From positions 1 through 64,000 of the forward strand of contig DASRES010000086.1 of NCBI GenBank assembly GCA_035651955.1: a stretch of 64,000 nt of DNA. The letters are read 5' to 3'. Position numbers and translations under genes: made by a program. Of the stretch, positions 1 through 64,000 are shown in pieces; the first letter of the stretch is position 1, and each line of letters opens with the position of its first letter. Origin of the DNA: Acidimicrobiia bacterium (GTDB lineage Bacteria > Actinomycetota > Acidimicrobiia > IMCC26256 > JAMXLJ01). The notes below the pieces were generated by a model. It did not search any database. It had not been told where the DNA came from and saw only the letters and a program-made list of their open reading frames with translations.

Positions 1-1173
1 CGGCTCGGGTGCCGTCGCGCGTCTCGGTCCCTGTCTCGGGCCGGGCACGGCGACGAGCGACGCCGTCCCCGTGCCGATGCGCGTGCGGAGTGCGTGCGTC
101 GCGCCGGTCTCGGGGACCACCGCGACGAGCCGCGGTCGGCGCGATCCCGTGTCGAGCACGAACAGCGTACGGCCGTCGGGCGACCACGCGACCGCGTGGA
201 GGTCGAACGCGCGGACGCGCAGGCGTTGGGCCGCGCCGGTGTCGAGGTCGACGACCACGACCGAGCGGTCCGGACCGACGACCACGAGATCACGCCCGTC
301 GCTCGAGACGCGCCCCAACAGCTCGGTGTTCATCGAGACGCCCGCCGCGAAGTAGGGGGACAGGAGCGGCGCGAGCGCGGGCTCGGCAAAGGAGCGGTCG
401 GCGCCGCCGTCGACGTCGGTGACGACGAGCGGACAGCGTGTCGCGTCACACGCGCGCACCCACGCGACGCGCGTCCCACCCGCACCGATCACCCGGCCGT
501 CGCGCACGAGCGTCGTGTCGCCGTCGAGCTCGTGGAAGCTCCACCCCGCGGTCACGAACCCATCTCGCAGCGCGGCGAGGGGCGACGGGTAGAGCGTGTC
601 CCCGCTCGGTTCCTCCACGACGTGGCCGTGTACGTCGACCGCGAAGAGGTTGCCGCTACCGCTCTTGGCCAGGACCACATGACGGCCGTCGGGCGCGGCG
701 ACGAGCGCGTCCGCGCTCGTCGCGACCGGAACCGGCGTGCCGGCAAGGTCCGCAGGCACCAGGTACGTGGAGAGGACGGGGGAGTTCGGCGTGGAAGGGA
801 GGGCGGCAACGAGCGCGTCGTGGGTCGCGAGCGTCAGGGTCACAGGGCCCGGTTGCGCGAGCGCGTCGTAGCGCGCGGTGCGTTCGGCACCCGTGTCGAC
901 GTCGACGCGCCGGAGCGTCGTGCCATCCGCGGTCACCAGCGCGGTGCCCGTCGCGAAGGGGAGCAGCGCGTGATGCCTGTGGTGCTCCGCGCGCACCGTC
1001 ACGAGCGCGGCGACGGCGACAACTGCCACGACTGTCAGCGCGGCGATCGCATGCATGCGCCGCTCGTGCCGCGGGTGGGTGAGTGAAGGCGTGCGGGCGG
1101 CGGACGCGGGCTCCTCGCCGTCGAGGTCGATGACGACGAGGTCGTCGTCCTCCCCGCCGTGCGTGCCGCGCAC
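1..1173 (-). CDS. Membrane-anchored propeller-like protein, 3' end beyond window
   Basis: The minus frame is open from GTG 1173 to the window edge, so the C-terminus is missing. A charged N-terminus of about 39 residues precedes one hydrophobic segment (MHAIAALTVVAVVAVAALV). The rest, outside the membrane, has short beta-rich repeats such as VAWSPDGRTLFVLD and APDGRHVVLAKSG, which resemble WD40/TolB-type blades. I infer a single-pass, surface-facing beta-propeller; no enzyme motif is visible. The start lies 20 nt after the stop of the upstream CoA-transferase gene, so the two may be co-transcribed. An in-frame ATG at 1056, directly before the membrane segment, is an alternative start. Function unknown. 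Confidence 0.6.
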   Translation of the reverse strand, partial: MRGTHGGEDDDLVVIDLDGEEPASAARTPSLTHPRHERRMHAIAALTVVAVVAVAALVTVRAEHHRHHALLPFATGTALVTADGTTLRRVDVDTGAERTARYDALAQPGPVTLTLATHDALVAALPSTPNSPVLSTYLVPADLAGTPVPVATSADALVAAPDGRHVVLAKSGSGNLFAVDVHGHVVEEPSGDTLYPSPLAALRDGFVTAGWSFHELDGDTTLVRDGRVIGAGGTRVAWVRACDATRCPLVVTDVDGGADRSFAEPALAPLLSPYFAAGVSMNTELLGRVSSDGRDLVVVGPDRSVVVVDLDTGAAQRLRVRAFDLHAVAWSPDGRTLFVLDTGSRRPRLVAVVPETGATHALRTRIGTGTASLVAVPGPRQGPRRATAPEP

Positions 1174-1193
1174 GCGCCGGATGGTACGGCGCG

Positions 1194-3509
1194 CTACTCG
1201 ACCGCGCCGTCGGCGCGGAGCTTCTCCTGCTCGTCGGGCGACAGGCCCAGCAGGTCGCCGAGGACCCAGTCGTTGTCCTGACCGAGCGTCGGGCCCGAAC
1301 GGTCGTAGCCGCTCGGCGCGTCCGAGAGCCGGAACCCGTTGCGCTCGTAGAGGCCCGGCCCCATCACGGGGTGCGTGAGACGCACGAAGTGGTCGCGCGC
1401 TGCGATCTGCGGGTCGTCGTGGAGGTCCCCGAAGTCCTGGACCGGCACGGCCTCGATCCCGGCCGCCTGCAGCCGATCGGCGACCTCCTCACGCGTACGC
1501 GTGCGCGTCCACGCGGACACCGCCGCCTCGACCTCGTCGATGCGCACGCGGCGGGCGTCGAACGTCGCGAGCGACGGATCGTCCACACCGATGATCTCCG
1601 CGAGGCGGGCCCATTCGTCGTCGGTCCACGCGGCGATCGCGACCCAGCGGTCGTCGCCGGTGCACGGGAACGCACCGTGGGGCACGGCGCGCGACGACCG
1701 GTTGCCGTCGCGCACACCGATCACACCGTCGTGCTCGTACGCGAGCAGCCACGGCGTGAGCGACCACATCGCGGCCTCGACCTGCGACAGGTCGAGGTAC
1801 ACGCCCCGCCCCGTGCGCGCGCGGTAGAGCAGACCGGCCGCGAGCGCGGTCGACACGAAGCGGGGCGCGAGCGAGTCCGTGATCGTCCCGTGCGGGCCGA
1901 CGGGCTCGCGGTCGGGCCATCCCGTCAGCCAGTTGAAGCCCGAAAGCGCGGACCCCTGGCTGCCGAACCCCGGGTAGTCGCGGTACGGGCCCGTCTGACC
2001 GTTCAGGCACGCGCTGATCATGACGAGGTCGGGCTTCTCGCGTGCGAGCGTGTCGTAGTCGAGCCCGAACCCGCGCATCGCGCGCGGCGCGAAGTTCTCG
2101 GCGACCGCGTCGGCCCACTCGACGACCAGTCGCTTCACCAGGTCGACCGCCGCGGGGTTCTTCAGGTTGAACGTGACGTTGCGCTTGCCGACGTTCAGGC
2201 CGTCGTACATCGGCGCGCCCTCGAGCCCATGCGGGTTGTCGGGCCCGAGCGCGTAGACGCGCAGGAAGTCGGGCCGGCTCTTCGACTCCACGCGCAACAC
2301 CGTCGCACCGTGCTCGACGAAGTAGCGCGTCGCGATCGGCCCCGCCGCGCCCGACCCGAACTCGAGGATGTTGACCCCCGCCCAGGCCCCGAGCCCGTCA
2401 CCGCGTTGGGACACTTTGTCGGCCATACGCCGCGTTTCTGTCCCAACGCGGGAAGGGGGTCGGGGTTCGGCCGGGGCCGCGTTCCCGTCCACGCTGCGGA
2501 CCGCGACGAACGAGCGCGGGAACCGCTCGTAGTCGCCGACCGGACCGAAGAAGTCGCGGGCCTCGAGCTGCTTGCTCGCGTAGATCTCTTTCGGCGAGTT
2601 CGCGGGCGCGAGCATCAGGTTCGTCTCGCACGCGATCTCGTACAGCTCCTGGCTCGTGTGGCGCGCGAAGTACTCACCGACCGCGCGCTCGATCGCGGCG
2701 AGCTCCTCGTCGGTCGCGGTGTTGGGTGCGAACTCTGACCAGTCGCGCTCGGTCATCACCGTCGCCTCGATCCCGTCCGCGGCGACGAGCTTCGTGAGCG
2801 TCTCGAGGCTCGGCACGCGTGCCTTGCCCCCGCGCAGGCCGAACGAGACGTAGCCGTCGAGCGTCGGCCAGATCTCGCGCGTACGGCCGATGTTCGCCCC
2901 GCGACGCGACCCCCGGAACCCGGTCTTCGGGTAGTTGGCGGGCGCGGTCATGTTCGCGATCAGGACGACCTCCTGCATCGAGAGGTCGACGCGCTGCGGC
3001 CGGCCCGAGGCGAGCGCGGTCAGCGCGGCGAACGCGGCCTCGGGGGCGGAGTGCGCATAGCCCGACGGCTCGGTGCAGCGCACGGGCGCGCGATCGGGAT
3101 CGCCCGTGCAGAACATGTTCCCGCTCGCGGCCATCACGCCGAGGTCCGACGCCCGCCACGACGCGCGCGGCCCGTCGAGACCGAACGGCGTGACGCTCAC
3201 CCACACGGCGTGCGGCGCCCGCGCGGGGTCGATGCGCCACGCCCCGGGGTGCGTGGGCGTGTCGACGACGACATCGGCACGCGCGAGCAGCGCGTCGAGC
3301 TCGGCGTCGTCGGGTCCGGAGACGCGCACGTTCTCCTTGCCCGCGTTCCAGGCCGCGAACCGGTGCGTCTCCACGCGTAGCGGGTCGCCCTCGGGCGGCT
3401 CGACCTTCACGACGTGCGCGCCGAGATCGCCGAGGACCCGGCTCGTCATCGCGGCCGGCTCGGCCGCGAGGTCGACCACGAACACGCCTTCGAGCAGTCG
3501 CTCGGCCAT
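1194..3509 (-). CDS. Tandem-domain CaiB/BaiF (class III) CoA-transferase
   Basis: The 771-residue product holds two CaiB/BaiF domains in one chain, about residues 1-340 and 375-760. Known family members move CoA between acyl-CoA and free acid through an aspartyl-CoA thioester. Both halves keep the motif around that aspartate: RVDLSMQE (Asp175) and YLDLSQVEA (Asp573). Most family members have one domain and dimerise, so this looks like a fused dimer. ATG 3509 is chosen because MAERLLEGVFVVDLA begins the fold; the frame stays open upstream to 3647 through repeat sequence. The linker (about residues 345-372) carries a DNA inverted repeat. The natural substrate cannot be read from sequence. Divergent from the amidohydrolase at 3787. 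Confidence 0.9.
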   Translation of the reverse strand: MAERLLEGVFVVDLAAEPAAMTSRVLGDLGAHVVKVEPPEGDPLRVETHRFAAWNAGKENVRVSGPDDAELDALLARADVVVDTPTHPGAWRIDPARAPHAVWVSVTPFGLDGPRASWRASDLGVMAASGNMFCTGDPDRAPVRCTEPSGYAHSAPEAAFAALTALASGRPQRVDLSMQEVVLIANMTAPANYPKTGFRGSRRGANIGRTREIWPTLDGYVSFGLRGGKARVPSLETLTKLVAADGIEATVMTERDWSEFAPNTATDEELAAIERAVGEYFARHTSQELYEIACETNLMLAPANSPKEIYASKQLEARDFFGPVGDYERFPRSFVAVRSVDGNAAPAEPRPPSRVGTETRRMADKVSQRGDGLGAWAGVNILEFGSGAAGPIATRYFVEHGATVLRVESKSRPDFLRVYALGPDNPHGLEGAPMYDGLNVGKRNVTFNLKNPAAVDLVKRLVVEWADAVAENFAPRAMRGFGLDYDTLAREKPDLVMISACLNGQTGPYRDYPGFGSQGSALSGFNWLTGWPDREPVGPHGTITDSLAPRFVSTALAAGLLYRARTGRGVYLDLSQVEAAMWSLTPWLLAYEHDGVIGVRDGNRSSRAVPHGAFPCTGDDRWVAIAAWTDDEWARLAEIIGVDDPSLATFDARRVRIDEVEAAVSAWTRTRTREEVADRLQAAGIEAVPVQDFGDLHDDPQIAARDHFVRLTHPVMGPGLYERNGFRLSDAPSGYDRSGPTLGQDNDWVLGDLLGLSPDEQEKLRADGAVE

Positions 3510-3530
3510 CACGCTCCCGTCTGAGCCTTT

Positions 3531-3600
3531 GGTCGCGCTCGCAAGCTCCCCGCTCGCGCAGCCCCTGGTCGCGCGGCGCGAGCTCGCCGCTCGCGCACCT
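3531..3600. repeat. Two imperfect 35-bp direct repeats
   Basis: Two adjacent units begin at 3531 and 3567 with GGTCGCGC and share GAGCTC/AAGCTC followed by CGCTCGCGCA. The first unit also matches an 18-bp block, GGTCGCGCTCGCAAGCTC, inside the acyl-CoA synthetase gene at 10003-10020. This suggests a dispersed repeat family. It sits between the divergent CoA-transferase and amidohydrolase genes. Confidence 0.6.
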
Positions 3601-3697
3601 GACGCGGGCGTCACCCTAACGCCGGTTCCACGACCACTCGGGAGCACGGTTCTGACGGTGCATCAGAGTTGACACGCGCGTCAGGGAACTCCACAAT
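3600..3697 (+). promoter_or_regulatory. Paired TGAC-N6-GTCA operators and promoter of amidohydrolase gene
   Basis: Two 14-bp sites differ at only two positions: TGACGCGGGCGTCA at 3600-3613 and TGACACGCGCGTCA at 3670-3683. The second overlaps TTGACA (3669-3674), which is followed after 17 nt by CACAAT (3692-3697), a plausible sigma-70-type promoter reading toward 3787. A repressor on the second site would block polymerase. The architecture is typical of TetR-family operators; which regulator binds is not known. Confidence 0.5.
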
Positions 3698-3786
3698 CGG
3701 GACGCCGCTCGACGCCGCGCCCCGTCTCCCGTCGGGCGCTCCGGCGGCGCTCGAGATCGACGTGCGAGATCGAAAGGACGTGCTCC

Positions 3787-4956
3787 ATGTCGAAGTACCG
3801 CATCGTCGACGCGGACTGCCACATCCTCGAGCCGCCCGACATCTGGAAGAACCACCTCCCGAAGAAGTACCAGGACAAGGCGCCGCAACTCGTGAAGGAC
3901 GCCGAAGGCGGCGATGCCTGGCAGTTCGCCGGCGCGGCCGCGCCCGACCCGATCGGACTGACCGCGACGCCGGGCATGCCGTTCGACCAGTTCCGGTGGA
4001 CGGGCGTCACCTACGACGAGGCGCGCCCCGGTTGCTACAACGGCGCGGAGCGCCTGAAGGACATGGACGCGGACGGCGTCGACGCCGAGTTCCTCTACGC
4101 GCCGCAGCGCACCATCGGGCACTTCCTTGGCGACGAGGACGACGACTTCGTGCTCGCCGGCGTGCAGGCGTACAACGACTTCCTCTTCGACGAGTTCTGC
4201 GCGCCCGACCCCACACGCCTCATCGCGCTCGCGCAGATCCCGTCGCTCGGGATCGACAGCGCGGTCGACGGCCTCCGCAAGGCGAAGGCGCGCGGCGCGA
4301 AGGGCGTCGTCGTGTCGAACTGGCCCTCGGGCAACAACGCGGTCTCGACCGCGGACGACCCGTTCTGGGCCGCGGCATGCGACGAGGGGATGCCGATCTC
4401 CATCCACATCAACGTCGTGTCGCGCGCGCAGCGTCAGGCGCAGCGCAAGGCCGCGTCACAGGGGACGCAGAGCATCTACGGCGGGAAGGGCGAGGCCGCG
4501 AAGGCGAAGGCCGTCGGCGGTCTCGGCAACGTCTTCTCGATGGTGCCGGCGAACATCTCCCAGATGATCTTCACCGGCGTGTTCGAGCGGTTCCCCGAGC
4601 TGCGGATCGCGTGGATCGAGACGGGCGTCGGGTGGATCCCGCACTTTCTCGAGATGATGGACGACAAGTTCTGGCGCAACCGGTCGTGGGGCGAGCTGCC
4701 GATCTCCGAGCCGCCCTCGACGTACTGGTACCGCAACATGTGCGCCTCGTTCATCACCGACCGCTCGGGCATCGACCTGCGCCACAAGGTCGGCGTCGAG
4801 AACATGATGTGGTCGAGCGACTACCCGCACCACGGCAACGACTGGCCGCACTCGCGCAAGGTGATCGAGGAGACGATGGGCGGCCTCCCGAAGGAGGAGC
4901 GCGAGGCGATCATCGGCGGGAACGCGGCCCGGGTCTTCCACCTCGACGACGCGTAG
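3787..4956 (+). CDS. Amidohydrolase family 2 (ACMSD-like) metal-dependent hydrolase
   Basis: The 389-residue protein begins with the metal-binding strand IVDADCHILEPPD (Asp-x-His type, residues 6-18). It ends with WSSDYPHHGNDWP, the conserved Asp-containing strand of amidohydrolase family 2 (2-amino-3-carboxymuconate semialdehyde decarboxylase superfamily). Such enzymes hydrolyse or decarboxylate cyclic or aromatic acids in a TIM barrel. AAAGGA lies 9-14 nt before the ATG. In acyl-CoA and aromatic degradation loci of actinobacteria these proteins often accompany CaiB transferases, as here across the divergent region. The substrate is not predictable. Confidence 0.88.
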   Translation: MSKYRIVDADCHILEPPDIWKNHLPKKYQDKAPQLVKDAEGGDAWQFAGAAAPDPIGLTATPGMPFDQFRWTGVTYDEARPGCYNGAERLKDMDADGVDAEFLYAPQRTIGHFLGDEDDDFVLAGVQAYNDFLFDEFCAPDPTRLIALAQIPSLGIDSAVDGLRKAKARGAKGVVVSNWPSGNNAVSTADDPFWAAACDEGMPISIHINVVSRAQRQAQRKAASQGTQSIYGGKGEAAKAKAVGGLGNVFSMVPANISQMIFTGVFERFPELRIAWIETGVGWIPHFLEMMDDKFWRNRSWGELPISEPPSTYWYRNMCASFITDRSGIDLRHKVGVENMMWSSDYPHHGNDWPHSRKVIEETMGGLPKEEREAIIGGNAARVFHLDDA

Positions 4957-4974
4957 CGCGCCGCGCGTCGCGTC

Positions 4975-5730
4975 TCAGCGTTCGACGGCGGGGACCTCGT
5001 CGGTGACGTCGTCGCGCGAGTCGGCCTTTCCGTGCTCGGCACGCTCGCGCTCGACGGCGGCGAGGGTCAGGCGTTGCAGCGTGCGCTGGTGCACGTACTC
5101 GACGATGCGACCGACGATCGGCAGGAGGTTCGCCGCCGACGCCGCGGCCTGGTTCTGGAACGCCTCCAGCTCGCCCGGCTGCCACGCCGGTCCGCGCTCA
5201 CCGCGGAACAGACCGACGACCTGCGACTGCATCTGCTCGACGCCGACGACATAGATGGACACGAGCTCGACGACGATGTCGGCCGGCAGTCCGACCTTGC
5301 GCAGCTCGGCCGCCGCGCGCAGCACGTCGAGATCGGCGCCGTCGTACGCGTCGCGGCCGAACTCGCCCGGGTCCCGCAGCAGCCCGACCTCACGGAACCG
5401 TTGCGCGAGGTCGCGCTCGAGCCCGGACCGCTCCACGAGCGTGTCGAAGTCGTAGTCGGGCCCGGTCGAGCCGAAGATCCCGTCGATCATCCCGGGGCGG
5501 TCGGCATCGAGCAGGGCCCGGATCGCGGCGAGCGAGAAGCGGCGCTCCTGCAGGTCGCGGATGCGCTCGAGCCGCTCCAGGTGCTCGGGGCCGTACACCT
5601 TCGTCCGGCCCGAGCGGGCGGCCGGGGGAAGGAGGCCCTCACGCTGGTAGAAGCGGATGGTGTCGACGGTCAGGCCGGCCCGGTGCGCCAGGTCGTCGAT
5701 CCGCCACTGCGTCTCGGCCACGGGTCTCAT
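4975..5730 (-). CDS. MerR-family transcriptional regulator
   Basis: Residues about 9-80 form a MerR winged helix: WRIDDLAHRAGLTVDTIRFY, then REGLLPP, then the RLERIRDLQERRFSLAAIR helix. The C-terminal part is helical (ELRKVGLPADIVVELVSIY) and has no Cys ligand set, so a metal sensor is unlikely and an organic effector more likely. ATG 5730 is used; an in-frame GTG at 5745 is possible. The gene converges on the amidohydrolase with an 18-nt gap. The palindromes at 5757-5804, just upstream, are its likely target and would let it control the small gene at 5896 and itself. Confidence 0.88.
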   Translation of the reverse strand: MRPVAETQWRIDDLAHRAGLTVDTIRFYQREGLLPPAARSGRTKVYGPEHLERLERIRDLQERRFSLAAIRALLDADRPGMIDGIFGSTGPDYDFDTLVERSGLERDLAQRFREVGLLRDPGEFGRDAYDGADLDVLRAAAELRKVGLPADIVVELVSIYVVGVEQMQSQVVGLFRGERGPAWQPGELEAFQNQAAASAANLLPIVGRIVEYVHQRTLQRLTLAAVERERAEHGKADSRDDVTDEVPAVER

Positions 5731-5756
5731 GCTCGCGCCCCGCACCCGCCCTGTCG

Positions 5757-5804
5757 GTGACTCCCGTCACGTACTTGACAGTACGGACTGTGAGAGTAAA
5801 TACT
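5757..5804 (+). promoter_or_regulatory. Candidate MerR operator/promoter
   Basis: TTGACA at 5775-5780 and a -10-like TAAATACT at 5797-5804 frame the inverted repeat ACAGT-ACGG-ACTGT (5778-5791). A palindrome lying between -35 and -10 is the classic MerR arrangement. A second palindrome, GTGAC-TCCC-GTCAC, lies at 5757-5770. The promoter reads toward the small gene at 5896 with a leader of roughly 85 nt. The region is AT-richer than its surroundings. Confidence 0.5.
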
Positions 5805-5895
5805 TTCAGGGAACACGCTCACGTGCCGATTGTTACACAGTACGAACACACAGTGCTTGTGCACCGCAGCGCAAGCTGAACGAGGACGAACGAGC

Positions 5896-6045
5896 ATGAC
5901 CGCAGCCCCGACCAGCATCGAGACCCGCCGGGAGGCCGAGCGCCGCCAGCACGCCCTCACGTGGGTGGCCCGCCAGCTCGAGTGGGAGCAGGTCCTCAAC
6001 GCCCTGCGGGCCCGGCGTTCCGCCGTCGCCCGTCAGGCCGCCTGA
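5896..6045 (+). CDS. Small basic helical protein of unknown function
   Basis: ATG 5896 opens a 49-residue frame beginning MTAAPTSIETRREAERRQ and ending ARRSAVARQAA. It is rich in Arg, Ala, Gln and Trp, predicted helical, with no signal peptide or membrane segment. Support comes from its position: a good promoter-like region sits upstream at 5775-5804 and no other gene fits there. GAGGACGAACGAGC before the ATG gives only a weak ribosome binding site. I do not recognise the family; it may be a small DNA- or RNA-binding protein controlled by the adjacent MerR regulator. Confidence 0.5.
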   Translation: MTAAPTSIETRREAERRQHALTWVARQLEWEQVLNALRARRSAVARQAA

Positions 6046-6155
6046 CGACACCAGATCCGCGGCGCGCACCACGCGCCCATCTGTTCTCGACGCCGCCGCG
6101 TCGGGTCCGCGCGAACTCCCCCTCCCGCGACCCGGCGCCCGGCGTCGTCTCGCGT

Positions 6156-6218
6156 AGCGAGCGGAGCGGATGGAGCGAGGCGCAGCCGAGCGGAAGGAGC
6201 CGAGCGGGAGCGGAGCGA
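6156..6218. repeat. Low-complexity GAGCGGA-type repeat
   Basis: This stretch is built from variants of GAGCGGA and GAGCGAG (for example TAGCGAGCGGAGCGGATG, then CCGAGCGG twice). It lies in the 190-nt gap between the small gene and the DUF35 gene, both ending here. It could act in transcription termination between these convergent genes, but no clean hairpin is obvious. Confidence 0.4.
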
Positions 6219-6235
6219 TCGACGTCGCGTCGTGA

Positions 6236-6691
6236 TCAGACGGGCGTCCAGCGGGGGAACGTGACGTCGCCCACCGGTTGGAACACGACCCGTACCGGCA
6301 TGCCGATCTCGATCGTCGCCCGGTCGACCTCGTTGATCGCGCCGTCCTCGGCGGGGACGAGGTTCCCGACGAAGCGGATCCCCGGCTCCTCGTCGAGCGC
6401 GACGACCACGACGTTGTAGGGCGCGAGCGCTCCGTACGCGGGGAGCAGCGGCGGGTGCGCGACGACGTAGGACCACACGGTGGCGCGTCCCGACGTCGGC
6501 TCCCACCGCCGCTCCGTGGAGTGGCAGTACGGGCACATCGGCCGGGGCGGCATGCGGCGACGTCCGCAGTTCCCGCACACCTGCACGAGGAGCTCGTGAC
6601 GGGCGCACCCCTGCCAGAACTCGGCGCCCTCGTCCCCCTCGAGCAGCGGGAGCACGAAGCCCGACTGCTGACCGGGTTGCACGGCGGTCAC
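6236..6691 (-). CDS. DUF35 zinc-ribbon/OB-fold acyl-CoA-binding protein
   Basis: The 151-residue protein has a rubredoxin-like zinc ribbon (CGNCGRRRMPPRPMCPYC, residues about 39-56) followed by an OB-fold (ATVWSYVVAHPPLLP, YNVVVVALDEEPGIRF). This is the DUF35/ChsH2 architecture. Such proteins bind acyl-CoA and pair with thiolase-like partners, as in the steroid side-chain aldolase Ltp2-ChsH2. The thiolase-like gene ends 1 nt upstream, so the two are almost certainly translated together. It probably forms a complex with that partner. Confidence 0.85.
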   Translation of the reverse strand: MTAVQPGQQSGFVLPLLEGDEGAEFWQGCARHELLVQVCGNCGRRRMPPRPMCPYCHSTERRWEPTSGRATVWSYVVAHPPLLPAYGALAPYNVVVVALDEEPGIRFVGNLVPAEDGAINEVDRATIEIGMPVRVVFQPVGDVTFPRWTPV

Positions 6692-6692
6692 G

Positions 6693-7847
6693 TCAGCTCC
6701 TCAGGACGAGCGCGCTCGTCGGTACGCCCTCGCCGCTCGTGACGAGGCAGTTGTCCGTCCCCTCGACCTGCGCGGTCGAGGTACCGCGCACCTGCCGGAC
6801 GCCCTCGGTGATCAGGTTGAAGCCGTGCACGTACGCCTCGCTCATCCCCGCACCGGACGTGTTCACCGGCAGCCGGCCGCCGAGCTCGATCGCGCCGTCG
6901 TCGGTGAACGGTCCGCCCTCGCCGCGCTCACAGAACCCGTAGCCCTCGAGCGACAGGATGATCAGCGGGCTGAACGCGTCGTAGAGCTGGGCGACCTTGA
7001 TGTCGGCAGGCGTGAAGTCCGACGTCGACCAGAGCTTGCGCGCGCACGCCCACGCGGGGCCCCGCAGCGGGTCGTCGGTGAAGTAGTTCGTCATCGTCTG
7101 GTGCTGCGGCGGGATGCTCTGCGCGAACGCGTGGATGTACGCGGGCTTGTTCGGCAGGTCACGCGCGCGCTCCGCCGACGTGATCACCGCGGCGAGCGCG
7201 CCGTCGGTCTCGAGGCAGTTGTCGAAGAGGCACAGCGGCTCGGAGATCCAGCGCGCCTCCATGTACTGCTCGCGCGTCAACGGTCGCTCGTACATGGTCG
7301 CTGCCGGGTTGCGGTTGGCGTGCTTGCGCGCCGCGAGCGCGACGTTGGCGAGGTGGTCGCGCGTGCCGCCGTACTCGTGCATGTACCGACGGGTGAGCAT
7401 CGCGATCTCGTCGACGGGGCGCAGCAACCCGAACGGTCGCGACCACTGGTGGTCGCCGCCGACACGCTGCTCGATCTGGGCCCACGGCCGGCTCGTCGCG
7501 GCCGCCCGCTTGCGGGCCCGCCACGCGACGACGATCTCGGCCTGGCCCGTCACGACTGCCATCGCGGCCTGCCCGACGACGCCGCACCCCGCGCCGCCGC
7601 CGAAGCCGATCTGGCTGAACCACGTGATCTCACCCATGCCGACGTTGCGGGCGACGTCGACCTCGCGGTTCTGCTCCATGGTGTACGACGCCAGCCCGTC
7701 GACCTCCGACGGCGCGATGCCGCACCCGTCGAGCGCGTTCTTGATCGCGATGCACGCGAGCTCGAGCTCCGACTGGGGGAGACCCTTGCCGAGGGTCGTC
7801 TGCCCGATCCCGACGATCGCGGTCTTGTCGGTCAGCGGCCCGCTCAT
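6693..7847 (-). CDS. Thiolase-like (SCP2/Ltp2-type) enzyme
   Basis: The 384-residue protein starts DKTAIVGIGQTTLGKGLPQ and shows the thiolase fold motifs FGGGAGCGVVGQAAMAV and VNTSGAGMSEAYVHGFNL. In Ltp2-type aldolases catalytic tyrosines replace thiolase chemistry; here QLYDAFSP and EAYVHGF supply tyrosines in similar places. With the DUF35 partner next door this fits a retro-aldol carbon-carbon lyase acting on a branched or steroid-like acyl-CoA better than a plain thiolase. That is inference from context. A classical thiolase or lipid-transfer protein is the alternative. Confidence 0.85.
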   Translation of the reverse strand: MSGPLTDKTAIVGIGQTTLGKGLPQSELELACIAIKNALDGCGIAPSEVDGLASYTMEQNREVDVARNVGMGEITWFSQIGFGGGAGCGVVGQAAMAVVTGQAEIVVAWRARKRAAATSRPWAQIEQRVGGDHQWSRPFGLLRPVDEIAMLTRRYMHEYGGTRDHLANVALAARKHANRNPAATMYERPLTREQYMEARWISEPLCLFDNCLETDGALAAVITSAERARDLPNKPAYIHAFAQSIPPQHQTMTNYFTDDPLRGPAWACARKLWSTSDFTPADIKVAQLYDAFSPLIILSLEGYGFCERGEGGPFTDDGAIELGGRLPVNTSGAGMSEAYVHGFNLITEGVRQVRGTSTAQVEGTDNCLVTSGEGVPTSALVLRS

Positions 7848-7858
7848 GCCGGGCGCGC

Positions 7859-7905
7859 TTCATGCGTCGAAGAACCGCGCTCAGCACGGCTTGCCGACGC
7901 ATGAA
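7859..7905. repeat. Dispersed palindrome, copy 1 (CATGCGTCG arms)
   Basis: Perfect 11-bp arms TTCATGCGTCG (7859-7869) and CGACGCATGAA (7895-7905) flank 25 nt. The same CATGCGTCG core recurs at 18217-18267 and 31720-31768. This copy lies between two co-directional genes, unlike the other two, which lie between convergent genes. Confidence 0.6.
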
Positions 7906-7911
7906 CGATCG

Positions 7912-8757
7912 TCACCATCCCTTGAACTCCGTCGGGCGGCGCTCCATGAACGCGGCGACACCCTCCTTGGAGTCCTCGGTGCCGCCGACGAGCTCGACGT
8001 AGGTGCCCTCTTCCCGCAGGAACGCGCCGCGGTCGAGCGTCGACGCGTCCTGCAGGAGGCGCTTCGCCCAGCCGATCGCCTTCGTCGGGCCGGACGCGAG
8101 CCGCTCGGCCCACTCCTTCGCGGTGTCCTGCAACTGGTCGGCGGGCACGACCTTGTTGACGATGCCGAGACGCTCGGCGTCCGTCGCCGACAGGTCGTCG
8201 CCGAAGAACACGAGCTCCTTCGCCTTGTGCAGCCCGACGAGGCGGGGGAGCAGGTACGCGCTGCCGCCGTCGGGGATCAGCCCGCGCCGCACGAACACCT
8301 GGATGATCTTCGCGTTCTCGGCCGCGATCACGAGATCCGACGCGAGGACGAGCATCGCCCCGCCGCCCGCCGCGGTGCCGTTGAGCGCGCAGACGATCGG
8401 CTTCTCGCAGTCCTGCATCGTCTCCATCAGCTGCTGGAAGCCCGCCTTCATCATGTTGATGGCGGTGCCGGGGACGCGCTCGGGCGCGCCCTCGGGCTGC
8501 GGCGCGGGATCCGGGCGCACCGCGAGGTCCGCGCCCGTGCAGAAGTGACGCTCACCCGCGGCGGTGAGGACGATCGCCCGCACGGCGAGGTCGGCGTGCG
8601 CGTCGCGGAAGTGCTCGATGAGCCGGTCGCGCACGTAGTACGGGATGGCGTTGCCGCTGTTCGCGCGGTTCAGCGTCAGCCACAGCACGCCGTTGTCGAG
8701 CCGCGACAGGAGCTCCTCGTCGGCCTTGTCGCGCACGGCATCGTCGACGATCTTCAT
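7912..8757 (-). CDS. Crotonase-family protein, isomerase-like
   Basis: The 281-residue crotonase fold includes LNRANSGNAIPYY, HFCTGADLAV (oxyanion region) and NGTAAGGGAMLVLASDL. The two glutamates of classical enoyl-CoA hydratases are absent: GGGAM replaces GGGCE, and QVFVRRG lies where QPE would be. GLIPDGGSAYLLPRLVG has the Asp seen in enoyl-CoA isomerases of the PaaG type. An isomerase, or a hydrolase of an unusual acyl-CoA, is therefore likelier than a hydratase. It lies between the thiolase-like and acyl-CoA synthetase genes on the same strand. Confidence 0.85.
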   Translation of the reverse strand: MKIVDDAVRDKADEELLSRLDNGVLWLTLNRANSGNAIPYYVRDRLIEHFRDAHADLAVRAIVLTAAGERHFCTGADLAVRPDPAPQPEGAPERVPGTAINMMKAGFQQLMETMQDCEKPIVCALNGTAAGGGAMLVLASDLVIAAENAKIIQVFVRRGLIPDGGSAYLLPRLVGLHKAKELVFFGDDLSATDAERLGIVNKVVPADQLQDTAKEWAERLASGPTKAIGWAKRLLQDASTLDRGAFLREEGTYVELVGGTEDSKEGVAAFMERRPTEFKGW

Positions 8758-8769
8758 TGGTTCCTCTCG

Positions 8770-11019
8770 CTACTTCTTGACCACGAGTGCATCAAGGGCG
8801 ACCGCACCGCGCGGCCGCACGACGAGCGGGTTGACGTCGAGCTCGGCGACGTCGCCGGCGAGGTCGAGCGCGAGGCGCTGCACCTTCATGACGACGTCGA
8901 CGAGCGCGCCGACGTCGACAGGCTTGCCGCCGCGCACGCCTTCGAGCAAAGGGAAGCCTTGCAGCTCGTGCAGCATGCGCTCGGCCTCGTCGCGGTCGAA
9001 CGGCGGGACGCGGAAGGTGACGTCCTTCAGGACCTCGACGAAGATGCCGCCCAGCCCGACCATCACGACCGGCCCGAACAGCGGGTCCTGGGAGACGCCG
9101 ACGACGGTCTCGACGCCGCCCGTCACCATCTCGGACACGAGCACGCCGTCGATGCGCACGCGCTTGCCGCCCGCGCGCCGTGCACGCGTCATGAGCTCGT
9201 CGTAGATCGCGCGCACCTGCTTGGCGGAGTCGACGCCGACCTTCACGAGGCCGAGGTCGCTCTTGTGCAGCAGGTCCGGAGACGACACCTTCATCACCAC
9301 GGGGAACCCGAGCGACTGCGCGGCCCTCACCGCGGCCGTCGCGCTCTCGCACAGCACGTCGCGGGACGACTTGATGCCGTACGCCTTCAACACCTGCTTC
9401 GACGCGTGCTCCGACAACCCGTCGCCCGGCTCCGCGTCGCGGAGGATCCGGCGCGCCCTCTTCGCCGCGGGCAGCGGCTCGGTGGGCGCATCGTCGAACG
9501 GCGACCGGTAGCGCTGCGCGAACCGCCAGTAGTCGACGTAGGCCTTCACGGCTTGCACGCAGTTGTGGAACGTGCGGAAGACGGGCAGTTGCGACTGCAG
9601 GAGCACGTCGCGGTACGCAGGCTCGGTGCCGACGGGCGAGCCCCAGATCACGAAGATCGGCTTGTCCGTCGTCTGCGCGACCGCGACGAGGTCGCGCGCC
9701 AGCGGTTGCGACATCGTCTCGAGCGCGCCGGTGATCGGGCAGATGATCACGTCGACGTTCGGGTCGGCGACGATGAGGTCGAGGATCTTGCGGCCCTTGG
9801 GTGTCATCACCGGCGGTCCGCCGCAGTCGACCGGGTTGCTGACGCGCAGGTACGACGGGATGAGTCCGTCGTGCAGGGCGCGCTGCGTCTCCTTCGTCAG
9901 CTCGGGCAGTCGCAGTCCCGCGGCCGCGGCCATGTCCGCCATGTGCGCGCCCGTCCCGCCGGAGATCGCGTAGATCGCGACGCCGGGCTCTCTGGTCGCG
10001 CTGGTCGCGCTCGCAAGCTCGCCGCTCCCGCGAGCTCCCTTCGCACCCTTCGGGCTGCTCCGGTCGCCGCCTGACAGCCACGAAGGCAGCTCGCCGTCGC
10101 GGGGGCGGGTCCTCGCGAGCGCGGCCGCGGTGTCGAGCAGCTCGTCGAGACCGTCGACGCGCGTGATCCCGAACTGCCGGAAGACCGCGGACGTGACGGC
10201 GTCGGAGCCGGTCAGGTGACCGGTGTGGGCCTTCGCCATCGACGTGCCCTCGTCGGTGCGACCGACCTTGACGATCACCATCGGCTTGCGCAGCCGCGCG
10301 CAGTGGTCCGCCGCGAGCATCAGCGTGCGGCCGTCCTTGAAGCCCTCGATGTACGCGGCGACGACACCGACCTCGTCCTGGTCGGCGAAGTACGCGGCGA
10401 AGTCCGCGAACTCGAGGTCGACCTCGTTGCCCGTCGGGGCCCAGTGCGTGAGCCGGATGCCGATCTCCTGCCCCTGGAACACTGGACGGCCCTGGTGCCC
10501 GCTCTGGGTCACCAGCGCGATCGACGGGCCCGTGAGATCGGCGCGGAACTCCTCGAACGCGTTGAGGTTCGTGTTCGGTCCGAGCAGGCGGACGTCGCCG
10601 CTGCGCACGAGACCGTCGAGACGCGCCTCGAGCTTCTCGCCCTCGTCACCCGTCTCCGAGAAGCCGGCCGCGAAGATGACCGCGAACTTCGCCTTGCGCT
10701 GCAGCACCTCCTCGAACGTGTCGACGGCCGCGCCCGTAAGGATGATCGCGAGGTCGATGTCGCCGGGGACGTCGAACACGCTCCGGTAGACCTTCTCGCC
10801 GTAGATCTCGTCGTGCTCGGGGTGGACGGGCACGAACGTCGCGCCGTGCTGCTCGGACCACGCCTTGAACTTGCGGGTCATCGCGCCGTTCGGCTTGCTG
10901 AGGCTCTCCGACGCGCCGATGACGGCGACGGTCTTCGGGTGCAGGAACGCGTCGATGTCGACGTCGCGCAGGGCGAGCGGCCGACCGGACACGTCCACCG
11001 GGGCGGCGCTGGAAGGCAT
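8770..11019 (-). CDS. ADP-forming acyl-CoA synthetase (CoA-binding / ATP-grasp)
   Basis: The 749-residue protein follows the fused order of ADP-forming acetyl/acyl-CoA synthetases: CoA-binding Rossmann domain (KTVAVIGASESLSKPNG, residue 29 on), succinyl-CoA-ligase-like domains (RLLGPNTNLNAF, IALVTQSGHQG, AIYAISGGTGAH), then an ATP-grasp domain (VVMKVSSPDLLHKSDLGLV, VEMV-type strands, ELDVNPLVVRP). It makes acyl-CoA from acid, ATP and CoA with ADP + Pi, or runs in reverse. An insert of about 28 residues near 315-343 (GGDRSSPKGAKGARG then SGELASATSATREP) is encoded by a repeat sequence. It is the first gene of a four-gene operon with crotonase, thiolase-like and DUF35 genes. Confidence 0.88.
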   Translation of the reverse strand: MPSSAAPVDVSGRPLALRDVDIDAFLHPKTVAVIGASESLSKPNGAMTRKFKAWSEQHGATFVPVHPEHDEIYGEKVYRSVFDVPGDIDLAIILTGAAVDTFEEVLQRKAKFAVIFAAGFSETGDEGEKLEARLDGLVRSGDVRLLGPNTNLNAFEEFRADLTGPSIALVTQSGHQGRPVFQGQEIGIRLTHWAPTGNEVDLEFADFAAYFADQDEVGVVAAYIEGFKDGRTLMLAADHCARLRKPMVIVKVGRTDEGTSMAKAHTGHLTGSDAVTSAVFRQFGITRVDGLDELLDTAAALARTRPRDGELPSWLSGGDRSSPKGAKGARGSGELASATSATREPGVAIYAISGGTGAHMADMAAAAGLRLPELTKETQRALHDGLIPSYLRVSNPVDCGGPPVMTPKGRKILDLIVADPNVDVIICPITGALETMSQPLARDLVAVAQTTDKPIFVIWGSPVGTEPAYRDVLLQSQLPVFRTFHNCVQAVKAYVDYWRFAQRYRSPFDDAPTEPLPAAKRARRILRDAEPGDGLSEHASKQVLKAYGIKSSRDVLCESATAAVRAAQSLGFPVVMKVSSPDLLHKSDLGLVKVGVDSAKQVRAIYDELMTRARRAGGKRVRIDGVLVSEMVTGGVETVVGVSQDPLFGPVVMVGLGGIFVEVLKDVTFRVPPFDRDEAERMLHELQGFPLLEGVRGGKPVDVGALVDVVMKVQRLALDLAGDVAELDVNPLVVRPRGAVALDALVVKK
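9991..10074. repeat. In-frame repeat insert within acyl-CoA synthetase gene
   Basis: GGTCGCGCTCGCAAGCTC at 10003-10020 is identical to 3531-3548 upstream of the CoA-transferase, and the following GCCGCTC also matches the repeat units there. It encodes SGELASAT on the minus strand, as does the open frame upstream of the CoA-transferase start. The inserted peptide is Gly/Ser/Lys/Ala-rich and sits just before the conserved IYAISGGTGAH strand, likely a surface loop. Confidence 0.55.
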
Positions 11020-11050
11020 GGCGGACTCCGGGACGGTGGGCGGAAGAGTA

Positions 11051-11064
11051 TGACGCCGGAGTCA
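11051..11064. promoter_or_regulatory. TGAC-N6-GTCA operator candidate
   Basis: TGACGCCGGAGTCA is a near-palindrome with the architecture of the two sites at 3600 and 3670. It sits in the 112-bp divergent region between the acyl-CoA synthetase operon and the reductase gene at 11132, an appropriate place to control both. Confidence 0.4.
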
Positions 11065-11131
11065 GCAATCTCGCCAACGGGTGCGCCGCTAGGGTTTCCG
11101 CCCTTCGCGCGGGTGAACGGGGGAGAAATCG

Positions 11132-12337
11132 GTGTCGTTGCGGTCCGTCGTCGTCGTCGGCGCGTCGCTCGCGGGGCTGCGCGCGGTCGAGACGCTCCGG
11201 CACGAGGGCTACGACGGCCGGCTCGTGCTCGTCGGCGCGGAGCCGCACCTGCCGTACGACCGCCCGCCGCTGTCGAAGCAGGTGCTCGCGGGCGAGTGGG
11301 GCCCCGAGCAGCTCGCGCTGCGCCGGCAGCCGTTCGACGACCTGGACCTCGACTGGCGCCTCGAACGGCGCGCGACCGCGCTCGACCTCGGTACGCGCGA
11401 GGTCACGTTGCACGACGGCGAACGGCTGCCGTTCGACGGCCTGGTCGTCGCGACGGGCTCGACGCCCCGCACGTTGCCCGCGACGCCGCCGTTGGCCGGT
11501 GTCTTCACGCTGCGCACGATCGAGGACTCGCTCGCGATCGCCGAGCTGCTCGACGGGCGCCCGCGCGTCGTGGTCGTGGGTGCGGGCTTCATCGGCGCGG
11601 AGGTCGCGGCGACGTGTCGCGCGCGGGGGCTCGACGTGACGGTGCTCGAGGCGTTGCCCGCGCCGCTCGTGCGCGGCGTCGGTCCCGTCATCGGTGCGGT
11701 CCTCGGCGCGATCCACCGCGATCACGGCGTCGACCTCCGCTGCGGTGTCGGTGTCGCGGCGATCGAGGGAGACGGGCGCGTCGAGCGCGTGCGACTCGAC
11801 GACGGCACGACGATCGACGCCGACGTCGTGGTGGTCGGCATCGGCGTGGTGCCCGAGACGCGATGGCTCGAGGGGTCGGGTCTGACGCTCGCCGACGGGG
11901 TCGTGTGCGACGAGACGTGCCTCGCCGCGCCCGGCGTCGTGGCCGCCGGTGACCTCGCCCGCTGGACGAACCCGCGCTTCGGCACCTCGATGCGTCTCGA
12001 GCACTGGACGAACGCGACGGAGCAGGGAGTCGCGGCCGCGCGGCGTCTGCTCGCCGGTGACGGACCGGGCGACCCGTACGCGCCGGTGCCGTTCGTGTGG
12101 TCGGACCAGTACGACGTGAAGATCCAGGTCGTCGGCCACGTGACCGGTGACGACGACGTCGAGATCGTCCACGGCACGACCGCGGAGCGGAGGTTCGTCG
12201 CGCTGTTCGGCCGCGACGGCTGCCTCACGGGCGCGCTCGGCTGCAGCCGGCCGCGCCAGCTGATGCAGTACCGGCGGATGCTCGCCGACGGACCCACCGC
12301 GTTCGACGGCGCCGTCGCCCACGCGCGCGCTGAATAG
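11132..12337 (+). CDS. FAD-dependent ferredoxin/rubredoxin reductase family
   Basis: The 401-residue protein has an N-terminal FAD-binding Rossmann motif (VVVVGASLAGLRAVETLR), the ATGS block (VVATGSTPRTLP), a second dinucleotide motif (VVVVGAGFIGAEVAATCR), and the GVVAAGDLARW aspartate strand that contacts FAD. The C-terminal domain matches oxygenase-coupled NAD(P)H:ferredoxin reductases. It would pass electrons to a ferredoxin serving a monooxygenase or P450; no such partner is encoded nearby. GTG 11132 follows a GGGGGAG ribosome binding site at 11119-11125. Confidence 0.9.
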   Translation: MSLRSVVVVGASLAGLRAVETLRHEGYDGRLVLVGAEPHLPYDRPPLSKQVLAGEWGPEQLALRRQPFDDLDLDWRLERRATALDLGTREVTLHDGERLPFDGLVVATGSTPRTLPATPPLAGVFTLRTIEDSLAIAELLDGRPRVVVVGAGFIGAEVAATCRARGLDVTVLEALPAPLVRGVGPVIGAVLGAIHRDHGVDLRCGVGVAAIEGDGRVERVRLDDGTTIDADVVVVGIGVVPETRWLEGSGLTLADGVVCDETCLAAPGVVAAGDLARWTNPRFGTSMRLEHWTNATEQGVAAARRLLAGDGPGDPYAPVPFVWSDQYDVKIQVVGHVTGDDDVEIVHGTTAERRFVALFGRDGCLTGALGCSRPRQLMQYRRMLADGPTAFDGAVAHARAE

Positions 12338-12339
12338 CC

Positions 12340-12353
12340 GCTCGCGCGCGAGC
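12340..12353 (+). terminator. Palindrome after reductase gene
   Basis: GCTCGCGCGCGAGC is a perfect 14-bp palindrome three nt after the reductase stop codon. A hairpin without a U-tract could end transcription, but its loop would be very small, so the call is weak. Confidence 0.25.
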
Positions 12354-12403
12354 CGCGCGTGGATCCGCGATCGCGCACGATGCCGTCGGTACACTGCAGG
12401 CCC

Positions 12404-12760
12404 GTGCTCCCGGACGCCGTGCAGGACTTCGGCACGATTCCCGTGATGCCGCTGCTGTGCGGCCGGTGCGGGAACGTCCTCGACGAGATGAGCGTCGACG
12501 TCGGACGGGGTTGGGTGTTCTACCGCCCGCAGCTCGTCCCGCGCGGCGCGCCGGCCCGGCGCAGCCGGTTGCGACTTCGTGGGCCGCGTCGTCCGTGGGT
12601 CGCGTCCGGTCGCGACCTCCCCGGTGAGGCGATGACGTACACGTGCGCGACGCGCGCGTGCCGTTCGACGTACCGGCTCACGTACGAGGACCTGCGCGTC
12701 GCGGTGCTGCGCTCCGTGCGCGCCGGTCGCTCACGCGTGCTGCTCGGCAGCGACGTCTGA
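12404..12760 (+). CDS. Small putative zinc-ribbon protein
   Basis: From GTG 12404 the frame gives 118 residues. MPLLCGRCGNVLDEMSVD carries a CxxC knuckle, and TYTCATRACRSTYRLTYEDL supplies a second Cys pair, consistent with a zinc ribbon. The middle is Arg/Pro-rich. TACACT at 12390-12395 lies 8 nt before the GTG and fits a leaderless start; ATG 12446 (MPLLCGRC) is the alternative. The glycosyltransferase follows within 27 nt of the stop. The role is unknown. Confidence 0.55.
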   Translation: MLPDAVQDFGTIPVMPLLCGRCGNVLDEMSVDVGRGWVFYRPQLVPRGAPARRSRLRLRGPRRPWVASGRDLPGEAMTYTCATRACRSTYRLTYEDLRVAVLRSVRAGRSRVLLGSDV

Positions 12761-12786
12761 CGCGTCGCGACGCCTCGTTCCACCCC

Positions 12787-13935
12787 TTGCCCTCGCTGCT
12801 CGTCACGAACGACTTCCCGCCCAAGCTCGGCGGCATCCAGTCGTACCTGTACGAGCTGTGGCGGCGGTTGCCGCCCGCGGACACGACCGTGCTGACGACG
12901 CCGTACGACGGTGACGCGGCCTTCGACACCGAGCAGCCGTACCGCGTCGTGCGCACGAAGCAGACGTTCCTGCTGCCGACGCCGTCGCTCACGCGCGACG
13001 TCGACGCGCTCGCGCGCGAGCTGCGTGCCGACGTCGTCTTCGTCGATCCGATGCTCCCGGTCGGCGCGATCGGTCCGCGCCTGCGCGCCGCGCCGTACGC
13101 CGTCGTCGCGCACGGCTCCGAGATCACCGTGTACGGACGGGTACCCGTCAGCGGCGCGGCCGGCCGGTGGGTGCTGCGTCACGCGGCGGCGGTCGTCGCG
13201 GCGGGGACGTATCCGGCGCGACAGGCGGAGCGGACGGCGCGGCGCGCGTTGCGCGGCGTCGTGGTGCCGCCCGGTGTGGACATCGATCGCTTCCGGCCTG
13301 CGGCGGACGCCGCCGAACGCGACTCGATTCGCGAGTCGTTCCCGTTGCCCGTCGCGCGACCGGTGATCCTCGGCGTCAGCCGGCTCGTGCCGCGCAAGGG
13401 GTTCGACGCGTTGATCGACGCCGTCGCGCGGCTCGACGACGAGGTGGTACTCGTCCTCGCGGGCGGCGGTCGCGACCGCGCCCGCCTCGAGCGGCGCGCC
13501 GCGGCGCGCGACGTCGCCGACCGCGTGAGGTTCCTCGGACGGGTCCCGGACGACCGCCTCCCCGCGCTGTACCGGGCCGCGGACGTGTTCGCGATGCCGT
13601 GCCGCGAGCGGTGGGGCGGCCTCGAGGCGGAGGGCTTCGGGATCGTGTTCCTCGAAGCCGCTGCGAGCGGGCTCCCCGCCGTCGCCGGTCGCAGCGGCGG
13701 CGCGCACGAGGCGGTCGCGGACGGCGTCACGGGTGTGGTGGTCGAGCCGCGCGACACCGCCGCGCTCGCGCGCGTGCTCGACGCCCTGCTGCGCGACGAC
13801 GAGCGGCGTGGCGCGATGGGAGACGCGGGCCGGCGGCGCGCCGTGGACGAGTTCTCGTACGACGTCCTCGTCGGCCGGCTCGCGCCGCTTGCCGCGGGCG
13901 ATCTCGACGTCGGTCCGCTGCTCGGAACGCGATGA
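12787..13935 (+). CDS. GT4-family glycosyltransferase, PimB-like
   Basis: The 382-residue product starts LPSLLVTNDFPPKLGGIQSY, the signature of PimB-type mannosyltransferases, which add a second mannose to phosphatidyl-inositol monomannoside. A GT4 donor domain follows: ILGVSRLVPRKGFDALIDA, VLAGGGRDRARLE and EGFGIVFLEAAASGLPAVAG (the E-x7-E motif). No ATG or GTG lies near the conserved N-terminus. TTG 12787 gives the family's usual length, although the frame stays open to 12643 across the preceding gene. The downstream SRPBCC and ArsA-like genes resemble the mycobacterial pimB neighbourhood. Acceptor specificity is inferred. Confidence 0.82.
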   Translation: MPSLLVTNDFPPKLGGIQSYLYELWRRLPPADTTVLTTPYDGDAAFDTEQPYRVVRTKQTFLLPTPSLTRDVDALARELRADVVFVDPMLPVGAIGPRLRAAPYAVVAHGSEITVYGRVPVSGAAGRWVLRHAAAVVAAGTYPARQAERTARRALRGVVVPPGVDIDRFRPAADAAERDSIRESFPLPVARPVILGVSRLVPRKGFDALIDAVARLDDEVVLVLAGGGRDRARLERRAAARDVADRVRFLGRVPDDRLPALYRAADVFAMPCRERWGGLEAEGFGIVFLEAAASGLPAVAGRSGGAHEAVADGVTGVVVEPRDTAALARVLDALLRDDERRGAMGDAGRRRAVDEFSYDVLVGRLAPLAAGDLDVGPLLGTR

Positions 13936-13956
13936 GCATCCCGTAGCCTCTGCGGG

Positions 13957-14568
13957 GTGAGCGGGAAGCGGCGCCCGGCGGGCCGGCCGAAGCAACCGGC
14001 GACACGCACCGCGCCCGCGCCGGCGCGGGCCCGCACGCCGGGCGCGGCGCGGCCCGCATCCAAGACCGCGACGCAGCCCGTCCCGGTCGACGACCACCGC
14101 GGCGACCGGATCCTGGTCGCGTCGTGGGCCTCGGTCGGGCTGTTCGCGATCGTCGCGGTACCGGCGGCGGCCGGCCTCACGGCGTTCGACGACACCGCGA
14201 TCGCGGTCGCGCTCGGCCTGTTCGCGATCGGGTTGCTCGTGTGGATCTGGTCGTTCGCGATCGCAGTGGCCCGCACGACGCGCGGCGACAACGTCGTCGT
14301 GTCGAACCTCTACTTCCTCGCGGGTTCGGCACCGCGGCGCGTGCAGTGGCACCTGTTCGGCGCGCTCGCCGCGTCGATCGCCGTCGCGGCGGGGACGGCG
14401 GCGTCGAACCCGTTCGGGGTCCTCGTCCCGATGCTGCCGCTCGGGTTCAACGGCCTCTGGGCGGCGCGCCACGGTGTCTTCCCGCCGCGTCCGGTGCGTG
14501 ACGACCGCCGTCGGGGCGAGACTGTCGCGTCCCCGGGAAGGAGGCGTGGTGGCCGACCAGGTGAGTGA
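13957..14568 (+). CDS. Conserved hypothetical membrane protein
   Basis: The 203-residue protein has a basic, Pro/Ala-rich cytoplasmic N-terminus (about 47 residues) and about four membrane segments: VASWASVGLFAIVAVPAAAG, AIAVALGLFAIGLLVWIWSF, FGALAASIAVAAGTAA and FGVLVPMLPLGFNGLW. A basic tail follows. GTG 13957 lies 7 nt after TAGCCT (13944-13949), suggesting a leaderless transcript. The gene overlaps the following SRPBCC gene by 20 nt. The function is unknown; the context suggests envelope lipid or glycan metabolism. Confidence 0.75.
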   Translation: MSGKRRPAGRPKQPATRTAPAPARARTPGAARPASKTATQPVPVDDHRGDRILVASWASVGLFAIVAVPAAAGLTAFDDTAIAVALGLFAIGLLVWIWSFAIAVARTTRGDNVVVSNLYFLAGSAPRRVQWHLFGALAASIAVAAGTAASNPFGVLVPMLPLGFNGLWAARHGVFPPRPVRDDRRRGETVASPGRRRGGRPGE

Positions 14569-14986
14569 GCGGATCCGGACGGACGCGTCGCCGGCGCGCT
14601 GCTTCGAGGTCGCGACGGACTTCGAGCGCTACCCCGAGTGGGCGCGGGACGTGAAGGAGGCCGAGGTCGTCGAGCGCGACGCCGAGGGCCGCGGCACTCG
14701 GGTCGAGTTCCGGGCCGCCGCGATGGGGCGGACGATCCGCTACGTCCTCGCGTACGACTACGCCGACGCGCCGGGCACGTTCTCGTGGACACTCGTCGAG
14801 GGCGACATGCTCCGCCGGCTCGACGGCGCCTACCGCTTCGAGCCCGACGGCGGCGGCACGCGTGTCACGTACGACCTCGCCGTCGAGCTGTCGGTCCCGC
14901 TGCCCGGGATCATCAAGCGGCGCGCGGCCGGGTTGATCATGGGCAGCGCGCTGAAGGAGCTGAAGCGCGAAGTCGAGCGCGCGTGA
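14549..14986 (+). CDS. SRPBCC (polyketide cyclase/START-like) protein
   Basis: The 145-residue product shows the START-like pattern: SERIRTDASPARCFEVATDF, YPEWARDVKEAEVVERD, and the C-terminal helix IKRRAAGLIMGSALKELKRE. These proteins bind hydrophobic ligands in a deep pocket; a lipid or polyprenol carrier role is possible. GTG 14549 is chosen because GGAAGGAGG ends 4 nt before it; GTG 14546 is adjacent. A homologous gene sits beside pimB and an ArsA-like gene in mycobacteria (from memory), matching the order here. Confidence 0.82.
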   Translation: MADQVSERIRTDASPARCFEVATDFERYPEWARDVKEAEVVERDAEGRGTRVEFRAAAMGRTIRYVLAYDYADAPGTFSWTLVEGDMLRRLDGAYRFEPDGGGTRVTYDLAVELSVPLPGIIKRRAAGLIMGSALKELKREVERA

Positions 14987-15034
14987 CCGTTTCGGCCTCG
15001 CACGAGTGACACGGCACTAGCCTCCCGCCGGTAT

Positions 15035-16198
15035 ATGCGCATCCTGCTCTTCACGGGCAAGGGCGGCGTCGGGAAGACGACCGTCGCGGCCGCGACCGCG
15101 CTGCTCACCGCGCGCGCCGGTCTGCGCACGATCGTGTGCTCGACCGACCCCGCGCACTCCCTCGCCGACGCGTTCGACGTCCCGTTGGGCGACGCCCCGA
15201 CGCCAATCGCACGCGGCCTCCACGGTCAGCAGCTCGACGCCCGTGCCCGGCTCGAGGACGTCTGGGGCTCCGTGCGGGAGTACGTCGTGACGCTGCTCGA
15301 CTGGGCCGGTGCCGGTGCCGTCGAGGCCGAGGAGCTGTCGGTCGTCCCCGGGCTCGACGAGGTGTTCGCGCTCGCGGACATCCGTGAGTTCGCGACGTCG
15401 GGCGAGTACGACGTCGTCGTCGTCGACTGCGCGCCGACCGCGGAGACCGTGCGGCTGCTGTCGCTGCCCGACGTCCTGGGCTGGTACATGGACCGCGTGT
15501 TCCCGGCCACGCGCAGCGTGACACGCGCGGTCCGCCCGCTGCTGTCGCGCGTGTCGACGCTTCCGGTCGCGGGTGACGACGTGTTCGGCGCGCTGCGGCG
15601 CTTCTACGACCGCCTCGACGGCGTGCGCGACCTCCTCACCGACGGTGACGTGACGAGCGCGCGCATCGTCGTCAACGCGGAGCGCGTCGTCCTCGCCGAG
15701 GCGCGCCGGACGTACACGTACCTGTCGTTGTTCGGGTACCACGTCGACGCGATCGTCGCGAACCGCCTGCTGCCCGACGCCGTTCGCGATCCGTGGTTCG
15801 CGACGTGGAAGGACTCGCAGGCCGAGCACCTCGACGCCGTGCGCGCCGCGTTCGTGCCCGTGCCCGTCCTGACCGCGGACCTCACACCCCACGAGCTCGT
15901 CGGCGCCGCGCGGTTGCGCGAGTTCGGTGACGCGCTCTACCGCGACCGTGCGCCCGAGGCGCGCCTGTCGACGGGCGAGCCGTTCCGCGTCGACGCGGTC
16001 GGCGACTCGCTCGTGCTGTCGATGCACCTTCCGTTCACCGAACGCGGTGACGTCGAGCTCGGCCGGGCGGACGGCGAGCTCCTGCTCGCGGTCGGGTCGT
16101 ACCGGCGGGCGCTCGTCCTCCCGGACAGCCTGCGCCGCCGCGACGTCGTCGGCGCGCGGATGAACGGCGACCGTCTCGAGGTGGAGTTCGCGTCATGA
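15035..16198 (+). CDS. ArsA/GET3-like P-loop ATPase
   Basis: The 387-residue protein opens with the deviant Walker A motif FTGKGGVGKTTVAAATA, then CSTDPAHSLADAFDV (switch I) and VVVDCAPTAETVRLLSLPD (Walker B/switch II), as in the ArsA/GET3 family. No arsenite-binding Cys cluster and no arsenic resistance genes are visible, so metal export is unlikely. Actinobacterial members are of unknown role, possibly protein or lipoprotein targeting. The C-terminal 90 residues form a beta-rich domain. TAGCCT lies 11 nt before the ATG. It overlaps the next gene by 4 nt (ATGA). Confidence 0.85.
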   Translation: MRILLFTGKGGVGKTTVAAATALLTARAGLRTIVCSTDPAHSLADAFDVPLGDAPTPIARGLHGQQLDARARLEDVWGSVREYVVTLLDWAGAGAVEAEELSVVPGLDEVFALADIREFATSGEYDVVVVDCAPTAETVRLLSLPDVLGWYMDRVFPATRSVTRAVRPLLSRVSTLPVAGDDVFGALRRFYDRLDGVRDLLTDGDVTSARIVVNAERVVLAEARRTYTYLSLFGYHVDAIVANRLLPDAVRDPWFATWKDSQAEHLDAVRAAFVPVPVLTADLTPHELVGAARLREFGDALYRDRAPEARLSTGEPFRVDAVGDSLVLSMHLPFTERGDVELGRADGELLLAVGSYRRALVLPDSLRRRDVVGARMNGDRLEVEFAS

Positions 16199-16440
16199 CG
16201 GTCCACGACGACGAGGCCCGCACACCGGCCTGCGACGCCTGCCCGCTCGGGTTCCTCGCCGGCGTCCTCCGTGACGCGCAACCGGAGACGACCGTCCACC
16301 TCCTCGCCGCGACGCGCGAGCTGCTCCTCGCGCTCGAGACCGTCGTGCGTGCCGCGGAGCAGCAGCTCGATCGGCGCACGGAGCCGGTCGGGGCAGCACC
16401 GGAGGCGCAACCGCGCGTGCGGCGCATCGACATCGCGTGA
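16195..16440 (+). CDS. Small hypothetical protein with CxxC
   Basis: The 81-residue frame is locked between neighbours by 4-nt overlaps on both sides (ATGA at 16195, GTGA at 16437), strong evidence that it is translated. It has one Cys pair (TPACDACPLGFLAGVLRD) and an amphipathic helix LLAATRELLLALETVVRAAE. It probably works with the preceding ATPase, perhaps as a partner subunit, but no function can be assigned. Confidence 0.7.
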   Translation: MTVHDDEARTPACDACPLGFLAGVLRDAQPETTVHLLAATRELLLALETVVRAAEQQLDRRTEPVGAAPEAQPRVRRIDIA

Positions 16441-17375
16441 CGCCGACCATCGGGATCGACGTCGGCGGCACGAACGTCCGCGGCGCGGTCGTGACGAGCG
16501 ACGGTGAGGTGGTCCGCGAGCGTCACCGTCCGACGCCCGACGGCGAGCGCGAGCTCGTCGACGCGCTCCTGGGTGTCATCGCGGATCTCCGCGACGACCC
16601 GCCGGACGTCGCGGCCGTCGGAGTCGGCATCGCCGGGCTCGTCGACTTCGACGGCGTCGTGCACTACGCGCCGAACATCCACGGGATCCTCGGCGTCCCG
16701 TTGCGCGACGCGCTCACCGACGCGACCGGGTTGCCCGTCGTCGTCGACAACGACGCGAACGTCGCCGCGTGGGGCGAGGCCCGCTTCGGCGCGGCGGCCG
16801 GCTGCAACAACTGCCTGCTCATCACGTTGGGGACCGGCGTCGGCGGCGGGATCGTGACCGACGGTCACCTGTACCGCGGCGGCCACGGCTTCGCCGCCGA
16901 GATCGGCCACTTCCAGGTCGACCCCGACGGGCCGTTGTGCGCGTGCGGCGAGCGCGGGCACTGGGAGGCGATCGCGTCCGGCACCGCGCTCGGCCGGATG
17001 GCGCGCGAGGCGGCGGCCGCGGGCCACGCCCCGAGCGTGGTCGAGGCCGCGGCCGGCAACGTCGACGCGATCACCGGGTACCACGTGACCGCGGCCGTCC
17101 GTGCCGGGGCACCGGACGCGCGCGCGCTCGTCACCGCGTACGCGACGAACGTCGCGATCGGCCTCGCGGGTCTCGCGAACATCCTCGACCCGACGCGCAT
17201 CGTCGTGTCGGGCGGGCTCATCGAGATGGGCGAGACGCTGCTGCGGCCGATGCGGGACGCGTTCACGGGACGGATCGAGGGCGCGGCACGCCGACCGCAG
17301 CCCGAGATCGTCGCGGCGACGCTCGGCGAGAAGGCCGGGATGATCGGCGCGGCCGCGCTCGCGATGCTCGCGTGA
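16437..17375 (+). CDS. ROK-family sugar kinase, glucokinase type
   Basis: The 312-residue protein has the ATP-binding IGIDVGGTNVRGAVVTSDGE, the catalytic DNDANVAAWGE, LGTGVGGGIV, and the ROK zinc motif region CACGERGHWEAIASG. Known members phosphorylate glucose (ATP or polyphosphate). In the usual CxCGxxGCxE motif the third Cys is His here, which could still bind zinc. EIGHFQVDPDG provides the sugar-contacting Glu and His. GTG 16437 overlaps the upstream stop. Glucokinase is the best guess; other hexoses are possible. Confidence 0.85.
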   Translation: MTPTIGIDVGGTNVRGAVVTSDGEVVRERHRPTPDGERELVDALLGVIADLRDDPPDVAAVGVGIAGLVDFDGVVHYAPNIHGILGVPLRDALTDATGLPVVVDNDANVAAWGEARFGAAAGCNNCLLITLGTGVGGGIVTDGHLYRGGHGFAAEIGHFQVDPDGPLCACGERGHWEAIASGTALGRMAREAAAAGHAPSVVEAAAGNVDAITGYHVTAAVRAGAPDARALVTAYATNVAIGLAGLANILDPTRIVVSGGLIEMGETLLRPMRDAFTGRIEGAARRPQPEIVAATLGEKAGMIGAAALAMLA

Positions 17376-17388
17376 AGCGGCGCGCGGG

Positions 17389-18210
17389 ATGAACATCGGG
17401 ATCACGTTGCCGTCGTTCCGCGCGGACGCGGAGCCGGCGCTCGCGGTCGCGGCGGCGGCCGAGCGGTCCGGGCTCGACGGCGTCTTCGTGTACGACCACC
17501 TCTTCCGGACGGGCCGCGACGGCAGGCGGCGCCCCGCGCTCGAGTGCGCCGGGCTGCTCGGTGCGATCGCGCAGGACACCGCGACGATCGCGGTCGGGAC
17601 GCTCGTCGCGCGCGCCACGTTGCGACCCCCGGCCGTGCTCGTCCACGCGCTCGCGACCGTGCACCGCATCGCAGGCGACCGGTTGATCGCGGGACTCGGC
17701 GCGGGGGACTCCGAGAGCCGACCCGAGAACGAGTCGTTCGGGCTCGGGTTCGGGACCGTCGAGTCGCGCGTGGGCGCGCTCCGTCTGACGGTCGAGGCGG
17801 CGCGCGAGCACCGGTACCGGGTCTGGGTCGGGGGCGAGGCGGTGAACGTCGGTCACGTCGCGGCGGAGTCCGACGGCTGGAACCGTTGGGGTGTGCCGAA
17901 CGCGACGTTCGCGCGCGACGCGGAGCTGGTGCGCGAGATGGTGGAAGGCGTGGGGCGCGACCCGTCGCGATTCGACCTGACCTGGGGCGGGCTGGTCGTC
18001 GTCGCGGAGACGGACGCGGCCGCGGCCGCGAAGGCGGAGCGGTTGCAGCCGTCGACGGGAACGCTCGTGGGTGGCCCGGAGCGGGTCGCCGACGCGCTGC
18101 GCGAGCTCGCGCTGGTCGGCGCGACGTGGGTCATCCTCGGACCCGTCGACTCCGCCGACCCGGAGAACGCGTCGATCCTCGGCGAGGCGGTCGCCCCCCT
18201 GCTCACCTGA
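17389..18210 (+). CDS. LLM-class flavin/F420-dependent oxidoreductase
   Basis: The 273-residue protein has the luciferase-like TIM barrel signature: MNIGITLPSFRADAEP, ERSGLDGVFVYDHLF, VGTLVARATLRPPAVLVHAL, LIAGLGAGDSESRPEN and a C-terminal GTLVGGPERVADALRELA. Actinobacterial members often use coenzyme F420. It is somewhat shorter than most. It follows the ROK kinase by 13 nt and ends at a palindromic terminator. The substrate is unknown. Confidence 0.85.
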   Translation: MNIGITLPSFRADAEPALAVAAAAERSGLDGVFVYDHLFRTGRDGRRRPALECAGLLGAIAQDTATIAVGTLVARATLRPPAVLVHALATVHRIAGDRLIAGLGAGDSESRPENESFGLGFGTVESRVGALRLTVEAAREHRYRVWVGGEAVNVGHVAAESDGWNRWGVPNATFARDAELVREMVEGVGRDPSRFDLTWGGLVVVAETDAAAAAKAERLQPSTGTLVGGPERVADALRELALVGATWVILGPVDSADPENASILGEAVAPLLT

Positions 18211-18216
18211 CCGAGG

Positions 18217-18267
18217 CGTCCATGCGTCGCCGGCCGGGCGTGGAGCCAGGCGAGCGGCGCATGGACG
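18217..18267. terminator. Bidirectional terminator, palindrome copy 2
   Basis: Arms at 18217-18230 (CGTCCATGCGTCGC) and 18254-18267 pair over 14 bp with one G-U pair, leaving a 23-nt loop. It lies between the convergent LLM oxidoreductase and glutamate decarboxylase genes. It shares CCATGCGTCG with copy 3 at 31720. Confidence 0.6.
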
Positions 18268-18277
18268 ATTCCCCGGG

Positions 18278-19669
18278 TCAGTGGTGGAACGCGGCGTCCG
18301 GTTCCGACAACGGCGCGGCCTGGCGCTCGAGCTCGGTGACGGCGTGGCGCAGGTCGGTGACGAGCTGGTCGCCGAGGTCGGCACTGAACCCGTTGCGGAC
18401 CACGACGCGCAGCACGTGGACGTCGCCGAGCGCGGGCGGCAGGGGGTATGCGGGCACGAGCCAGCCGCGCTCGCGCAGCGCGCGTGAGACGTCGTAGACG
18501 GAGTAGCGCGTCACGTCGTCGCGGACGCGGAAGGCGAACACGGGGATGTGCTCCGCGTGCGTCAGGAGCTCGAACGGCCCGAGTGCGCCGATCCCGGACG
18601 CGATGCGGCGGGCGACGTCGCGCGTCGCGCGCTGCACGCGCTCGTACCCGTCGCGGCCGAGGCGGAGGAAGTTGTAGTACTGCGCGACGATCGGCGCGCC
18701 GGGGCGCGAGAAGTTCAGCGCGAAGGTCGCTTCCGAGCCCCCGAGGTAGTCGACCGAGAAGACGAGGTCGCGCGGCAGCGCGGCCTCGTCGCGCCAGACG
18801 ATCCAACCGACGCCCGGGTACACGAGCCCGTACTTGTGGCCCGACGCGTTGATCGACGCGACGCGCGCGAGCCGGAAGTCCCAGTGCAGGTCGGGATCGA
18901 GGAACGGCGCGACGAACCCGCCCGACGCGGCGTCGACGTGGATCGGCACGTCCGGGCCGCCCGACGCCGCGAGCGCGTCGAGCTCCCGTGCCATCTCCGC
19001 GATCGGCTCGTAGCTCCCGTCGAACGTCGAGCCGAGCACGCCGACGACGCCGATCGTGCGCTCGTCGCAATGGTGCACGGCTTCCGTCGCCGTGAGGTGG
19101 CGGCGGCCGCGGGCGAGCGGGACGAGGCGCGGCTCGACGTCGAAGTACCGGCAGAACTTGTCCCAGCAGACCTGGACGTTCGCACCCATCACGATGTTGG
19201 GCCGATCCGTCGGCAGACCGACGGCGCCCCGCCCCGCCCGCCATCGCCACTTGAGGGACAGCCCCCCGAGCATCGCGGCTTCGCTCGATCCCGTCGTCGA
19301 GCAGCCGACGGCGGCGCCGCCTTCCTCGGGCGCGTTCCACATGCGGGCGAGGATGTTGACGCAGCGGCGCTCGATCTCCGCGGTCTGCGGGTACTCGTCG
19401 CGGTCGACCATGTTCTTGTCGGCGCACTCGGCGAGCAGCGCGGCGGCGTCGGGCTCCATCCAGGTCGTGACGAACGTCGCCAGGTTCAGCCGCGCGTTGC
19501 CGTCGAGCATCAGCTCGTCGCGCACGATCTGCGCGGCGAGCGACGGCGGCAGCTCCCCGCGGGGCAGCTCGTAGCGCGGGATGCCGACATCGGCGATGCC
19601 GGCGTACATCGGGTTGACCTCGAGCTGCGCGTCGCGGTCGTCGACGGGGACGCGGTGTGACAGGGGCAT
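18278..19669 (-). CDS. gadB: Glutamate decarboxylase (PLP, group II)
   Basis: The 463-residue protein has the GAD layout: N-terminal PRYELPRGELPPSLAAQIV, LDGNARLNLATFVTTWMEP, GCSTTGSSEAAMLGGLSLKW, the PLP contacts VHVDAASGGFVAPFLDPD and the Schiff-base lysine in SINASGHKYGLVYPGVGW. Known enzymes convert glutamate to GABA and CO2, consuming a proton. No glutamate/GABA antiporter gene lies near, so an acid-resistance role is unsupported. The gene ends the minus-strand operon, 4 nt after the S1P-lyase-like gene. Confidence 0.88.
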   Translation of the reverse strand: MPLSHRVPVDDRDAQLEVNPMYAGIADVGIPRYELPRGELPPSLAAQIVRDELMLDGNARLNLATFVTTWMEPDAAALLAECADKNMVDRDEYPQTAEIERRCVNILARMWNAPEEGGAAVGCSTTGSSEAAMLGGLSLKWRWRAGRGAVGLPTDRPNIVMGANVQVCWDKFCRYFDVEPRLVPLARGRRHLTATEAVHHCDERTIGVVGVLGSTFDGSYEPIAEMARELDALAASGGPDVPIHVDAASGGFVAPFLDPDLHWDFRLARVASINASGHKYGLVYPGVGWIVWRDEAALPRDLVFSVDYLGGSEATFALNFSRPGAPIVAQYYNFLRLGRDGYERVQRATRDVARRIASGIGALGPFELLTHAEHIPVFAFRVRDDVTRYSVYDVSRALRERGWLVPAYPLPPALGDVHVLRVVVRNGFSADLGDQLVTDLRHAVTELERQAAPLSEPDAAFHH

Positions 19670-19673
19670 GGCG

Positions 19674-20921
19674 CTACTCCATGGTCGAGTACTGCGTCGT
19701 GCGGTCGTCGCTGTGCGCGCCGGCGAGTCGTCCCACGAGCTCGCGGACGTCCTCCAGCAGCGGGTCGATCGCGGGCGCGTTCCCCGCGCTCACCGTCGCG
19801 TGGAGGCTGTCCGGCGGCGTCTGGCGGTCGAAGAACCAGCCGCGCGTCGCGAGCGCGTCACCGAGCGCGAACGCGTCGAAGGAGCCCGGGTCGCGCGCGC
19901 CGAAGCACACGATCTGCGCGTCGGGCTCGCCGCGCACGTCGAGCGGATCGATCGCCCGGATCCCGCGCGTCAGCCGAGCCGCGGCGTCGAGCGCGCGCTC
20001 GGTGAGCCGTGTGTAGCCCGCCTCGCCGAGGTAGTGGAGGACGGCCCACGCGGCTGCGATCGGTCCCGCGGCGCGCGTCCCGAGCAGGTTGGGTGACGCG
20101 TAGAGGCCGCCGAGCCAGTCGTTGAACACGAACGTCTGGTAACGGCGGAGCTGCTTGGTGCGGTGCACGATCACCGACGCGCCCTTCGGCGCGTAGCCGA
20201 GCTTGTGCACGTCGGCCGAGATGGACGTCACGCCGTCGACGCGGAAGTCCCACGGCCGGACGTCGCGACCGAGCCGCTCCGCGAACGGCAGCACGAAGCC
20301 ACCCATGCACGCGTCGACGTGGCAGCTCGCACCGACGCTCGCCGCGAGCCGCGCGATCGCGGGGATGTCGTCGATGACCCCCTGCGGGTACTGCGGTGCA
20401 GAGCCGACGACGAGCACGGTGCTCTCGTTCACGGCCGCTGCCATGGCGTCGACGTCGGCGCGCCAGTCGTCGCGCACGGGCACGACGCGCGTGCGGACGC
20501 CGAAGTCGTGCGCGCCCTTGTGGAACGCCGCGTGCGCGCTGCGGGCCAGGACGACCTCCGGCTCGGTGATCCCGCGCTCGGCGCGACCGCGCTCCTTCGC
20601 GGCCTTGACCGCGACCAGGATGCTCTCCGTCCCGCCCGAGGTCATGAAGCCCGCGGCGTCGTCGCCGCCGTGGACGAGGTCGGCGACGCAGCGCACGACG
20701 TCGGACTGCATCCGGGCGAGGCTCGGGAACGCGTTCGTGTTCAGTGCGTTCTCGCTGAGGTACAGGTCGTGGGCCGCACGCGCGACGTCGCGCACGTCCT
20801 CGCCGCCGTCGTACACGAGGCTGAAGCACCGTCCCGCGCGCCAGTCGACGTCGTGCTCGCGCATCGCGGCGAGCTCGCGCAGGACGTCCTCCGCGGGGAT
20901 GCCGTCGCGAGGCAGCGCCAC
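19674..20921 (-). CDS. PLP-dependent sphingosine-1-phosphate lyase-like enzyme
   Basis: The 415-residue protein is a second group II PLP decarboxylase-fold enzyme, from a different branch than its neighbour. FMTSGGTESILVAVKAAKER, CHVDACMGGFVLPFAE and SADVHKLGYAPKGASVIVHR match the S1P lyase/aspartate decarboxylase-like group; the lysine of DVHKLGYAPKG would bind PLP. Known S1P lyases split long-chain base phosphates into an aldehyde and phosphoethanolamine. The flanking crotonase and thioesterase genes suit lipid-linked chemistry. The start is GTG 20921. Confidence 0.82.
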   Translation of the reverse strand: MALPRDGIPAEDVLRELAAMREHDVDWRAGRCFSLVYDGGEDVRDVARAAHDLYLSENALNTNAFPSLARMQSDVVRCVADLVHGGDDAAGFMTSGGTESILVAVKAAKERGRAERGITEPEVVLARSAHAAFHKGAHDFGVRTRVVPVRDDWRADVDAMAAAVNESTVLVVGSAPQYPQGVIDDIPAIARLAASVGASCHVDACMGGFVLPFAERLGRDVRPWDFRVDGVTSISADVHKLGYAPKGASVIVHRTKQLRRYQTFVFNDWLGGLYASPNLLGTRAAGPIAAAWAVLHYLGEAGYTRLTERALDAAARLTRGIRAIDPLDVRGEPDAQIVCFGARDPGSFDAFALGDALATRGWFFDRQTPPDSLHATVSAGNAPAIDPLLEDVRELVGRLAGAHSDDRTTQYSTME

Positions 20922-20922
20922 G

Positions 20923-21603
20923 TCAGCTCGCGGACCCGCGCCCGTACGCGGGGCGGTCGCCGAAGTACTCGCGGACGCGCTCCGGCGACGGTCGCACGAA
21001 GAGCCCCTCGGACTCCGCCGTCGTCGTGCCGTCGACCAGCAAGCGGGCGCGCGTCACGATCCGGCGCCCCTCGACCTTCTCGACCCGGCCCTCGACGCGC
21101 ACCGGCCGCGCGAGCGGGGTGGGACGCCGGTAGCGGATCGTCAGCCGTCCCGTCATCCCCGCGTATCCCGCGACCGCGTTCGTGATGCCGAGGATCTCGT
21201 CGAACGTGAGCGCGACCCATCCGCCGTGCACGTAGCCGGGCGGGCCCTCGCACGCGACAGGGAATTCGCCGCGCGCGACGACGCTCCCGTCGCCGGCGAC
21301 CTCCCAGCCGAGCGGTGGTGCGATCGGGCTCGCGTGCCCGACGACCGGGCTGCGGGGGAGGTAGTCGTCGTGGGATTCCGGTGGCGTCTCGCCGCTGCGT
21401 CCGTACGCGTGTCCGGCCTCGGCGCGCACGTGCTCCGCGACGCGCGTGATGTCGCGCGCCGCGGCGTCGAGCACGGCGTCGTCCACCGCGAGCGTGCCGA
21501 GGACCGCGTCGACGAGGTCACGCGCCGCGCCGGCCAGCCGGACCCGAGCTGGCGTCGCGAACCCGGCGGGCGCGGCACCGGCGGCGGTGTCATCGATGTC
21601 CAC
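20923..21603 (-). CDS. PaaI-type hotdog thioesterase
   Basis: The 226-residue protein carries a C-terminal hotdog domain (about residues 110-210): GPPGYVHGGWVALTFDEILG is the helix with the conserved HGG turn and acidic residue, followed by RLTIRYRRPTPLARPVRVEG. Such enzymes hydrolyse acyl-CoA. The first 100 residues form an extra helical region with no recognised motif. It starts with GTG 21603, 13 nt after the crotonase stop, and its stop lies 1 nt from the next start. Confidence 0.82.
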   Translation of the reverse strand: MDIDDTAAGAAPAGFATPARVRLAGAARDLVDAVLGTLAVDDAVLDAAARDITRVAEHVRAEAGHAYGRSGETPPESHDDYLPRSPVVGHASPIAPPLGWEVAGDGSVVARGEFPVACEGPPGYVHGGWVALTFDEILGITNAVAGYAGMTGRLTIRYRRPTPLARPVRVEGRVEKVEGRRIVTRARLLVDGTTTAESEGLFVRPSPERVREYFGDRPAYGRGSAS

Positions 21604-21616
21604 GAGGCGCGAGGTC

Positions 21617-22429
21617 TCAGCGGCCCTTGAAGACAGGCGGCCGCTTCTCGGCGAACGCGCGCGGGCCCTCCTTCGCGTCCTCGCTCGCGAAGACCTCCCA
21701 GCCGATCTTGTCCTGGATCGCCATCGCCTCCGCGTCGGGCAGGCCCTCGGTCTCGCGCCACGCGCGCAGGATCGCCTTCGTCGAGAGCGGCCCGCACTGC
21801 GCGACCTGCTCCGCGACCGCGCGCGCGGCCTGCAGCGCGGTGCCGTCCGGGACGATCCTGCCGATGAGGCCGATGTCGAGCGCCTCGCGCGCCGTCACCG
21901 GCCGTGCGCTGAGGAGGATGTCCATCGCGATCGTGTAGGGGATCTGGCGCGGGAGCCGGATCGACGAGCCGCCGAGCGGGAACAGGCCGCGCTTCGCCTC
22001 CCACACGCCGAACGTCGCGTTTTCGCCCGCGATGCGGATGTCGGTCCCCTGGAGCATCTCGGTGCCGCCCGCGACGGCGTACCCCTCGACGGCCGCGATC
22101 AGCGGCTTGCTGAGGCGGTAGTCGCGCAGGAGCCCCTTCCAGTGGAGGTTCGACTCCTCGGACATCCGGCGGCGGACGCGTTCGTCCTCCGAGGGCGTCC
22201 CCACCGCGACGAGGTCCATGCCCGAGCTGAACGTCCCGCCCGCGCCGGTGAGGATCGCGACCCTGACCTCGGGCTCCTCGTCGACGTAGGTGAACCCGTC
22301 CGCGAGCCCGACGAGCATGTCCGAGCTGAGCGCGTTGCGCTTCTCGGGGCGGTTCATGGTCAGCGTCACGACGGGACCGTCGCGCTCGACGATGCAGTGC
22401 CGGGTGGAGATCTCTTCGAGGACGGGCAT
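21617..22429 (-). CDS. Enoyl-CoA hydratase (crotonase)
   Basis: The 270-residue crotonase keeps both catalytic glutamates in the expected frames: VAGGTEMLQGTD and FGVWEAKRGLFP. The oxyanion strand is TFSSGMDLVAVG. It should hydrate trans-2-enoyl-CoA in beta-oxidation or a related pathway. The C-terminus EKRPPVFKGR is typical. Compare the crotonase at 7912, which lacks these residues. The gene follows the HAD gene by 46 nt on the same strand and leads into the thioesterase and the two PLP enzymes. Confidence 0.88.
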   Translation of the reverse strand: MPVLEEISTRHCIVERDGPVVTLTMNRPEKRNALSSDMLVGLADGFTYVDEEPEVRVAILTGAGGTFSSGMDLVAVGTPSEDERVRRRMSEESNLHWKGLLRDYRLSKPLIAAVEGYAVAGGTEMLQGTDIRIAGENATFGVWEAKRGLFPLGGSSIRLPRQIPYTIAMDILLSARPVTAREALDIGLIGRIVPDGTALQAARAVAEQVAQCGPLSTKAILRAWRETEGLPDAEAMAIQDKIGWEVFASEDAKEGPRAFAEKRPPVFKGR

Positions 22430-22475
22430 CGCGCGGCTCCTGGTCGACGGGCGGGCGGGGAACGGAGGGCCGACT

Positions 22476-23189
22476 CTAGGTTTTGGCGCCGCCCGCCTGC
22501 CGGGACGCCACGACCAGGTCGACGACCTCCGCGAGGCTGCGCACACGGGTGACGTCCAGCTCCGCGTGCAGGTCGAGCGGATCGAGGAGCACGGGCCGGA
22601 TGCCGGCGGCGAGCGCGCCGTCGACGTCGGCACCAGGCGTGTCGCCGACGTGGATCGCGTGCGCGGCGTCCACGCCGAGACGCTCGAGCGCGACGTGGAA
22701 GATGCGCGGATCGGGCTTGGCGAAGCCGACGACGCTGGAATCGAGGATCGCGTCGACGCACACGCCCGTGCCCGCGCCGAGCTGGCACACGCGGCGCTCA
22801 CGCAGCAGCGTCTCGACGGTGCCGTCCGAGTTCGACACGATCGCCAGCTTCACACCGAGATCCGCGAGCGCGGCGAGCGCGTCGACGGCGCCGGGAACGA
22901 GGCGTGTCCAGACGCTGCTACTCGCCCACTCCTGCATCAGCACGCCGATGGTGTCGACGAGCCGCGCGTCGTCGACGCCGCACGCGCGCGCGTACGCCTC
23001 GTGGTAGGTGGTCCACGTCGCGTCGTCGCCCTCGCGGAACTCGCGGATCGCGGCGACCCCGGCGTAGTGCGCGCGGTCGAACGCGTCTTGGTCGACCGCG
23101 ACACCGGCCCGCTCCACCAGCGGGGCGAGCCGTTCCGGTGACGGCAGGAAGAAGACGCCGCCGACGTCGAGCAGCACTGCTTCGATCAC
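22476..23189 (-). CDS. HAD-superfamily hydrolase
   Basis: The 237-residue product shows all four HAD motifs: VLLDVGGVFF (a variant of motif I DxDGT in which Gly replaces the second Asp), LAIVSNSDG (II), VGFAKPDPRIF (III lysine) and AIHVGDTPGADVDGA (IV). The missing second Asp usually weakens phosphatase activity and is seen in haloacid dehalogenase- or epoxide-hydrolase-type relatives. GTG 23189 lies 7 nt after TACGCT (23202-23197 on the minus strand), so a leaderless transcript is likely. Confidence 0.8.
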   Translation of the reverse strand: MIEAVLLDVGGVFFLPSPERLAPLVERAGVAVDQDAFDRAHYAGVAAIREFREGDDATWTTYHEAYARACGVDDARLVDTIGVLMQEWASSSVWTRLVPGAVDALAALADLGVKLAIVSNSDGTVETLLRERRVCQLGAGTGVCVDAILDSSVVGFAKPDPRIFHVALERLGVDAAHAIHVGDTPGADVDGALAAGIRPVLLDPLDLHAELDVTRVRSLAEVVDLVVASRQAGGAKT

Positions 23190-23236
23190 GGACCGAAGCG
23201 TAAGTGAGCGAGCAGATCGAGCGACGAGATCGAGAC

Positions 23237-23298
23237 ATGCGGCAACCGGGTGGCGGGGCACCTGGGGCAGGGGCAGGGTCGCCTCCCGGTCGCCGCAT
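23237..23298. repeat. Long imperfect hairpin in divergent intergenic region
   Basis: ATGCGGCAACCGGGTGG (23237-23253) pairs with 23282-23298 with two mismatches, and two more pairs extend inward. It lies between the divergent HAD and livF genes. It may be a transcriptional insulator or a mobile palindrome. Confidence 0.45.
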
Positions 23299-23414
23299 AC
23301 GTTCAACGCCGCTGCTCGCACCGATGTTCCACGCGCTCGCCCGCGTGCTCGGGTCGCTCACCGAGCACGCACAGAAGTCGCGGACGGTCACGTCGAGCCG
23401 GGCATACTTCCCCC

Positions 23415-24260
23415 GTGCGCGACCCCCGCGACGTCGTCGACACCGACCCCGCTCGTGCTGCCGACGGAGAGCCGGTCCTCGCCGTCGCGAACCTCGAGGT
23501 CGTCTACGGCGGTTCGATCGTCGCGCTGCGCGGGGTGAGCCTCCGGGTACGCACCGGGACCGTCGTCGCGCTGCTCGGCGCGAACGGCGCCGGGAAGACG
23601 ACGTTGCTGCGCGCCGTGTCCGGGTTGCTGCCCGTCCATCGCGGCGAGGTGACACGGGGCACGGTGCTCCTCGACGGCGAGCGCATCGAGCGCGCCGCCG
23701 CGCCGCAGATCGTCCGGCGCGGGCTCGGTCAGGTGATGGAGGGCCGCCGCATCTTCGGGGAGCTGACCGTCGACGAGAACCTGCGTGCCGGCGCGTTCAC
23801 GCGCAGTGACCGCGGCTCGGTGCGCGAGACGTACGAGTACGTGATGTCGTTGTTCCCGGTGCTCGCGCAGCGCCGGTCGTCGACGGCGGGCTACCTGTCG
23901 GGTGGCGAGCAGCAGATGCTCGCGATCGGTCGCGCGCTCATGGCACGCCCGCGGGTGCTGCTGCTCGACGAGCCGTCGCTGGGGCTCGCGCCGCTCATCG
24001 TGCAGCAGATCCGCGACATCGTCGCCGAGATCAACAAGGCGGGAACGAGCGTGCTGCTCGTCGAGCAGAACGCGACGATGGCGCTGTCGATCGCGCACTA
24101 CGGCTACATCCTCCAGAACGGCCGTGTCATGAAGGACGCGCCGGCCGAGGAGCTGCTCGCCGACGAGGAGGTGCGCGACTTCTACCTCGGCGTCGGCGAG
24201 CGGGGGCGCCGGTCGTTCCGCGACCTGAAGCCGCGCCGCCGTCACCGTTGGAGCGCGTGA
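23415..24260 (+). CDS. livF: Branched-chain amino acid type ABC transporter ATPase LivF
   Basis: The 281-residue ATPase has Walker A LLGANGAGKTTLL, a Q-loop region LGQVMEGRRIFGELTV, signature YLSGGEQQMLAIGRAL and Walker B RVLLLDEPSLGLAP, which together identify LivF. It energises import of branched-chain amino acids or related acids at the inner membrane. GTG 23415 fits the N-terminus and is preceded by a -10-like CATACT at 23403-23408. It is the first gene of the six-gene importer operon. Confidence 0.9.
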   Translation: MRDPRDVVDTDPARAADGEPVLAVANLEVVYGGSIVALRGVSLRVRTGTVVALLGANGAGKTTLLRAVSGLLPVHRGEVTRGTVLLDGERIERAAAPQIVRRGLGQVMEGRRIFGELTVDENLRAGAFTRSDRGSVRETYEYVMSLFPVLAQRRSSTAGYLSGGEQQMLAIGRALMARPRVLLLDEPSLGLAPLIVQQIRDIVAEINKAGTSVLLVEQNATMALSIAHYGYILQNGRVMKDAPAEELLADEEVRDFYLGVGERGRRSFRDLKPRRRHRWSA

Positions 24261-25049
24261 GTGACTGCCGACGGGCACACCGGCGCGCCGCTCCTGGTCG
24301 TGCGCGACGTGACCCTCCGCTTCGGCGGCGTGACCGCGCTGTCCGACATCTCCTTCGAGGTCGCCAGCGGCGAGCTCTTCGCGATCATCGGGCCGAACGG
24401 CGCGGGCAAGACGTCGATCTTCAATTGCCTCAGCGGCACGTACCGGCCGCAGACCGGGAGCATCCGTCTCGACGGTGAGGAGCTCGTCGGCCGGCGCCCG
24501 CCGACGATCGCGCACCTCGGCGTCGCGCGCACGTTCCAGAACATCGGGCTGTTCACGAACCTCGACGTGATCGAGAACCTGATGCTCGGGCGCCACCACC
24601 TGATGCGGACCGGGTTCCTCGCGGGGATGGTGTGGCTCGGTCGCGCGAGGCGCGAGGAGGTGGTGCACCGCCGCCGCTGCGAGGAGATCGTCGAGCTCCT
24701 CGATCTCGGTGCGTACCGTCGCCAGCCCGTCGGTCTGCTCCCGTACGGCGTCCAGAAGCGCATCGAGCTGGGGCGCGCGCTGGCGATGGAACCGCGGTTG
24801 CTGCTGCTCGACGAGCCCGTCGCGGGCATGAACCTCGAGGAGACCGAGGACATGGCCCGCCACATCGTCGCGATGCCCCGTGAGCTCGGCATCGCGACGA
24901 TCCTCGTCGAGCACGACATGCACCTCGTCATGGACATCGCCGACCGCGTGATGGTCGTCGACTTCGGCGAGGCGATCGCGCTCGGCGACCCGGTTGCCGT
25001 GCAGTCCGACCGGCGCGTCATCGACGCTTACCTCGGGCAGCCGGGGTGA
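24261..25049 (+). CDS. livG: Branched-chain amino acid type ABC transporter ATPase LivG
   Basis: The 262-residue ATPase begins directly after the livF stop with GTG. Walker A is IIGPNGAGKTSIFNCLSG and Walker B is RLLLLDEPVAGMN. The signature is LLPYGVQKRIELGRAL, where YGVQK replaces the usual LSxGQ/YGxQR, as is common in LivG. The H-loop is in TILVEHDMHLVMDIADRV. It pairs with LivF on the LivH/LivM membrane dimer. Confidence 0.9.
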   Translation: MTADGHTGAPLLVVRDVTLRFGGVTALSDISFEVASGELFAIIGPNGAGKTSIFNCLSGTYRPQTGSIRLDGEELVGRRPPTIAHLGVARTFQNIGLFTNLDVIENLMLGRHHLMRTGFLAGMVWLGRARREEVVHRRRCEEIVELLDLGAYRRQPVGLLPYGVQKRIELGRALAMEPRLLLLDEPVAGMNLEETEDMARHIVAMPRELGIATILVEHDMHLVMDIADRVMVVDFGEAIALGDPVAVQSDRRVIDAYLGQPG

Positions 25050-26866
25050 CACCGGTGTCCACGACGACGACGGCCGCCGGCGAGGAGACGCTCGGCGGGT
25101 TGCCGGAGCTGCTCGCTCGGCGCGCGCAGAAGGCCGGCGGCACGGTGGCGCTGCGCGTCAAGCGGCTCGGCTACTGGCACGAGACGACGTGGGCCGAGTA
25201 CGCGCGGCGCGCCGCGGCCGCCGGGCTGGGGCTGCGCGCGCTCGGCGTCGACGCCGGTGAGACCGTCGCGATCCTGTGCGGCAACCAGCCCGAGTGGCTG
25301 TTCGTCGAGGTCGGCGCGCAGGGCGTCGGCGCGGCCGTCGCGGGTCTGCACCCCGCGACACCGCCGGGTGATGCTGCGCGCCTGCTGCACCACGTCGGTG
25401 CCGTCGCACTCGTCGTCGCGGACGAGGAGCAGCTCGATGTCGCGCGTGCGATCCGCGCGGACGTCCCGTCGTTGCGCACGATCGTGGTCGTCGACACGCG
25501 CGGCATCCCGTCGTTGCGGGCACGCGCGGAGGTGAGCCTCGACGAGCTCGAGGCGCTCGGTGGCGGCTCCCGTGATGGCGCCGACGACGTCGTCCGCGCG
25601 TGGGCGGAGACGAGCGCGCGCGTCGCCGACAGCGCGACGGCGCGCATCGTGTTCTCGGCAGGCAGCGACCCGCCGCGCGCCGTCGCGCTGTCGCGGACGA
25701 ACCTCGTCGCGACCGGTGTCGCGCTCGGCGACGTGCTCGCGCTCGGCCCGGGTGACGAGACGCTCAGCTCGCTGCCGTTGTCGTACGTCGGCGCCGCCGT
25801 CGTGGCCGGCCCGCTCGCGCTCCGCACCGGGCTCGTCGTGAACTTCGGCGAAGGAAGGGAGACGCTCGTCGAGGACGCGCGTGAGGTCCAGCCGACGTTG
25901 TTCGTCGCCGTGCCGCGCTGGTGGGAGGAGGTGCGATCAACGATCGAGCTGCGGATGGCGCGCGCGGACGCGGTGAAGCGGGCAGCGTTCCGGTTCTTCC
26001 GCACTCGTGGCGCGAGCCGCGCGCGTGCCGGTCGGCCGGTCGGACGCATCGGGACCGCGCTCGTCTACCGGCCGGTGCGCGCGAAGTTCGGCCTGCGGCG
26101 CGCCCGCGTCGCGTTGTCCGTGGGTGCACCGCTCGCGCCCGCCGTCGTCGAGTCGTTCGCCGCGCTCGGGCTCGCGCTGCGCGAGTGCTACGGCACCGTC
26201 GAGACGACGGGGTTCGCGACGTGCCCACGCACGGTGCCCGTCCGCCCCGGCACGGCAGGCCCGCCGCTGCCGGGGATGCACGTCCGCGTCGCCGACGACG
26301 GCGAGGTGCTCGTGCACGGCGCCGGCGTCTTCACCGGGTACGTCGGCGACGACGAGCGGACGCGGGAGGCGATCGACGCGGGCGGCTGGTTCCACACCGG
26401 CGATCTCGGACGCCTCGACGACGACGGCAACCTCGTCATCACCGACCGCAAGAAGGACGTCGTCGTGACCGCGTCCGGTGCCGCCATCGCACCGCGGTTC
26501 CTCGAGGAGCGTCTGATGCGCTCGCCCTACGTGCAGCAGGCCGTCGTCGTCGGCGACGGGCGCCCCTACGTCACCGCGCTCGTCGCGCTCGCGCCCGACG
26601 TCGTCACCGCGTGGGCGCTCGAGCACTCGGTGCCGTTCACGACGTTCCAGGACCTCGCGAGGTCCGTCGAGGTCCAGGACCTGCTGCGGGGCGTGCTCGA
26701 CGACGTGAACCGCGACGTCGCGCCGCCGGAGGAGATCCGCGACGTGCGCGCGCTGCCCGAGCCGCTCGAGCAGTCCGCCGGCGCGTTGACGACGACGCAG
26801 CGCGTCCGGCGCGAGGCGGTCATCAGCGCGAACGCGCAGCTGGTCGAGGAGATGTACGGATCATGA
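25046..26866 (+). CDS. AMP-dependent long-chain acyl-CoA synthetase paralogue, motifs degenerate
   Basis: The 606-residue protein has the adenylate-forming fold and aligns with FadD15-type ligases: TTWAEYARRAAAAGLGLRAL, YGTVETTGFAT (A5), GGWFHTGDLGRLDDDGN (A7) and ITDRKKDVVVTASG (A8). The phosphate-binding A3 loop, normally TSGTTGxPKG, reads IVFSAGSDPPRAVALS. The catalytic lysine near the C-terminus (usual TxTxKxKR) is Arg in LTTTQRVRR. It may be a weak, altered or inactive ligase, or an acyl-binding protein. It sits between livG and livH, overlapping livG by 4 nt, so it is probably tied to the imported substrate. Confidence 0.85.
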   Translation: MTPVSTTTTAAGEETLGGLPELLARRAQKAGGTVALRVKRLGYWHETTWAEYARRAAAAGLGLRALGVDAGETVAILCGNQPEWLFVEVGAQGVGAAVAGLHPATPPGDAARLLHHVGAVALVVADEEQLDVARAIRADVPSLRTIVVVDTRGIPSLRARAEVSLDELEALGGGSRDGADDVVRAWAETSARVADSATARIVFSAGSDPPRAVALSRTNLVATGVALGDVLALGPGDETLSSLPLSYVGAAVVAGPLALRTGLVVNFGEGRETLVEDAREVQPTLFVAVPRWWEEVRSTIELRMARADAVKRAAFRFFRTRGASRARAGRPVGRIGTALVYRPVRAKFGLRRARVALSVGAPLAPAVVESFAALGLALRECYGTVETTGFATCPRTVPVRPGTAGPPLPGMHVRVADDGEVLVHGAGVFTGYVGDDERTREAIDAGGWFHTGDLGRLDDDGNLVITDRKKDVVVTASGAAIAPRFLEERLMRSPYVQQAVVVGDGRPYVTALVALAPDVVTAWALEHSVPFTTFQDLARSVEVQDLLRGVLDDVNRDVAPPEEIRDVRALPEPLEQSAGALTTTQRVRREAVISANAQLVEEMYGS

Positions 26867-26870
26867 GCTC

Positions 26871-27767
26871 ATGACGAAGTTCCTCGAGCTGGTCGTGGCG
26901 GGCGTCGCCAACGGCGCGCAATACGCGTTGGTCGCGCTCGGGTTCGTCGTCATCTACCGCGCGACGGGGGTGATCAACTTCGCGCAGGGCGGGTTCGTCG
27001 TCCTCGGCGCGTACTTCGCGTACGACTTCCACCAGACGCTCGGCTTGCCCTTCTACCTGTCGCTCGTCCTCGCGATGGCGGCCGGCGCGCTGGTCGGCGT
27101 GATCACCGAGGCGACCGTCCTTCGCAAGCTGACCGGCGAGCCGCCGTTCGTCGTCATCATGATCACGATCGGGGTGCTGACGATCATCGAACAAGTCGTC
27201 CCGACGGTGTGGGGCGGCAACCCGCTGCCGCTCGGCGACCCGTGGGGCGTTCGGTCCGTCAAGGCCGGGAACATCAACCTCCGCGTCGCCGACCTGTGGA
27301 CGATCGCGCTCGTGATCGTCGTCCTCGGTGCCTTCTTCCTGTTCTTCCGGTACTCGAAGCTCGGCGTCGCGATGCGCGCGACGGCCGTCGACCTCGAGGC
27401 CGCGCTCGCCCAGGGGATCAGCGCGCGACGCATCGTGTCGCTGTCGTGGGCGATCGCCGGGCTCGTCGCCGCGCTCGCGGGCGTCACCCTCGCGGGTGGT
27501 GGCGCGGGTGTGCGGCCCGACATCGAGCTCGTCGCGCTGACCGCGTTCCCGGCGATCATCCTCGGCGGCCTCGACTCGCCGGGCGGCGCGGTCGTCGGCG
27601 GCATCGTCATCGGGCTCGCGCAGTCGCTCACCGCGGGCTACCAGCCCGAGTACGCGTCGTGGCTCGGCCAGGGCTTCGACCTGGTGATGCCCTACGTCGT
27701 GATGGTGATCGTCCTCATGGTCCGCCCGTACGGCCTGTTCGGCCTGCGCCACGTGAGACGCGCATGA
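26871..27767 (+). CDS. livH: Branched-chain amino acid type ABC permease LivH
   Basis: The 298-residue protein has about eight membrane segments and LivH hallmarks: ANGAQYALVALGFVVIYRAT, GVINFAQGGFVVLGAYFAY and FPAIILGGLDSPGGAVVGG, the last containing the cytoplasmic loop that contacts the ATPases. It forms the translocation pore with LivM. It begins 4 nt after the acyl-CoA synthetase stop and overlaps livM by 4 nt (ATGA). Confidence 0.92.
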   Translation: MTKFLELVVAGVANGAQYALVALGFVVIYRATGVINFAQGGFVVLGAYFAYDFHQTLGLPFYLSLVLAMAAGALVGVITEATVLRKLTGEPPFVVIMITIGVLTIIEQVVPTVWGGNPLPLGDPWGVRSVKAGNINLRVADLWTIALVIVVLGAFFLFFRYSKLGVAMRATAVDLEAALAQGISARRIVSLSWAIAGLVAALAGVTLAGGGAGVRPDIELVALTAFPAIILGGLDSPGGAVVGGIVIGLAQSLTAGYQPEYASWLGQGFDLVMPYVVMVIVLMVRPYGLFGLRHVRRA

Positions 27768-28918
27768 GCGGCGGCGTCTTGTCGTTCCGGGCGTTCGGCG
27801 CGGAGCGCCGTCGTCGCGCCCGGCGGCGCTCGATGCCGACCCGGCCCGCGGACCAGATCCGCCTGCTGCGGACGCGCTCGCAGGTCGTCCTGGTGCTCGT
27901 GCTCGTCGCCGCGTGGGTGCTGCTGCCGCTCGTGCTGCAGGACTTCTGGCTCGACGTGCTCGCCCGCTGCGGGCTCGCGGCGGTGGGAGCGATCGGGTTG
28001 AACCTGCTGACGGGGTACACGGGCCAGATCTCGCTCGGCCACGCGTTCTTCATAGGCTGCGGCTCGTACGTCGCCGCGTGGTTCGGCGTGCAACAGGGGT
28101 TGCCGCTGTGGGTGTGGCTCCCGCTGTGCGCGCTGATCGGCGCCGCCATCGGCGCGCTCGTCGGACCGTTCGCGCTCCGGCTGCGCGGTGACTACCTCGC
28201 GATCGTCACGATCGGGCTGCTCTACATCGGCGCGCACATCTTCACGAACTGGGACACCGTGACCGGCGGTCAGGCCGGGACCGCGACGGATGCGCCGGCG
28301 AAGATCGGCCCCGTCGACTTCGCGCATCTCGAGCTGTTCGGGCGCACGTTCACGCGACGGCAGGGCCTGTTCTACCTGGTGTGGTTGATCGTCGGGATCG
28401 TCGCGCTGCTCGCGGTGAACCTTGCGCGGACGCGCCCCGGACGCGCGATGCAGGCGGTGCGCGACCAGGACGTCGCCGCCGAGGTCATCGGTGTCAGCCT
28501 CGCGCGCTACAAGATCGGCGCGTTCGCCGTGTCGAGCGCGTGCGCGGCCGTCGCCGGCGGGCTGTTCGGGCTCGTGCAGCAGTTCGTCAACCCGTCGGAC
28601 TTCGGGGGCGCGCCGGGCCTCGTCCTGTCGATCACGTATGTCGCGATGATCATCATCGGCGGCATCGGGACCATCCGCGGGGCCGTGCTCGGCGCGCTCG
28701 TCGTCGCGGGCCTCCCGCAGGTGATCCAGCACATCAGCGAGTCGACGAAGATCCCGTTCGTGCAGAGCGGCTCGGGCGGCTCCGGCTACCTGTCGGTGTT
28801 CGCGCTCAACCAGATCATCTTCGGGATCCTCATCATCGTGTTCCTGCTGTTCGAGTCGCGGGGGCTCGCGGCGTTGTTCGACCGCGCCCGTGCGTACTTC
28901 CGGGCGTGGCCGTTCTGA
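27764..28918 (+). CDS. livM: Branched-chain amino acid type ABC permease LivM
   Basis: The 384-residue protein shows LivM motifs GLNLLTGYTGQISLGHAFF, LRLRGDYLAIVTIG, AMQAVRDQDVAAEVIGVS and MIIIGGIGTIRGAVLGA, with about nine to ten membrane segments after a basic cytoplasmic N-terminus of about 45 residues (AERRRRARRRS). ATG 27764 overlaps the livH stop. It pairs with LivH. Confidence 0.92.
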   Translation: MSGGVLSFRAFGAERRRRARRRSMPTRPADQIRLLRTRSQVVLVLVLVAAWVLLPLVLQDFWLDVLARCGLAAVGAIGLNLLTGYTGQISLGHAFFIGCGSYVAAWFGVQQGLPLWVWLPLCALIGAAIGALVGPFALRLRGDYLAIVTIGLLYIGAHIFTNWDTVTGGQAGTATDAPAKIGPVDFAHLELFGRTFTRRQGLFYLVWLIVGIVALLAVNLARTRPGRAMQAVRDQDVAAEVIGVSLARYKIGAFAVSSACAAVAGGLFGLVQQFVNPSDFGGAPGLVLSITYVAMIIIGGIGTIRGAVLGALVVAGLPQVIQHISESTKIPFVQSGSGGSGYLSVFALNQIIFGILIIVFLLFESRGLAALFDRARAYFRAWPF

Positions 28919-28950
28919 CGGTCGCGCCCGGCACTTCGTCCTGTTGCGGG

Positions 28951-28988
28951 TGACCATCCGGTAACTCCGGCCCTGAGCTGGGTAGGTT
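28951..28988 (+). promoter_or_regulatory. Candidate operator and -10 element before livK
   Basis: TGACCATCCGGTAA (28951-28964) is one base away from the TGAC-N6-GTCA pattern. TAGGTT at 28983-28988 could be a -10 element for a separate livK transcript with a leader of about 27 nt. A separate, stronger promoter for the binding protein is usual in such operons. Confidence 0.35.
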
Positions 28989-29020
28989 CCCGTGCCGATC
29001 GTGTTCCGAGAGGGGGACGG

Positions 29021-30304
29021 ATGGAGCGGATGGCTCGGTGGCGGCCGGGGGGTCGCATGGTCGCCGTGCTGGTCGTCGTCGCGATGGCGACGTTGGGGGC
29101 GTCGTGCCGGGGGAGCAGCAGCCCGAGCTCCAAGAGCAGCGGCAAGAGCGGCGCGCCCGCGACGACGACCGGCTTCGACGGCAAGACGATCACCGTCGGT
29201 GCGATCTCGCCGCAGACGGGCATCGCGTCGGTGATCGGGCTCGCGCTCACGAACGGGAACCGCGTCTACTTCGACGCGCTCAACGCCAAGGGCGGCATCG
29301 CGGGCAAGTACAAGGTCAACCTCGAGGTCCGCGACAGCCAGTACAACTCGAACGTCGCGCAACAGAACTACGCCGAGCTGCGCGACAAGGTCGTGATGCT
29401 CGCCCAGGTGCTCGGGACGGACATCACGAACGCGCTCCTGACGCCGATGCGCCAGGACCAGATGGTCGCGGCACCGGCGACGCTCGACGCCGAGTGGGTG
29501 CGCGACGCGAACCTGTTGCCGGTCGCCGCGCCGTACCAGATCGAGGCGATCAACGGCATCTCGTACTGGGTCGACCAGGGCGGCAAGGGCAAGACGTTGT
29601 GCCTGATCCGCTCGGACGACAAGTACGGCGACGCCGGCCAGGCCGGCGTCGAGTACGCCGCCAAGCACCTCGACTTCAAGCTCGGCAAGATCACGACGTT
29701 CAGCGCGGCGTCGACCGACCTGACCGCGCAGCTGCAACAGGTGAAGTCGGGGTGCGACGCCGTCTGGCTCGTGGCGCTCCCGACCGCGACGATCCCGCTG
29801 ATGGGCCAGGCCGCGTCGCAGAACGTGAACCTGCAGTGGCTCGGTCAGGCGCCGACGTGGGTCTCGCTCCTCGCGCAGGGTGCGACGGGCGCGTACACGA
29901 GCAAGCACTACTGGCTCGCCGCGCAAGGGCCGCAGTGGGGCGACACGTCCGTGCCCGGCATGAAGCAGATGCTCGACGACATCCAGCGCTTCGACCCCAA
30001 GCAGGGTCCGGACATCTACTTCGCGTTCGGGTACGCGCAGGCGTTCACTGTTGCGAAGCTCCTCGAGAAGGCGGTCTCGCTCGGTGACCTCAGCCGGGCG
30101 GGGATCCAGAAGGCGCTCAACGAGCTGGGAACGGTCGACACCCTCGGCCTGGCCGGCACGTACACGTACGGGCCGCCCGCGCAGCGCGTGCCGCCCCGTG
30201 AGTCGACGATCTTCGTCGCCGACCCGACCGCGCCGGGCGGGTTGCGGGCGCTGAAGACGAACTTCATCTCCAGCGCGGCGCAGTCGTACCAGTTCCCGAA
30301 GTAG
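29021..30304 (+). CDS. livK: Substrate-binding lipoprotein of LivFGHM importer
   Basis: The 427-residue protein has a lipoprotein signal peptide (MVAVLVVVAMATLGASC; lipidated Cys near residue 29) and a Ser/Lys/Gly-rich linker. A type I periplasmic-binding fold follows: ITVGAISPQTGIASVIGLAL, YFDALNAKGGIAGKYKVNL and DDKYGDAGQAGVEYAAKH. It delivers ligand to LivHM on the outer face of the membrane. A GAGGGGG ribosome binding site precedes the ATG. The exact ligand (branched-chain amino acid, short-chain amide or acid) is not predictable. The neighbouring ligase-like gene hints at a carboxylic acid. Confidence 0.9.
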   Translation: MERMARWRPGGRMVAVLVVVAMATLGASCRGSSSPSSKSSGKSGAPATTTGFDGKTITVGAISPQTGIASVIGLALTNGNRVYFDALNAKGGIAGKYKVNLEVRDSQYNSNVAQQNYAELRDKVVMLAQVLGTDITNALLTPMRQDQMVAAPATLDAEWVRDANLLPVAAPYQIEAINGISYWVDQGGKGKTLCLIRSDDKYGDAGQAGVEYAAKHLDFKLGKITTFSAASTDLTAQLQQVKSGCDAVWLVALPTATIPLMGQAASQNVNLQWLGQAPTWVSLLAQGATGAYTSKHYWLAAQGPQWGDTSVPGMKQMLDDIQRFDPKQGPDIYFAFGYAQAFTVAKLLEKAVSLGDLSRAGIQKALNELGTVDTLGLAGTYTYGPPAQRVPPRESTIFVADPTAPGGLRALKTNFISSAAQSYQFPK

Positions 30305-30327
30305 CGCGACATCGTTCACTGCAGGTT

Positions 30328-30364
30328 TGGGATGTGAGCGGGACGGGATCCCGCTCACGTCCCA
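30328..30364 (+). terminator. Strong hairpin downstream of livK
   Basis: The 10-bp stem GTGAGCGGGA / TCCCGCTCAC (30334-30343, 30349-30358) has a 5-nt loop and continues with five more pairs on the outside after one mismatch. No U-tract follows. It is a good candidate terminator for the liv operon, 24 nt after the stop codon. Confidence 0.65.
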
Positions 30365-30483
30365 CACCTCGGTGGCCGCTCGCGCTGCTCGCGCTCGCGT
30401 TGTTCGCCGTCGCGTGCAGCGCGGGTGACCGTCGACGTCGAGCTCATCCCGGGCCGCGGGTGCACCATGAGGACGCAGTGAGT
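30334..30483 (+). pseudogene. Possible lipoprotein signal-sequence remnant
   Basis: GTG 30334 opens a frame whose first 31 residues look like a lipoprotein signal peptide: PRWPLALLALALFAVACSAG has a basic start, a hydrophobic core and an AxACS lipobox. After that the frame ([16 protein letters not shown]) has no recognisable fold and runs into the aminotransferase gene. It may be the stub of a decayed lipoprotein gene, or chance. The hairpin at 30328-30364 overlaps its start. Confidence 0.25.
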
Positions 30484-30539
30484 CCGTGGACCGAAAGAAG
30501 AACCGGGGGCTTCGGACCCCGGGGCTACCCTGGCCCGTC

Positions 30540-31715
30540 ATGGAGTTCCGCCGGATCAACGCCCTGCCGCCGTACGTCTTCGGCATCATCGACTCGCTGA
30601 AGATGGAGGCACGCCGGGCCGGCGAGGACGTCATCGACCTCGGGTTCGGCAACCCCGACGTCCCGTCCCCGGGCATCGCCGTCGACAAGCTCGCGGAAGC
30701 TGCCCGCAACCCGCGCAACCACCGGTACTCCGCGACGCGCGGCCTGCCGAAGCTGCGGCTCGCGATCACCGACCTGTACCGGCGCAAGTTCGACGTGCAG
30801 CTCGATCCCGAGACCGAGGTGTGCACGACGATCGGCGCGAAGGAGGGGTTCTCGCACCTGATGTGGACCGTGCTCGCACCGGGCGACGTCGCGTTCGTGC
30901 CGAGCCCGTCGTACCCGATCCACATCTGGGGCCCGATCCTCGCCGGTGCGGACGTCCGCCACGTCCGCCTCGGGCCCGAGCAGGACTTCTTCCAGCACCT
31001 GCTGAACGCGTGGGAGGAGTCGTGGCCGCGCCCGCGCGTCGTCGTGCTGTCGTTACCGCACAACCCGACGACGACGTGCGTCGACCTCGAGTTCATGGCC
31101 CGCATGGTGGACTTCGCGCGCGAGCACGACGTGCTCCTCGTCCACGACTTCGCGTACGCGGACCTCGGCTTCGACGGCTACGAGCCGCCGTCGATCCTCC
31201 AGGTACCGGGCGCGACCGAGGTCGCCGTCGAGCTGTACACGTTGACGAAGTCGTTCTCGATGGCGGGCTGGCGCGTCGGGTTCCTGCTCGGCAACCCGGA
31301 GGTCGTCGGCGCGCTCGCGAAGCTGAAGAGCTATCTCGATTACGGGACGTTCCAACCGATCCAGATCGCGTCGATCGTCGCGATGAACGAGACGCCCGAC
31401 TACCCGCGGGAGGTCAACGCGATCTACAAGGGTCGTCGCGACGCGCTCGTCGACGGGCTCGCGCGCATCGGGTGGGACATCCCGAAGCCGCAGGGGACGA
31501 TGTTCGTGTGGGCGCCGATCCCCGAGCCGTACGAGGAGATGGGCAGCCTCGAGTTCGCCAAGATGCTGGTGCCCGAGGCGAAGGTCGCGGTGTCGCCGGG
31601 CGTCGGGTTCGGTCCCGGTGGCGAGGGGTTCGTGCGGTTCGCGCTGGTCGAGAACGAGAAGCGCATCACCCAGGCGATCCGCGGCATCCGGAAGGCGCTC
31701 CCGAAGCTCGGGTGA
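30540..31715 (+). CDS. Class I/II aminotransferase, AlaC-like
   Basis: The 391-residue PLP enzyme matches the alanine/LL-DAP aminotransferase group: [66 protein letters not shown] (the PLP Asp and Tyr) and [17 protein letters not shown] with the Schiff-base lysine. Glutamate-pyruvate transamination is the best guess. ATG 30540 lies 8 nt after TACCCT (30526-30531), typical of the leaderless starts in this window. It ends at the palindromic terminator shared with the tetR gene. Confidence 0.88.
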
Positions 31716-31719
31716 CGAT

Positions 31720-31768
31720 GTCCATGCGTCGCTAAACGTCGTCAGACGACGACGAACGACGCATGGAC
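31720..31768. terminator. Bidirectional terminator, palindrome copy 3
   Basis: Perfect 12-bp arms GTCCATGCGTCG (31720-31731) and CGACGCATGGAC (31757-31768) enclose 25 nt that contain a smaller hairpin (GTCGTC-AGAC-GAC type). It lies between convergent aminotransferase and tetR genes, 5 nt after the former's stop. Confidence 0.65.
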
Positions 31769-31776
31769 GTCTGGGG

Positions 31777-32361
31777 TCAGCCGGTCAGGCCGTGGAGGCA
31801 GAACGAGACGGCCGCGTCGGCGATGCGGTCGACGGGCTCGTCGCGCTGGAAGAAGTACGCGCGCGTGAGCTGCTCGACGACGCCGACGACGGCCTGCGCG
31901 AGCACCTCGGGGTCCTGGTCGCCGATGCGCCCGTCGACGATGGCGTCCTTGATGTGACGGACGGTGTCGGCGATCGCGACCTCCTCGTTGCGGCGCAGCA
32001 CCGGCGCGAACCGCTCCTCGGTCGCGGCGAACTGGAACAGCGTGAAGAAGTGGCGGTGGTCGCGGAACCACTCCATCGAGGCGCGGACGCCGCGCTCGAT
32101 CCGCACGATCGGGTCGGGCTCGTCGCCGATCGCGGCCTGCTGACGCCGGCGGAGGTCCTGGTGGCCCTCGCGCAGGATCTCGGCGAGGAGCTCCTCCTTG
32201 CTCGAGAAGTACCAGTAGAAGACGCCCTTGCCGACACCGAGGCTCTGGACGATGTCGGCGACCGACGTCGGGTGGTACCCGCGCTCGGCGAACAGCGACG
32301 CCGCGCACGTCATGAGCTGTCGGCGCCGGTCGCGTCCTCGTTGCGTCAGCTTGCGCCGCAT
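31777..32361 (-). CDS. TetR-family transcriptional regulator
   Basis: The 194-residue regulator has a TetR DNA-binding domain (LMTCAASLFAERGYHPTSVA, then LGVGKGVFYWYFSSKEELLA) and a helical ligand domain. ATG 32361 is chosen because GGAGGAG sits just upstream; the frame is open to 32469. It resembles fatty-acid or acyl-CoA responsive repressors. A palindrome at 32399-32414 overlaps its own likely -35 (TTGACC, 18 nt before TACCCT on the minus strand), so it is probably self-repressing and also controls plsC. Confidence 0.88.
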   Translation of the reverse strand: MRRKLTQRGRDRRRQLMTCAASLFAERGYHPTSVADIVQSLGVGKGVFYWYFSSKEELLAEILREGHQDLRRRQQAAIGDEPDPIVRIERGVRASMEWFRDHRHFFTLFQFAATEERFAPVLRRNEEVAIADTVRHIKDAIVDGRIGDQDPEVLAQAVVGVVEQLTRAYFFQRDEPVDRIADAAVSFCLHGLTG

Positions 32362-32398
32362 GGGCTCCTCCGCTCGGCCGGGGCAGGGTAGGAGGAAC

Positions 32399-32414
32399 TT
32401 GACCGACGGGTCAA
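32399..32414. promoter_or_regulatory. TetR operator
   Basis: TTGACC-GACG-GGTCAA is a perfect palindrome with 6-bp arms in the 76-bp divergent tetR/plsC region. Its core TGACCGACGGGTCA has the TGAC-N6-GTCA architecture of sites at 3600, 3670 and 11051. Confidence 0.6.
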
Positions 32415-32437
32415 CGCGGTTCGGGTACGGTCCGCGC

Positions 32438-33181
32438 GTGGCGTACTGGGCGCTGAAGGCGGTCCTCACCCCGATCCTGCGCCTCTGCTACCGCGTCCGT
32501 GTCGACGGGCGTGAGCACGTCCCCAGCCGCGGCGCGGTGATCCTCGCGGCCAACCACCGCTCGTTCATGGACTCGATCTTCCTGCCGCTCGTCGTGCGGC
32601 GGCGGGTGACGTTCGTCGCCAAGGCCGAGTACTTCGACTCGCCGCGCACCGCGTGGTTCTTCCGGTCGTGCGGCCAGATCCCGATCCGGCGCGAGGGCGG
32701 CAGCGCGAGCGAGGGTGCGCTGGCCGCGGCCACCGACGTGCTGCGCGCGGGCGGCGTGTTCGGGATCTACCCCGAGGGGACGCGGACGCGCGACGGCTAC
32801 CTGCACCGAGGGCACACCGGCGTCGCGCGCCTCGCGCTCTCGACGGGCGCGCCGGTCGTTCCCGTCGGTCTCGTCGGCACCGACGAGATCCAGGCCACGG
32901 ACGCGAAGCTCCCGCGCCTGTTCCGCGAGGTGCGCGTGCGGTTCGGCGATCCCATCGACCCGCAGCGCTACGCGTCGCGCGCCGACGACGGCGCCGGGCT
33001 CGCGCTGCGTGCGATGACCGACGAGGTGATGTTCGAGATCGCGTCCCTCTCGGGCTACGAGTACGTCGACACGTACGCGACGAAGCGGGCCGAGGACGTT
33101 CCCGCCGAGACCGCGATCGTCACGACGCTCGAGCCCGTGACCGACCCGGGGCCGATGCTGCCGTCAGTCGCGAACGGGTAA
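32438..33181 (+). CDS. 1-acyl-sn-glycerol-3-phosphate acyltransferase (PlsC family)
   Basis: The 247-residue enzyme has the HX4D catalytic motif in NHRSFMDSIFLPL, the glycerol-phosphate site FGIYPEGTRTRDGYL and the VPVGLVGTDEI strand. It acylates lysophosphatidic acid at the membrane. GTG 32438 follows TACGGT (32426-32431) by 6 nt and gives the family N-terminus AYWALKAVLTPILRLCYRV. Its 3' end overlaps the convergent gene at 33164 by 18 nt. The adjacent TetR operator suggests lipid-responsive control. Confidence 0.88.
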   Translation: MAYWALKAVLTPILRLCYRVRVDGREHVPSRGAVILAANHRSFMDSIFLPLVVRRRVTFVAKAEYFDSPRTAWFFRSCGQIPIRREGGSASEGALAAATDVLRAGGVFGIYPEGTRTRDGYLHRGHTGVARLALSTGAPVVPVGLVGTDEIQATDAKLPRLFREVRVRFGDPIDPQRYASRADDGAGLALRAMTDEVMFEIASLSGYEYVDTYATKRAEDVPAETAIVTTLEPVTDPGPMLPSVANG

Positions 33182-33682
33182 CCAGCGTCGGCGCGTGCGA
33201 ACGCCGTCGCGGCGGCGCTTCAGCCAGAAGACGATCCACACGAACACGAGCGGGACGCCCCAGATCAGGCTGCTGCGCATGATCGAACGTGCGACGGCCG
33301 GGCTGACCCGTCCCTTGCACCGCGGTCCGGGGCCGGCGACGTCGCCCGCGCCGAGATACCAGTGCGCGTGCCTCCCCGACGGGACGTGGGCCTCGAGCGC
33401 GTGTGGATGCGAGCCGGGCTCGAACACGGTCGGCGGTGTCACGCCGGGTGCGTCGACGAGCGCGTTCCACGTCCCGACGGGCACGGTCACCCGCTGGCCC
33501 GACGTGTTGACGTAGCCGAACACCGTCGTGTCGATGCCCTGCGCGGGGTCGTCGTGCGACGTGCAGGACAGCGTCGGCCGGACCGCGCTCGCGTCGGTCG
33601 ACGTCGCGGGTGCCGCCGACGCGACCGAGGGCGCGGCGAGGAACGCCGCGACGACCGCGACCACGACCGCGAACCGTGACAT
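33164..33682 (-). CDS. Secreted protein with C-terminal membrane anchor
   Basis: The 172-residue protein has a clear signal peptide (SRFAVVVAVVAAFLAAPSVA, cleavage near ASA-AP). Its external domain of about 100 residues has two Cys (LSCTSHDDPAQGIDTTVFGY; GPRCKGRVS) and TVPVGTWNALVDAP, GSHPHALEAHVPSG. A membrane helix (SSLIWGVPLVFVWIVFWL) and a basic tail follow. This is a type I membrane topology. I do not recognise the external domain. It overlaps plsC tail to tail by 18 nt. Confidence 0.75.
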   Translation of the reverse strand: MSRFAVVVAVVAAFLAAPSVASAAPATSTDASAVRPTLSCTSHDDPAQGIDTTVFGYVNTSGQRVTVPVGTWNALVDAPGVTPPTVFEPGSHPHALEAHVPSGRHAHWYLGAGDVAGPGPRCKGRVSPAVARSIMRSSLIWGVPLVFVWIVFWLKRRRDGVRTRRRWLPVRD

Positions 33683-33727
33683 CCCGATCCCATCGGCGGG
33701 TTCGGGACAAGCCTGAGGGCGTGGGCG

Positions 33728-35224
33728 TCAGGCCGGGCCCGACGCCCAGCCCCGCGACCGCTCGACGGCGCGGTGCCACATCTCCTGACGGGCGCGGACC
33801 TCGTCACGGTCCATCGACGGCTCGAACGTCCGGTCGCTGGCCCACGCGGCCGCGGCGTCGTCGGCGCTCGCCCACACGCCTTCGGCGAGGCCGGCGAGGT
33901 ACGCGGCGCCGAGCGCCGTCGTCTCGGTCACCGCGCTCCGGCAGACCGGGACGCCGAGGAGGTCGGCCTGGAACGCGCACAGCACGTCCATCACGCTCGC
34001 GCCGCCGTCCACGCGCAGCTCGGCGAGCTCGATGCCGCTCGCGCGCTGCATCGACTGCACGACGTCGAGCGTCTGGAACGCCATCGCCTCGACGACCGCG
34101 CGTGCAAGGTGCGCGCGCGAGCTGCCGCGCGTCAGCCCGATGATCACGCCGCGCGCCTCGGGATCCCAGTACGGCGAGCCGAGACCCGTGAACGCGGGAA
34201 CGAACACCACGCCGCCGGTGTCGGGAACGCTCGCGGCGAGCGGTCCCGTCTCGGACGCGTCGCCGATCACGCCGAGGCCGTCGCGCAACCACTGGATCGC
34301 CGCGCCGGTCACGAAGATCGAGCCCTCGAGGACGTATGTCGTCGCGCCGTCGACGGTCCAGCCGACCGACGTGAGCAGGCCCTCGGCGGGTGGCGGATGC
34401 GACGGCCCGAGGTTCACGACGACGAACGAGCCGGTGCCGTAGGTGTTCTTCGCCATCCCGGGCGCGAAGCACGCCTGCCCGAACAGCGCGGCCTGCTGGT
34501 CGCCCGCGATCCCGCTCACCGGCACGCGCAGGCCGTCGAGCTCGTCGCCGTCGGTGACGCCGAAGCGCCCGCTGCTCGGTCGCACCTCGGGAAGGCAGGC
34601 GAGCGGGACGCGGAACAGTTCCGCGAGCTCGGCCGACCACGCGAGCGCGTCGATGTCGTACAGGAGCGTGCGCGACGCGTTCGACGGATCCGTCACGTGC
34701 ACGCCTCCGGACGCGCCGCCGGTGAGCTCGAAGAGGATCCAGCTGTCGACCGTGCCGAAGGCGAGGTCGGCGTCGGCCTCCACGCCGCCCTCCCGGAGCA
34801 GCCACGCGAGCTTCGTCGCCGAGAAGTACGAGTCGAGCACGAGGCCGGTGTGCTCGCGCACGAACGGCAGGTGCCCGGCGGCGCGAAGCGCCTCGCAGTC
34901 GGCCGTCGTCCGGCGGTCCTGCCAGACGATCGCGCGGTGCCGCGGCCGGCCGGTGGCGCGGTCCCACACCACCGCGGTCTCACGCTGGTTCGTCACGCCG
35001 ATCGCGGCCACGACCTCGCCCGTCCCGTGCACCGTCTCGACGACGTCGCGCAGCGTCGCGCGCGTCGCGTCCCAGATCTCGTCGGGGTCGTGCTCGACCC
35101 ATCCCGGCCGCGGGAAGTACTGCGGGAACTCGCGGTACGACGACGTGCGGATCGCGCCGTGCTCGTCGATCGCGAGCGACCGCACGCCGGTCGTGCCGGC
35201 GTCGATCGCGACGACGACGGTCAC
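33728..35224 (-). CDS. glpK: Glycerol kinase
   Basis: The 498-residue FGGY kinase begins VVVAIDAGTTGVRSLAIDEH. It has GVTNQRETAVVWDRATG and IVWQDRRTTADCE, the glycerol-binding DPSNASRTLLYDID, the FGGY signature region FTGLGSPYWDPEARG and VDGGASVMDVLCAFQADLLG. It makes sn-glycerol 3-phosphate from glycerol and ATP. Length equals the family norm. GTG 35224 overlaps the stop of the gene at 35221 (GTGA). No glpF or glpD lies nearby. A related pentulose kinase is less likely. Confidence 0.9.
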   Translation of the reverse strand: MTVVVAIDAGTTGVRSLAIDEHGAIRTSSYREFPQYFPRPGWVEHDPDEIWDATRATLRDVVETVHGTGEVVAAIGVTNQRETAVVWDRATGRPRHRAIVWQDRRTTADCEALRAAGHLPFVREHTGLVLDSYFSATKLAWLLREGGVEADADLAFGTVDSWILFELTGGASGGVHVTDPSNASRTLLYDIDALAWSAELAELFRVPLACLPEVRPSSGRFGVTDGDELDGLRVPVSGIAGDQQAALFGQACFAPGMAKNTYGTGSFVVVNLGPSHPPPAEGLLTSVGWTVDGATTYVLEGSIFVTGAAIQWLRDGLGVIGDASETGPLAASVPDTGGVVFVPAFTGLGSPYWDPEARGVIIGLTRGSSRAHLARAVVEAMAFQTLDVVQSMQRASGIELAELRVDGGASVMDVLCAFQADLLGVPVCRSAVTETTALGAAYLAGLAEGVWASADDAAAAWASDRTFEPSMDRDEVRARQEMWHRAVERSRGWASGPA

Positions 35225-35655
35225 GCGGTCGAGACGTCCGCCGCGGCGCGTGCGTCCTCTCGCGGCGCGCGGGGGAGCGCGTCGGCGACCGCGTGGCCGA
35301 CGGCCCGGTCGCGCGGCCGGAACTCGAGTACGAGCTCGCGGCTGCGGCCGAGTCCGACCCGCAACTGCAGCAGCGGGTGCCAGGCCGCGACCGAGCGGAG
35401 CGTGAACGCGCCGAGCGGCTTCGCGAGCAGGAGGTCCGCCTCGAGGAGCGGCCGGCCCCGCCGCGGCGTGTCGAAGACGAGCAGCCGCCGGTCGGTCAGC
35501 GCGAGCAGGTAGACGGCGCGGCTCGTCACCAGCAGCGGGACGCGGGCGCGGCGGTCGGCCATCCACACCGCGGCACTGGCACGGGGCTCCTCGCCGGGCT
35601 CGAGCAGCGGGACGAGCGCGGACTCGACGGCGGCACGGATCCGGCCTCGGCGCAC
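35221..35655 (-). CDS. Hypothetical protein, possible PH-like fold
   Basis: The 144-residue product runs from RGRIRAAVESALVPLLEPGE through alternating strands (VPLLVTSRAVYLLALTDRRL, RSVAAWHPLLQLRVGLGRS, ELVLEFRPRDR) to an Ala-rich tail. Strand spacing and the TDRRLLVF pattern resemble small bacterial PH-like domains. GTG 35655 follows TACCCT (35667-35662, minus) by 6 nt, a leaderless signature. Its stop overlaps the glpK start, so it is translated with glpK. The role is unknown. Confidence 0.65.
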   Translation of the reverse strand: MRRGRIRAAVESALVPLLEPGEEPRASAAVWMADRRARVPLLVTSRAVYLLALTDRRLLVFDTPRRGRPLLEADLLLAKPLGAFTLRSVAAWHPLLQLRVGLGRSRELVLEFRPRDRAVGHAVADALPRAPREDARAAADVSTA

Positions 35656-35760
35656 GCCCGAAGGGTAGCGGGGGCGAGCGCGCGCAGAGTGACAGCGCGC
35701 GGGCGTGCCGTCCGCGACGGGCAACATGACGGGTCGCGGAGGCGAGGACCGGAGGTGACC

Positions 35761-36789
35761 ATGCGAATCGGTGTCCTGACGGGCGGTGGCGATTGCCCGG
35801 GGCTCAACGCCGTCATCCGCGCGATCGTGCGCAAGGGCGAGGGCATCTACGGCCACACGATCGTCGGCTTCCGGTCGGGCTGGCGGGGCGTGATCGAGGA
35901 CGAGACGATCGACCTCGACCGCAATGCGACGCGCGGGCTGCTGCCGCGCGGCGGCACGATCCTCGGCACGTCGCGCACCAACCCGTCGAAGGTCGACAAC
36001 GGTTTCGAGAAGGTGCTCGACACGTTGCGCGGCGAGCGGATCGACGGGCTCGTCGCGATCGGCGGCGAGGACACGCTCGGCGTCGCGTCGCAGCTCACCG
36101 ACGCCGGAGCGAACGTGATCGGCGTGCCGAAGACGATCGACAACGACCTCGGCGCGACGGACTTCACGTTCGGGTTCGACACCGCGGTGCAGATCGCGAC
36201 GGACGCGATCGACCGTCTCCACACGACGGCCGAGAGTCACGACCGGGTGATGGTCGTCGAGGTCATGGGCCGCCACGCGGGGTGGATCGCGACGTACGCG
36301 GGGCTGGCGGGCGGCGCGGACGTCATCCTCGTGCCCGAGGAGCCCTTCGACATCGCGCAGGTGTGCGAGCACATCCGGCGGCGACACAAGCATGGTGCGC
36401 GGTTCTCGATCGTCGTCGTCGCCGAGGGCGCGGTCCCGAAGGAGGGGCAGATGGCCACGCAGTCGAGCGACGTCGACGCGTTCGGCCACGTGCGACTGGG
36501 CGGGATCTCGAACTGGGTGCAGCAGGAGATCGAGTCGCGCACGGGCTTCGAGACGCGCGTGACGATCCTCGGCCACGTGCTCCGCGGCGGCACGCCGACC
36601 GCGTTCGACCGCGTGCTGGCGACGAGGCTCGGGATCGAGGCGATCGACGCCGCGCACGAGCGTGACTTCGGGAAGATGGTCGCGTTGCAGGGCACGTCGA
36701 TCACGCGCGTGCCGCTCGCCGACGCGGTGCGCGAGCTGAAGACCGTCGACCCGAAGATCTTCGGGGTCGCGAGCGTCTTCTTCGGCTAG
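35761..36789 (+). CDS. pfp: 6-phosphofructokinase, predicted PPi-dependent
   Basis: The 342-residue PfkA-fold enzyme starts RIGVLTGGGDCPGLNAVIRA. Motif IGGEDTLG puts Asp at residue 104 and GVPKTIDND puts Lys at 124. In known work Gly at both positions marks ATP enzymes, while Asp104/Lys124 marks pyrophosphate enzymes. The catalytic TIDNDLGATD, EVMGRHAGW and LGHVLRGGTPTAFDR blocks are intact. GGAGGT precedes the ATG. A reversible PPi-PFK would serve both glycolysis and gluconeogenesis. Confidence 0.88.
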   Translation: MRIGVLTGGGDCPGLNAVIRAIVRKGEGIYGHTIVGFRSGWRGVIEDETIDLDRNATRGLLPRGGTILGTSRTNPSKVDNGFEKVLDTLRGERIDGLVAIGGEDTLGVASQLTDAGANVIGVPKTIDNDLGATDFTFGFDTAVQIATDAIDRLHTTAESHDRVMVVEVMGRHAGWIATYAGLAGGADVILVPEEPFDIAQVCEHIRRRHKHGARFSIVVVAEGAVPKEGQMATQSSDVDAFGHVRLGGISNWVQQEIESRTGFETRVTILGHVLRGGTPTAFDRVLATRLGIEAIDAAHERDFGKMVALQGTSITRVPLADAVRELKTVDPKIFGVASVFFG

Positions 36790-36823
36790 CGGGGACGGTT
36801 GCGCCGCGTACGATCGCCTGCGC

Positions 36824-37690
36824 ATGGGAACCGCGCTCGACGACCTGATCTCGCTGCTCGAGCTCGAGCCGCTCGAGGTCAACCTCTTCCGGGGCCTGAG
36901 CCCGGACGAAGACCGGCAACGCGTCTTCGGTGGCCAGGTGGCAGCGCAGGCGCTCGTCGCCGCGGGCCGCACGGTCGAGCCCGACCGGCCGGTGCACTCG
37001 CTGCACTCCTACTTCTTGCGCCCCGGTGACCCGACCGTCCCGATCGTCTACGAGGTCGACCGCATCCGCGACGGACGCAGCTTCACGACGCGGCGTGTCG
37101 TCGCGATCCAGCACGGCCGCGCGATCTTCAACCTGTCGGCGTCGTTCCAGGTCGAGGAGACGGGTCCCGAGCACCAGGACCCGATGCCGGACGTCCCCGA
37201 CCCGGAGACGCTGCCGACGTTCCAGGAGCGGATCGAGCCGCACGTCGACCGCTTCGGTCCCGACTTCGCGCAGTGGCTCGTGCGCGAGCGCCCGATCGAC
37301 TCGCGTCCCGTGCACGACCCGCCGTGGCTGGTGCCGAGCCCGCGCGCGCCCGAGCAGGACGTGTGGATCAAGGCGAACGGCGTGCTGCCCGACGATCCGC
37401 TGCTCCACGCGTGCGTCGTCGCGTACGCGTCCGACCTGACGCTGCTCGACACCGCGATGCTCCCGCACGGACGGTCGTTGCAGCAGGACCAGTTCATGAT
37501 CGCGAGCCTCGACCACGCGATGTGGTTCCACCGCCCGTTCCGGGCCGACGACTGGCTCCTGTACCACCAGACGAGCCCGACGGCGTCGGGCGCGCGCGGG
37601 CTCGCGCAGGGGACGATCTTCCGTGCCGACGGCGTGCTCGCGATCACGGTGATCCAGGAAGGGCTCATCCGTCCCGTCGGCGCGCGCTGA
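36824..37690 (+). CDS. tesB: Acyl-CoA thioesterase II (TesB)
   Basis: The 288-residue double-hotdog protein matches Tes[55 protein letters not shown] and a second hotdog with [20 protein letters not shown] and [17 protein letters not shown]. It hydrolyses medium- to long-chain acyl-CoA. ATG 36824 lies 9 nt after TACGAT (36809-36814). The threonine aldolase gene follows 13 nt after its stop. Confidence 0.92.
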
Positions 37691-37703
37691 CGGCGCGCTC
37701 GCG

Positions 37704-38744
37704 ATGCCGTCGCCGTCCGGTCTCGTCGATCTCCGCTCGGACACGGTCACGACGCCGACCGAGGAGATGCGCCGCGCGATGGCGCGCGCCGAGGTCGGCG
37801 ACGACGGCTACGGCGAGGACCCCACCGTCAACCGGCTGCAGGAGCTCGCCGCGACGCTCACCGGGAAGGACGCGGCGCTGTACGTGCCCTCGGGGACGAT
37901 GGCGAACCAGCTCGCACTGCGCGTGCTCGGGCGCCCGGGCACCGAGGTGCTGTGCGGCGAGCGCGCGCACGTGTACCGGTACGAGCTCGCCGCGGCGGCG
38001 GGGAACGCCGGTGTGCAGCTGCGGCCGTTGCCCGACGGCGACGGGCTGTTGCACGCGCGCGACGTGCAGGCCGCGTTCGACGACCGCGCGCACCATCTCC
38101 CACCCGTCTCGGTGGTCGCGATCGAGAACACGCACATGCCTGCATGCGGACGGCCGTGGTCGCGTGTCGAAGTCGACGCGATCGCGACGCTCGCGCGCGC
38201 CGCTGGGATCGCGCTGCACTGCGACGGCGCGCGCGTGTTCAACGCGTCCGTCGCGCTCGGCGAGCCCGTCGCCTCCCTCGTCGAGCGGGCCGACACGGTG
38301 ATGTTCTGCTTGTCGAAGGGCCTCGGTGCGCCCGTCGGGTCACTGCTGTGCGGGTCGACCGCGGCCGTCACCGAGGCGGTCGCCGAGCGCAAGCGGCTCG
38401 GCGGCGCGATGCGGCAGGCAGGCGTGATCGCGGCCGCGGGGATCGTCGCGCTGACGGCGATGGTCGAGCGCCTCGCCGAGGACCACCGCCGCGCCCGCCG
38501 GATCGCGGACGCGCTTGCCGACCGGTGGCCCGGCTCCGTCGACCCGGACGCGGTGCGGACGAACGTCGTGTGCTGCGACGCGGGTCGTCTTCCCGCGGCG
38601 CTGCTCGACGGTCTCCGGGCCCGGGGGATCCTCGCCGGCACGATCGACGCGCGGACCGTACGGTTCATGACCCACGCGGACGTCGACGACGGCGACGTCC
38701 GACGAGTGGTCGACGCGCTCGACGCCGTCGCGAAGGAGACTTGA
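37704..38744 (+). CDS. ltaE: Low-specificity L-threonine aldolase
   Basis: The 346-residue PLP enzyme has [71 protein letters not shown] (the PLP Asp) and [16 protein letters not shown] with the Schiff-base lysine. It cleaves threonine or allo-threonine to glycine and acetaldehyde. It overlaps the SDR start by 1 nt (TGATG), so the two are coupled. Confidence 0.92.
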
Positions 38745-39553
38745 TGGCGCGGATCCTCATCACCGGCTGCTCGAGCGGCATCGGGCGCGCGACCGCGGTC
38801 GAGCTTGCCAAGCGGGGGCACGAGGTCGTGGCGACGGCACGGCGGCCCGAGACGATCGAGGACCTCGACGTTGCCATGCGGCTCGCGCTCGACGTCGTCG
38901 ACGACGCATCGGTGCGCGCGGCCGTCGCCGGCGCGGGTGACGTCGACGTCCTGGTGAACAACGCGGGCTACGGAGTGGTCGGTCCGGTCGAACGGCTCCC
39001 GCTCGACGACGTCCGGCGCATGTTCGAGACGAACGTGTTCGGCGCGTGGCGGATGATCCAAGCGGTGCTGCCCGCGATGCGTGCACGTGGGAGCGGGGTG
39101 ATCGTCAACGTGTCGTCGCTCGCGGGGCGCGTCTCCTCGCCGCTGAACGGCGGGTACTCGGGGTCGAAGTACGCGCTCGAGGCCGTCTCCGAGGCGCTGC
39201 ACTACGAGGTCGGGCACTTCGGGATCCGGGTCGTCGTGGTCGAGCCGGGTCGGTTCGCGACCCGCTTCGGTGAGACCGAGCAGCGGTTCGCGTTGGACGG
39301 CCCGCCGTACGACGAGCTGGACCGGTTGTGGCACGAGGCGCAGGCGAAGCTCCCGACGGGCGCGGAGGCAGGCAGCGAGCCGCCCGGGCCCGAGGTCGTG
39401 GCCGTCGCGATCGCGGACGCGATCGAGGATGACACGACGCCGTTGCGCCGCCCCGTCGGCGTCGACGCCGAGATGGTCGTCGCGACACGCGCGTCGATGG
39501 ACGACGCGACGTTCGAGGCGACGATGCGCGAGGTGCTCGGCCTGGACTGGTGA
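38744..39553 (+). CDS. Short-chain dehydrogenase/reductase
   Basis: The 269-residue classical SDR has the cofactor motif ITGCSSGIGRATAVELAKRG, VDVLVNNAGYGVVG, the catalytic Ser in NVSSLAGRVSSPLNGGYSGS and YSGSKYALEAVSEALHYE with YxxxK. An Arg near the second strand (ATARRPETIEDL) suggests NADP preference. The substrate is unknown. It is translationally coupled to ltaE and converges on the endonuclease IV gene, which ends 7 nt away. Confidence 0.88.
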   Translation: MARILITGCSSGIGRATAVELAKRGHEVVATARRPETIEDLDVAMRLALDVVDDASVRAAVAGAGDVDVLVNNAGYGVVGPVERLPLDDVRRMFETNVFGAWRMIQAVLPAMRARGSGVIVNVSSLAGRVSSPLNGGYSGSKYALEAVSEALHYEVGHFGIRVVVVEPGRFATRFGETEQRFALDGPPYDELDRLWHEAQAKLPTGAEAGSEPPGPEVVAVAIADAIEDDTTPLRRPVGVDAEMVVATRASMDDATFEATMREVLGLDW

Positions 39554-39559
39554 CGCGCG

Positions 39560-40420
39560 TCAGCGGCGCGCGGCGGGCCCGGCGAGCGCGCGAAGACGCG
39601 CGACGTCGTTTCGCTGCTCCCGCGCGTCGCCCGGTGTCTCGAGGAGCAACGGCGTGTGCCGGAGCTCCGGCATGCGGACGACGATGCCGAGCGCATCGGT
39701 CCCGATCGTCCCCGTACCGATGCGGGCGTGACGATCGCGACGCGAGCCCAGGGCGTCACGCGAGTCGTTGACGTGGACGACGGCGACGCGTTCGGGACCG
39801 AGCTCGCGCAGCTCGGCGCGCAGCGCCGTCCTCCCGGCCGGTCGCGTGAGATCGACACCGGCCGCGAAGAGATGGCAGGTGTCGACGCAGACCCGCACGC
39901 GCGGATGGTGCTCGCACGCGGCGACGAGCTCGGCGACCTGCTCGACGGTCCCGGCGAGGAGGTTCCCGCTCGCGGCCGTCATCTCGACGAGGACGTCCGT
40001 GCCGTCGACGCGGTCGAGCAGGCGCAGGATCGTGTGCGCGGCGCGGCGGAGCGCGACGGCACGGTCGTCGTCACCGGCGCTGCCCACGTGGACGACGACG
40101 CCCTCCGCCCCCAGGCGCGCCGCACGGCTGAGCGCGAACTCGAGGTTCGCCGTCGACCGTTCGTGGACCGCGGGATCGCGCGACGCGAGGTTCACGAGGT
40201 AGGGCGCGTGCACGAACGACACCATCCGGCGGCGCGCGATCGCGTCGCGCCACGCTGCCTCCTCTGCGGGGTCGCACGCCGGCACCGCCCAGCCGCGGGG
40301 GTTCGACGGGAAGATCTGCACGGCGTCGCAGCCGCGCTCCTCCGCGCGCCGCAACGCGCGTGCGAGCCCCCCGGCGACGAAGACGTGACAGCCGACCTGT
40401 CGGGCGCGGCGCACCGGCAT
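39560..40420 (-). CDS. nfo: Endonuclease IV (AP endonuclease)
   Basis: The 286-residue protein shows the metal ligands of the endonuclease IV TIM barrel: HVGSAGDD, VEMTAASGN, CVDTCHLFAAG, HVNDSRDALGSRRDRHARIG and LLLETPGD. It cuts DNA 5' to abasic sites in base excision repair. ATG 40420 is only 19 bp from the divergent lmbE-like start, and TACGGT (40433-40428) lies 7 nt before it. Confidence 0.9.
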   Translation of the reverse strand: MPVRRARQVGCHVFVAGGLARALRRAEERGCDAVQIFPSNPRGWAVPACDPAEEAAWRDAIARRRMVSFVHAPYLVNLASRDPAVHERSTANLEFALSRAARLGAEGVVVHVGSAGDDDRAVALRRAAHTILRLLDRVDGTDVLVEMTAASGNLLAGTVEQVAELVAACEHHPRVRVCVDTCHLFAAGVDLTRPAGRTALRAELRELGPERVAVVHVNDSRDALGSRRDRHARIGTGTIGTDALGIVVRMPELRHTPLLLETPGDAREQRNDVARLRALAGPAARR

Positions 40421-40426
40421 CACAGG

Positions 40427-40433
40427 TACCGTA
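40427..40433. promoter_or_regulatory. Overlapping divergent -10 elements
   Basis: TACCGTA reads as a -10 hexamer on both strands: TACCGT (40427-40432, plus) for the gene at 40440, and TACGGT (40433-40428, minus) for the gene starting at 40420. Each is exactly 7 nt from its start codon, so both transcripts would be leaderless and polymerases cannot occupy both at once. Confidence 0.5.
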
Positions 40434-40439
40434 CCGACG

Positions 40440-41153
40440 ATGCCCGCGAACGAGGCTCCTGCACGCGCGCTCGCGGTGTACGCGCATCCGGACGATCCCG
40501 AGATCTCCGCGGGCGGCACGCTCGCGTCGTGGGCCGCGGCGGGCACCGAGGTGTTCGTGCTCGTGACGACGCGCGGCGACAAGGGGACGTCCGACCCGTC
40601 CGTCGACCCCGACGACCTCGCGCGCCGCCGCGAGCAGGAGACCGCGGCGGCCGCGAAGGTGCTCGGCTTCGCGGGGCAGTACCACCTGGGGTACGACGAC
40701 GGCGACCTCGTCGACGACGCGGCGCTGCGTGGCGCGATCGTCCGACACGTGCGGATGCTGCGACCCGACGCCGTCCTGTGCCCCGACCCGACCGCGGTGT
40801 TCTTCGGCGACGGGTACTTCAACCATCGCGACCACCGGGTCACCGGCTGGGCGACGCTCGACGCCGTCGCACCCGCCGCCGGCAACCCGCACTACTTCCC
40901 CGAGCACCTGCGCGACGGCCTCGCACCCCACGACGTCCGCACCGTGTACCTGTCCGGCACGCTCGAGCCGAACTGCTGGGTCGACATCGGCGACGTGCTC
41001 GAGCGCAAGATCGATGCGCTGTTCTGCCACACGAGCCAGCTCGTCGAGACGGGCGAGGAGTTCCGCCAGTTCCTGCGCGACCGCGCGGAGGAGGCGGGCC
41101 GGGCCGCGGGCATCCGCTACGCGGAGGTGTTCCGCAAGCTCACGTTCGGCTGA
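40440..41153 (+). CDS. LmbE/PIG-L family deacetylase
   Basis: The 237-residue protein has the zinc site AVYAHPDDPEISAGGTLASW (HPDD) and the second His motif FNHRDHRVTGWATLDAVA. Family members remove acetyl from N-acetylglucosamine-type sugars, for example MshB and Mca in mycothiol metabolism. No other mycothiol gene is near, so the substrate is open. It shares a 19-bp divergent promoter with nfo. Confidence 0.88.
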   Translation: MPANEAPARALAVYAHPDDPEISAGGTLASWAAAGTEVFVLVTTRGDKGTSDPSVDPDDLARRREQETAAAAKVLGFAGQYHLGYDDGDLVDDAALRGAIVRHVRMLRPDAVLCPDPTAVFFGDGYFNHRDHRVTGWATLDAVAPAAGNPHYFPEHLRDGLAPHDVRTVYLSGTLEPNCWVDIGDVLERKIDALFCHTSQLVETGEEFRQFLRDRAEEAGRAAGIRYAEVFRKLTFG

Positions 41154-41171
41154 GCGCGTTACGTTGCCGGC

Positions 41172-41636
41172 ATGCCGTTCACACGTGACGAGATCCAGGC
41201 CGCCTTCGACCGCTACCGCGAGGCGGCTGCGACAGCCGCGCGCACCGGCGACTGGTCCCCGTGGGTCGAGTGCTTCACGCCCGACGCGCACTACGTCGAG
41301 CACCTGTACGGCGAGTTCCGCGGTCGGGACGAGATCCTCGCCTGGATCGACAAGACGATGACCGTGTGGCCCTTCACGCAGATGCAGGCGTTCCCCTGGG
41401 ACTGGTACACGATCGACGCCGAGCAGGGCTGGGTCGTCGGCCAGGTCGCCAACCGGTTCGTCGATCCCGGCGACGGCGGGACGTACGAGTCGGCGAACTG
41501 GACGCGCCTCGTCTACGCGGGCGACGGCCTGTTTGGCGAGGAGGAGGACGTCTACAACCCCGAACGGTTCGCGCCGATGGTCAAGGCGTGGCTCGAGGCG
41601 TGGGCGCGCCACCACCCGGATCGCCCGAGCGGCTGA
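41172..41636 (+). CDS. SnoaL-like/NTF2-fold protein
   Basis: The 154-residue protein has the cone-shaped NTF2 fold pattern: FTRDEIQAAFDRYREAA, WVECFTPDAHYVEHLYGEFR, RDEILAWIDKTMTVWPFTQM and WTRLVYAGDGLFGEEEDVYN. Such proteins bind or isomerise small hydrophobic ligands. TACGTT (41160-41165) lies 6 nt before the ATG. Its 3' end overlaps the convergent GNAT gene by 56 nt. Confidence 0.78.
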   Translation: MPFTRDEIQAAFDRYREAAATAARTGDWSPWVECFTPDAHYVEHLYGEFRGRDEILAWIDKTMTVWPFTQMQAFPWDWYTIDAEQGWVVGQVANRFVDPGDGGTYESANWTRLVYAGDGLFGEEEDVYNPERFAPMVKAWLEAWARHHPDRPSG

Positions 41637-42153
41637 TCCGGTAGAGCACGTGGCGTCGCAGGCGGTCGCCTTCGGGGAGCGCCGGATGGTCGAACTCCCG
41701 GTCGAACGCCATGCCGATGCGCTCCATCACCGCGCGTGAGCGCCCGTTGCCGGCGCTCGTGAACGACACGATCTCGGTGAGCCCGTGGTCGGTGAACCCG
41801 ACGTGGAGGGCCGCCCGCGCGGCCTCGGACGCGTAGCCCTTGCCCCACGCCGGGCGCGCGAGACGCCAGCCCACCTCGACGGCCGGGGTGAAGAACGCGT
41901 CGAAGCGCGGCAACGACAGGCCGGTGAACCCCACGAACTCCCCGGTGGCACCGACCTCGAGCGCCCACAGCCCGAACCCGAACGTCTCGAAGCCGTCCTC
42001 GATGCGATCGACGAGCGCGTCGCTCTCCTCGCGGGTGAGCGGCGCGGGGAAGTGCTCCATCACGACGGGGTCCGCGTTGAGCGCGGCGAACGGCGCCCGG
42101 TCCGCGTCGCGCCATCGGCGCATGACGAGCCGCTCGGTGGTGAGCGTCTGCAC
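41581..42153 (-). CDS. GNAT-family acetyltransferase (RimJ-like)
   Basis: The 190-residue protein has the RimJ/RimL pattern: LTTERLVMRRWRDADRAPFA, VGWRLARPAWGKGYASEAAR (acetyl-CoA loop, a Q/RxxGxG/A variant) and SFTSAGNGRSRAVMERIGM. GTG 42153 is used, with AGGAG overlapping it. The last 15 residues (SGDPGGGAPTPRATP) look disordered and lie in the 56-nt overlap with the convergent SnoaL-like gene. Confidence 0.82.
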   Translation of the reverse strand: MQTLTTERLVMRRWRDADRAPFAALNADPVVMEHFPAPLTREESDALVDRIEDGFETFGFGLWALEVGATGEFVGFTGLSLPRFDAFFTPAVEVGWRLARPAWGKGYASEAARAALHVGFTDHGLTEIVSFTSAGNGRSRAVMERIGMAFDREFDHPALPEGDRLRRHVLYRISRSGDPGGGAPTPRATP

Positions 42154-42167
42154 TCCTGGCTGCTCGC

Positions 42168-42422
42168 TCAGTCCCAGTCGTGCGGGCGGCGCCACTCGGC
42201 CATCGCGCGCAGCACGAGCACGGCGACGACCGCGCAGCCGAGCGCGGCGCCCGCGGCGCCGATGAGCGCGCCCGCGGCCTTCGGCGTCGCGCACGAGCCA
42301 TGACAGCCGGTGTTCACGAGCCCGTACCCGAGCAGCGCGCCCACCCCGCCGCCGAGCAGGACGCCGACGTACGCGAGCCAGAACGACGAGCGTGACGGGC
42401 CGGCGGGCCGGGGCTGCTCCAC
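42168..42422 (-). CDS. Small two-helix membrane protein
   Basis: The 84-residue product has two membrane segments, FWLAYVGVLLGGGVGALLGY and AAGALIGAAGAALGCAVVAV. A short external loop with two Cys lies between them (NTGCHGSCATPK), and a basic C-terminus RAMAEWRRPHDWD follows. GTG 42422 is supported by TACGCT (42435-42430, minus) exactly 7 nt upstream. The function is unknown. Confidence 0.65.
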   Translation of the reverse strand: MEQPRPAGPSRSSFWLAYVGVLLGGGVGALLGYGLVNTGCHGSCATPKAAGALIGAAGAALGCAVVAVLVLRAMAEWRRPHDWD

Positions 42423-42485
42423 GAGAGCGAGCGTAGCGAGAGCGCCCGAGCGCGTACGGCGCCGGCCGGTAGGCTCGTGGCCCGC

Positions 42486-43238
42486 ATGCGGACCCTGGTG
42501 GTGCTGCCCACGTACAACGAGGCCGAGAACGTCGACGACGTCCTGCCCCGGCTGCGCGCCGCGGTCCCGGACGCCGACATCCTCGTCGTCGACGACCACA
42601 GCCCCGACGGCACGGCCGACAAGGCCGAGAAGCTCGGCGACACGCTCGGCAACATCTCGGTGCTCCGCCGTCCCGCGAAGTCCGGCCTCGGCTCGGCGTA
42701 CCGGGCCGGGTTCCGGATCGGGCTGGCGCGCGGCTACGACGCGTTCGTCGAGATGGACGCCGACCTCTCCCACGACCCGGAGTCGCTGCCGGCGCTCCTC
42801 GCCGAGATCGAGCGCGGCGCGGACCTCGCGATCGGCTCGCGCTACGTGCCCGGCGGCCGCATCCCGGACTGGCCGTGGCCGCGCCGGGCGATCTCCCAGC
42901 TCGGCAACCTGTACGCCCGCGCGCTGCTCGGGATCTCCACCCGCGACGCCACCGCCGGGTTCCGCGTGTACGCGCGCCGCGCGCTCCAGCGCATCCCGCT
43001 CGACGACGTCCGCGCCGACGGGTACGGCTTCCAGGTCGAGATGGCGTACCTCGTCGAGCGCGACGGCGGTCGCGTCGTCGAGGTGCCGATCGAGTTCAAG
43101 GACCGCACGGTCGGGACGTCGAAGATGTCGGGGCGCATCGTCGTCGAGGCGTTCGCGCTCGTGACGTGGTGGGGCGTGCGCGACCGGCTCGCACGCCGGC
43201 GCGAGCGGCACGGCGTGCCGGCGGGCGCGCGGAGCTGA
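42486..43238 (+). CDS. Polyprenol-phosphate mannose synthase-like GT2
   Basis: The 250-residue GT2 enzyme has RTLVVLPTYNEAENVDDVLP, ILVVDDHSPDGTADKAEKL, the metal site VEMDADLSHDPESLPAL and GSRYVPGGRIPDWPWPRRAI, diagnostic of the DPM1/Ppm1 catalytic domain. It transfers mannose from GDP-mannose to polyprenol phosphate for later lipoglycan mannosylation, which suits the PimB-like gene in this window. ATG 42486 lies 10 nt after TAGGCT (42470-42475); GTG 42477 is possible. Confidence 0.88.
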   Translation: MRTLVVLPTYNEAENVDDVLPRLRAAVPDADILVVDDHSPDGTADKAEKLGDTLGNISVLRRPAKSGLGSAYRAGFRIGLARGYDAFVEMDADLSHDPESLPALLAEIERGADLAIGSRYVPGGRIPDWPWPRRAISQLGNLYARALLGISTRDATAGFRVYARRALQRIPLDDVRADGYGFQVEMAYLVERDGGRVVEVPIEFKDRTVGTSKMSGRIVVEAFALVTWWGVRDRLARRRERHGVPAGARS

Positions 43239-43240
43239 CC

Positions 43241-43738
43241 GTGCACGAGTGGACCGTCGCCGGCGGCCTGCTCGAAGGCCCGGACGGGGTGCTGCTCGTC
43301 CGGAACCGCCGGCGCAACGGCCGTTGCGACTGGAGCACGCCCGGGGGTGTCATCGACGCGGCCGACGAGTCGATCCTCGACGGGCTCACGCGCGAGGTCG
43401 CGGAGGAGACCGGTCTGCGCGTCCTCGGCTGGGAGGGGCCGCTGTACGAGGTGCGCGCGGTCGCGGCGGACCTCGGCTGGTCCATGCGGTGCGAGGTCCA
43501 CCACGCGACCGCGTTCGAGGGGGAGTTGCGCGTCGACGACCCGGACGGCATCGTCGTCGAGGCCGCGTTCTTCCCGGTGGAGCAAGCCGGCGCGCTGCTC
43601 GCCGACTGCACGACGTGGGTGCGCGAGCCGCTCGCGGAATGGCTGCTGCAGCCGTGGGGGCCCGCCCAGCACCGGGGCTACCGCTACGACGTCCGCAACG
43701 GCGCGACGGGCGAGCTCGAAGTGCTCCGCGTCCCGTAG
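43241..43738 (+). CDS. NUDIX hydrolase
   Basis: The 165-residue protein carries a Nudix box GGVIDAADESILDGLTREVA then EETGL (residues about 33-57). GTG 43241 follows the GT2 stop by 2 nt. The substrate cannot be told; a nucleoside-diphosphate sugar or oxidised nucleotide is usual. A C-terminal Tyr/Arg-rich stretch (AQHRGYRYDVRNG) is unusual. Confidence 0.82.
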   Translation: MHEWTVAGGLLEGPDGVLLVRNRRRNGRCDWSTPGGVIDAADESILDGLTREVAEETGLRVLGWEGPLYEVRAVAADLGWSMRCEVHHATAFEGELRVDDPDGIVVEAAFFPVEQAGALLADCTTWVREPLAEWLLQPWGPAQHRGYRYDVRNGATGELEVLRVP

Positions 43739-43748
43739 TGCGCGCGCG

Positions 43749-44819
43749 GTGATCCGGGTCGGGATCGTCGGCTGCGGGTTCATCGGCAACGTGCACTCGG
43801 TCGCGCTCGCGCAGATCGCGCGTACCGGGCTCGCGGACGCCGCGGTCGTGGCGACCCACGACGTCGACGCTGCCCGGGCCGAGGCGACGGCCCGCCACCA
43901 CGACGGTGCGATGGCGCTGCCGACCGTCGACGCGCTGCTCGACGCCGTCGACGCCGTCTGGGTCTGCACGTGGACGGGCGGGCATCGGGAGGTCGTCGAG
44001 GCCGCGGCGTCGCACGGCACGCCCGTGTTCTGCGAGAAGCCGCTCGCTCCGACGCTGGCCGAGTGCGAGGCGGTCGCGAGCGCGCTGCGCGCAGTGCCCC
44101 ACCAGGTCGGGCTCGTGCTGGCGCACGCACCCGTCTTCCGTGCGATGGCGGAGGCCGTCCGGTCGGGTCGCTACGGCGCGCCGCTCGCGGCCGTGTTCCG
44201 GGACGACCAGTACTTCCCGATCCAGGGGATGTACGGCTCGACGTGGCGCGCCGACGTCGCGCGCGCGGGCGGTGGCACGCTCGTCGAGCACTCCATCCAC
44301 GACGTCGACGTCCTGCGACGCATCCTCGGCGACGCGCGTGACGTCAGCGCGCGCACGGCGTGCCACTTCGGGCATGCGGGCATCGAGGACGTCGCCAACG
44401 TGTCACTCACGTACGCGGACGGAGCGACCGCGGCGCTCGTCAGCGTGTGGCACCAGGTGACGAGCCGGCCGTCGACCCGCCGTGTCGAGGTGTTCTGCGA
44501 GGACGCGCTGCTGTGGACCGAGGACGACCATCTCGGTCCGTTGCACGTCCAGACGAGTGACCGCGACGAGACCGTCACCGCCGATCCGCCACCGTGGACG
44601 GAGCGCCTTGGCATGCCCGACGAGCTCGCGGTCCCACTCGCGCAATACGTCGAGCCGTCGCTCGCGTTCCTCGCGGCACTCGGGCGCGCAGGCGTCGACG
44701 CACGCGGCCATCCAGACGTCGACGACGCGCTCGCCGCGCACCGCATCGTCGACGCCGCGTACCGTTCCGCGGCTGCAGGCGGTGTGCCGGTCGCCACCGA
44801 GGCCACCCCTGCGCGTTGA
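43749..44819 (+). CDS. Gfo/Idh/MocA-family oxidoreductase
   Basis: The 356-residue protein has the Rossmann motif RVGIVGCGFIGNVHSVALAQ, the EKP motif in PVFCEKPLAPTLAECEAVA and the catalytic region GGTLVEHSIHDVDVLRRILG with a conserved His. Members oxidise or reduce sugars and inositols with NAD(P). GTG 43749 follows the NUDIX stop by 10 nt. The substrate is unknown. Confidence 0.87.
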   Translation: MIRVGIVGCGFIGNVHSVALAQIARTGLADAAVVATHDVDAARAEATARHHDGAMALPTVDALLDAVDAVWVCTWTGGHREVVEAAASHGTPVFCEKPLAPTLAECEAVASALRAVPHQVGLVLAHAPVFRAMAEAVRSGRYGAPLAAVFRDDQYFPIQGMYGSTWRADVARAGGGTLVEHSIHDVDVLRRILGDARDVSARTACHFGHAGIEDVANVSLTYADGATAALVSVWHQVTSRPSTRRVEVFCEDALLWTEDDHLGPLHVQTSDRDETVTADPPPWTERLGMPDELAVPLAQYVEPSLAFLAALGRAGVDARGHPDVDDALAAHRIVDAAYRSAAAGGVPVATEATPAR

Positions 44820-44859
44820 GTGCCTCCGTGCCCTGCGCGAGAATGCGGAGGCGCCCGGG

Positions 44860-44931
44860 TAGGTACTCTCGGGACAGGGTTCCGCCCAGGTCGAACAGGC
44901 CAGGTTGAACAGTTCGTGCGAACAGCCAGGT
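44860..44931 (+). promoter_or_regulatory. Promoter and direct repeats before DUF3040 gene
   Basis: TACTCT at 44864-44869 could be a -10 element. Downstream, CCAGGTCGAACAG (44886-44898) and CCAGGTTGAACAG (44900-44912) form a 14-bp-period direct repeat. Partial copies follow (GCGAACAG ending 44925, CCAGGT at 44926-44931). They would lie in the 5' leader of the gene at 44967. Confidence 0.4.
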
Positions 44932-44966
44932 AGAGGCAGCGAGGCGGCGGTTCCTGGAAGGTCGTG

Positions 44967-45344
44967 ATGCCGCTTTCCGAGGAAGAGCAGCGCATCCTGC
45001 GCGAGATCGAGGCGAACCTCAGCGCCACCGATCCCGCCTTGGTGCAGCAGGTCTCGCAGACGACGCTCTACCGGCACGCCGCGCGGGCGATCAAGTGGGC
45101 GACGGTCGGGTTCCTGGCCGGCCTCGCGCTCCTGCTGTTCACGTTCACGAAGCTGCTCGTGCTCGGTGTCGTCGGCTTCCTCGTCATGCTCGGCTGCCTG
45201 CTCGTCATCGAGCGGAACGTGCGCAAGCTCGGCAAGGCCGGGTTCGAGAGCCTGACGAGCTCGCTGCGCACCGGCGCGTTGCGCGGGATGTTCGGCAACA
45301 CGGGCCGCAAGTTCCGCGACCGCTTCCACCGCGACGATTCCTGA
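44967..45344 (+). CDS. DUF3040 membrane protein
   Basis: The 125-residue protein starts MPLSEEEQRILREIEANL, the hallmark of actinobacterial DUF3040. It has two adjacent membrane helices (WATVGFLAGLALLLFTFTKL and VLGVVGFLVMLGCLLVIE) and a basic tail. A GGAAGG ribosome binding site precedes ATG 44967. From memory, a DUF3040 gene also lies just upstream of mraZ in mycobacteria, so an envelope or division role is suspected. Confidence 0.85.
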   Translation: MPLSEEEQRILREIEANLSATDPALVQQVSQTTLYRHAARAIKWATVGFLAGLALLLFTFTKLLVLGVVGFLVMLGCLLVIERNVRKLGKAGFESLTSSLRTGALRGMFGNTGRKFRDRFHRDDS

Positions 45345-45346
45345 CG

Positions 45347-47596
45347 TCAGGCCCGCACGCGACGCAGCGGTCGCGGGTCGACGCGCCGTCGGACACGCAC
45401 GACCCATCCCGCGTCGTCGCGGAGCGCGGCCTCGATCGTCGTGACCGCGTCCCACGCGCGGTGCGCGTCCTCGCCGGCCGGGATCGCGGGCGAGAACGTC
45501 ACGCGGGTGTAGGTCGACGCGAGCTCGTGGAGCGGCACGGTCGCGCGTGACGCGACGCCGCGGCGCGGCGCGAGGTGGGCGACCTCGAGCGCCGTGAGCG
45601 ACGGCTGCGAGCCGAGGCCGGCCTCGTCGAGCCGGTCGAGCACCTCGTCCCAGGCGCCGGCCACGGCCGCGCGGGTCTCCGGTGCGTGCCGGCGGGAGCG
45701 GCGGACCCGGGCCTTCCGGGCCACGACCAGCAGCGGGAAGGACAGCACGGCCACGCCCAGCGCGGCGAGGACGGCGAGGATCGCGAGCCAGACGAAATGC
45801 GCGATGCCGCGGCTCGCGCCGTTGGTGTGCGAGCCCGCTGCACGGATCTGGTCGCCGCCGGTCGGGGTCTGCAGGCGACCCGCGGGCGTGGACGGCGGCG
45901 CCGTCGTCGCACCCGGCGTGGTCGGTGCCGGTGGCGTGGTCGTCGGCGTGTCGGTCGGCTGCTGGCCGCCCGGTTGCGTCGCGCCCGGCAGCGACGACGT
46001 CGGCGTCGGCTCGAACGGCACCCACACGCCGGCGAGGTAGACCTCGGGCCACGCGTGCGCGTCGCGTCCCGTCACGTGGTACTTGCCGTCCTTGCCGAGC
46101 GTGCCCTGCGTGAACCCGACCGCGACCCGGGACGGCAGGCCGACGACGCGCGCCATGGCCGCGTACGTGCCGGCGAACTGCTCGCAGAAGCCCTTCTTCT
46201 GCTGCAGGAACGAGACCATCGCGTTGTCGCTGTGTCCGGGCGGCACCGACAGGCTGTACGTGAAGTTGTCGAGGAAGTACGCCTGGAGCGCGAGCGCCTT
46301 GTCGAGGGGTGTGCCCGCGTTGGCCCTCGCGACGATGCGCTGCGCGGTCGCGCTGACCGACCGCGGGAAGTCGGCGGGCAGCCCGCCGTAGCGCGCCTCG
46401 ATCGCGCGCGGCGGCGGGAGCTGCGCGGCGGGGTCGGTGCGCAGCTCGGCCGGGCTGGGCGGCGCGGCCGACACCACCGTGTAGTGCTTGCCGAGGATCG
46501 ACGAGCCGTCCGAGATGATCGTCCCCGACTCGGGCACGATCCTCGCCGCGTCGAGGTCGATCGCCTTCGGTTGGAACGCGGCCGGCAGGAACTGCTGGTC
46601 CAGCGCCTCGATGTCGAACGTCTGGGTGAACGCACCCGGACTGCGGTCGTGGGCGGGCAGCACGCCGCGCACGTCCTCGACCTTGGCGTTGATGCCCCAC
46701 ACCGCGCCGTCGAACTCGTCGAGGCCCGCGACGCGCCAGTACGCCGGCCGCGCGCTCTGCACCGTGAACACCTCGGTGTCCGAGTTCGGGCCGGCGAGCC
46801 GGTCCTTGATGTCGACGAGCGGGCTGATCGTGTCGTACCGGCCCGGTCCCGGGCCGCCGCTCGCGCCGAACTGCTTGTAGTCGAACCAGGCACGCGCGTC
46901 GGCACCCGGCAGCGCGGGCCCGATGACGAGCCCGGCCGCGAGCGCGCTCACACCGACGATCGAGCCGACGGTCAGGATGCTCGCACGCGGCCCGAGGCCG
47001 CGCCCCGTGAACCACGCGCGCCGCCGCTCGAGCAGGGTCTGGTGCTGCAGCAGCAGGAACACGACGGCCGCCGCGCCGAACCCGATCGTGACGCGGGTGC
47101 GCAAGGTGTTCGTGCCGAGCGTGGCCGCGAGCACGAAGACGACCAGACCGGGGACGAGCGCGCCGACGGTCGCCTGGCGGCGGAAGGCGAGCCAGTCCGC
47201 CGCGAGCGCGGCGGACCACGCGGCGACGACGGACAGCATGACCGGCCCGCCGGTCACCGGCACCGGCGCGCGACCGGTGCGGTACACGTGCCAGCCGTCG
47301 GACAGGCGGTGCGCGACCTCCTGCACCGTCCCGATGCCCGGGATCCCGAACGTCGTGCTCGCGGGGACGAGGAACCACGACACGTACAGCACGAACACGG
47401 CCACCGCGACCACGACCGTCGCGGCGGGTGACCACCGCCGCCGGCGAGCGACGAGGCCGACCGCGTGAGGGAGCAGTGCCGCGCCGAGGACCGCGGGCGC
47501 GAACGACCCGTCGGCGAAGACCCGCCCCAGGCTGAGCGCGGCCGCGCAGCTCAGGACGGCGAGAGCGACAGTCGAGGCTTCGCGGCGAGATGCCAT
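45347..47596 (-). CDS. TgpA-type transglutaminase membrane protein
   Basis: The 749-residue protein has an N-terminal TgpA domain with about six membrane segments and a large external transglutaminase-like domain. The triad strands are GFCEQFAGTYAAMARVVG (Cys), RDAHAWPEVYL (His) and WVPFEPTP (Asp/Glu). A Pro/Thr linker, another membrane helix (HFVWLAILAVLAALGVAVLS) and a C-terminal DUF4129-like cytoplasmic domain follow. It ends 3 nt from the convergent DUF3040 gene and overlaps the DUF58 gene by 46 nt. The substrate is probably an envelope protein or peptide. Confidence 0.88.
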   Translation of the reverse strand: MASRREASTVALAVLSCAAALSLGRVFADGSFAPAVLGAALLPHAVGLVARRRRWSPAATVVVAVAVFVLYVSWFLVPASTTFGIPGIGTVQEVAHRLSDGWHVYRTGRAPVPVTGGPVMLSVVAAWSAALAADWLAFRRQATVGALVPGLVVFVLAATLGTNTLRTRVTIGFGAAAVVFLLLQHQTLLERRRAWFTGRGLGPRASILTVGSIVGVSALAAGLVIGPALPGADARAWFDYKQFGASGGPGPGRYDTISPLVDIKDRLAGPNSDTEVFTVQSARPAYWRVAGLDEFDGAVWGINAKVEDVRGVLPAHDRSPGAFTQTFDIEALDQQFLPAAFQPKAIDLDAARIVPESGTIISDGSSILGKHYTVVSAAPPSPAELRTDPAAQLPPPRAIEARYGGLPADFPRSVSATAQRIVARANAGTPLDKALALQAYFLDNFTYSLSVPPGHSDNAMVSFLQQKKGFCEQFAGTYAAMARVVGLPSRVAVGFTQGTLGKDGKYHVTGRDAHAWPEVYLAGVWVPFEPTPTSSLPGATQPGGQQPTDTPTTTPPAPTTPGATTAPPSTPAGRLQTPTGGDQIRAAGSHTNGASRGIAHFVWLAILAVLAALGVAVLSFPLLVVARKARVRRSRRHAPETRAAVAGAWDEVLDRLDEAGLGSQPSLTALEVAHLAPRRGVASRATVPLHELASTYTRVTFSPAIPAGEDAHRAWDAVTTIEAALRDDAGWVVRVRRRVDPRPLRRVRA

Positions 47597-48762
47597 CGGG
47601 TGATCGTCTCGTTCCAGGCGTCGGGGAACGGTCGTGCGGACGCGTCGACGACGACGATCGAGGGTCGCCCCCGCGTCGCGGTCATGCGGACGTTCGGCGT
47701 GTCGCGCGTCGCGACGACCACGGTCGTGCCGAACCGCGACCACGCGCGCGCGATCGCCTCCGACACGCGGTCATCGGTCACGCCGGAGACGGCGACGAGC
47801 GCGCCGCTCGGGCGCCGGGTCCGGAAGCCGTCGGTGACCTTGGCGAGCTGGTCGATCTCGCTCGGCTCGATCACCGCGAGCTGGTCCATGAGGAGCACGA
47901 GGTTGCCGGCCGACACGGAGGCGACGCGCAGGCCCGCGCTCGTCAGCACGTCGACGCGCCTCCCGACGCGCGTCATCGCCGCCGCGATCGACGCGATCGC
48001 CTCGACGGCGGTCTCGAACGACGCGTCGTCGTGCACGTGGTCGCGCGTGTCGAGCAGGAGCGTCACCTCCGGGCGGCGCTGCATCTCCTCCTGGCGCACC
48101 ATGAGGTCGTCGGTGTGCGCGGTCGAACGCCAGTGCACCCGTCGCAGGTCGTCACCGACCTCGTACTCGCGCAGCGTGAGGAACTCCTCGCCCGCGTCGG
48201 ACGGGAGGAGGCGGGAGGCGCCCTGCGACGACGTCCCCAGCGGCGGCCCGGCTGCGTCCCCGAGCGCGACCACCCGGTGGACGCGCGGCGCGACGACGAC
48301 TTCGTCGACCGGGCCCGGCGGCAGCGCGCGCCGCACGACGCCGAAGGGGTCGCCCACCGCCACGTGCAGCGGGCCGAGGGTGAAGCGACCGCGACGGGTC
48401 GTCGGCACGCGGTACGCGCCGCGCGCGACCTGGCCGACGCCGACCGGCGCGACGAGGAAGCGCGCCGCGCGCCGCCCGTCCTCGAACGTGTCCGTGACAC
48501 CGAGCACCGGGGTCGGTCGCGTACCCGCGTTCGTGAGGGCCAGATCCACACGGCCCTGGTCGCCGACGTGCAGGCGCGCGGGACGGACCGTGCGTGACGC
48601 GCGCACGCTGACGCGCTGCCGCTTCGCCCACCACGCGCCGAGGCCGAGGAGCGCGAAGCCTGCGATCGCGAGGATCGCGAGCTCGACCGTCCCGAACAGC
48701 CGGCCCGCGACGAGCAGACCGAGCGACGCACCCAGGAGCGTCCAGCCCCGACGGGTCAGCAC
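47551..48762 (-). CDS. DUF58 protein (vWA-like)
   Basis: The 403-residue protein has two N-terminal membrane segments (WTLLGASLGLLVAGRLF and VELAILAIAGFALLGLGAWW) and a beta-rich domain. The DUF58 signature follows: LREYEVGDDLRRVHWRSTAH, then MVRQEEMQRRPEVTLLLDTR opening a vWA-like domain. DUF58 proteins work with MoxR ATPases and transglutaminases, exactly the flanking genes. GTG 48762 starts 2 nt after the moxR stop. Confidence 0.88.
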   Translation of the reverse strand: MLTRRGWTLLGASLGLLVAGRLFGTVELAILAIAGFALLGLGAWWAKRQRVSVRASRTVRPARLHVGDQGRVDLALTNAGTRPTPVLGVTDTFEDGRRAARFLVAPVGVGQVARGAYRVPTTRRGRFTLGPLHVAVGDPFGVVRRALPPGPVDEVVVAPRVHRVVALGDAAGPPLGTSSQGASRLLPSDAGEEFLTLREYEVGDDLRRVHWRSTAHTDDLMVRQEEMQRRPEVTLLLDTRDHVHDDASFETAVEAIASIAAAMTRVGRRVDVLTSAGLRVASVSAGNLVLLMDQLAVIEPSEIDQLAKVTDGFRTRRPSGALVAVSGVTDDRVSEAIARAWSRFGTTVVVATRDTPNVRMTATRGRPSIVVVDASARPFPDAWNETITRWHLAAKPRLSLSPS

Positions 48763-48764
48763 GC

Positions 48765-49745
48765 CTACGCGCGCGTGCCGGTCGCGCCCGGCACGGGAAC
48801 GGACGCGAGGACGCTCGTGAGCACGTCGTGTGGCGACGTGCCCCGGAGCTGTGCCTCCGGCGACAGGAGCAGGCGGTGCTCGAGGACGGCGGGTGCGAGC
48901 AGCTTGAGATCGTCGGGCACGACGTAGTCGCGGCCGAGGCTCGCGGCCCACGCCCGTGCCGCGCGCTGGAGCGCGAGCGCGCCGCGGGGGCTGACCCCGA
49001 GCACCAGGTCGCGATGACGGCGCGTCGCGTCGACGAGGTCGACCACGTAGCTGCGCAACGCGGGCGCGACGTGCACCGCGGTGACGGACTCGGCCGCGCT
49101 CGCGACCTCGCTGGCAGTGACGACCGCGTCGAGCTCCTCCACCGTGGCGTGACCCGCGTGCGTCTCGAGGATCGCGATCTCGGCGTCGCGCGCCGGGTAG
49201 CCGAGACGGATCCGCATCAGGAACCGGTCGAGCTGGGCCTCGGGCAGGGGATAGGTGCCCTCGAGCTCGATCGGGTTCTGGGTCGCGATGACGATGAACG
49301 GGCGCGGGAGCGCGTACGTCTGCCCGTCGACCGTCGCCTGGCGCTCCTCCATCGCCTCGAGCAGCGCGGACTGCGTCTTCGGCGACGCGCGGTTGATCTC
49401 GTCGGCGAGGACGACGTGCGCGAACACGCCGCCGGGACGGAACTCGAACTCGCTCGTCGCCCGGTTCCACACGGACACCCCGACGACGTCCGACGGGAGC
49501 AGATCGGGCGTGAACTGGATCCGGTGCCACGTCCCGCCGATCGAGCGGGCGAGGGCCTTGGCCAGCGACGTCTTGCCGACGCCGGGCACGTCCTCGATGA
49601 GCAGGTGCCCCTCCGCGAACAGGCACGTGAGCGCGACGCGGATCTCGTCGGTCTTGCCCTGGATCACGCGCTCGACGTTGTCGAGCAACGTGTGGAACAG
49701 CGGCTCGAAGCCGGCGGCGCCACGGTCGGGGAGAGGCTGGGCCAC
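48765..49745 (-). CDS. MoxR-family AAA+ ATPase
   Basis: The 326-residue ATPase has Walker A LLIEDVPGVGKTSLAKALA, Walker B VVLADEINRASPKTQSALLE, sensor 1 FIVIATQNPIELEGTYPLPE and an Arg finger in EAQLDRFLMRI. MoxR proteins act as chaperones for vWA proteins, so DUF58 is the expected client. GTG 49745 opens the conserved region; the frame stays open to 49961 but the extra residues look non-coding. It heads the three-gene operon. Confidence 0.9.
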   Translation of the reverse strand: MAQPLPDRGAAGFEPLFHTLLDNVERVIQGKTDEIRVALTCLFAEGHLLIEDVPGVGKTSLAKALARSIGGTWHRIQFTPDLLPSDVVGVSVWNRATSEFEFRPGGVFAHVVLADEINRASPKTQSALLEAMEERQATVDGQTYALPRPFIVIATQNPIELEGTYPLPEAQLDRFLMRIRLGYPARDAEIAILETHAGHATVEELDAVVTASEVASAAESVTAVHVAPALRSYVVDLVDATRRHRDLVLGVSPRGALALQRAARAWAASLGRDYVVPDDLKLLAPAVLEHRLLLSPEAQLRGTSPHDVLTSVLASVPVPGATGTRA

Positions 49746-49884
49746 GGCGTCACATCCTCGCTTCCGGGGCGCTCCGACGCACCCGACGCAGTCGGGGCGG
49801 TGCGCCGGTGCGGGCTTGCGAGTGTAGGCGTGAGCTGCGAGATGCGAGAAGGCGTGCCGGCGGTGCTCCGGTACCGTGCGCGGC

Positions 49885-50169
49885 GTGAACGCGCGAGCCG
49901 TCTTGCCGAGTGCCGCGCGCGCGGTCGCGCGGCGGCCCGACCTGTGGCCGGTCGCGGTCACCCAGGCGGCGCGCCTCGCGCGTCCGCGATGGTGGGCTCA
50001 TCCGCCGTTCCTCCCGCTGCCCGACCCCGAGTACGTCCGGTTCCGTCTCGAGACGCAGTACGGCGCGGCGGCCGCCGGGGATGGCTTCGCGCCGCGCGAC
50101 GTCGTCGCGTACCTCGAGTGGTGTCGCGACGTGGCGAGGCTCTCGCGGGTCCGCGACGGGCGCCGGTAG
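49885..50169 (+). CDS. Small conserved-type hypothetical protein
   Basis: The 94-residue product (NARAVLPSAARAVARRPDLW, then WWAHPPFLPLPDPEYVRFRL and DVVAYLEWCRDVARLS) has a Trp/Pro-rich centre and looks like a compact helical protein. GTG 49885 follows TACCGT (49872-49877) by 7 nt, the leaderless spacing seen elsewhere. The HNH gene follows within 41 nt. No function is recognised. Confidence 0.65.
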   Translation: MNARAVLPSAARAVARRPDLWPVAVTQAARLARPRWWAHPPFLPLPDPEYVRFRLETQYGAAAAGDGFAPRDVVAYLEWCRDVARLSRVRDGRR

Positions 50170-50210
50170 ACTGCCGCCCCGACGGCACGACCGAGGGAGG
50201 TCTCGAAGCC

Positions 50211-50720
50211 TTGGGGAGAGCGCTCCTGCTCAACGCCAGCTTCGAGCCGTTGTGCGTCGTGTCCGTCCGGCGCGCGGTCGTCCTCGTCCTCAAGGACAAG
50301 GCGGAGATCGTCTCGCGCCGCTCGGGTGAGCTGCACTCGGAACGGGCCTGCCTGCCGATCCCGTCGGTGATCCGGCTCGTCCACTACGTGCGCGTGCCGT
50401 TCCGCTCACGCGTGCCGCTCTCCCGCCGGGCCGTCTTCGCGCGCGACGGGCACCGGTGCCAGTACTGCAACCGGCCCGCCGAGAACATCGACCACGTCGT
50501 GCCTCGCTCACGCGGCGGGCCCCACACGTGGGAGAACGTCGTGGCGTCGTGCCGGGCGTGCAACGCCCGCAAGGAGGACCGGCTCCTCTCGGAGACGACG
50601 CTTGCCCTGCGGCGGCCGCCGGTCGCGCCGCACGCCACGCTGTGGCTCGTCGCCACGGCCGGGTCGATCGACCCGAGCTGGGAGCCGTACCTCCCCGACG
50701 GCGACGCCGTCCCCGCGTAG
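50211..50720 (+). CDS. HNH endonuclease family protein
   Basis: The 169-residue protein begins ALLLNASFEPLCVVSVRRAV and has the HNH core: CQYCNRP, IDHVVPRSRGG, WENVVASCRACNARKEDR, with two CxxC zinc knuckles. This compact type is widespread and chromosomal in actinobacteria and is not tied to mobile DNA. TTG 50211 is the only start matching the family N-terminus, with GAGGGAGG 10 nt before it. The true nuclease role is unproven. Confidence 0.82.
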   Translation: MGRALLLNASFEPLCVVSVRRAVVLVLKDKAEIVSRRSGELHSERACLPIPSVIRLVHYVRVPFRSRVPLSRRAVFARDGHRCQYCNRPAENIDHVVPRSRGGPHTWENVVASCRACNARKEDRLLSETTLALRRPPVAPHATLWLVATAGSIDPSWEPYLPDGDAVPA

Positions 50721-50804
50721 CCCGCACCGCGCGCCGCTGATTCCGCGCCGCGGGCGCCGCCGCGCCCGCGCGCGCCCTGACGCGCGCAAGAAGTGGTGCG
50801 TGGT

Positions 50805-50858
50805 GTGGCTGTTGTGGTTGACGAGTGGCGCGAGGTGGCGTAGGGTGGCGCGCAGTGG
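50805..50858 (+). promoter_or_regulatory. MraZ-box array upstream of mraZ
   Basis: GTGG recurs at 50825, 50835, 50845 and 50855, exactly 10 bp apart, in the form GTGGCG-N4 for the first three. Further GTGG copies at 50793, 50800, 50805 and 50814 are off-register. MraZ is known to bind short direct repeats spaced one helical turn apart before its own gene. The last box ends about 100 bp before the mraZ start. Confidence 0.7.
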
Positions 50859-50960
50859 TGTGAAGGGGAGATGTCAGCCCGGGTCGGGGAGCGCAGGCGC
50901 CCCGGTCCCGGCACACGCCGGCGTCGGGTGGAGCCGGCAGCCAGCAGCGAGGGGTCCGGG

Positions 50961-51386
50961 ATGTTCCTCGGGGAGTTCCAGCACTCCCTGGACGCGAAGG
51001 GGCGGGTGATCCTGCCCGTGGAGTTCCGGGACGAGCTCGCCGAGGGCGCCGTCATCACCCGGGGTCTCGACGGGTGCCTCAGCGTCTTCCCACGCGAGGA
51101 GTTCGAGGCGATGGCGGAGAGCGTGCGCGAGAAGTCGAGACGGGGTGACCGCGAGCGGCGCGCCGCCCGCACGTTCTTCGCGAGCGCCAAGCCCGTCCAG
51201 CCCGACAAGCAGGGGCGGGTGGCCATCCCGCAGAACCTGCGCGAGTTCGCGGGCCTCGAGCGGGACGTGATGATCGTCGGCGTCGACGTGCGCGTCGAGC
51301 TGTGGGACGCGCAGCGCTGGCGCGACCAGGACGTCGCCGGCCAGCGCGATCTCGCGGACGCCGAGGGCCTGGCCGACTTCTTCTGA
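50961..51386 (+). CDS. mraZ: Transcriptional regulator MraZ
   Basis: The 141-residue protein has two SpoVT/AbrB-like halves: FLGEFQHSLDAKGRVILPVE with RDEL, and PVQPDKQGRVAIPQNLRE, each holding the conserved D-x-K/Q-GR motif. It forms a ring that represses the dcw cluster by binding the repeats at 50825-50858. ATG 50961 begins the conserved domain, though the frame is open from 50871. It is the first gene of the dcw cluster, but 285 nt of repeat-rich DNA separates it from rsmH. Confidence 0.93.
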   Translation: MFLGEFQHSLDAKGRVILPVEFRDELAEGAVITRGLDGCLSVFPREEFEAMAESVREKSRRGDRERRAARTFFASAKPVQPDKQGRVAIPQNLREFAGLERDVMIVGVDVRVELWDAQRWRDQDVAGQRDLADAEGLADFF

Positions 51387-51407
51387 CGAGCAGCAACCGC
51401 GGAGCAC

Positions 51408-51463
51408 GCAACACGGCGACACCGCAACACGGCGACACCGCAACACCGCAACACGGCGAGACA
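51408..51463. repeat. Tandem GCAACACGGCGACACC repeats
   Basis: A 16-bp unit occurs at 51408-51423 and 51424-51439, a truncated 8-bp unit at 51440-51447, and a diverged unit at 51448-51463. It lies 21 nt after the mraZ stop, in the mraZ-rsmH gap. It is too short and unspaced to be CRISPR. Confidence 0.65.
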
Positions 51464-51493
51464 GCGAGACCTTGACAGGTGCGATCCGGACCG

Positions 51494-51614
51494 GACCCAC
51501 CACGAGCCCCCCGGCCGGCGCGGTTGAAGGCCCCTACTCCGCCCGCTTTTGACCGAGTCGCTTCGGGGAGACAACCGGACGGCACTCGTTCGGCCGGGGG
51601 GCTCGTGGTGGGTC
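51494..51614. repeat. Perfect 24-bp inverted repeat between mraZ and rsmH
   Basis: Arms at 51494-51517 (starting GACCCACCACGAGC) and 51591-51614 (ending GCTCGTGGTGGGTC) are exact reverse complements and enclose 73 nt. In mRNA they would form a very stable stem 57 nt before the rsmH GTG. It could attenuate or protect the long dcw message, or be a small MITE-like element; no target-site duplication is evident. Confidence 0.75.
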
Positions 51615-51671
51615 GGGGTTCGGTCCCGGCGCAGGAACGTGCCCCGGGCCGAGCACGAGGGAGGAGCGGGC

Positions 51672-52652
51672 GTGGCATTCGTGCACGTCCCGGTGATGGG
51701 CCGGGAGGTCGTCGAGCTGCTCGCACCAGTTCCCGGCGGCGTGGTCGTCGACGCGACGGCCGGCGGAGGGGGACACGCCCGGCTCGTGCTCGATGCCCGG
51801 CCCGACGTCGAGCTGCTCGGGATCGACCGTGACGCGACCGCGGTGGCGGCCGCGCGCGCGGCGCTCGAGCCGTTCGGGGCCCGGGCTCGGATCGTGCAGG
51901 GGAGCTTCGCTGATCTCGGCGAGATCGCAGCAGCACACGGAATCAACGAGGGGACGGTCGTGGGGATCATGTTCGACCTGGGCGTGAGCAGCCCACAGCT
52001 CGACCGCGCCGAGCGCGGCTTCTCGTATTGGGCCGATGCGCCGCTCGACATGCGGATGGACGCGGCCCAGGAGCTGACCGCGGCCCACGTCGTCAACGAG
52101 TACGACGAGGAGACCCTCGCCGACGTCATCGCGCGCAACGGCGAGGAGCGCTTCGCGCGGCGAATCGCCCGGCGAATCGTCGCGAGCAGGCCGCTCCTCA
52201 CGACCGGCGACCTCGTCGACGCGATCAAGGACGGGATCCCCGCGGCGGCCCGTCGCCGCGGCGGCCACCCCGCCCGGCGGACCTTCCAGGCGATCCGCAT
52301 GGAGGTCAACCGCGAGCTGCCGAACCTCGCCGACGGTCTCGACGAGTCCGTCCATCTCCTCGGCCCGCGGGGCCGCGTCCTCGTCCTCGCCTACCACTCG
52401 CTCGAGGACCGGATGGTGAAGGAGCACTTCGGCCGGCTCAGCGGCCGCGTCCCGGCGTCGGGAAGCCGCCCGAGCCGCGGCGGTCCGGCGCCCGGCCCCG
52501 TCGCGAAGCCCGGGTTCCGGCTCGTCACGCGCAAGCCGCTGCGACCGAGCGACGCCGAGATCGCGGCGAACCCGCGTGCCGCGAGCGCGCGGCTGCGCGC
52601 GCTGGAGAAGGTCGAGACGGGCGGCACCGACGCGGACCGCGAGTCGACGTGA
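51672..52652 (+). CDS. rsmH: 16S rRNA m4C1402 methyltransferase RsmH
   Basis: The 326-residue SAM methyltransferase has VDATAGGGGHARLVL (SAM loop), LLGIDRDATAVAAA, MFDLGVSSPQLDRAERGFSY and DAPLDMRMD, all diagnostic of RsmH (MraW). It N4-methylates C1402 of 16S rRNA. GTG 51672 has AGGGAGGAG 5 nt upstream, which settles the start; the frame is open to 51549 inside the inverted repeat. It overlaps ftsL by 4 nt. Confidence 0.94.
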   Translation: MAFVHVPVMGREVVELLAPVPGGVVVDATAGGGGHARLVLDARPDVELLGIDRDATAVAAARAALEPFGARARIVQGSFADLGEIAAAHGINEGTVVGIMFDLGVSSPQLDRAERGFSYWADAPLDMRMDAAQELTAAHVVNEYDEETLADVIARNGEERFARRIARRIVASRPLLTTGDLVDAIKDGIPAAARRRGGHPARRTFQAIRMEVNRELPNLADGLDESVHLLGPRGRVLVLAYHSLEDRMVKEHFGRLSGRVPASGSRPSRGGPAPGPVAKPGFRLVTRKPLRPSDAEIAANPRAASARLRALEKVETGGTDADREST

Positions 52653-53119
52653 CGCCTCCCGTCGGACCCGAGCCCGCGGCCGCGCGCGCTCGCACCCGCC
52701 CGGCGCCGCGGGAGCGGCCGGAGCCGGCGCGCCACCTGCGCGTCGTCGACGAGCGGGCCGCCAAGCGCGAGCGCCAGGTGCGTCGCGGGATCGTGCTGTT
52801 CGGCCTCGTCTCGGTCGTGTCCGTGTTCGTCGTCGTCGTGCTGCACGTGATGGTGGCCCAGGGGCAGCTCCAGCTGGACCGCCTCAACCGGGAGACGACC
52901 GGCGCGCAGCAGCAGTACGAGCGCCTCCGTCTCGAGGTCGCGCAGCTCTCCGCGCCGAGTCGCATCGCGACTCGCGCGCAACAGCTCGGGATGGTCCCCG
53001 GTGGACCGTCGACGTTCGTGACCGTGCCCGACGCGTCCGGCCCGGCCGCCCAGTCAACGCCGTCCAGCTCGACCGAGGACTACCAGAAGGTGAAGCCCCA
53101 CCTTGAGACACGGCCATGA
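52649..53119 (+). CDS. ftsL: Cell division protein FtsL
   Basis: The 156-residue protein has a Pro/Arg-rich cytoplasmic N-terminus, one membrane helix (GIVLFGLVSVVSVFVVVVLH) and a short coiled coil (LDRLNRETTGAQQQYERLRL), then RIATRAQQLGMV as in FtsL. It bridges FtsQ/DivIC and FtsI-FtsW at the septum. Identification rests on topology and position, since the sequence is poorly conserved. GTG 52649 overlaps the rsmH stop. Confidence 0.85.
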   Translation: MTPPVGPEPAAARARTRPAPRERPEPARHLRVVDERAAKRERQVRRGIVLFGLVSVVSVFVVVVLHVMVAQGQLQLDRLNRETTGAQQQYERLRLEVAQLSAPSRIATRAQQLGMVPGGPSTFVTVPDASGPAAQSTPSSSTEDYQKVKPHLETRP

Positions 53120-55199
53120 CCAACGACCACCGGCAACGAGGGGCCGCCCGGCCGCGCCGGCGAAGGCTCGGCGCGGGAACCCACCCGGCGTCGCGTCCGC
53201 TGCTGCCCGGCCCGCCGGCCGACCTCGCCGCGCTGCTGCGCCGCGCGTAGCCGCGCGCGACGCGGCCCGGCCGGCGACGGTTCGCGTCCGGCGCGCGCCG
53301 AAGCGCATCCGTCACGTCCGCCGCGCGTCGCCGAAGCGGCGGCTCGTCGGACTGCTCGTCGTGTTCGCGGTCGTCTTCCTGGTGATCGGCGGGCGGCTCG
53401 TCGACCTCCAGGCGCTCGACGCGAAGCACTACGCGCGCCTCGGTCTCGACCAGCGCGTGCACACCCTGAAGCTCGCAGCCGAGCGGGGCGCGATCTTCGA
53501 TCGCAACGGCAACGACCTCGCGATCTCCGTCCCCCAGGAGACGATCTGGGCCGACCCGCGCGTGATCAGCGACCCCGACGGGTACGCGCGCACGCTCGGG
53601 CCGATCCTCGGCATGACGCAGTCGCAGCAGCAGGACCTGCGCAGCCGTCTCGCCCAGCCCGGCGTCGCGTTCGCGTACGTCGCGCGCCAGGTGTCGCCGG
53701 ACGTCGCCAAGCGCGTGACCGCGCTCGACCTGCCCGGCATCGGGACGAGCCCGGAGTCGAAGCGCTTCTACCCGGCCGGGTCCGTCGCCGCGTCCGTGCT
53801 CGGCTACGTCGGCATCGACGACCAGGGTCTGGGCGGTCTCGAGGCGGGCTACGACTCGCTCCTCGCCGGGCACTCGGGCGAGGTGGTGATCGAGCAGGAC
53901 CCGCGCGGCCGCGAGATCCCGAGCTCGCAGCGGCGCTTTCGTCCCGCCGTCAGCGGCGACGACCTCGTCCTCACGCTCGACCAGTCGCTGCAGTACCAGA
54001 CCGAGCAGGTGCTGATGAAGCAGGCGACGCTCGCGACCGCGAAGGGCGCGACCGCGATCGTCGCCGACGTGCACACCGGTGACATCCTCGCGATGGCGAC
54101 CGTCGACGGCCCGACCGCGACGACACCCGCGCACGTCGCGACGGACGAGGAGCGCAACCGCGCGCTGACGGACGTCTACGAGCCGGGGTCGACGAACAAG
54201 GTGATCACGATGGCCGGCGCGCTCGAGGACGGCGCCGTCGCGCCGGACGCGACGCTCACGGTTCCCGGCGCGCTGTACGTCGGCAAGACGAAGTACACCG
54301 ACGACGAGGCACACGGCACGGAGCAGATGACGCTCGACGACATCATGCGGCAGTCGTCGAACATCGGGACGATCATGATCGCGAAGAAGCTCGGCGCGAC
54401 GCGCTTCGACCACTACCTCCGCGCGTTCGGCTTCGGGTCCAAGACCGCGATCAGGTTCCCGGGCCAGGCATCGGGCCTGCTGCTCCCGCTCGCCGACTAC
54501 AACGCGACGAGCATGGGCAGCATGCCGATCGGCCAGGGGATCGCGGTGACGTCGATGCAGATGCTCGACGCGTACCTGACGATCGCCAACGGGGGCGTGT
54601 CCGTCGCACCGCGACTCGTCGCCGCGACGGTCGACCCGAGCGGCAAGCGTCACGATCTGCCCGTCGCGCGCGGGCACCGTGTCGTGTCCGCGCAGACGGC
54701 GTCGGTCGTGACGAACATGCTCGAGGCGGTCGTCCAGGACGGCACCGGGACCGGTGCCGCGATCCCGGGCTACACCATCGCCGGGAAGACGGGGACCGCG
54801 CGCAAGCCGCCGTACACGACGGGACAGCACGTGGCGTCGTTCGTCGGCTTCGCGCCGGCCGACAACCCGCAGCTCGCGGTGATCGTCGTGATCGACGAGC
54901 CGCAGAACCTGTACTACGGCGGGCAGATCGCGGCGCCCGGGTTCGCCGAGATCATGCACGACGCGCTGCGTCTCCTCGGCGTGCCGCCCGCCGGCGGCGC
55001 GGCGCCGCCGCCCGTCGGCGTCCCGCAGGTCCCGGCGACGACCGCGACGACGACCGTCACGACGACGGTCACCACGGCGGTCACGACGGCCCCTGCGGCC
55101 CAGCACGCGAGCACGCCGGTCACGACCGCGCCCGCCTCGACCGGGGCGCGCGGTGCAGCCGCCGGTACCCTGACCGGCGTCGCACCGCCGAAGGGATAG
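53103..55199 (+). CDS. ftsI: Septal peptidoglycan transpeptidase FtsI (PBP3)
   Basis: The protein of about 698 residues has a basic, Pro-rich N-terminus, one membrane helix (RLVGLLVVFAVVFLVIGG), a PBP dimerisation domain (ERGAIFDRNGNDLAIS) and a transpeptidase domain. That domain carries SxxK in YEPGSTNKVITM (Ser363), SxN in MRQSSNIGTI and KTG in IAGKTGTARKP. A Thr/Ala-rich tail of about 60 residues replaces PASTA domains. The start is uncertain: TTG 53103 is in frame, while ATG 53116, which overlaps the ftsL stop in the usual way, is in another frame. Confidence 0.92.
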   Translation: MRHGHDQRPPATRGRPAAPAKARRGNPPGVASAAARPAGRPRRAAAPRVAARDAARPATVRVRRAPKRIRHVRRASPKRRLVGLLVVFAVVFLVIGGRLVDLQALDAKHYARLGLDQRVHTLKLAAERGAIFDRNGNDLAISVPQETIWADPRVISDPDGYARTLGPILGMTQSQQQDLRSRLAQPGVAFAYVARQVSPDVAKRVTALDLPGIGTSPESKRFYPAGSVAASVLGYVGIDDQGLGGLEAGYDSLLAGHSGEVVIEQDPRGREIPSSQRRFRPAVSGDDLVLTLDQSLQYQTEQVLMKQATLATAKGATAIVADVHTGDILAMATVDGPTATTPAHVATDEERNRALTDVYEPGSTNKVITMAGALEDGAVAPDATLTVPGALYVGKTKYTDDEAHGTEQMTLDDIMRQSSNIGTIMIAKKLGATRFDHYLRAFGFGSKTAIRFPGQASGLLLPLADYNATSMGSMPIGQGIAVTSMQMLDAYLTIANGGVSVAPRLVAATVDPSGKRHDLPVARGHRVVSAQTASVVTNMLEAVVQDGTGTGAAIPGYTIAGKTGTARKPPYTTGQHVASFVGFAPADNPQLAVIVVIDEPQNLYYGGQIAAPGFAEIMHDALRLLGVPPAGGAAPPPVGVPQVPATTATTTVTTTVTTAVTTAPAAQHASTPVTTAPASTGARGAAAGTLTGVAPPKG

Positions 55200-55207
55200 G
55201 TCCCGTC

Positions 55208-56680
55208 GTGCGCCTGCACGAGCTCCTCGCCGACGTCGACGTGGTCGAGCGCGCCGGAGACCCGGACACGGAGGTCACCTCGGTCGTCCACGACAGCACC
55301 CGCGTCACGCGCGGGTCGTGCTTCTGTTGCATCCGCGGCGCGCGGGCCGACGGACACGACTACGCGCCCGACGCCGTCGTGCGCGGCGCGACCGCGTTGC
55401 TGGTCGAGCGCCTGCTCCCCCTCGACGTGAGCCAGGCCCGCGTCGCGAACGTCCGGCGCGCTCTCGGGCCGGTGTCGGCGACGTTCTTCGGTCACCCGTC
55501 CGACGCGATGCGGTGCCTCGGCGTGACGGGTACGAACGGCAAGACCACCACGACGATGCTGCTGGACGCGATCGCGGTCGCGGCGGGGGAGCGGACCGGC
55601 ATCGTCGGGACGGTCGGTGCGCGCATCGCGGGGAGGGCCGTGGCGCTCGAGCGGACGACGCCCGAGGCCTCCGAGCTCCAGCAGCTGTTCGCCCGCATGC
55701 GCGACGACGGGGTCACGACCGTCTCGATGGAGGTGTCGTCGCACGCGCTGGCCCAACACCGTGTCGACGGCACTCGCTTCGCGGCTGCGTGCTTCACGAA
55801 CCTGTCGACGGAGCACCTCGACTTCCACCGCTCGCTGGACGCGTACTTCGAGGCGAAGGCGTTGCTGTTCGAACCGGCGCGCACGCGCGCGGCGGCGGTC
55901 AACCTCGACGACCGCTACGGCGTCGAGCTCGCACGGCGTTGCGCGTGCGCGCGCGTCCCGCTGACGACGTTCGCGGTGGACGACGGCGCGGCCGATGTGC
56001 AGGCACGCGATCTGCACACCGAGCAGGGTGCGACGAGGTTCACGCTCGTCCACGTGCCGTCCGGCGCGCGTGCGCCCGTCACGCTGTCACTGGCCGGCAC
56101 GTTCAACGTGTCGAACGCGCTCGCCGCCGGCGCGACCGCGCTCGCGGCGGGCTTCGAGCTCGACGCCGTCGTCACCGGCTTGTCGACACCCGTGACCGTG
56201 CCGGGCCGGATGGAACGCGTGGGGCGGGGCGCGCCCTTCACGGTGCTCGTCGACTACGCGCACACGCCGGTCGCGCTGGAGCACGCCCTCGCCGGCGCGC
56301 GCGAGCTGTGCACCGACGGCCGCGTGATCGTGGTGTTCGGCTGCGGCGGCGACCGCGACCGCGAGAAGCGCCCGATGATGGGCGAGGCGGCCGCGCAGGG
56401 TGCCGACTTCGTCGTCGTCACGTCCGACAACCCACGTTCCGAGGATCCCGCCGCCATCGTGCAGGACGTCCAGGAGGGGCTGCGCCACGGCGCGCCGTAC
56501 ACGATCGAGCTCGACCGGCGCGCGGCGATCCGGCTCGCGCTCGAGCGCGCCCGCCCCGGTGACGTCGTCGTGGTGGCGGGCAAGGGACACGAGACGACCC
56601 AGACGATCGGCGACCGCGTGGTGCCCTTCGACGACCGGGTGGTGGCCGCGGAGGAGCTGGAGCGCCTCGGATGGACATGA
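55208..56680 (+). CDS. murE: UDP-MurNAc-tripeptide synthetase MurE
   Basis: The 490-residue Mur ligase has the ATP loop GVTGTNGKTTTTMLLDAIAV, ERTTPEASELQQLF, EVSSHALAQHRVDG and the SDNPRSEDP motif. DNPR marks enzymes that add meso-diaminopimelate rather than lysine, so the cell wall should be meso-DAP type. GTG 55208 is 8 nt after the ftsI stop. It overlaps murF by 10 nt. Confidence 0.94.
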   Translation: MRLHELLADVDVVERAGDPDTEVTSVVHDSTRVTRGSCFCCIRGARADGHDYAPDAVVRGATALLVERLLPLDVSQARVANVRRALGPVSATFFGHPSDAMRCLGVTGTNGKTTTTMLLDAIAVAAGERTGIVGTVGARIAGRAVALERTTPEASELQQLFARMRDDGVTTVSMEVSSHALAQHRVDGTRFAAACFTNLSTEHLDFHRSLDAYFEAKALLFEPARTRAAAVNLDDRYGVELARRCACARVPLTTFAVDDGAADVQARDLHTEQGATRFTLVHVPSGARAPVTLSLAGTFNVSNALAAGATALAAGFELDAVVTGLSTPVTVPGRMERVGRGAPFTVLVDYAHTPVALEHALAGARELCTDGRVIVVFGCGGDRDREKRPMMGEAAAQGADFVVVTSDNPRSEDPAAIVQDVQEGLRHGAPYTIELDRRAAIRLALERARPGDVVVVAGKGHETTQTIGDRVVPFDDRVVAAEELERLGWT

Positions 56681-58089
56681 CCGTCGGCGACATCGCGGCG
56701 GCCACCCGCGGCCGCATCCTCGACGGCGACCCGGCGTGGACGGCGACGTCGTTCACGTACGACTCCCGGACGCTCGAGCCCGGCGCGTGCTTCTTCGCGC
56801 TGCGCGGCAATCGCGACGGTCACGACTTCGTGCACGACGCGTTCGAGCGCGGCGCGCTCGTCGCGGTCGTCGAACGCGACGTGCCGGACGCGCGCCGGCC
56901 GGGAGCGCGCGCGCTCGTCCGGGTCGACGACACTTTGCGCGCGCTCGGCGACTGCGGCCGGCTGGCGCGCGATCGCCTCACGGACGCGACGGTCGTCGGC
57001 GTGACCGGATCCGCCGGCAAGACGTCCACCAAGGACCTGAGCCGTGCCGCGCTCGCGCGGCGGTTCGAGGTCGCGGCCAGCCCCGGGTCGTTCAACAACG
57101 AGTCCGGGCTGCCGCTCACGCTGCTCGGCGCGGACGCGCGCACGGAGGTCGTCGTCGCCGAGATGGGCGCGCGCTTCGCCGGCAACATCCGTGAGCTGTG
57201 CGAGATCGCGCGCCCGAGCGTCGGCGTCGTGACACACATCGGGCTCGCCCACGCCGAGCATCTCGGCGGGCGGGCCGGCGTCGCGCGCGTGAAGGGCGAG
57301 CTGCTCGCCGCGCTCCCCGCCGACGGGACCGCGGTCGTCAACGCGGACGACGACATGACACCGGTCCTCGTCCGCGGGTGCGCGGCGCACGTCGTGCGGG
57401 TCGGCTTCGGCGCGGACCCGGAGGCGGGTGACGTGCGCGTCGGTGCCGTCGAGATCGACGACGAGCTCCGGCCGTCGTTCGCGCTCGACTCGCCCTGGGG
57501 TTCCGCTCGCGTGCGGCTCGCGGTGCGGGGCGAGCACCAGGTCGTCAACGCCGGGATGGCCGCGGCCGTCGCGCTCGTGCTCGGTGTGCCGCTCGACGAC
57601 GTCGTGCTCGGCCTCGGAGAGGCGACCGGGGCGAGCTGGCGCATGGAGCTCGGCCACTCGCCGGCCGGCCTCACCGTGCTGAACGACGCCTACAACGCCA
57701 GCCCGACCGCGGTCGCGGCCGCGATGCGGTCGTTCGCGCGGCTGCCCGCCGCCGGACGACGCATCGCCGTGCTCGGCGAGATGCTCGAGCTCGGCGACTG
57801 CGCGGCCGCGGAGCACGAGGCGCTCGGTCGGCTCGCGGGCGAGCTCGGGTTCGACGCCGTCGTCGCGGTCGGTGCGGGTGCAGCCGCGCTCGCCACCGGT
57901 GCGCGGACCGCGGGCGTGCACGACGTCGTCGAGACGGACGCACCGGCGGACGCGCTCGCCGCCGTCGTCGAGCTCGCCGGCCGCGGCGACGCGGTCCTCG
58001 TGAAGGCGAGCCGCGCGGTGGGGCTCGAGGTCGTGGCCGACGCGCTGCTCGCGGGCGCGGCCGACACCCGTGCGGGGTTCCGCCCGTGA
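56671..58089 (+). CDS. murF: UDP-MurNAc-tripeptide D-Ala-D-Ala ligase MurF
   Basis: The 472-residue ligase has GVTGSAGKTSTKDLSRAALA (ATP loop), SPGSFNNESGLPLTLLGAD, AEMGARFAGNIRELCEIARP and LNDAYNASPTAVAAAMRSF, the last specific to MurF. It adds D-Ala-D-Ala to complete the pentapeptide. ATG 56671 or ATG 56677 would both work. It overlaps mraY by 4 nt. Confidence 0.94.
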   Translation: MDMTVGDIAAATRGRILDGDPAWTATSFTYDSRTLEPGACFFALRGNRDGHDFVHDAFERGALVAVVERDVPDARRPGARALVRVDDTLRALGDCGRLARDRLTDATVVGVTGSAGKTSTKDLSRAALARRFEVAASPGSFNNESGLPLTLLGADARTEVVVAEMGARFAGNIRELCEIARPSVGVVTHIGLAHAEHLGGRAGVARVKGELLAALPADGTAVVNADDDMTPVLVRGCAAHVVRVGFGADPEAGDVRVGAVEIDDELRPSFALDSPWGSARVRLAVRGEHQVVNAGMAAAVALVLGVPLDDVVLGLGEATGASWRMELGHSPAGLTVLNDAYNASPTAVAAAMRSFARLPAAGRRIAVLGEMLELGDCAAAEHEALGRLAGELGFDAVVAVGAGAAALATGARTAGVHDVVETDAPADALAAVVELAGRGDAVLVKASRAVGLEVVADALLAGAADTRAGFRP

Positions 58090-59132
58090 TCAACCTCCTG
58101 ATCGCGGCGGGGACGGGCTTCGTCGTCAGCGTCCTCGGCACCCCGTTCCTGATTCGTCTGCTGCGCGCCCGCGGCATCGGCCAGGCGATCCGCGACGACG
58201 GCCCGATCGAGCATCCGCACGTCCGCAAGGCGGGCACGCCGACCATGGGCGGTGTCGCGATCGTCGGTGCGGCGACGGCCGGCTATCTGGTCGCGCACCT
58301 CCGCTCGCACGCGTTCAAGCACGCGAACAGCGGTCTCGCGCTGATGATGCTCATCCTCGGCATGGCGCTGCTCGGGTTCATCGACGACTACCTCGGTGTG
58401 CGCGCCCACCGGAACCTCGGGTTGCGCAAGCGCGGCAAGCTGCTCGGTCAGATCGTCGTCGGCACCGGGTTCGTGATCCTGGCGTTGAACTGGGTGCACG
58501 TGTCGACCCAGTTGTCGTTCACGAGACGGATGGCGCTCGACATGGGCCCGTGGGGATGGGGGGTCGTCGCGGTCTTCGTCATCCTCGCGACGAGCAACGG
58601 CGTGAACCTCACGGACGGGATGGACGGGCTCGCGGCCGGCGCCTCCGCGCTCGTGTTCTCGGCGTTCGTCGTCATCGCGTTCGTCCAGTTCCGGCACCCG
58701 CACCAGTACCACTCGCTCGCCGCGGCGTCGCTCGATCACTGCGTCATCGCGGGGGCGATGATGGGCGCGTGCACGGGGTTCCTCTGGTGGAACGCCGCGC
58801 CCGCGCAGATCTTCATGGGCGACACGGGCGCGCTCGCGCTCGGCGGCGCGGTCGCGGGGCTCGCGCTCCTCACGCACACGATCCTGCTGCTGCCGATCCT
58901 CGGCGGGCTCTACGTCGTCGAGACGATGAGCCTCATCGCGCAGGTCGTCGCGTTCCGCGGCTTCGGACGGCGCGTGCTGCGGATGTCGCCGATCCACCAC
59001 CACTTCGAGGTGGGCGGGTGGCCCGAGTTCACCGTCGTCGTGCGGTTCTGGTTGTTCGCGGGCATGTGCGTCGCGCTCGGGCTCGGCCTGTTCTACGCCG
59101 ACTTCCTCCGCATCCCGGGAGTCATCGAGTGA
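58086..59132 (+). CDS. mraY: Phospho-MurNAc-pentapeptide transferase MraY
   Basis: The 348-residue membrane enzyme has about ten helices and the conserved motifs IRDDGPIEHPHVRKAGTPTM, LLGFIDDYLGV, GVNLTDGMDGLAAG, FMGDTGALALGG and SPIHHHFEVGGW. It makes lipid I on undecaprenyl phosphate at the inner leaflet. GTG 58086 overlaps the murF stop, and the stop overlaps the murD start. Confidence 0.95.
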   Translation: MINLLIAAGTGFVVSVLGTPFLIRLLRARGIGQAIRDDGPIEHPHVRKAGTPTMGGVAIVGAATAGYLVAHLRSHAFKHANSGLALMMLILGMALLGFIDDYLGVRAHRNLGLRKRGKLLGQIVVGTGFVILALNWVHVSTQLSFTRRMALDMGPWGWGVVAVFVILATSNGVNLTDGMDGLAAGASALVFSAFVVIAFVQFRHPHQYHSLAAASLDHCVIAGAMMGACTGFLWWNAAPAQIFMGDTGALALGGAVAGLALLTHTILLLPILGGLYVVETMSLIAQVVAFRGFGRRVLRMSPIHHHFEVGGWPEFTVVVRFWLFAGMCVALGLGLFYADFLRIPGVIE

Positions 59133-60469
59133 TCCTGGTCGTCGGGCTCGCCGCCACAGGGCGCGCCGTCGCGCGCCGGCTCGTGCGCGAGGGCGCGACG
59201 GTCGTCGCCGTCGAGGAGCACCCGGACCATCCGGGCTACGACGAAGCGCGCGACGAGGTCCGCGCGCTCGGCGTGCGGGTCGTCGAGGCGCCCGACGACG
59301 ACGCGCTACGCGCCCTCGTGCGGGGGAGCGCGCTCGTCGTCCCGAGCCCGGGGGTGCACGACCGCCATCGCGTGATCGCGGATGCCGAGGAGGCCGGCGT
59401 CCCCGTCCGCAGCGAGATCGACCTGGCCGGCGAGCGCGCGCGCGTCCCGGTCGTCGGGGTGACGGGGACCAACGGCAAGACGACCGTCACCACGCTTGCG
59501 GCCGCGATCCTGTCGGCATCGGGCGTGCGTGCGACCGCCGCGGGCAACATCGGCCGGCCGCTGATCGACGCAGTCGATGACGACGTCGACGTGCTCGTCG
59601 CCGAGCTGTCGTCGTTCCAGCTGCGGTTCGCGCCGACGTTCGCACCCCGGGTCGCGGTGCTGCTGAACCTCGCCGACGACCACCTCGACTGGCACGGGTC
59701 ACGCGCCGCGTACGAGGACGCGAAGGCGAACGTCTACCGCCACCAGTCCGCCGGCGACCTGCTCGTCTTCAACGCCGACGACCAGCGCGTCGCCGAGCTC
59801 GCGCGCGCCACGCCCAGCCGCGCGGTCGCGTTCACGACGCGCGCCCGCTCCGACGCGTTCCACGTCGACGGCGGGCGGCTGGTGACCCCGTCCGGCGAGA
59901 CGATCACGACGCTCGACGCGATGCGGAGCGACGCGCCCCACGACGTCGCGAACGCGCTCGCCGCGACCGCCGCGGTGCTCGACGTCGGCGCGACGCGCGA
60001 CGGCGCGGCGCGCGCGATCGCGACGTTCGAGAGGCTCCACCATCGCGTGGAGCCGATCGGCCAGTCTGGTGGGGTGCGCTTCGTCGACGACTCGAAGGCG
60101 ACCAACCCGCACGCGACGTTGACCGCGGTCGCGGCGTTCGACTCCGTCGTGCTCGTCGCGGGCGGTCACAACAAGGGTCTCGACCTCGGCGTGCTGCGCG
60201 ACGTCGTGCCGCACCTGCGCGCGGTCGTCGCGATCGGTGACGCAGCCGCGGACGTCGAGCGCGCGTTCACCGGCGCGGTTCCCGTCGTCGTCGCGGCATC
60301 GATGCACGACGCCGTCGACCGCGCTGCCGCCCTCGCGCAGCCCGGTGACACCGTGCTGCTGTCGCCGGCGTGCGCGTCGTTCGACTGGTACCACGACTAC
60401 GGCGAGCGTGGCGACGACTTCGCGCGCGAGGTCGCGGCACTGATCGCCGCGAAGGAGCAGACGGCGTGA
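59129..60469 (+). CDS. murD: UDP-MurNAc-L-Ala:D-Glu ligase MurD
   Basis: The 446-residue ligase has an N-terminal Rossmann domain (ILVVGLAATGRAVARRLV), GVTGTNGKTTVTTLAAAIL, AELSSFQLRF, LNLADDHLDWHGS and FVDDSKATNPHATLTAVAAF. It adds D-glutamate to UDP-MurNAc-L-Ala. GTG 59129 overlaps mraY, and its stop overlaps the ftsW GTG. Confidence 0.94.
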   Translation: MILVVGLAATGRAVARRLVREGATVVAVEEHPDHPGYDEARDEVRALGVRVVEAPDDDALRALVRGSALVVPSPGVHDRHRVIADAEEAGVPVRSEIDLAGERARVPVVGVTGTNGKTTVTTLAAAILSASGVRATAAGNIGRPLIDAVDDDVDVLVAELSSFQLRFAPTFAPRVAVLLNLADDHLDWHGSRAAYEDAKANVYRHQSAGDLLVFNADDQRVAELARATPSRAVAFTTRARSDAFHVDGGRLVTPSGETITTLDAMRSDAPHDVANALAATAAVLDVGATRDGAARAIATFERLHHRVEPIGQSGGVRFVDDSKATNPHATLTAVAAFDSVVLVAGGHNKGLDLGVLRDVVPHLRAVVAIGDAAADVERAFTGAVPVVVAASMHDAVDRAAALAQPGDTVLLSPACASFDWYHDYGERGDDFAREVAALIAAKEQTA

Positions 60470-61662
60470 GCGCGACCGCCGAGACCCTCCGCCGGCTGCG
60501 GCTGCCGCGCGTCCGTGTGCCGGGCGCCGACCGCTTCGCCCGCTTCTACGCCCGGTGGGTCGAGGCCGGCCGCGACCGGCCCGCCGGCTACCTGCTGCTC
60601 GTCGCGACCGTCGCCGTCCTGAACGTGGTCGGCACGGTGATGATCCTCTCCGCGTCGTCGGTCCAGTCCCTCGCGAACTACGGGTCGGCCTGGTACTTCT
60701 TCGAGCGCCAGCTCATGTGGACGCTGTTCGGCGTCGTCGCGTTCGTCGTCGTCGCCCGCATCGACTACCACCGCTGGCAGCGCCTGATGGTCCCGCTGCT
60801 CGTCGTAGCAGGTGTCCTGCTCACGGTCGTGCTCGTCCCCGGCATCGGGATCGTCGCGTACGGCTCGCGCCGGTGGCTCGGCGTCGGGAGCTGGCGCGTC
60901 CAGCCGTCCGAGATCGCGAAGCTCGCGCTGCTCGTGTTCGCGGCGGACGTGCTCACCCGTCGGGAGCACGAGCTGCACGACTGGCGGCGCGTGCTGCGGC
61001 CGATCCTGCTCGTGTTCCTCGTGTTCGGTCTGCTCGTCATGCGGGAGCCGGACCTCGACTCGACGATCGTGCTCGCGCTCATCGTCGCGGGGGTCCTGCT
61101 GATGGGCGGCGTGCGCGCCCGTCACCTCGGCACGGTGTTCGGGGGCGGCATCGCCGCGACCGCGTTGCTCGCGGTCGCGGCGCCGTACCGGCGCGCGCGC
61201 GTGTTCACCTACCTGCACCCGTGGAAGGACGCGTCGAACACCGGCTACCAGATCGCGCAGTCGCTCATCGCGCTCGGCAGCGGCGGCTGGAGCGGAGTCG
61301 GTCTCGGCGCGGGGCGGTCGAAGTGGCTGTTCCTCCCGAACGCGCACAATGACTTCATCTTCGCGGTGATCGGCGAGGAGCTCGGCCTCGTCGGGACGCT
61401 GCTCGTCATCGGCCTGTTCTTCGCGTTCGCGGTCGTCGGCATCCGAGCCGCGGCGCGCGCTCCCGACCGGTTCGGGATGCTCCTCGCGTCCGGTGTGACG
61501 GTCTGGGTCGTCGGGCAGGCGATCATCAACATCGGAGCGGTGATCGGCCTGCTGCCCGTGTCGGGCATCCCGCTCCCGTTCGTCTCGTTCGGCGGGTCCG
61601 CGCTGCTCTTCACGATGGCGGCGACGGGGATCCTCGGCAACGTCGCACGCCAGGCGACGTGA
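60466..61662 (+). CDS. ftsW: Septal peptidoglycan polymerase FtsW
   Basis: The 398-residue SEDS protein has about ten membrane helices. Hallmarks are SRRWLGVGSWRVQPSEIAKL, REPDLDSTIVLALIVAGVLL (with the catalytic Asp region), LPNAHNDFIFAVIGEELGLV and GLLPVSGIPLPFVSFGGSAL. It polymerises lipid II together with FtsI. GTG 60466 overlaps murD; a basic cytoplasmic N-terminus of about 40 residues precedes helix 1. Confidence 0.94.
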   Translation: MSATAETLRRLRLPRVRVPGADRFARFYARWVEAGRDRPAGYLLLVATVAVLNVVGTVMILSASSVQSLANYGSAWYFFERQLMWTLFGVVAFVVVARIDYHRWQRLMVPLLVVAGVLLTVVLVPGIGIVAYGSRRWLGVGSWRVQPSEIAKLALLVFAADVLTRREHELHDWRRVLRPILLVFLVFGLLVMREPDLDSTIVLALIVAGVLLMGGVRARHLGTVFGGGIAATALLAVAAPYRRARVFTYLHPWKDASNTGYQIAQSLIALGSGGWSGVGLGAGRSKWLFLPNAHNDFIFAVIGEELGLVGTLLVIGLFFAFAVVGIRAAARAPDRFGMLLASGVTVWVVGQAIINIGAVIGLLPVSGIPLPFVSFGGSALLFTMAATGILGNVARQAT

Positions 61663-62756
61663 GCGCGGACGCGCGCCTGTTCGCCATGATCAGTGGAGGC
61701 GGGACCGGTGGTCACGTCTACCCGCCGATCGCGCTCGCGCAGGAGCTCGTGCGGCGTGGCCATCCGGGAGACTCGATCCGGCTCGTCGGCGTGCGCGGCC
61801 GGCTCGAGGAGCGCGCGTGGCCGGAGGCGGGCTTCGCGGTCGACCTGCTGCCCGGGCGTGGGTTGCGCCGCCGGCTGACCCTCGAGAACGTGGCCGTCGT
61901 CCGCGACACCGCGCGCGCGTTCGTCGCTGCCCGCCGGCTCGTGCGCCGGTTCCGGCCGCGCGTCGTCGTCGGCTTCGGCGGGTACGGGTCACTGCCCCTC
62001 GTCGCGGCCGCGCGCGCGTCACGCGTCCCGACCCTCGTGCACGAGCAGGACGCCGCGCCGGGCCTCGCCAACCGGATCGCCGTCCGTCTGGGCGCGCGCG
62101 CCGCCGTCTCGCTGCCCGACACGCCGCTGCCCGGCTCGACGCGTACGGGGAACCCGGTGCGCCGCGAGATGGTCGAGCTCGTCCGATCGCCGTCGTCGCC
62201 GCCGCTGCTCGCCGTGGTGGGCGGGAGCCTCGGCGCCCGTACCCTGAACGTCGCGGCCCTCGACCTGTACCGACGCTGGCGCGACCGTGACGACGTCGCC
62301 GTGCACCACGTGACCGGTCCGCGCAATTACGACGAGTGCGCGCAGCGGCTGGCGTCGCTCCGGCGTGCCGGCGACGCGCTCGACTACGTGCTCGTCCCGT
62401 ACGAAGAGCGTCTCGACGGCGTCTACGCGCGCGCGTCGCTCGCGTTGTGCCGCGCCGGCGCGGGAACGGTCGCCGAGCTGACCGCGGCCGGTGTCCCGTC
62501 GGTCCTCGTCCCGCTCCCCGGCGCGCCCGCCGACCACCAGACCCGCAACGCCGAGACGCTCGCGCGTGCCGGCGCGGCGCTCGTGCTGCGCGACGACGAG
62601 TGCGACGGCGCGCGCGTCGACGAGCTCGTCGCACCCTTGCTCCACGACCGCGCCCGCCTCGACGCCATGAGCGTCGCCGCTCGGTCGATCGCCCGTCCCG
62701 ACGCCGCCGCGCGCCTGGCGGACCTGGTCGAGGAGGTCGCCGGTGTACGAGCTTGA
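61659..62756 (+). CDS. murG: Lipid II synthase MurG
   Basis: The 365-residue GT28 enzyme has MISGGGTGGHVYPPIALAQE, VVGFGGYGSLPLVAAARASR, PTLVHEQDAAPGLANRIAV, GGSLGARTLNVAALDL and CRAGAGTVAELTAAGVPSVL. It transfers GlcNAc from UDP-GlcNAc to lipid I at the membrane. GTG 61659 overlaps ftsW. It overlaps murC by 14 nt. Confidence 0.95.
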   Translation: MSADARLFAMISGGGTGGHVYPPIALAQELVRRGHPGDSIRLVGVRGRLEERAWPEAGFAVDLLPGRGLRRRLTLENVAVVRDTARAFVAARRLVRRFRPRVVVGFGGYGSLPLVAAARASRVPTLVHEQDAAPGLANRIAVRLGARAAVSLPDTPLPGSTRTGNPVRREMVELVRSPSSPPLLAVVGGSLGARTLNVAALDLYRRWRDRDDVAVHHVTGPRNYDECAQRLASLRRAGDALDYVLVPYEERLDGVYARASLALCRAGAGTVAELTAAGVPSVLVPLPGAPADHQTRNAETLARAGAALVLRDDECDGARVDELVAPLLHDRARLDAMSVAARSIARPDAAARLADLVEEVAGVRA

Positions 62757-64000
62757 CCTCCGGGAGCCGCGGCGCATCCACGTCGTCGGCGTCGGCGGCT
62801 CGGGGATGAGCGCACTCGCGCTGCTGCTGCAGGAGATGGGCCACACCGTGTCCGGATCGGACCTGCACGAGTCACGCGCGCTCGAGCGCTTGCGTGTCGC
62901 GGGCGTGGACGTGAAGGTCGGGCACACCGAGGACAACATCGCGCCCGCGACGGACGCGGTCGTGATCTCGTCGGCGGTCCCGTGGTCGAACCTCGAGGTT
63001 CGCGTTGCGCAGGCGCGCGACGTCCCGGTGCTCCGCCGCGCCGACGCGCTGCGCGCCCTCGTCGCGACGCGGCGGACGATCGCCGTCGCCGGCAGCCACG
63101 GCAAGACGACGACGTCGTCGATGCTCGCGCTCGTCCTCCTCGCGGCCCGGCGCGAGCCGAGCTTCCTCATCGGCGGCGAGCTCCACGAGGTCGGCACGAA
63201 TGCCGCGCGTGGCGCGGGCGACCTCCTCGTCGTCGAGGCCGACGAGAGCGACGGCACGTTCCTCGAGATCGCGCCCGAGATGGCCGTCGTCACGAACGTC
63301 GAGCCCGACCATCTCGAGCACTACGGCACGTTCGACGATCTCGTCGACGCGTTCGAGCGGTTCCTCGCCGGGATCCCCGGGCTCGTCGTCGTGTGCGCGG
63401 ACGACGGGGTCGCGCGCCGGCTCGCGGCGCGACGCGCCGGTGCCGTCACGTACGGCGAGTCGGAGGATGCCGACTACCGGCTGACGGGCTACGAGAGTGG
63501 CGGCCGCGTCGGCAGCCGCTTCGACGTGACCGTGCGCGGTCGGCACCTCGGCACCGTGGAGCTCGCGGTCCCAGGCCGGCACAACGCGCTGAACGCGCTC
63601 GGTGCACTGGCGACCGCCTCCGAGCTCGGCGTGGACCTCGCCACGATCGTCGACGCGCTGCGCAACTTCGGCGGTGTCGCCCGCCGGTTCCACTTCAAGG
63701 GTGAGATCGACGGCGTGACGCTCGTCGACGACTACGCGCACCTGCCGGCCGAGCTGCAGGCGACGATCCGCACGGCGCGCGAGTGCGGCTGGCGGCGCGT
63801 GGTCGCGGTGTTCCAGCCGTACCGCTACATCCGCACGTCGCTCATGTGGCGGGACTTCGCGGACGCGTTCACGGAGGCCGATCTTCTCGTGCTGACCGAC
63901 GTGTGCGCGCCCGCGGCGGAGGTGCCGATCCCCGGCGTGTCCGGCCGGCTGATCCTGCGCGCCGTGCTCGACGCGCACCCGTCGCTGCCGGTGGCGTACT
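62743..64000 (+). CDS. murC: UDP-MurNAc-L-alanine ligase MurC, cut by window end
   Basis: The first 419 codons are present. The ligase has RIHVVGVGGSGMSALALLLQ, VAGSHGKTTTSSMLALVLL, VVEADESDGTFLEIAPEMAV, TNVEPDHLEHYG and LVDDYAHLPAELQATIRTAR. In most MurC proteins this last motif is DDYxHHP; Leu replaces the second His. It adds L-Ala to UDP-MurNAc. GTG 62743 has GAGGAGG upstream inside murG. ftsQ and ftsZ would be expected to the right. Confidence 0.93.
   Translation, partial: MYELDLREPRRIHVVGVGGSGMSALALLLQEMGHTVSGSDLHESRALERLRVAGVDVKVGHTEDNIAPATDAVVISSAVPWSNLEVRVAQARDVPVLRRADALRALVATRRTIAVAGSHGKTTTSSMLALVLLAARREPSFLIGGELHEVGTNAARGAGDLLVVEADESDGTFLEIAPEMAVVTNVEPDHLEHYGTFDDLVDAFERFLAGIPGLVVVCADDGVARRLAARRAGAVTYGESEDADYRLTGYESGGRVGSRFDVTVRGRHLGTVELAVPGRHNALNALGALATASELGVDLATIVDALRNFGGVARRFHFKGEIDGVTLVDDYAHLPAELQATIRTARECGWRRVVAVFQPYRYIRTSLMWRDFADAFTEADLLVLTDVCAPAAEVPIPGVSGRLILRAVLDAHPSLPVAY

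Follow-up and report, generated by a model that had tools for sequence, protein, structure and literature searches.

The acyl-CoA synthetase (ACS) encoded between livG and livH in the window, i.e., the whole stretch of 64,000 nucleotides analysed here, is on balance probably a selectively maintained pseudoenzyme. Judging from sequence comparison and a predicted fold, it would derive from an intact ligase of the same livG/livH slot and now act as a non-catalytic partner of the importer.

Results

Operon and family assignment

The ACS gene has a GTG start and encodes 606 aa (Table 1). It is part of the arrangement livF-livG-ACS-livH-livM-SBP, in which livF, livG, livH, livM and a Peripla_BP_6 substrate-binding protein (SBP) follow in the order of a liv (HAAT-type) importer operon. 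The overlap of livG and ACS spans 4 nt (GTGA), the ACS stop codon ends at 26866 and the ATG of livH follows at 26871 after a gap of 4 nt; livH and livM again overlap by 4 nt. A preliminary description of this DNA had already noted the overlap with livG and the 4-nt gap to livH, in agreement with these coordinates; the strict stoichiometry with the transporter that it also claimed is more than gene spacing alone can establish. Further downstream, a class I/II aminotransferase is encoded at 30486-31715, 181 nt past the SBP gene. Its nearest NCBIfam model is alanine transaminase, with a score below the cut-off, and it finds no match in the fetched congener locus (L064).

Table 1. Coordinates of the importer operon and of the ACS motifs within the window
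Feature	Position	Strand	Evidence
livF-like ABC ATPase	23388..24260 (start approximate)	+	Pfam/NCBIfam matches
livG-like ABC ATPase	24261..25049	+	Pfam/NCBIfam matches
Putative pseudo-acyl-CoA synthetase (ACS), AMP-binding and AMP-binding_C_3	25046..26866	+	Pfam, AlphaFold, PDB fold matches
Degenerate A3 phosphate loop VFSAGSDPPRAVA, residues 202-214, one residue deleted vs. TSGTTGPPKG	25649..25687	+	alignment
A4 active-site His to Tyr, residue 247	25784..25786	+	conserved-column alignment
A5 motif CYGTVET, residues 381-387, Glu386 kept	26186..26206	+	alignment
A7 motif HTGD, residues 450-453, kept	26393..26404	+	alignment
A8 motif ITDRKKDVV, residues 465-473, Arg468 kept	26438..26464	+	alignment
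GGKN motif to SGAA, residues 477-480	26474..26485	+	conserved-column alignment
A10 motif LTTTQRVRR, residues 581-589	26786..26812	+	alignment
livH-like permease	26871..27767	+	Pfam/NCBIfam matches
livM-like permease	27764..28918	+	reading frame and conserved gene order
Substrate-binding protein (SBP), Peripla_BP_6	29021..30304	+	Pfam

The window ACS scores above the Pfam cut-offs for AMP-binding (PF00501, 161 bits) and AMP-binding_C_3 (PF23562, 34.9 bits), i.e., it has both the AMP-binding and the C-terminal domain of class I ANL enzymes. FadD11 (NF038343) is the nearest NCBIfam model, but with 282.4 bits against a cut-off of 950 the protein is not a FadD11 member; the intact liv-linked copy L065 is likewise under this cut-off (425.6 bits). 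AlphaFold yields a confident and complete predicted fold (mean pLDDT 90.3), for which the best PDB matches found by Foldseek are luciferases and acyl/aryl-CoA ligases. For L065, the pLDDT is 85.6 and low at the mobile catalytic loops, with an alignment depth that differs from the window ACS run, which is why we read nothing into this difference.

Motif changes in the window protein

With regard to A3, the window ACS reads VFSAGSD-PPRAVA where intact relatives have VYTSGTTGPPKGAM. That is, the phosphate loop TSGTTGxPK of class I ANL enzymes is replaced by FSAGSD-PPR, in which Gly206 and Pro210 are retained, the Thr204 position is Ser and Asp stands in place of one loop Thr. The A10 motif of intact relatives is LTATQKVKR, and the position of its catalytic lysine is taken by Arg586 in the window ACS. 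On the other hand, Glu386 (A5), Asp453 (A7) and Arg468 (A8) are present; residues of these three motifs bind Mg and ribose (PMC8388817, PMC6122825). The preliminary description had named the lost A3 loop, the A10 Lys-to-Arg exchange and recognisable A5, A7 and A8 motifs, all of which our alignment confirms; the changes at A3 and A10 are shared by the congener. Two more changes come on top of these, namely Tyr247 for the A4 active-site His and GAA for GKN.

The reference set, made up of 45 intact liv-linked copies plus 18 others (L042 is counted in both), shows 67 columns conserved at ≥95%. The window protein has lost 13 of the 15 conserved A3/A4/GKN/A10 sites vs. 3 of the 52 other conserved sites, where the grouping into 15 and 52 sites was chosen after the columns were seen. 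In a homologous ligase, mutants of the P-loop or of the A4 His are 4- to 2,000-fold less active or dead, and the A10 Lys is the key catalytic residue (PMC8388817). Going by such mutagenesis of homologues, acyl-adenylate formation would probably be abolished or strongly impaired in the window ACS.

Decayed copies and gene deletions

Full-length decayed copies number eight in the window's order, i.e., the window copy (W), L064, L082, L070, L069, L071, L072 and L066. Among the copies seen, decay is limited to part of this order and occurs in several stages. The A3 loop appears, for example, as TAGSD-PPRA, TVGGSGAPRP, SLGTTGPPKA, TPGTSGDPKG or TSGVGAPPSG, and the A10 Lys position holds Arg, Glu or Lys (Lys in L066, L069, L071 and L072). 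The Lys of GGKN is gone from all eight, while Glu386, Gly452, Asp453 and Arg468 are kept in 8/8. The congener G001 (locus L064), the sole other genome of the genus compared, has the same operon with TAGSD-PPRA and LTSTRRVRR. A sequencing error or single-strain accident is thus ruled out, since the congener carries the same changes.

In the ACS tree, the decayed copies form one clade (97/96 support) within the intact liv-linked group. The transporter tree places them in two groups (W, L064, L082, L070 and L066, L069, L071, L072, respectively), and the transporter genes thereby recover subgroups of the ACS clade. Decay may have set in once or twice, since this tree gives little resolution of how the two groups and the intact L065 are related. 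In L148, L149 and L150 (genomes G014, G024 and G004), which have orthologous transporters, livG is directly followed by livH, i.e., the ACS gene is cleanly deleted; in the transporter tree, L148 and L149 branch among the decayed copies. At locus L075, the reading frames of ACS and livH are both shifted, which probably reflects a misassembly of that genome; translated in the alternative frame, the A10 region of this ACS shows Glu for Lys.

Intact relatives across the class

We searched 395 genomes of the class, of which 185 gave a match at E ≤ 1e-85. The order livF-livG-ACS-livH-livM-SBP is widespread: besides the congener, many genomes of the window's order and of its class have it. We fetched 61 further ACS copies blind to their motifs: 60 have liv genes in the fetched stretch, and the A3 core as well as the A10 Lys are retained in all 61. 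Decay is thus not caused by liv linkage, given that the linked copies are intact throughout the class. The preliminary description had suggested checking whether the changes co-occur with liv linkage, and the answer is mixed: class-wide, linkage goes with the intact enzyme, and linked decay is found in part of the window's order. It had also taken intact orthologues in the same operon as a sign of sequencing error or local decay. Such orthologues are present in more distant genomes, but the finding stands, since the decay is common to the congener and sister lineages.

A second type of liv-linked ligase, which reads TRTRK at A10 and lacks the A4 His, accounts for two of the 61 copies. This type was seen in L076, L078 and L079 (window's order, family f15) and in L040, L041 and L043 (Thermus, Thermaceae); it has ITRTRKVRR at A10 and an altered region at the GGKN position, and keeps the A3 core and A10 Lys. 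Genome G008 carries three intact liv-linked ligases at three loci (L065, L068, L073). Family f22 (L127, L140), with genomes of ~1 Mb and few AMP-binding genes, has kept an intact liv-ligase operon, and its retention in such small genomes suggests an important function. The window's own genome holds an intact-looking FadD15-like ligase that is apparently split across two contig ends (L003, L002).

Evolutionary rate and selection

We measured the ACS rate as branch lengths on a fixed topology relative to livF+livG+livH. For the decayed clade, this gives a ratio of 3.0 vs. 1.1 elsewhere, and the tip ratios of decayed and other copies differ (Mann-Whitney p = 0.001). A second branch-length run gave 2.6 vs. 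1.1, with no rise for SBP or livM. Codon omega values, which are rough due to saturated dS but far from 1, are 0.055-0.063 for decayed and 0.018-0.027 for intact ACS; those of the liv genes are 0.02-0.04. ACS codon positions 1 and 2 are more conserved than position 3. A frameshift or pseudogene in the window is ruled out by the full ORF and an omega near 0.06. Two hallmarks of a pseudoenzyme are found, i.e., purifying selection (omega of about 0.06, with dS saturated) and the loss of catalytic residues within a fold that is predicted to be retained.

Discussion

In the ancestral state, the importer most likely took up a carboxylic acid, which the adjacent ligase would have activated with CoA. 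Part of the window's order then lost the A3 ATP-phosphate loop and the A4 His, and some of its members the A10 lysine as well; the fold is predicted to be intact and, by computation, purifying selection and the Mg/ribose-binding residues persist. Since constraint on the protein persists, we infer that its role is non-catalytic: it may now be a structural partner of the importer, or one that binds an adenine nucleotide or acyl-nucleotide. This partner role appears dispensable because other lineages have deleted the gene, and the deletions suggest a weak benefit. The preliminary description had seen a degenerate ACS that may be a sensor or acyl-binding pseudoenzyme. The lesions, purifying selection and the kept fold and AMP-half-site residues are in line with a pseudoenzyme, whereas a sensor or acyl-binding role would go beyond them, and the protein is probably, but only probably, dead for adenylation.

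The main rival is slow reductive decay ahead of deletion, i.e., the importer substrate changed or CoA activation shifted to another ligase, such that the gene is being lost and its frame is kept mainly by translational coupling to livH. We regard this as rather unlikely, although it stays alive because other lineages deleted the gene. It would fit the lesions being graded within one lineage, the clean livG-livH deletions (two of them among decayed copies on the transporter tree), the roughly threefold acceleration of ACS and the FadD15-like ligase of the window's own genome. However, the low omega together with the stronger conservation of codon positions 1 and 2 points to selection on amino acids and not merely on an open frame, the losses cluster in one functional half-site, and SBP is not accelerated. 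A selectively maintained pseudoenzyme is our preferred reading. Within it, we think it doubtful that the pseudo-ACS binds AMP, acyl-AMP or acyl-CoA at the retained adenosine half-site and, as a dedicated regulatory subunit of the liv-type importer, sets import by energy or acyl status.

It is improbable that the window ACS, with its unusual phosphate loop and Arg for Lys, is still active as a ligase that is slow or uses an unusual substrate: several P-loop residues are lost along with the A4 His and GKN, one loop position is deleted, a loop Thr became Asp, and the intact reference set shows no variation in the core A3 columns. In favour of activity, the protein retains Gly206, Pro210, Glu386, Asp453 and Arg468, Lys to Arg is a conservative exchange, and some decayed copies still have the A10 Lys. 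Residual activity may exist because Gly206 and Pro210 are kept, Thr204 became Ser and the exchange of Lys for Arg keeps the charge. The retained AMP half-site beside a lost pyrophosphate half-site would also suit a neofunctionalised enzyme that works without ATP, e.g., by transferring the acyl group of preformed acyl-AMP to CoA. We consider this very improbable, since the literature searched held no precedent, the GKN motif is changed too and no linked acyl-AMP source was seen.

Taken as a selectively maintained pseudoenzyme, the window ACS belongs to a natural series within one conserved operon slot, i.e., intact ligase, partly decayed ligase, pseudo-ligase and deleted gene. This series lets one ask of what use an enzyme is to a transporter after catalysis is gone. 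In our narrow literature searches, no description of a pseudoenzyme from the acyl-CoA synthetase family turned up, and searches for liv-plus-ligase operons returned nothing direct.

Comparison with known systems

The window ACS resembles class I ANL acyl-CoA synthetases and FadD11 in its two-domain fold (PF00501 and PF23562), its A5/A7/A8 motifs and its full length, but differs in lacking the A3 loop, A4 His, GKN and A10 Lys. Intact liv-linked ACS (e.g., L065, L108, L109) occupy the same livG/livH slot and are 43-45% identical to the window protein; in contrast to it, they have retained YTSGTTGPPKG and LTATQKVKR, and their rate relative to the transporter is 2.5-3 times lower. For the importer itself, CouPSTU is the closest parallel that we discuss, and we know of no pseudo-ligase there. 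The acids imported by CouPSTU-type importers are then activated with CoA. CouPSTU of Rhodopseudomonas palustris is described as a liv-like ABC importer of organic (carboxylic) acids (PMC3610893), which is the kind of uptake that we propose for the window's importer.
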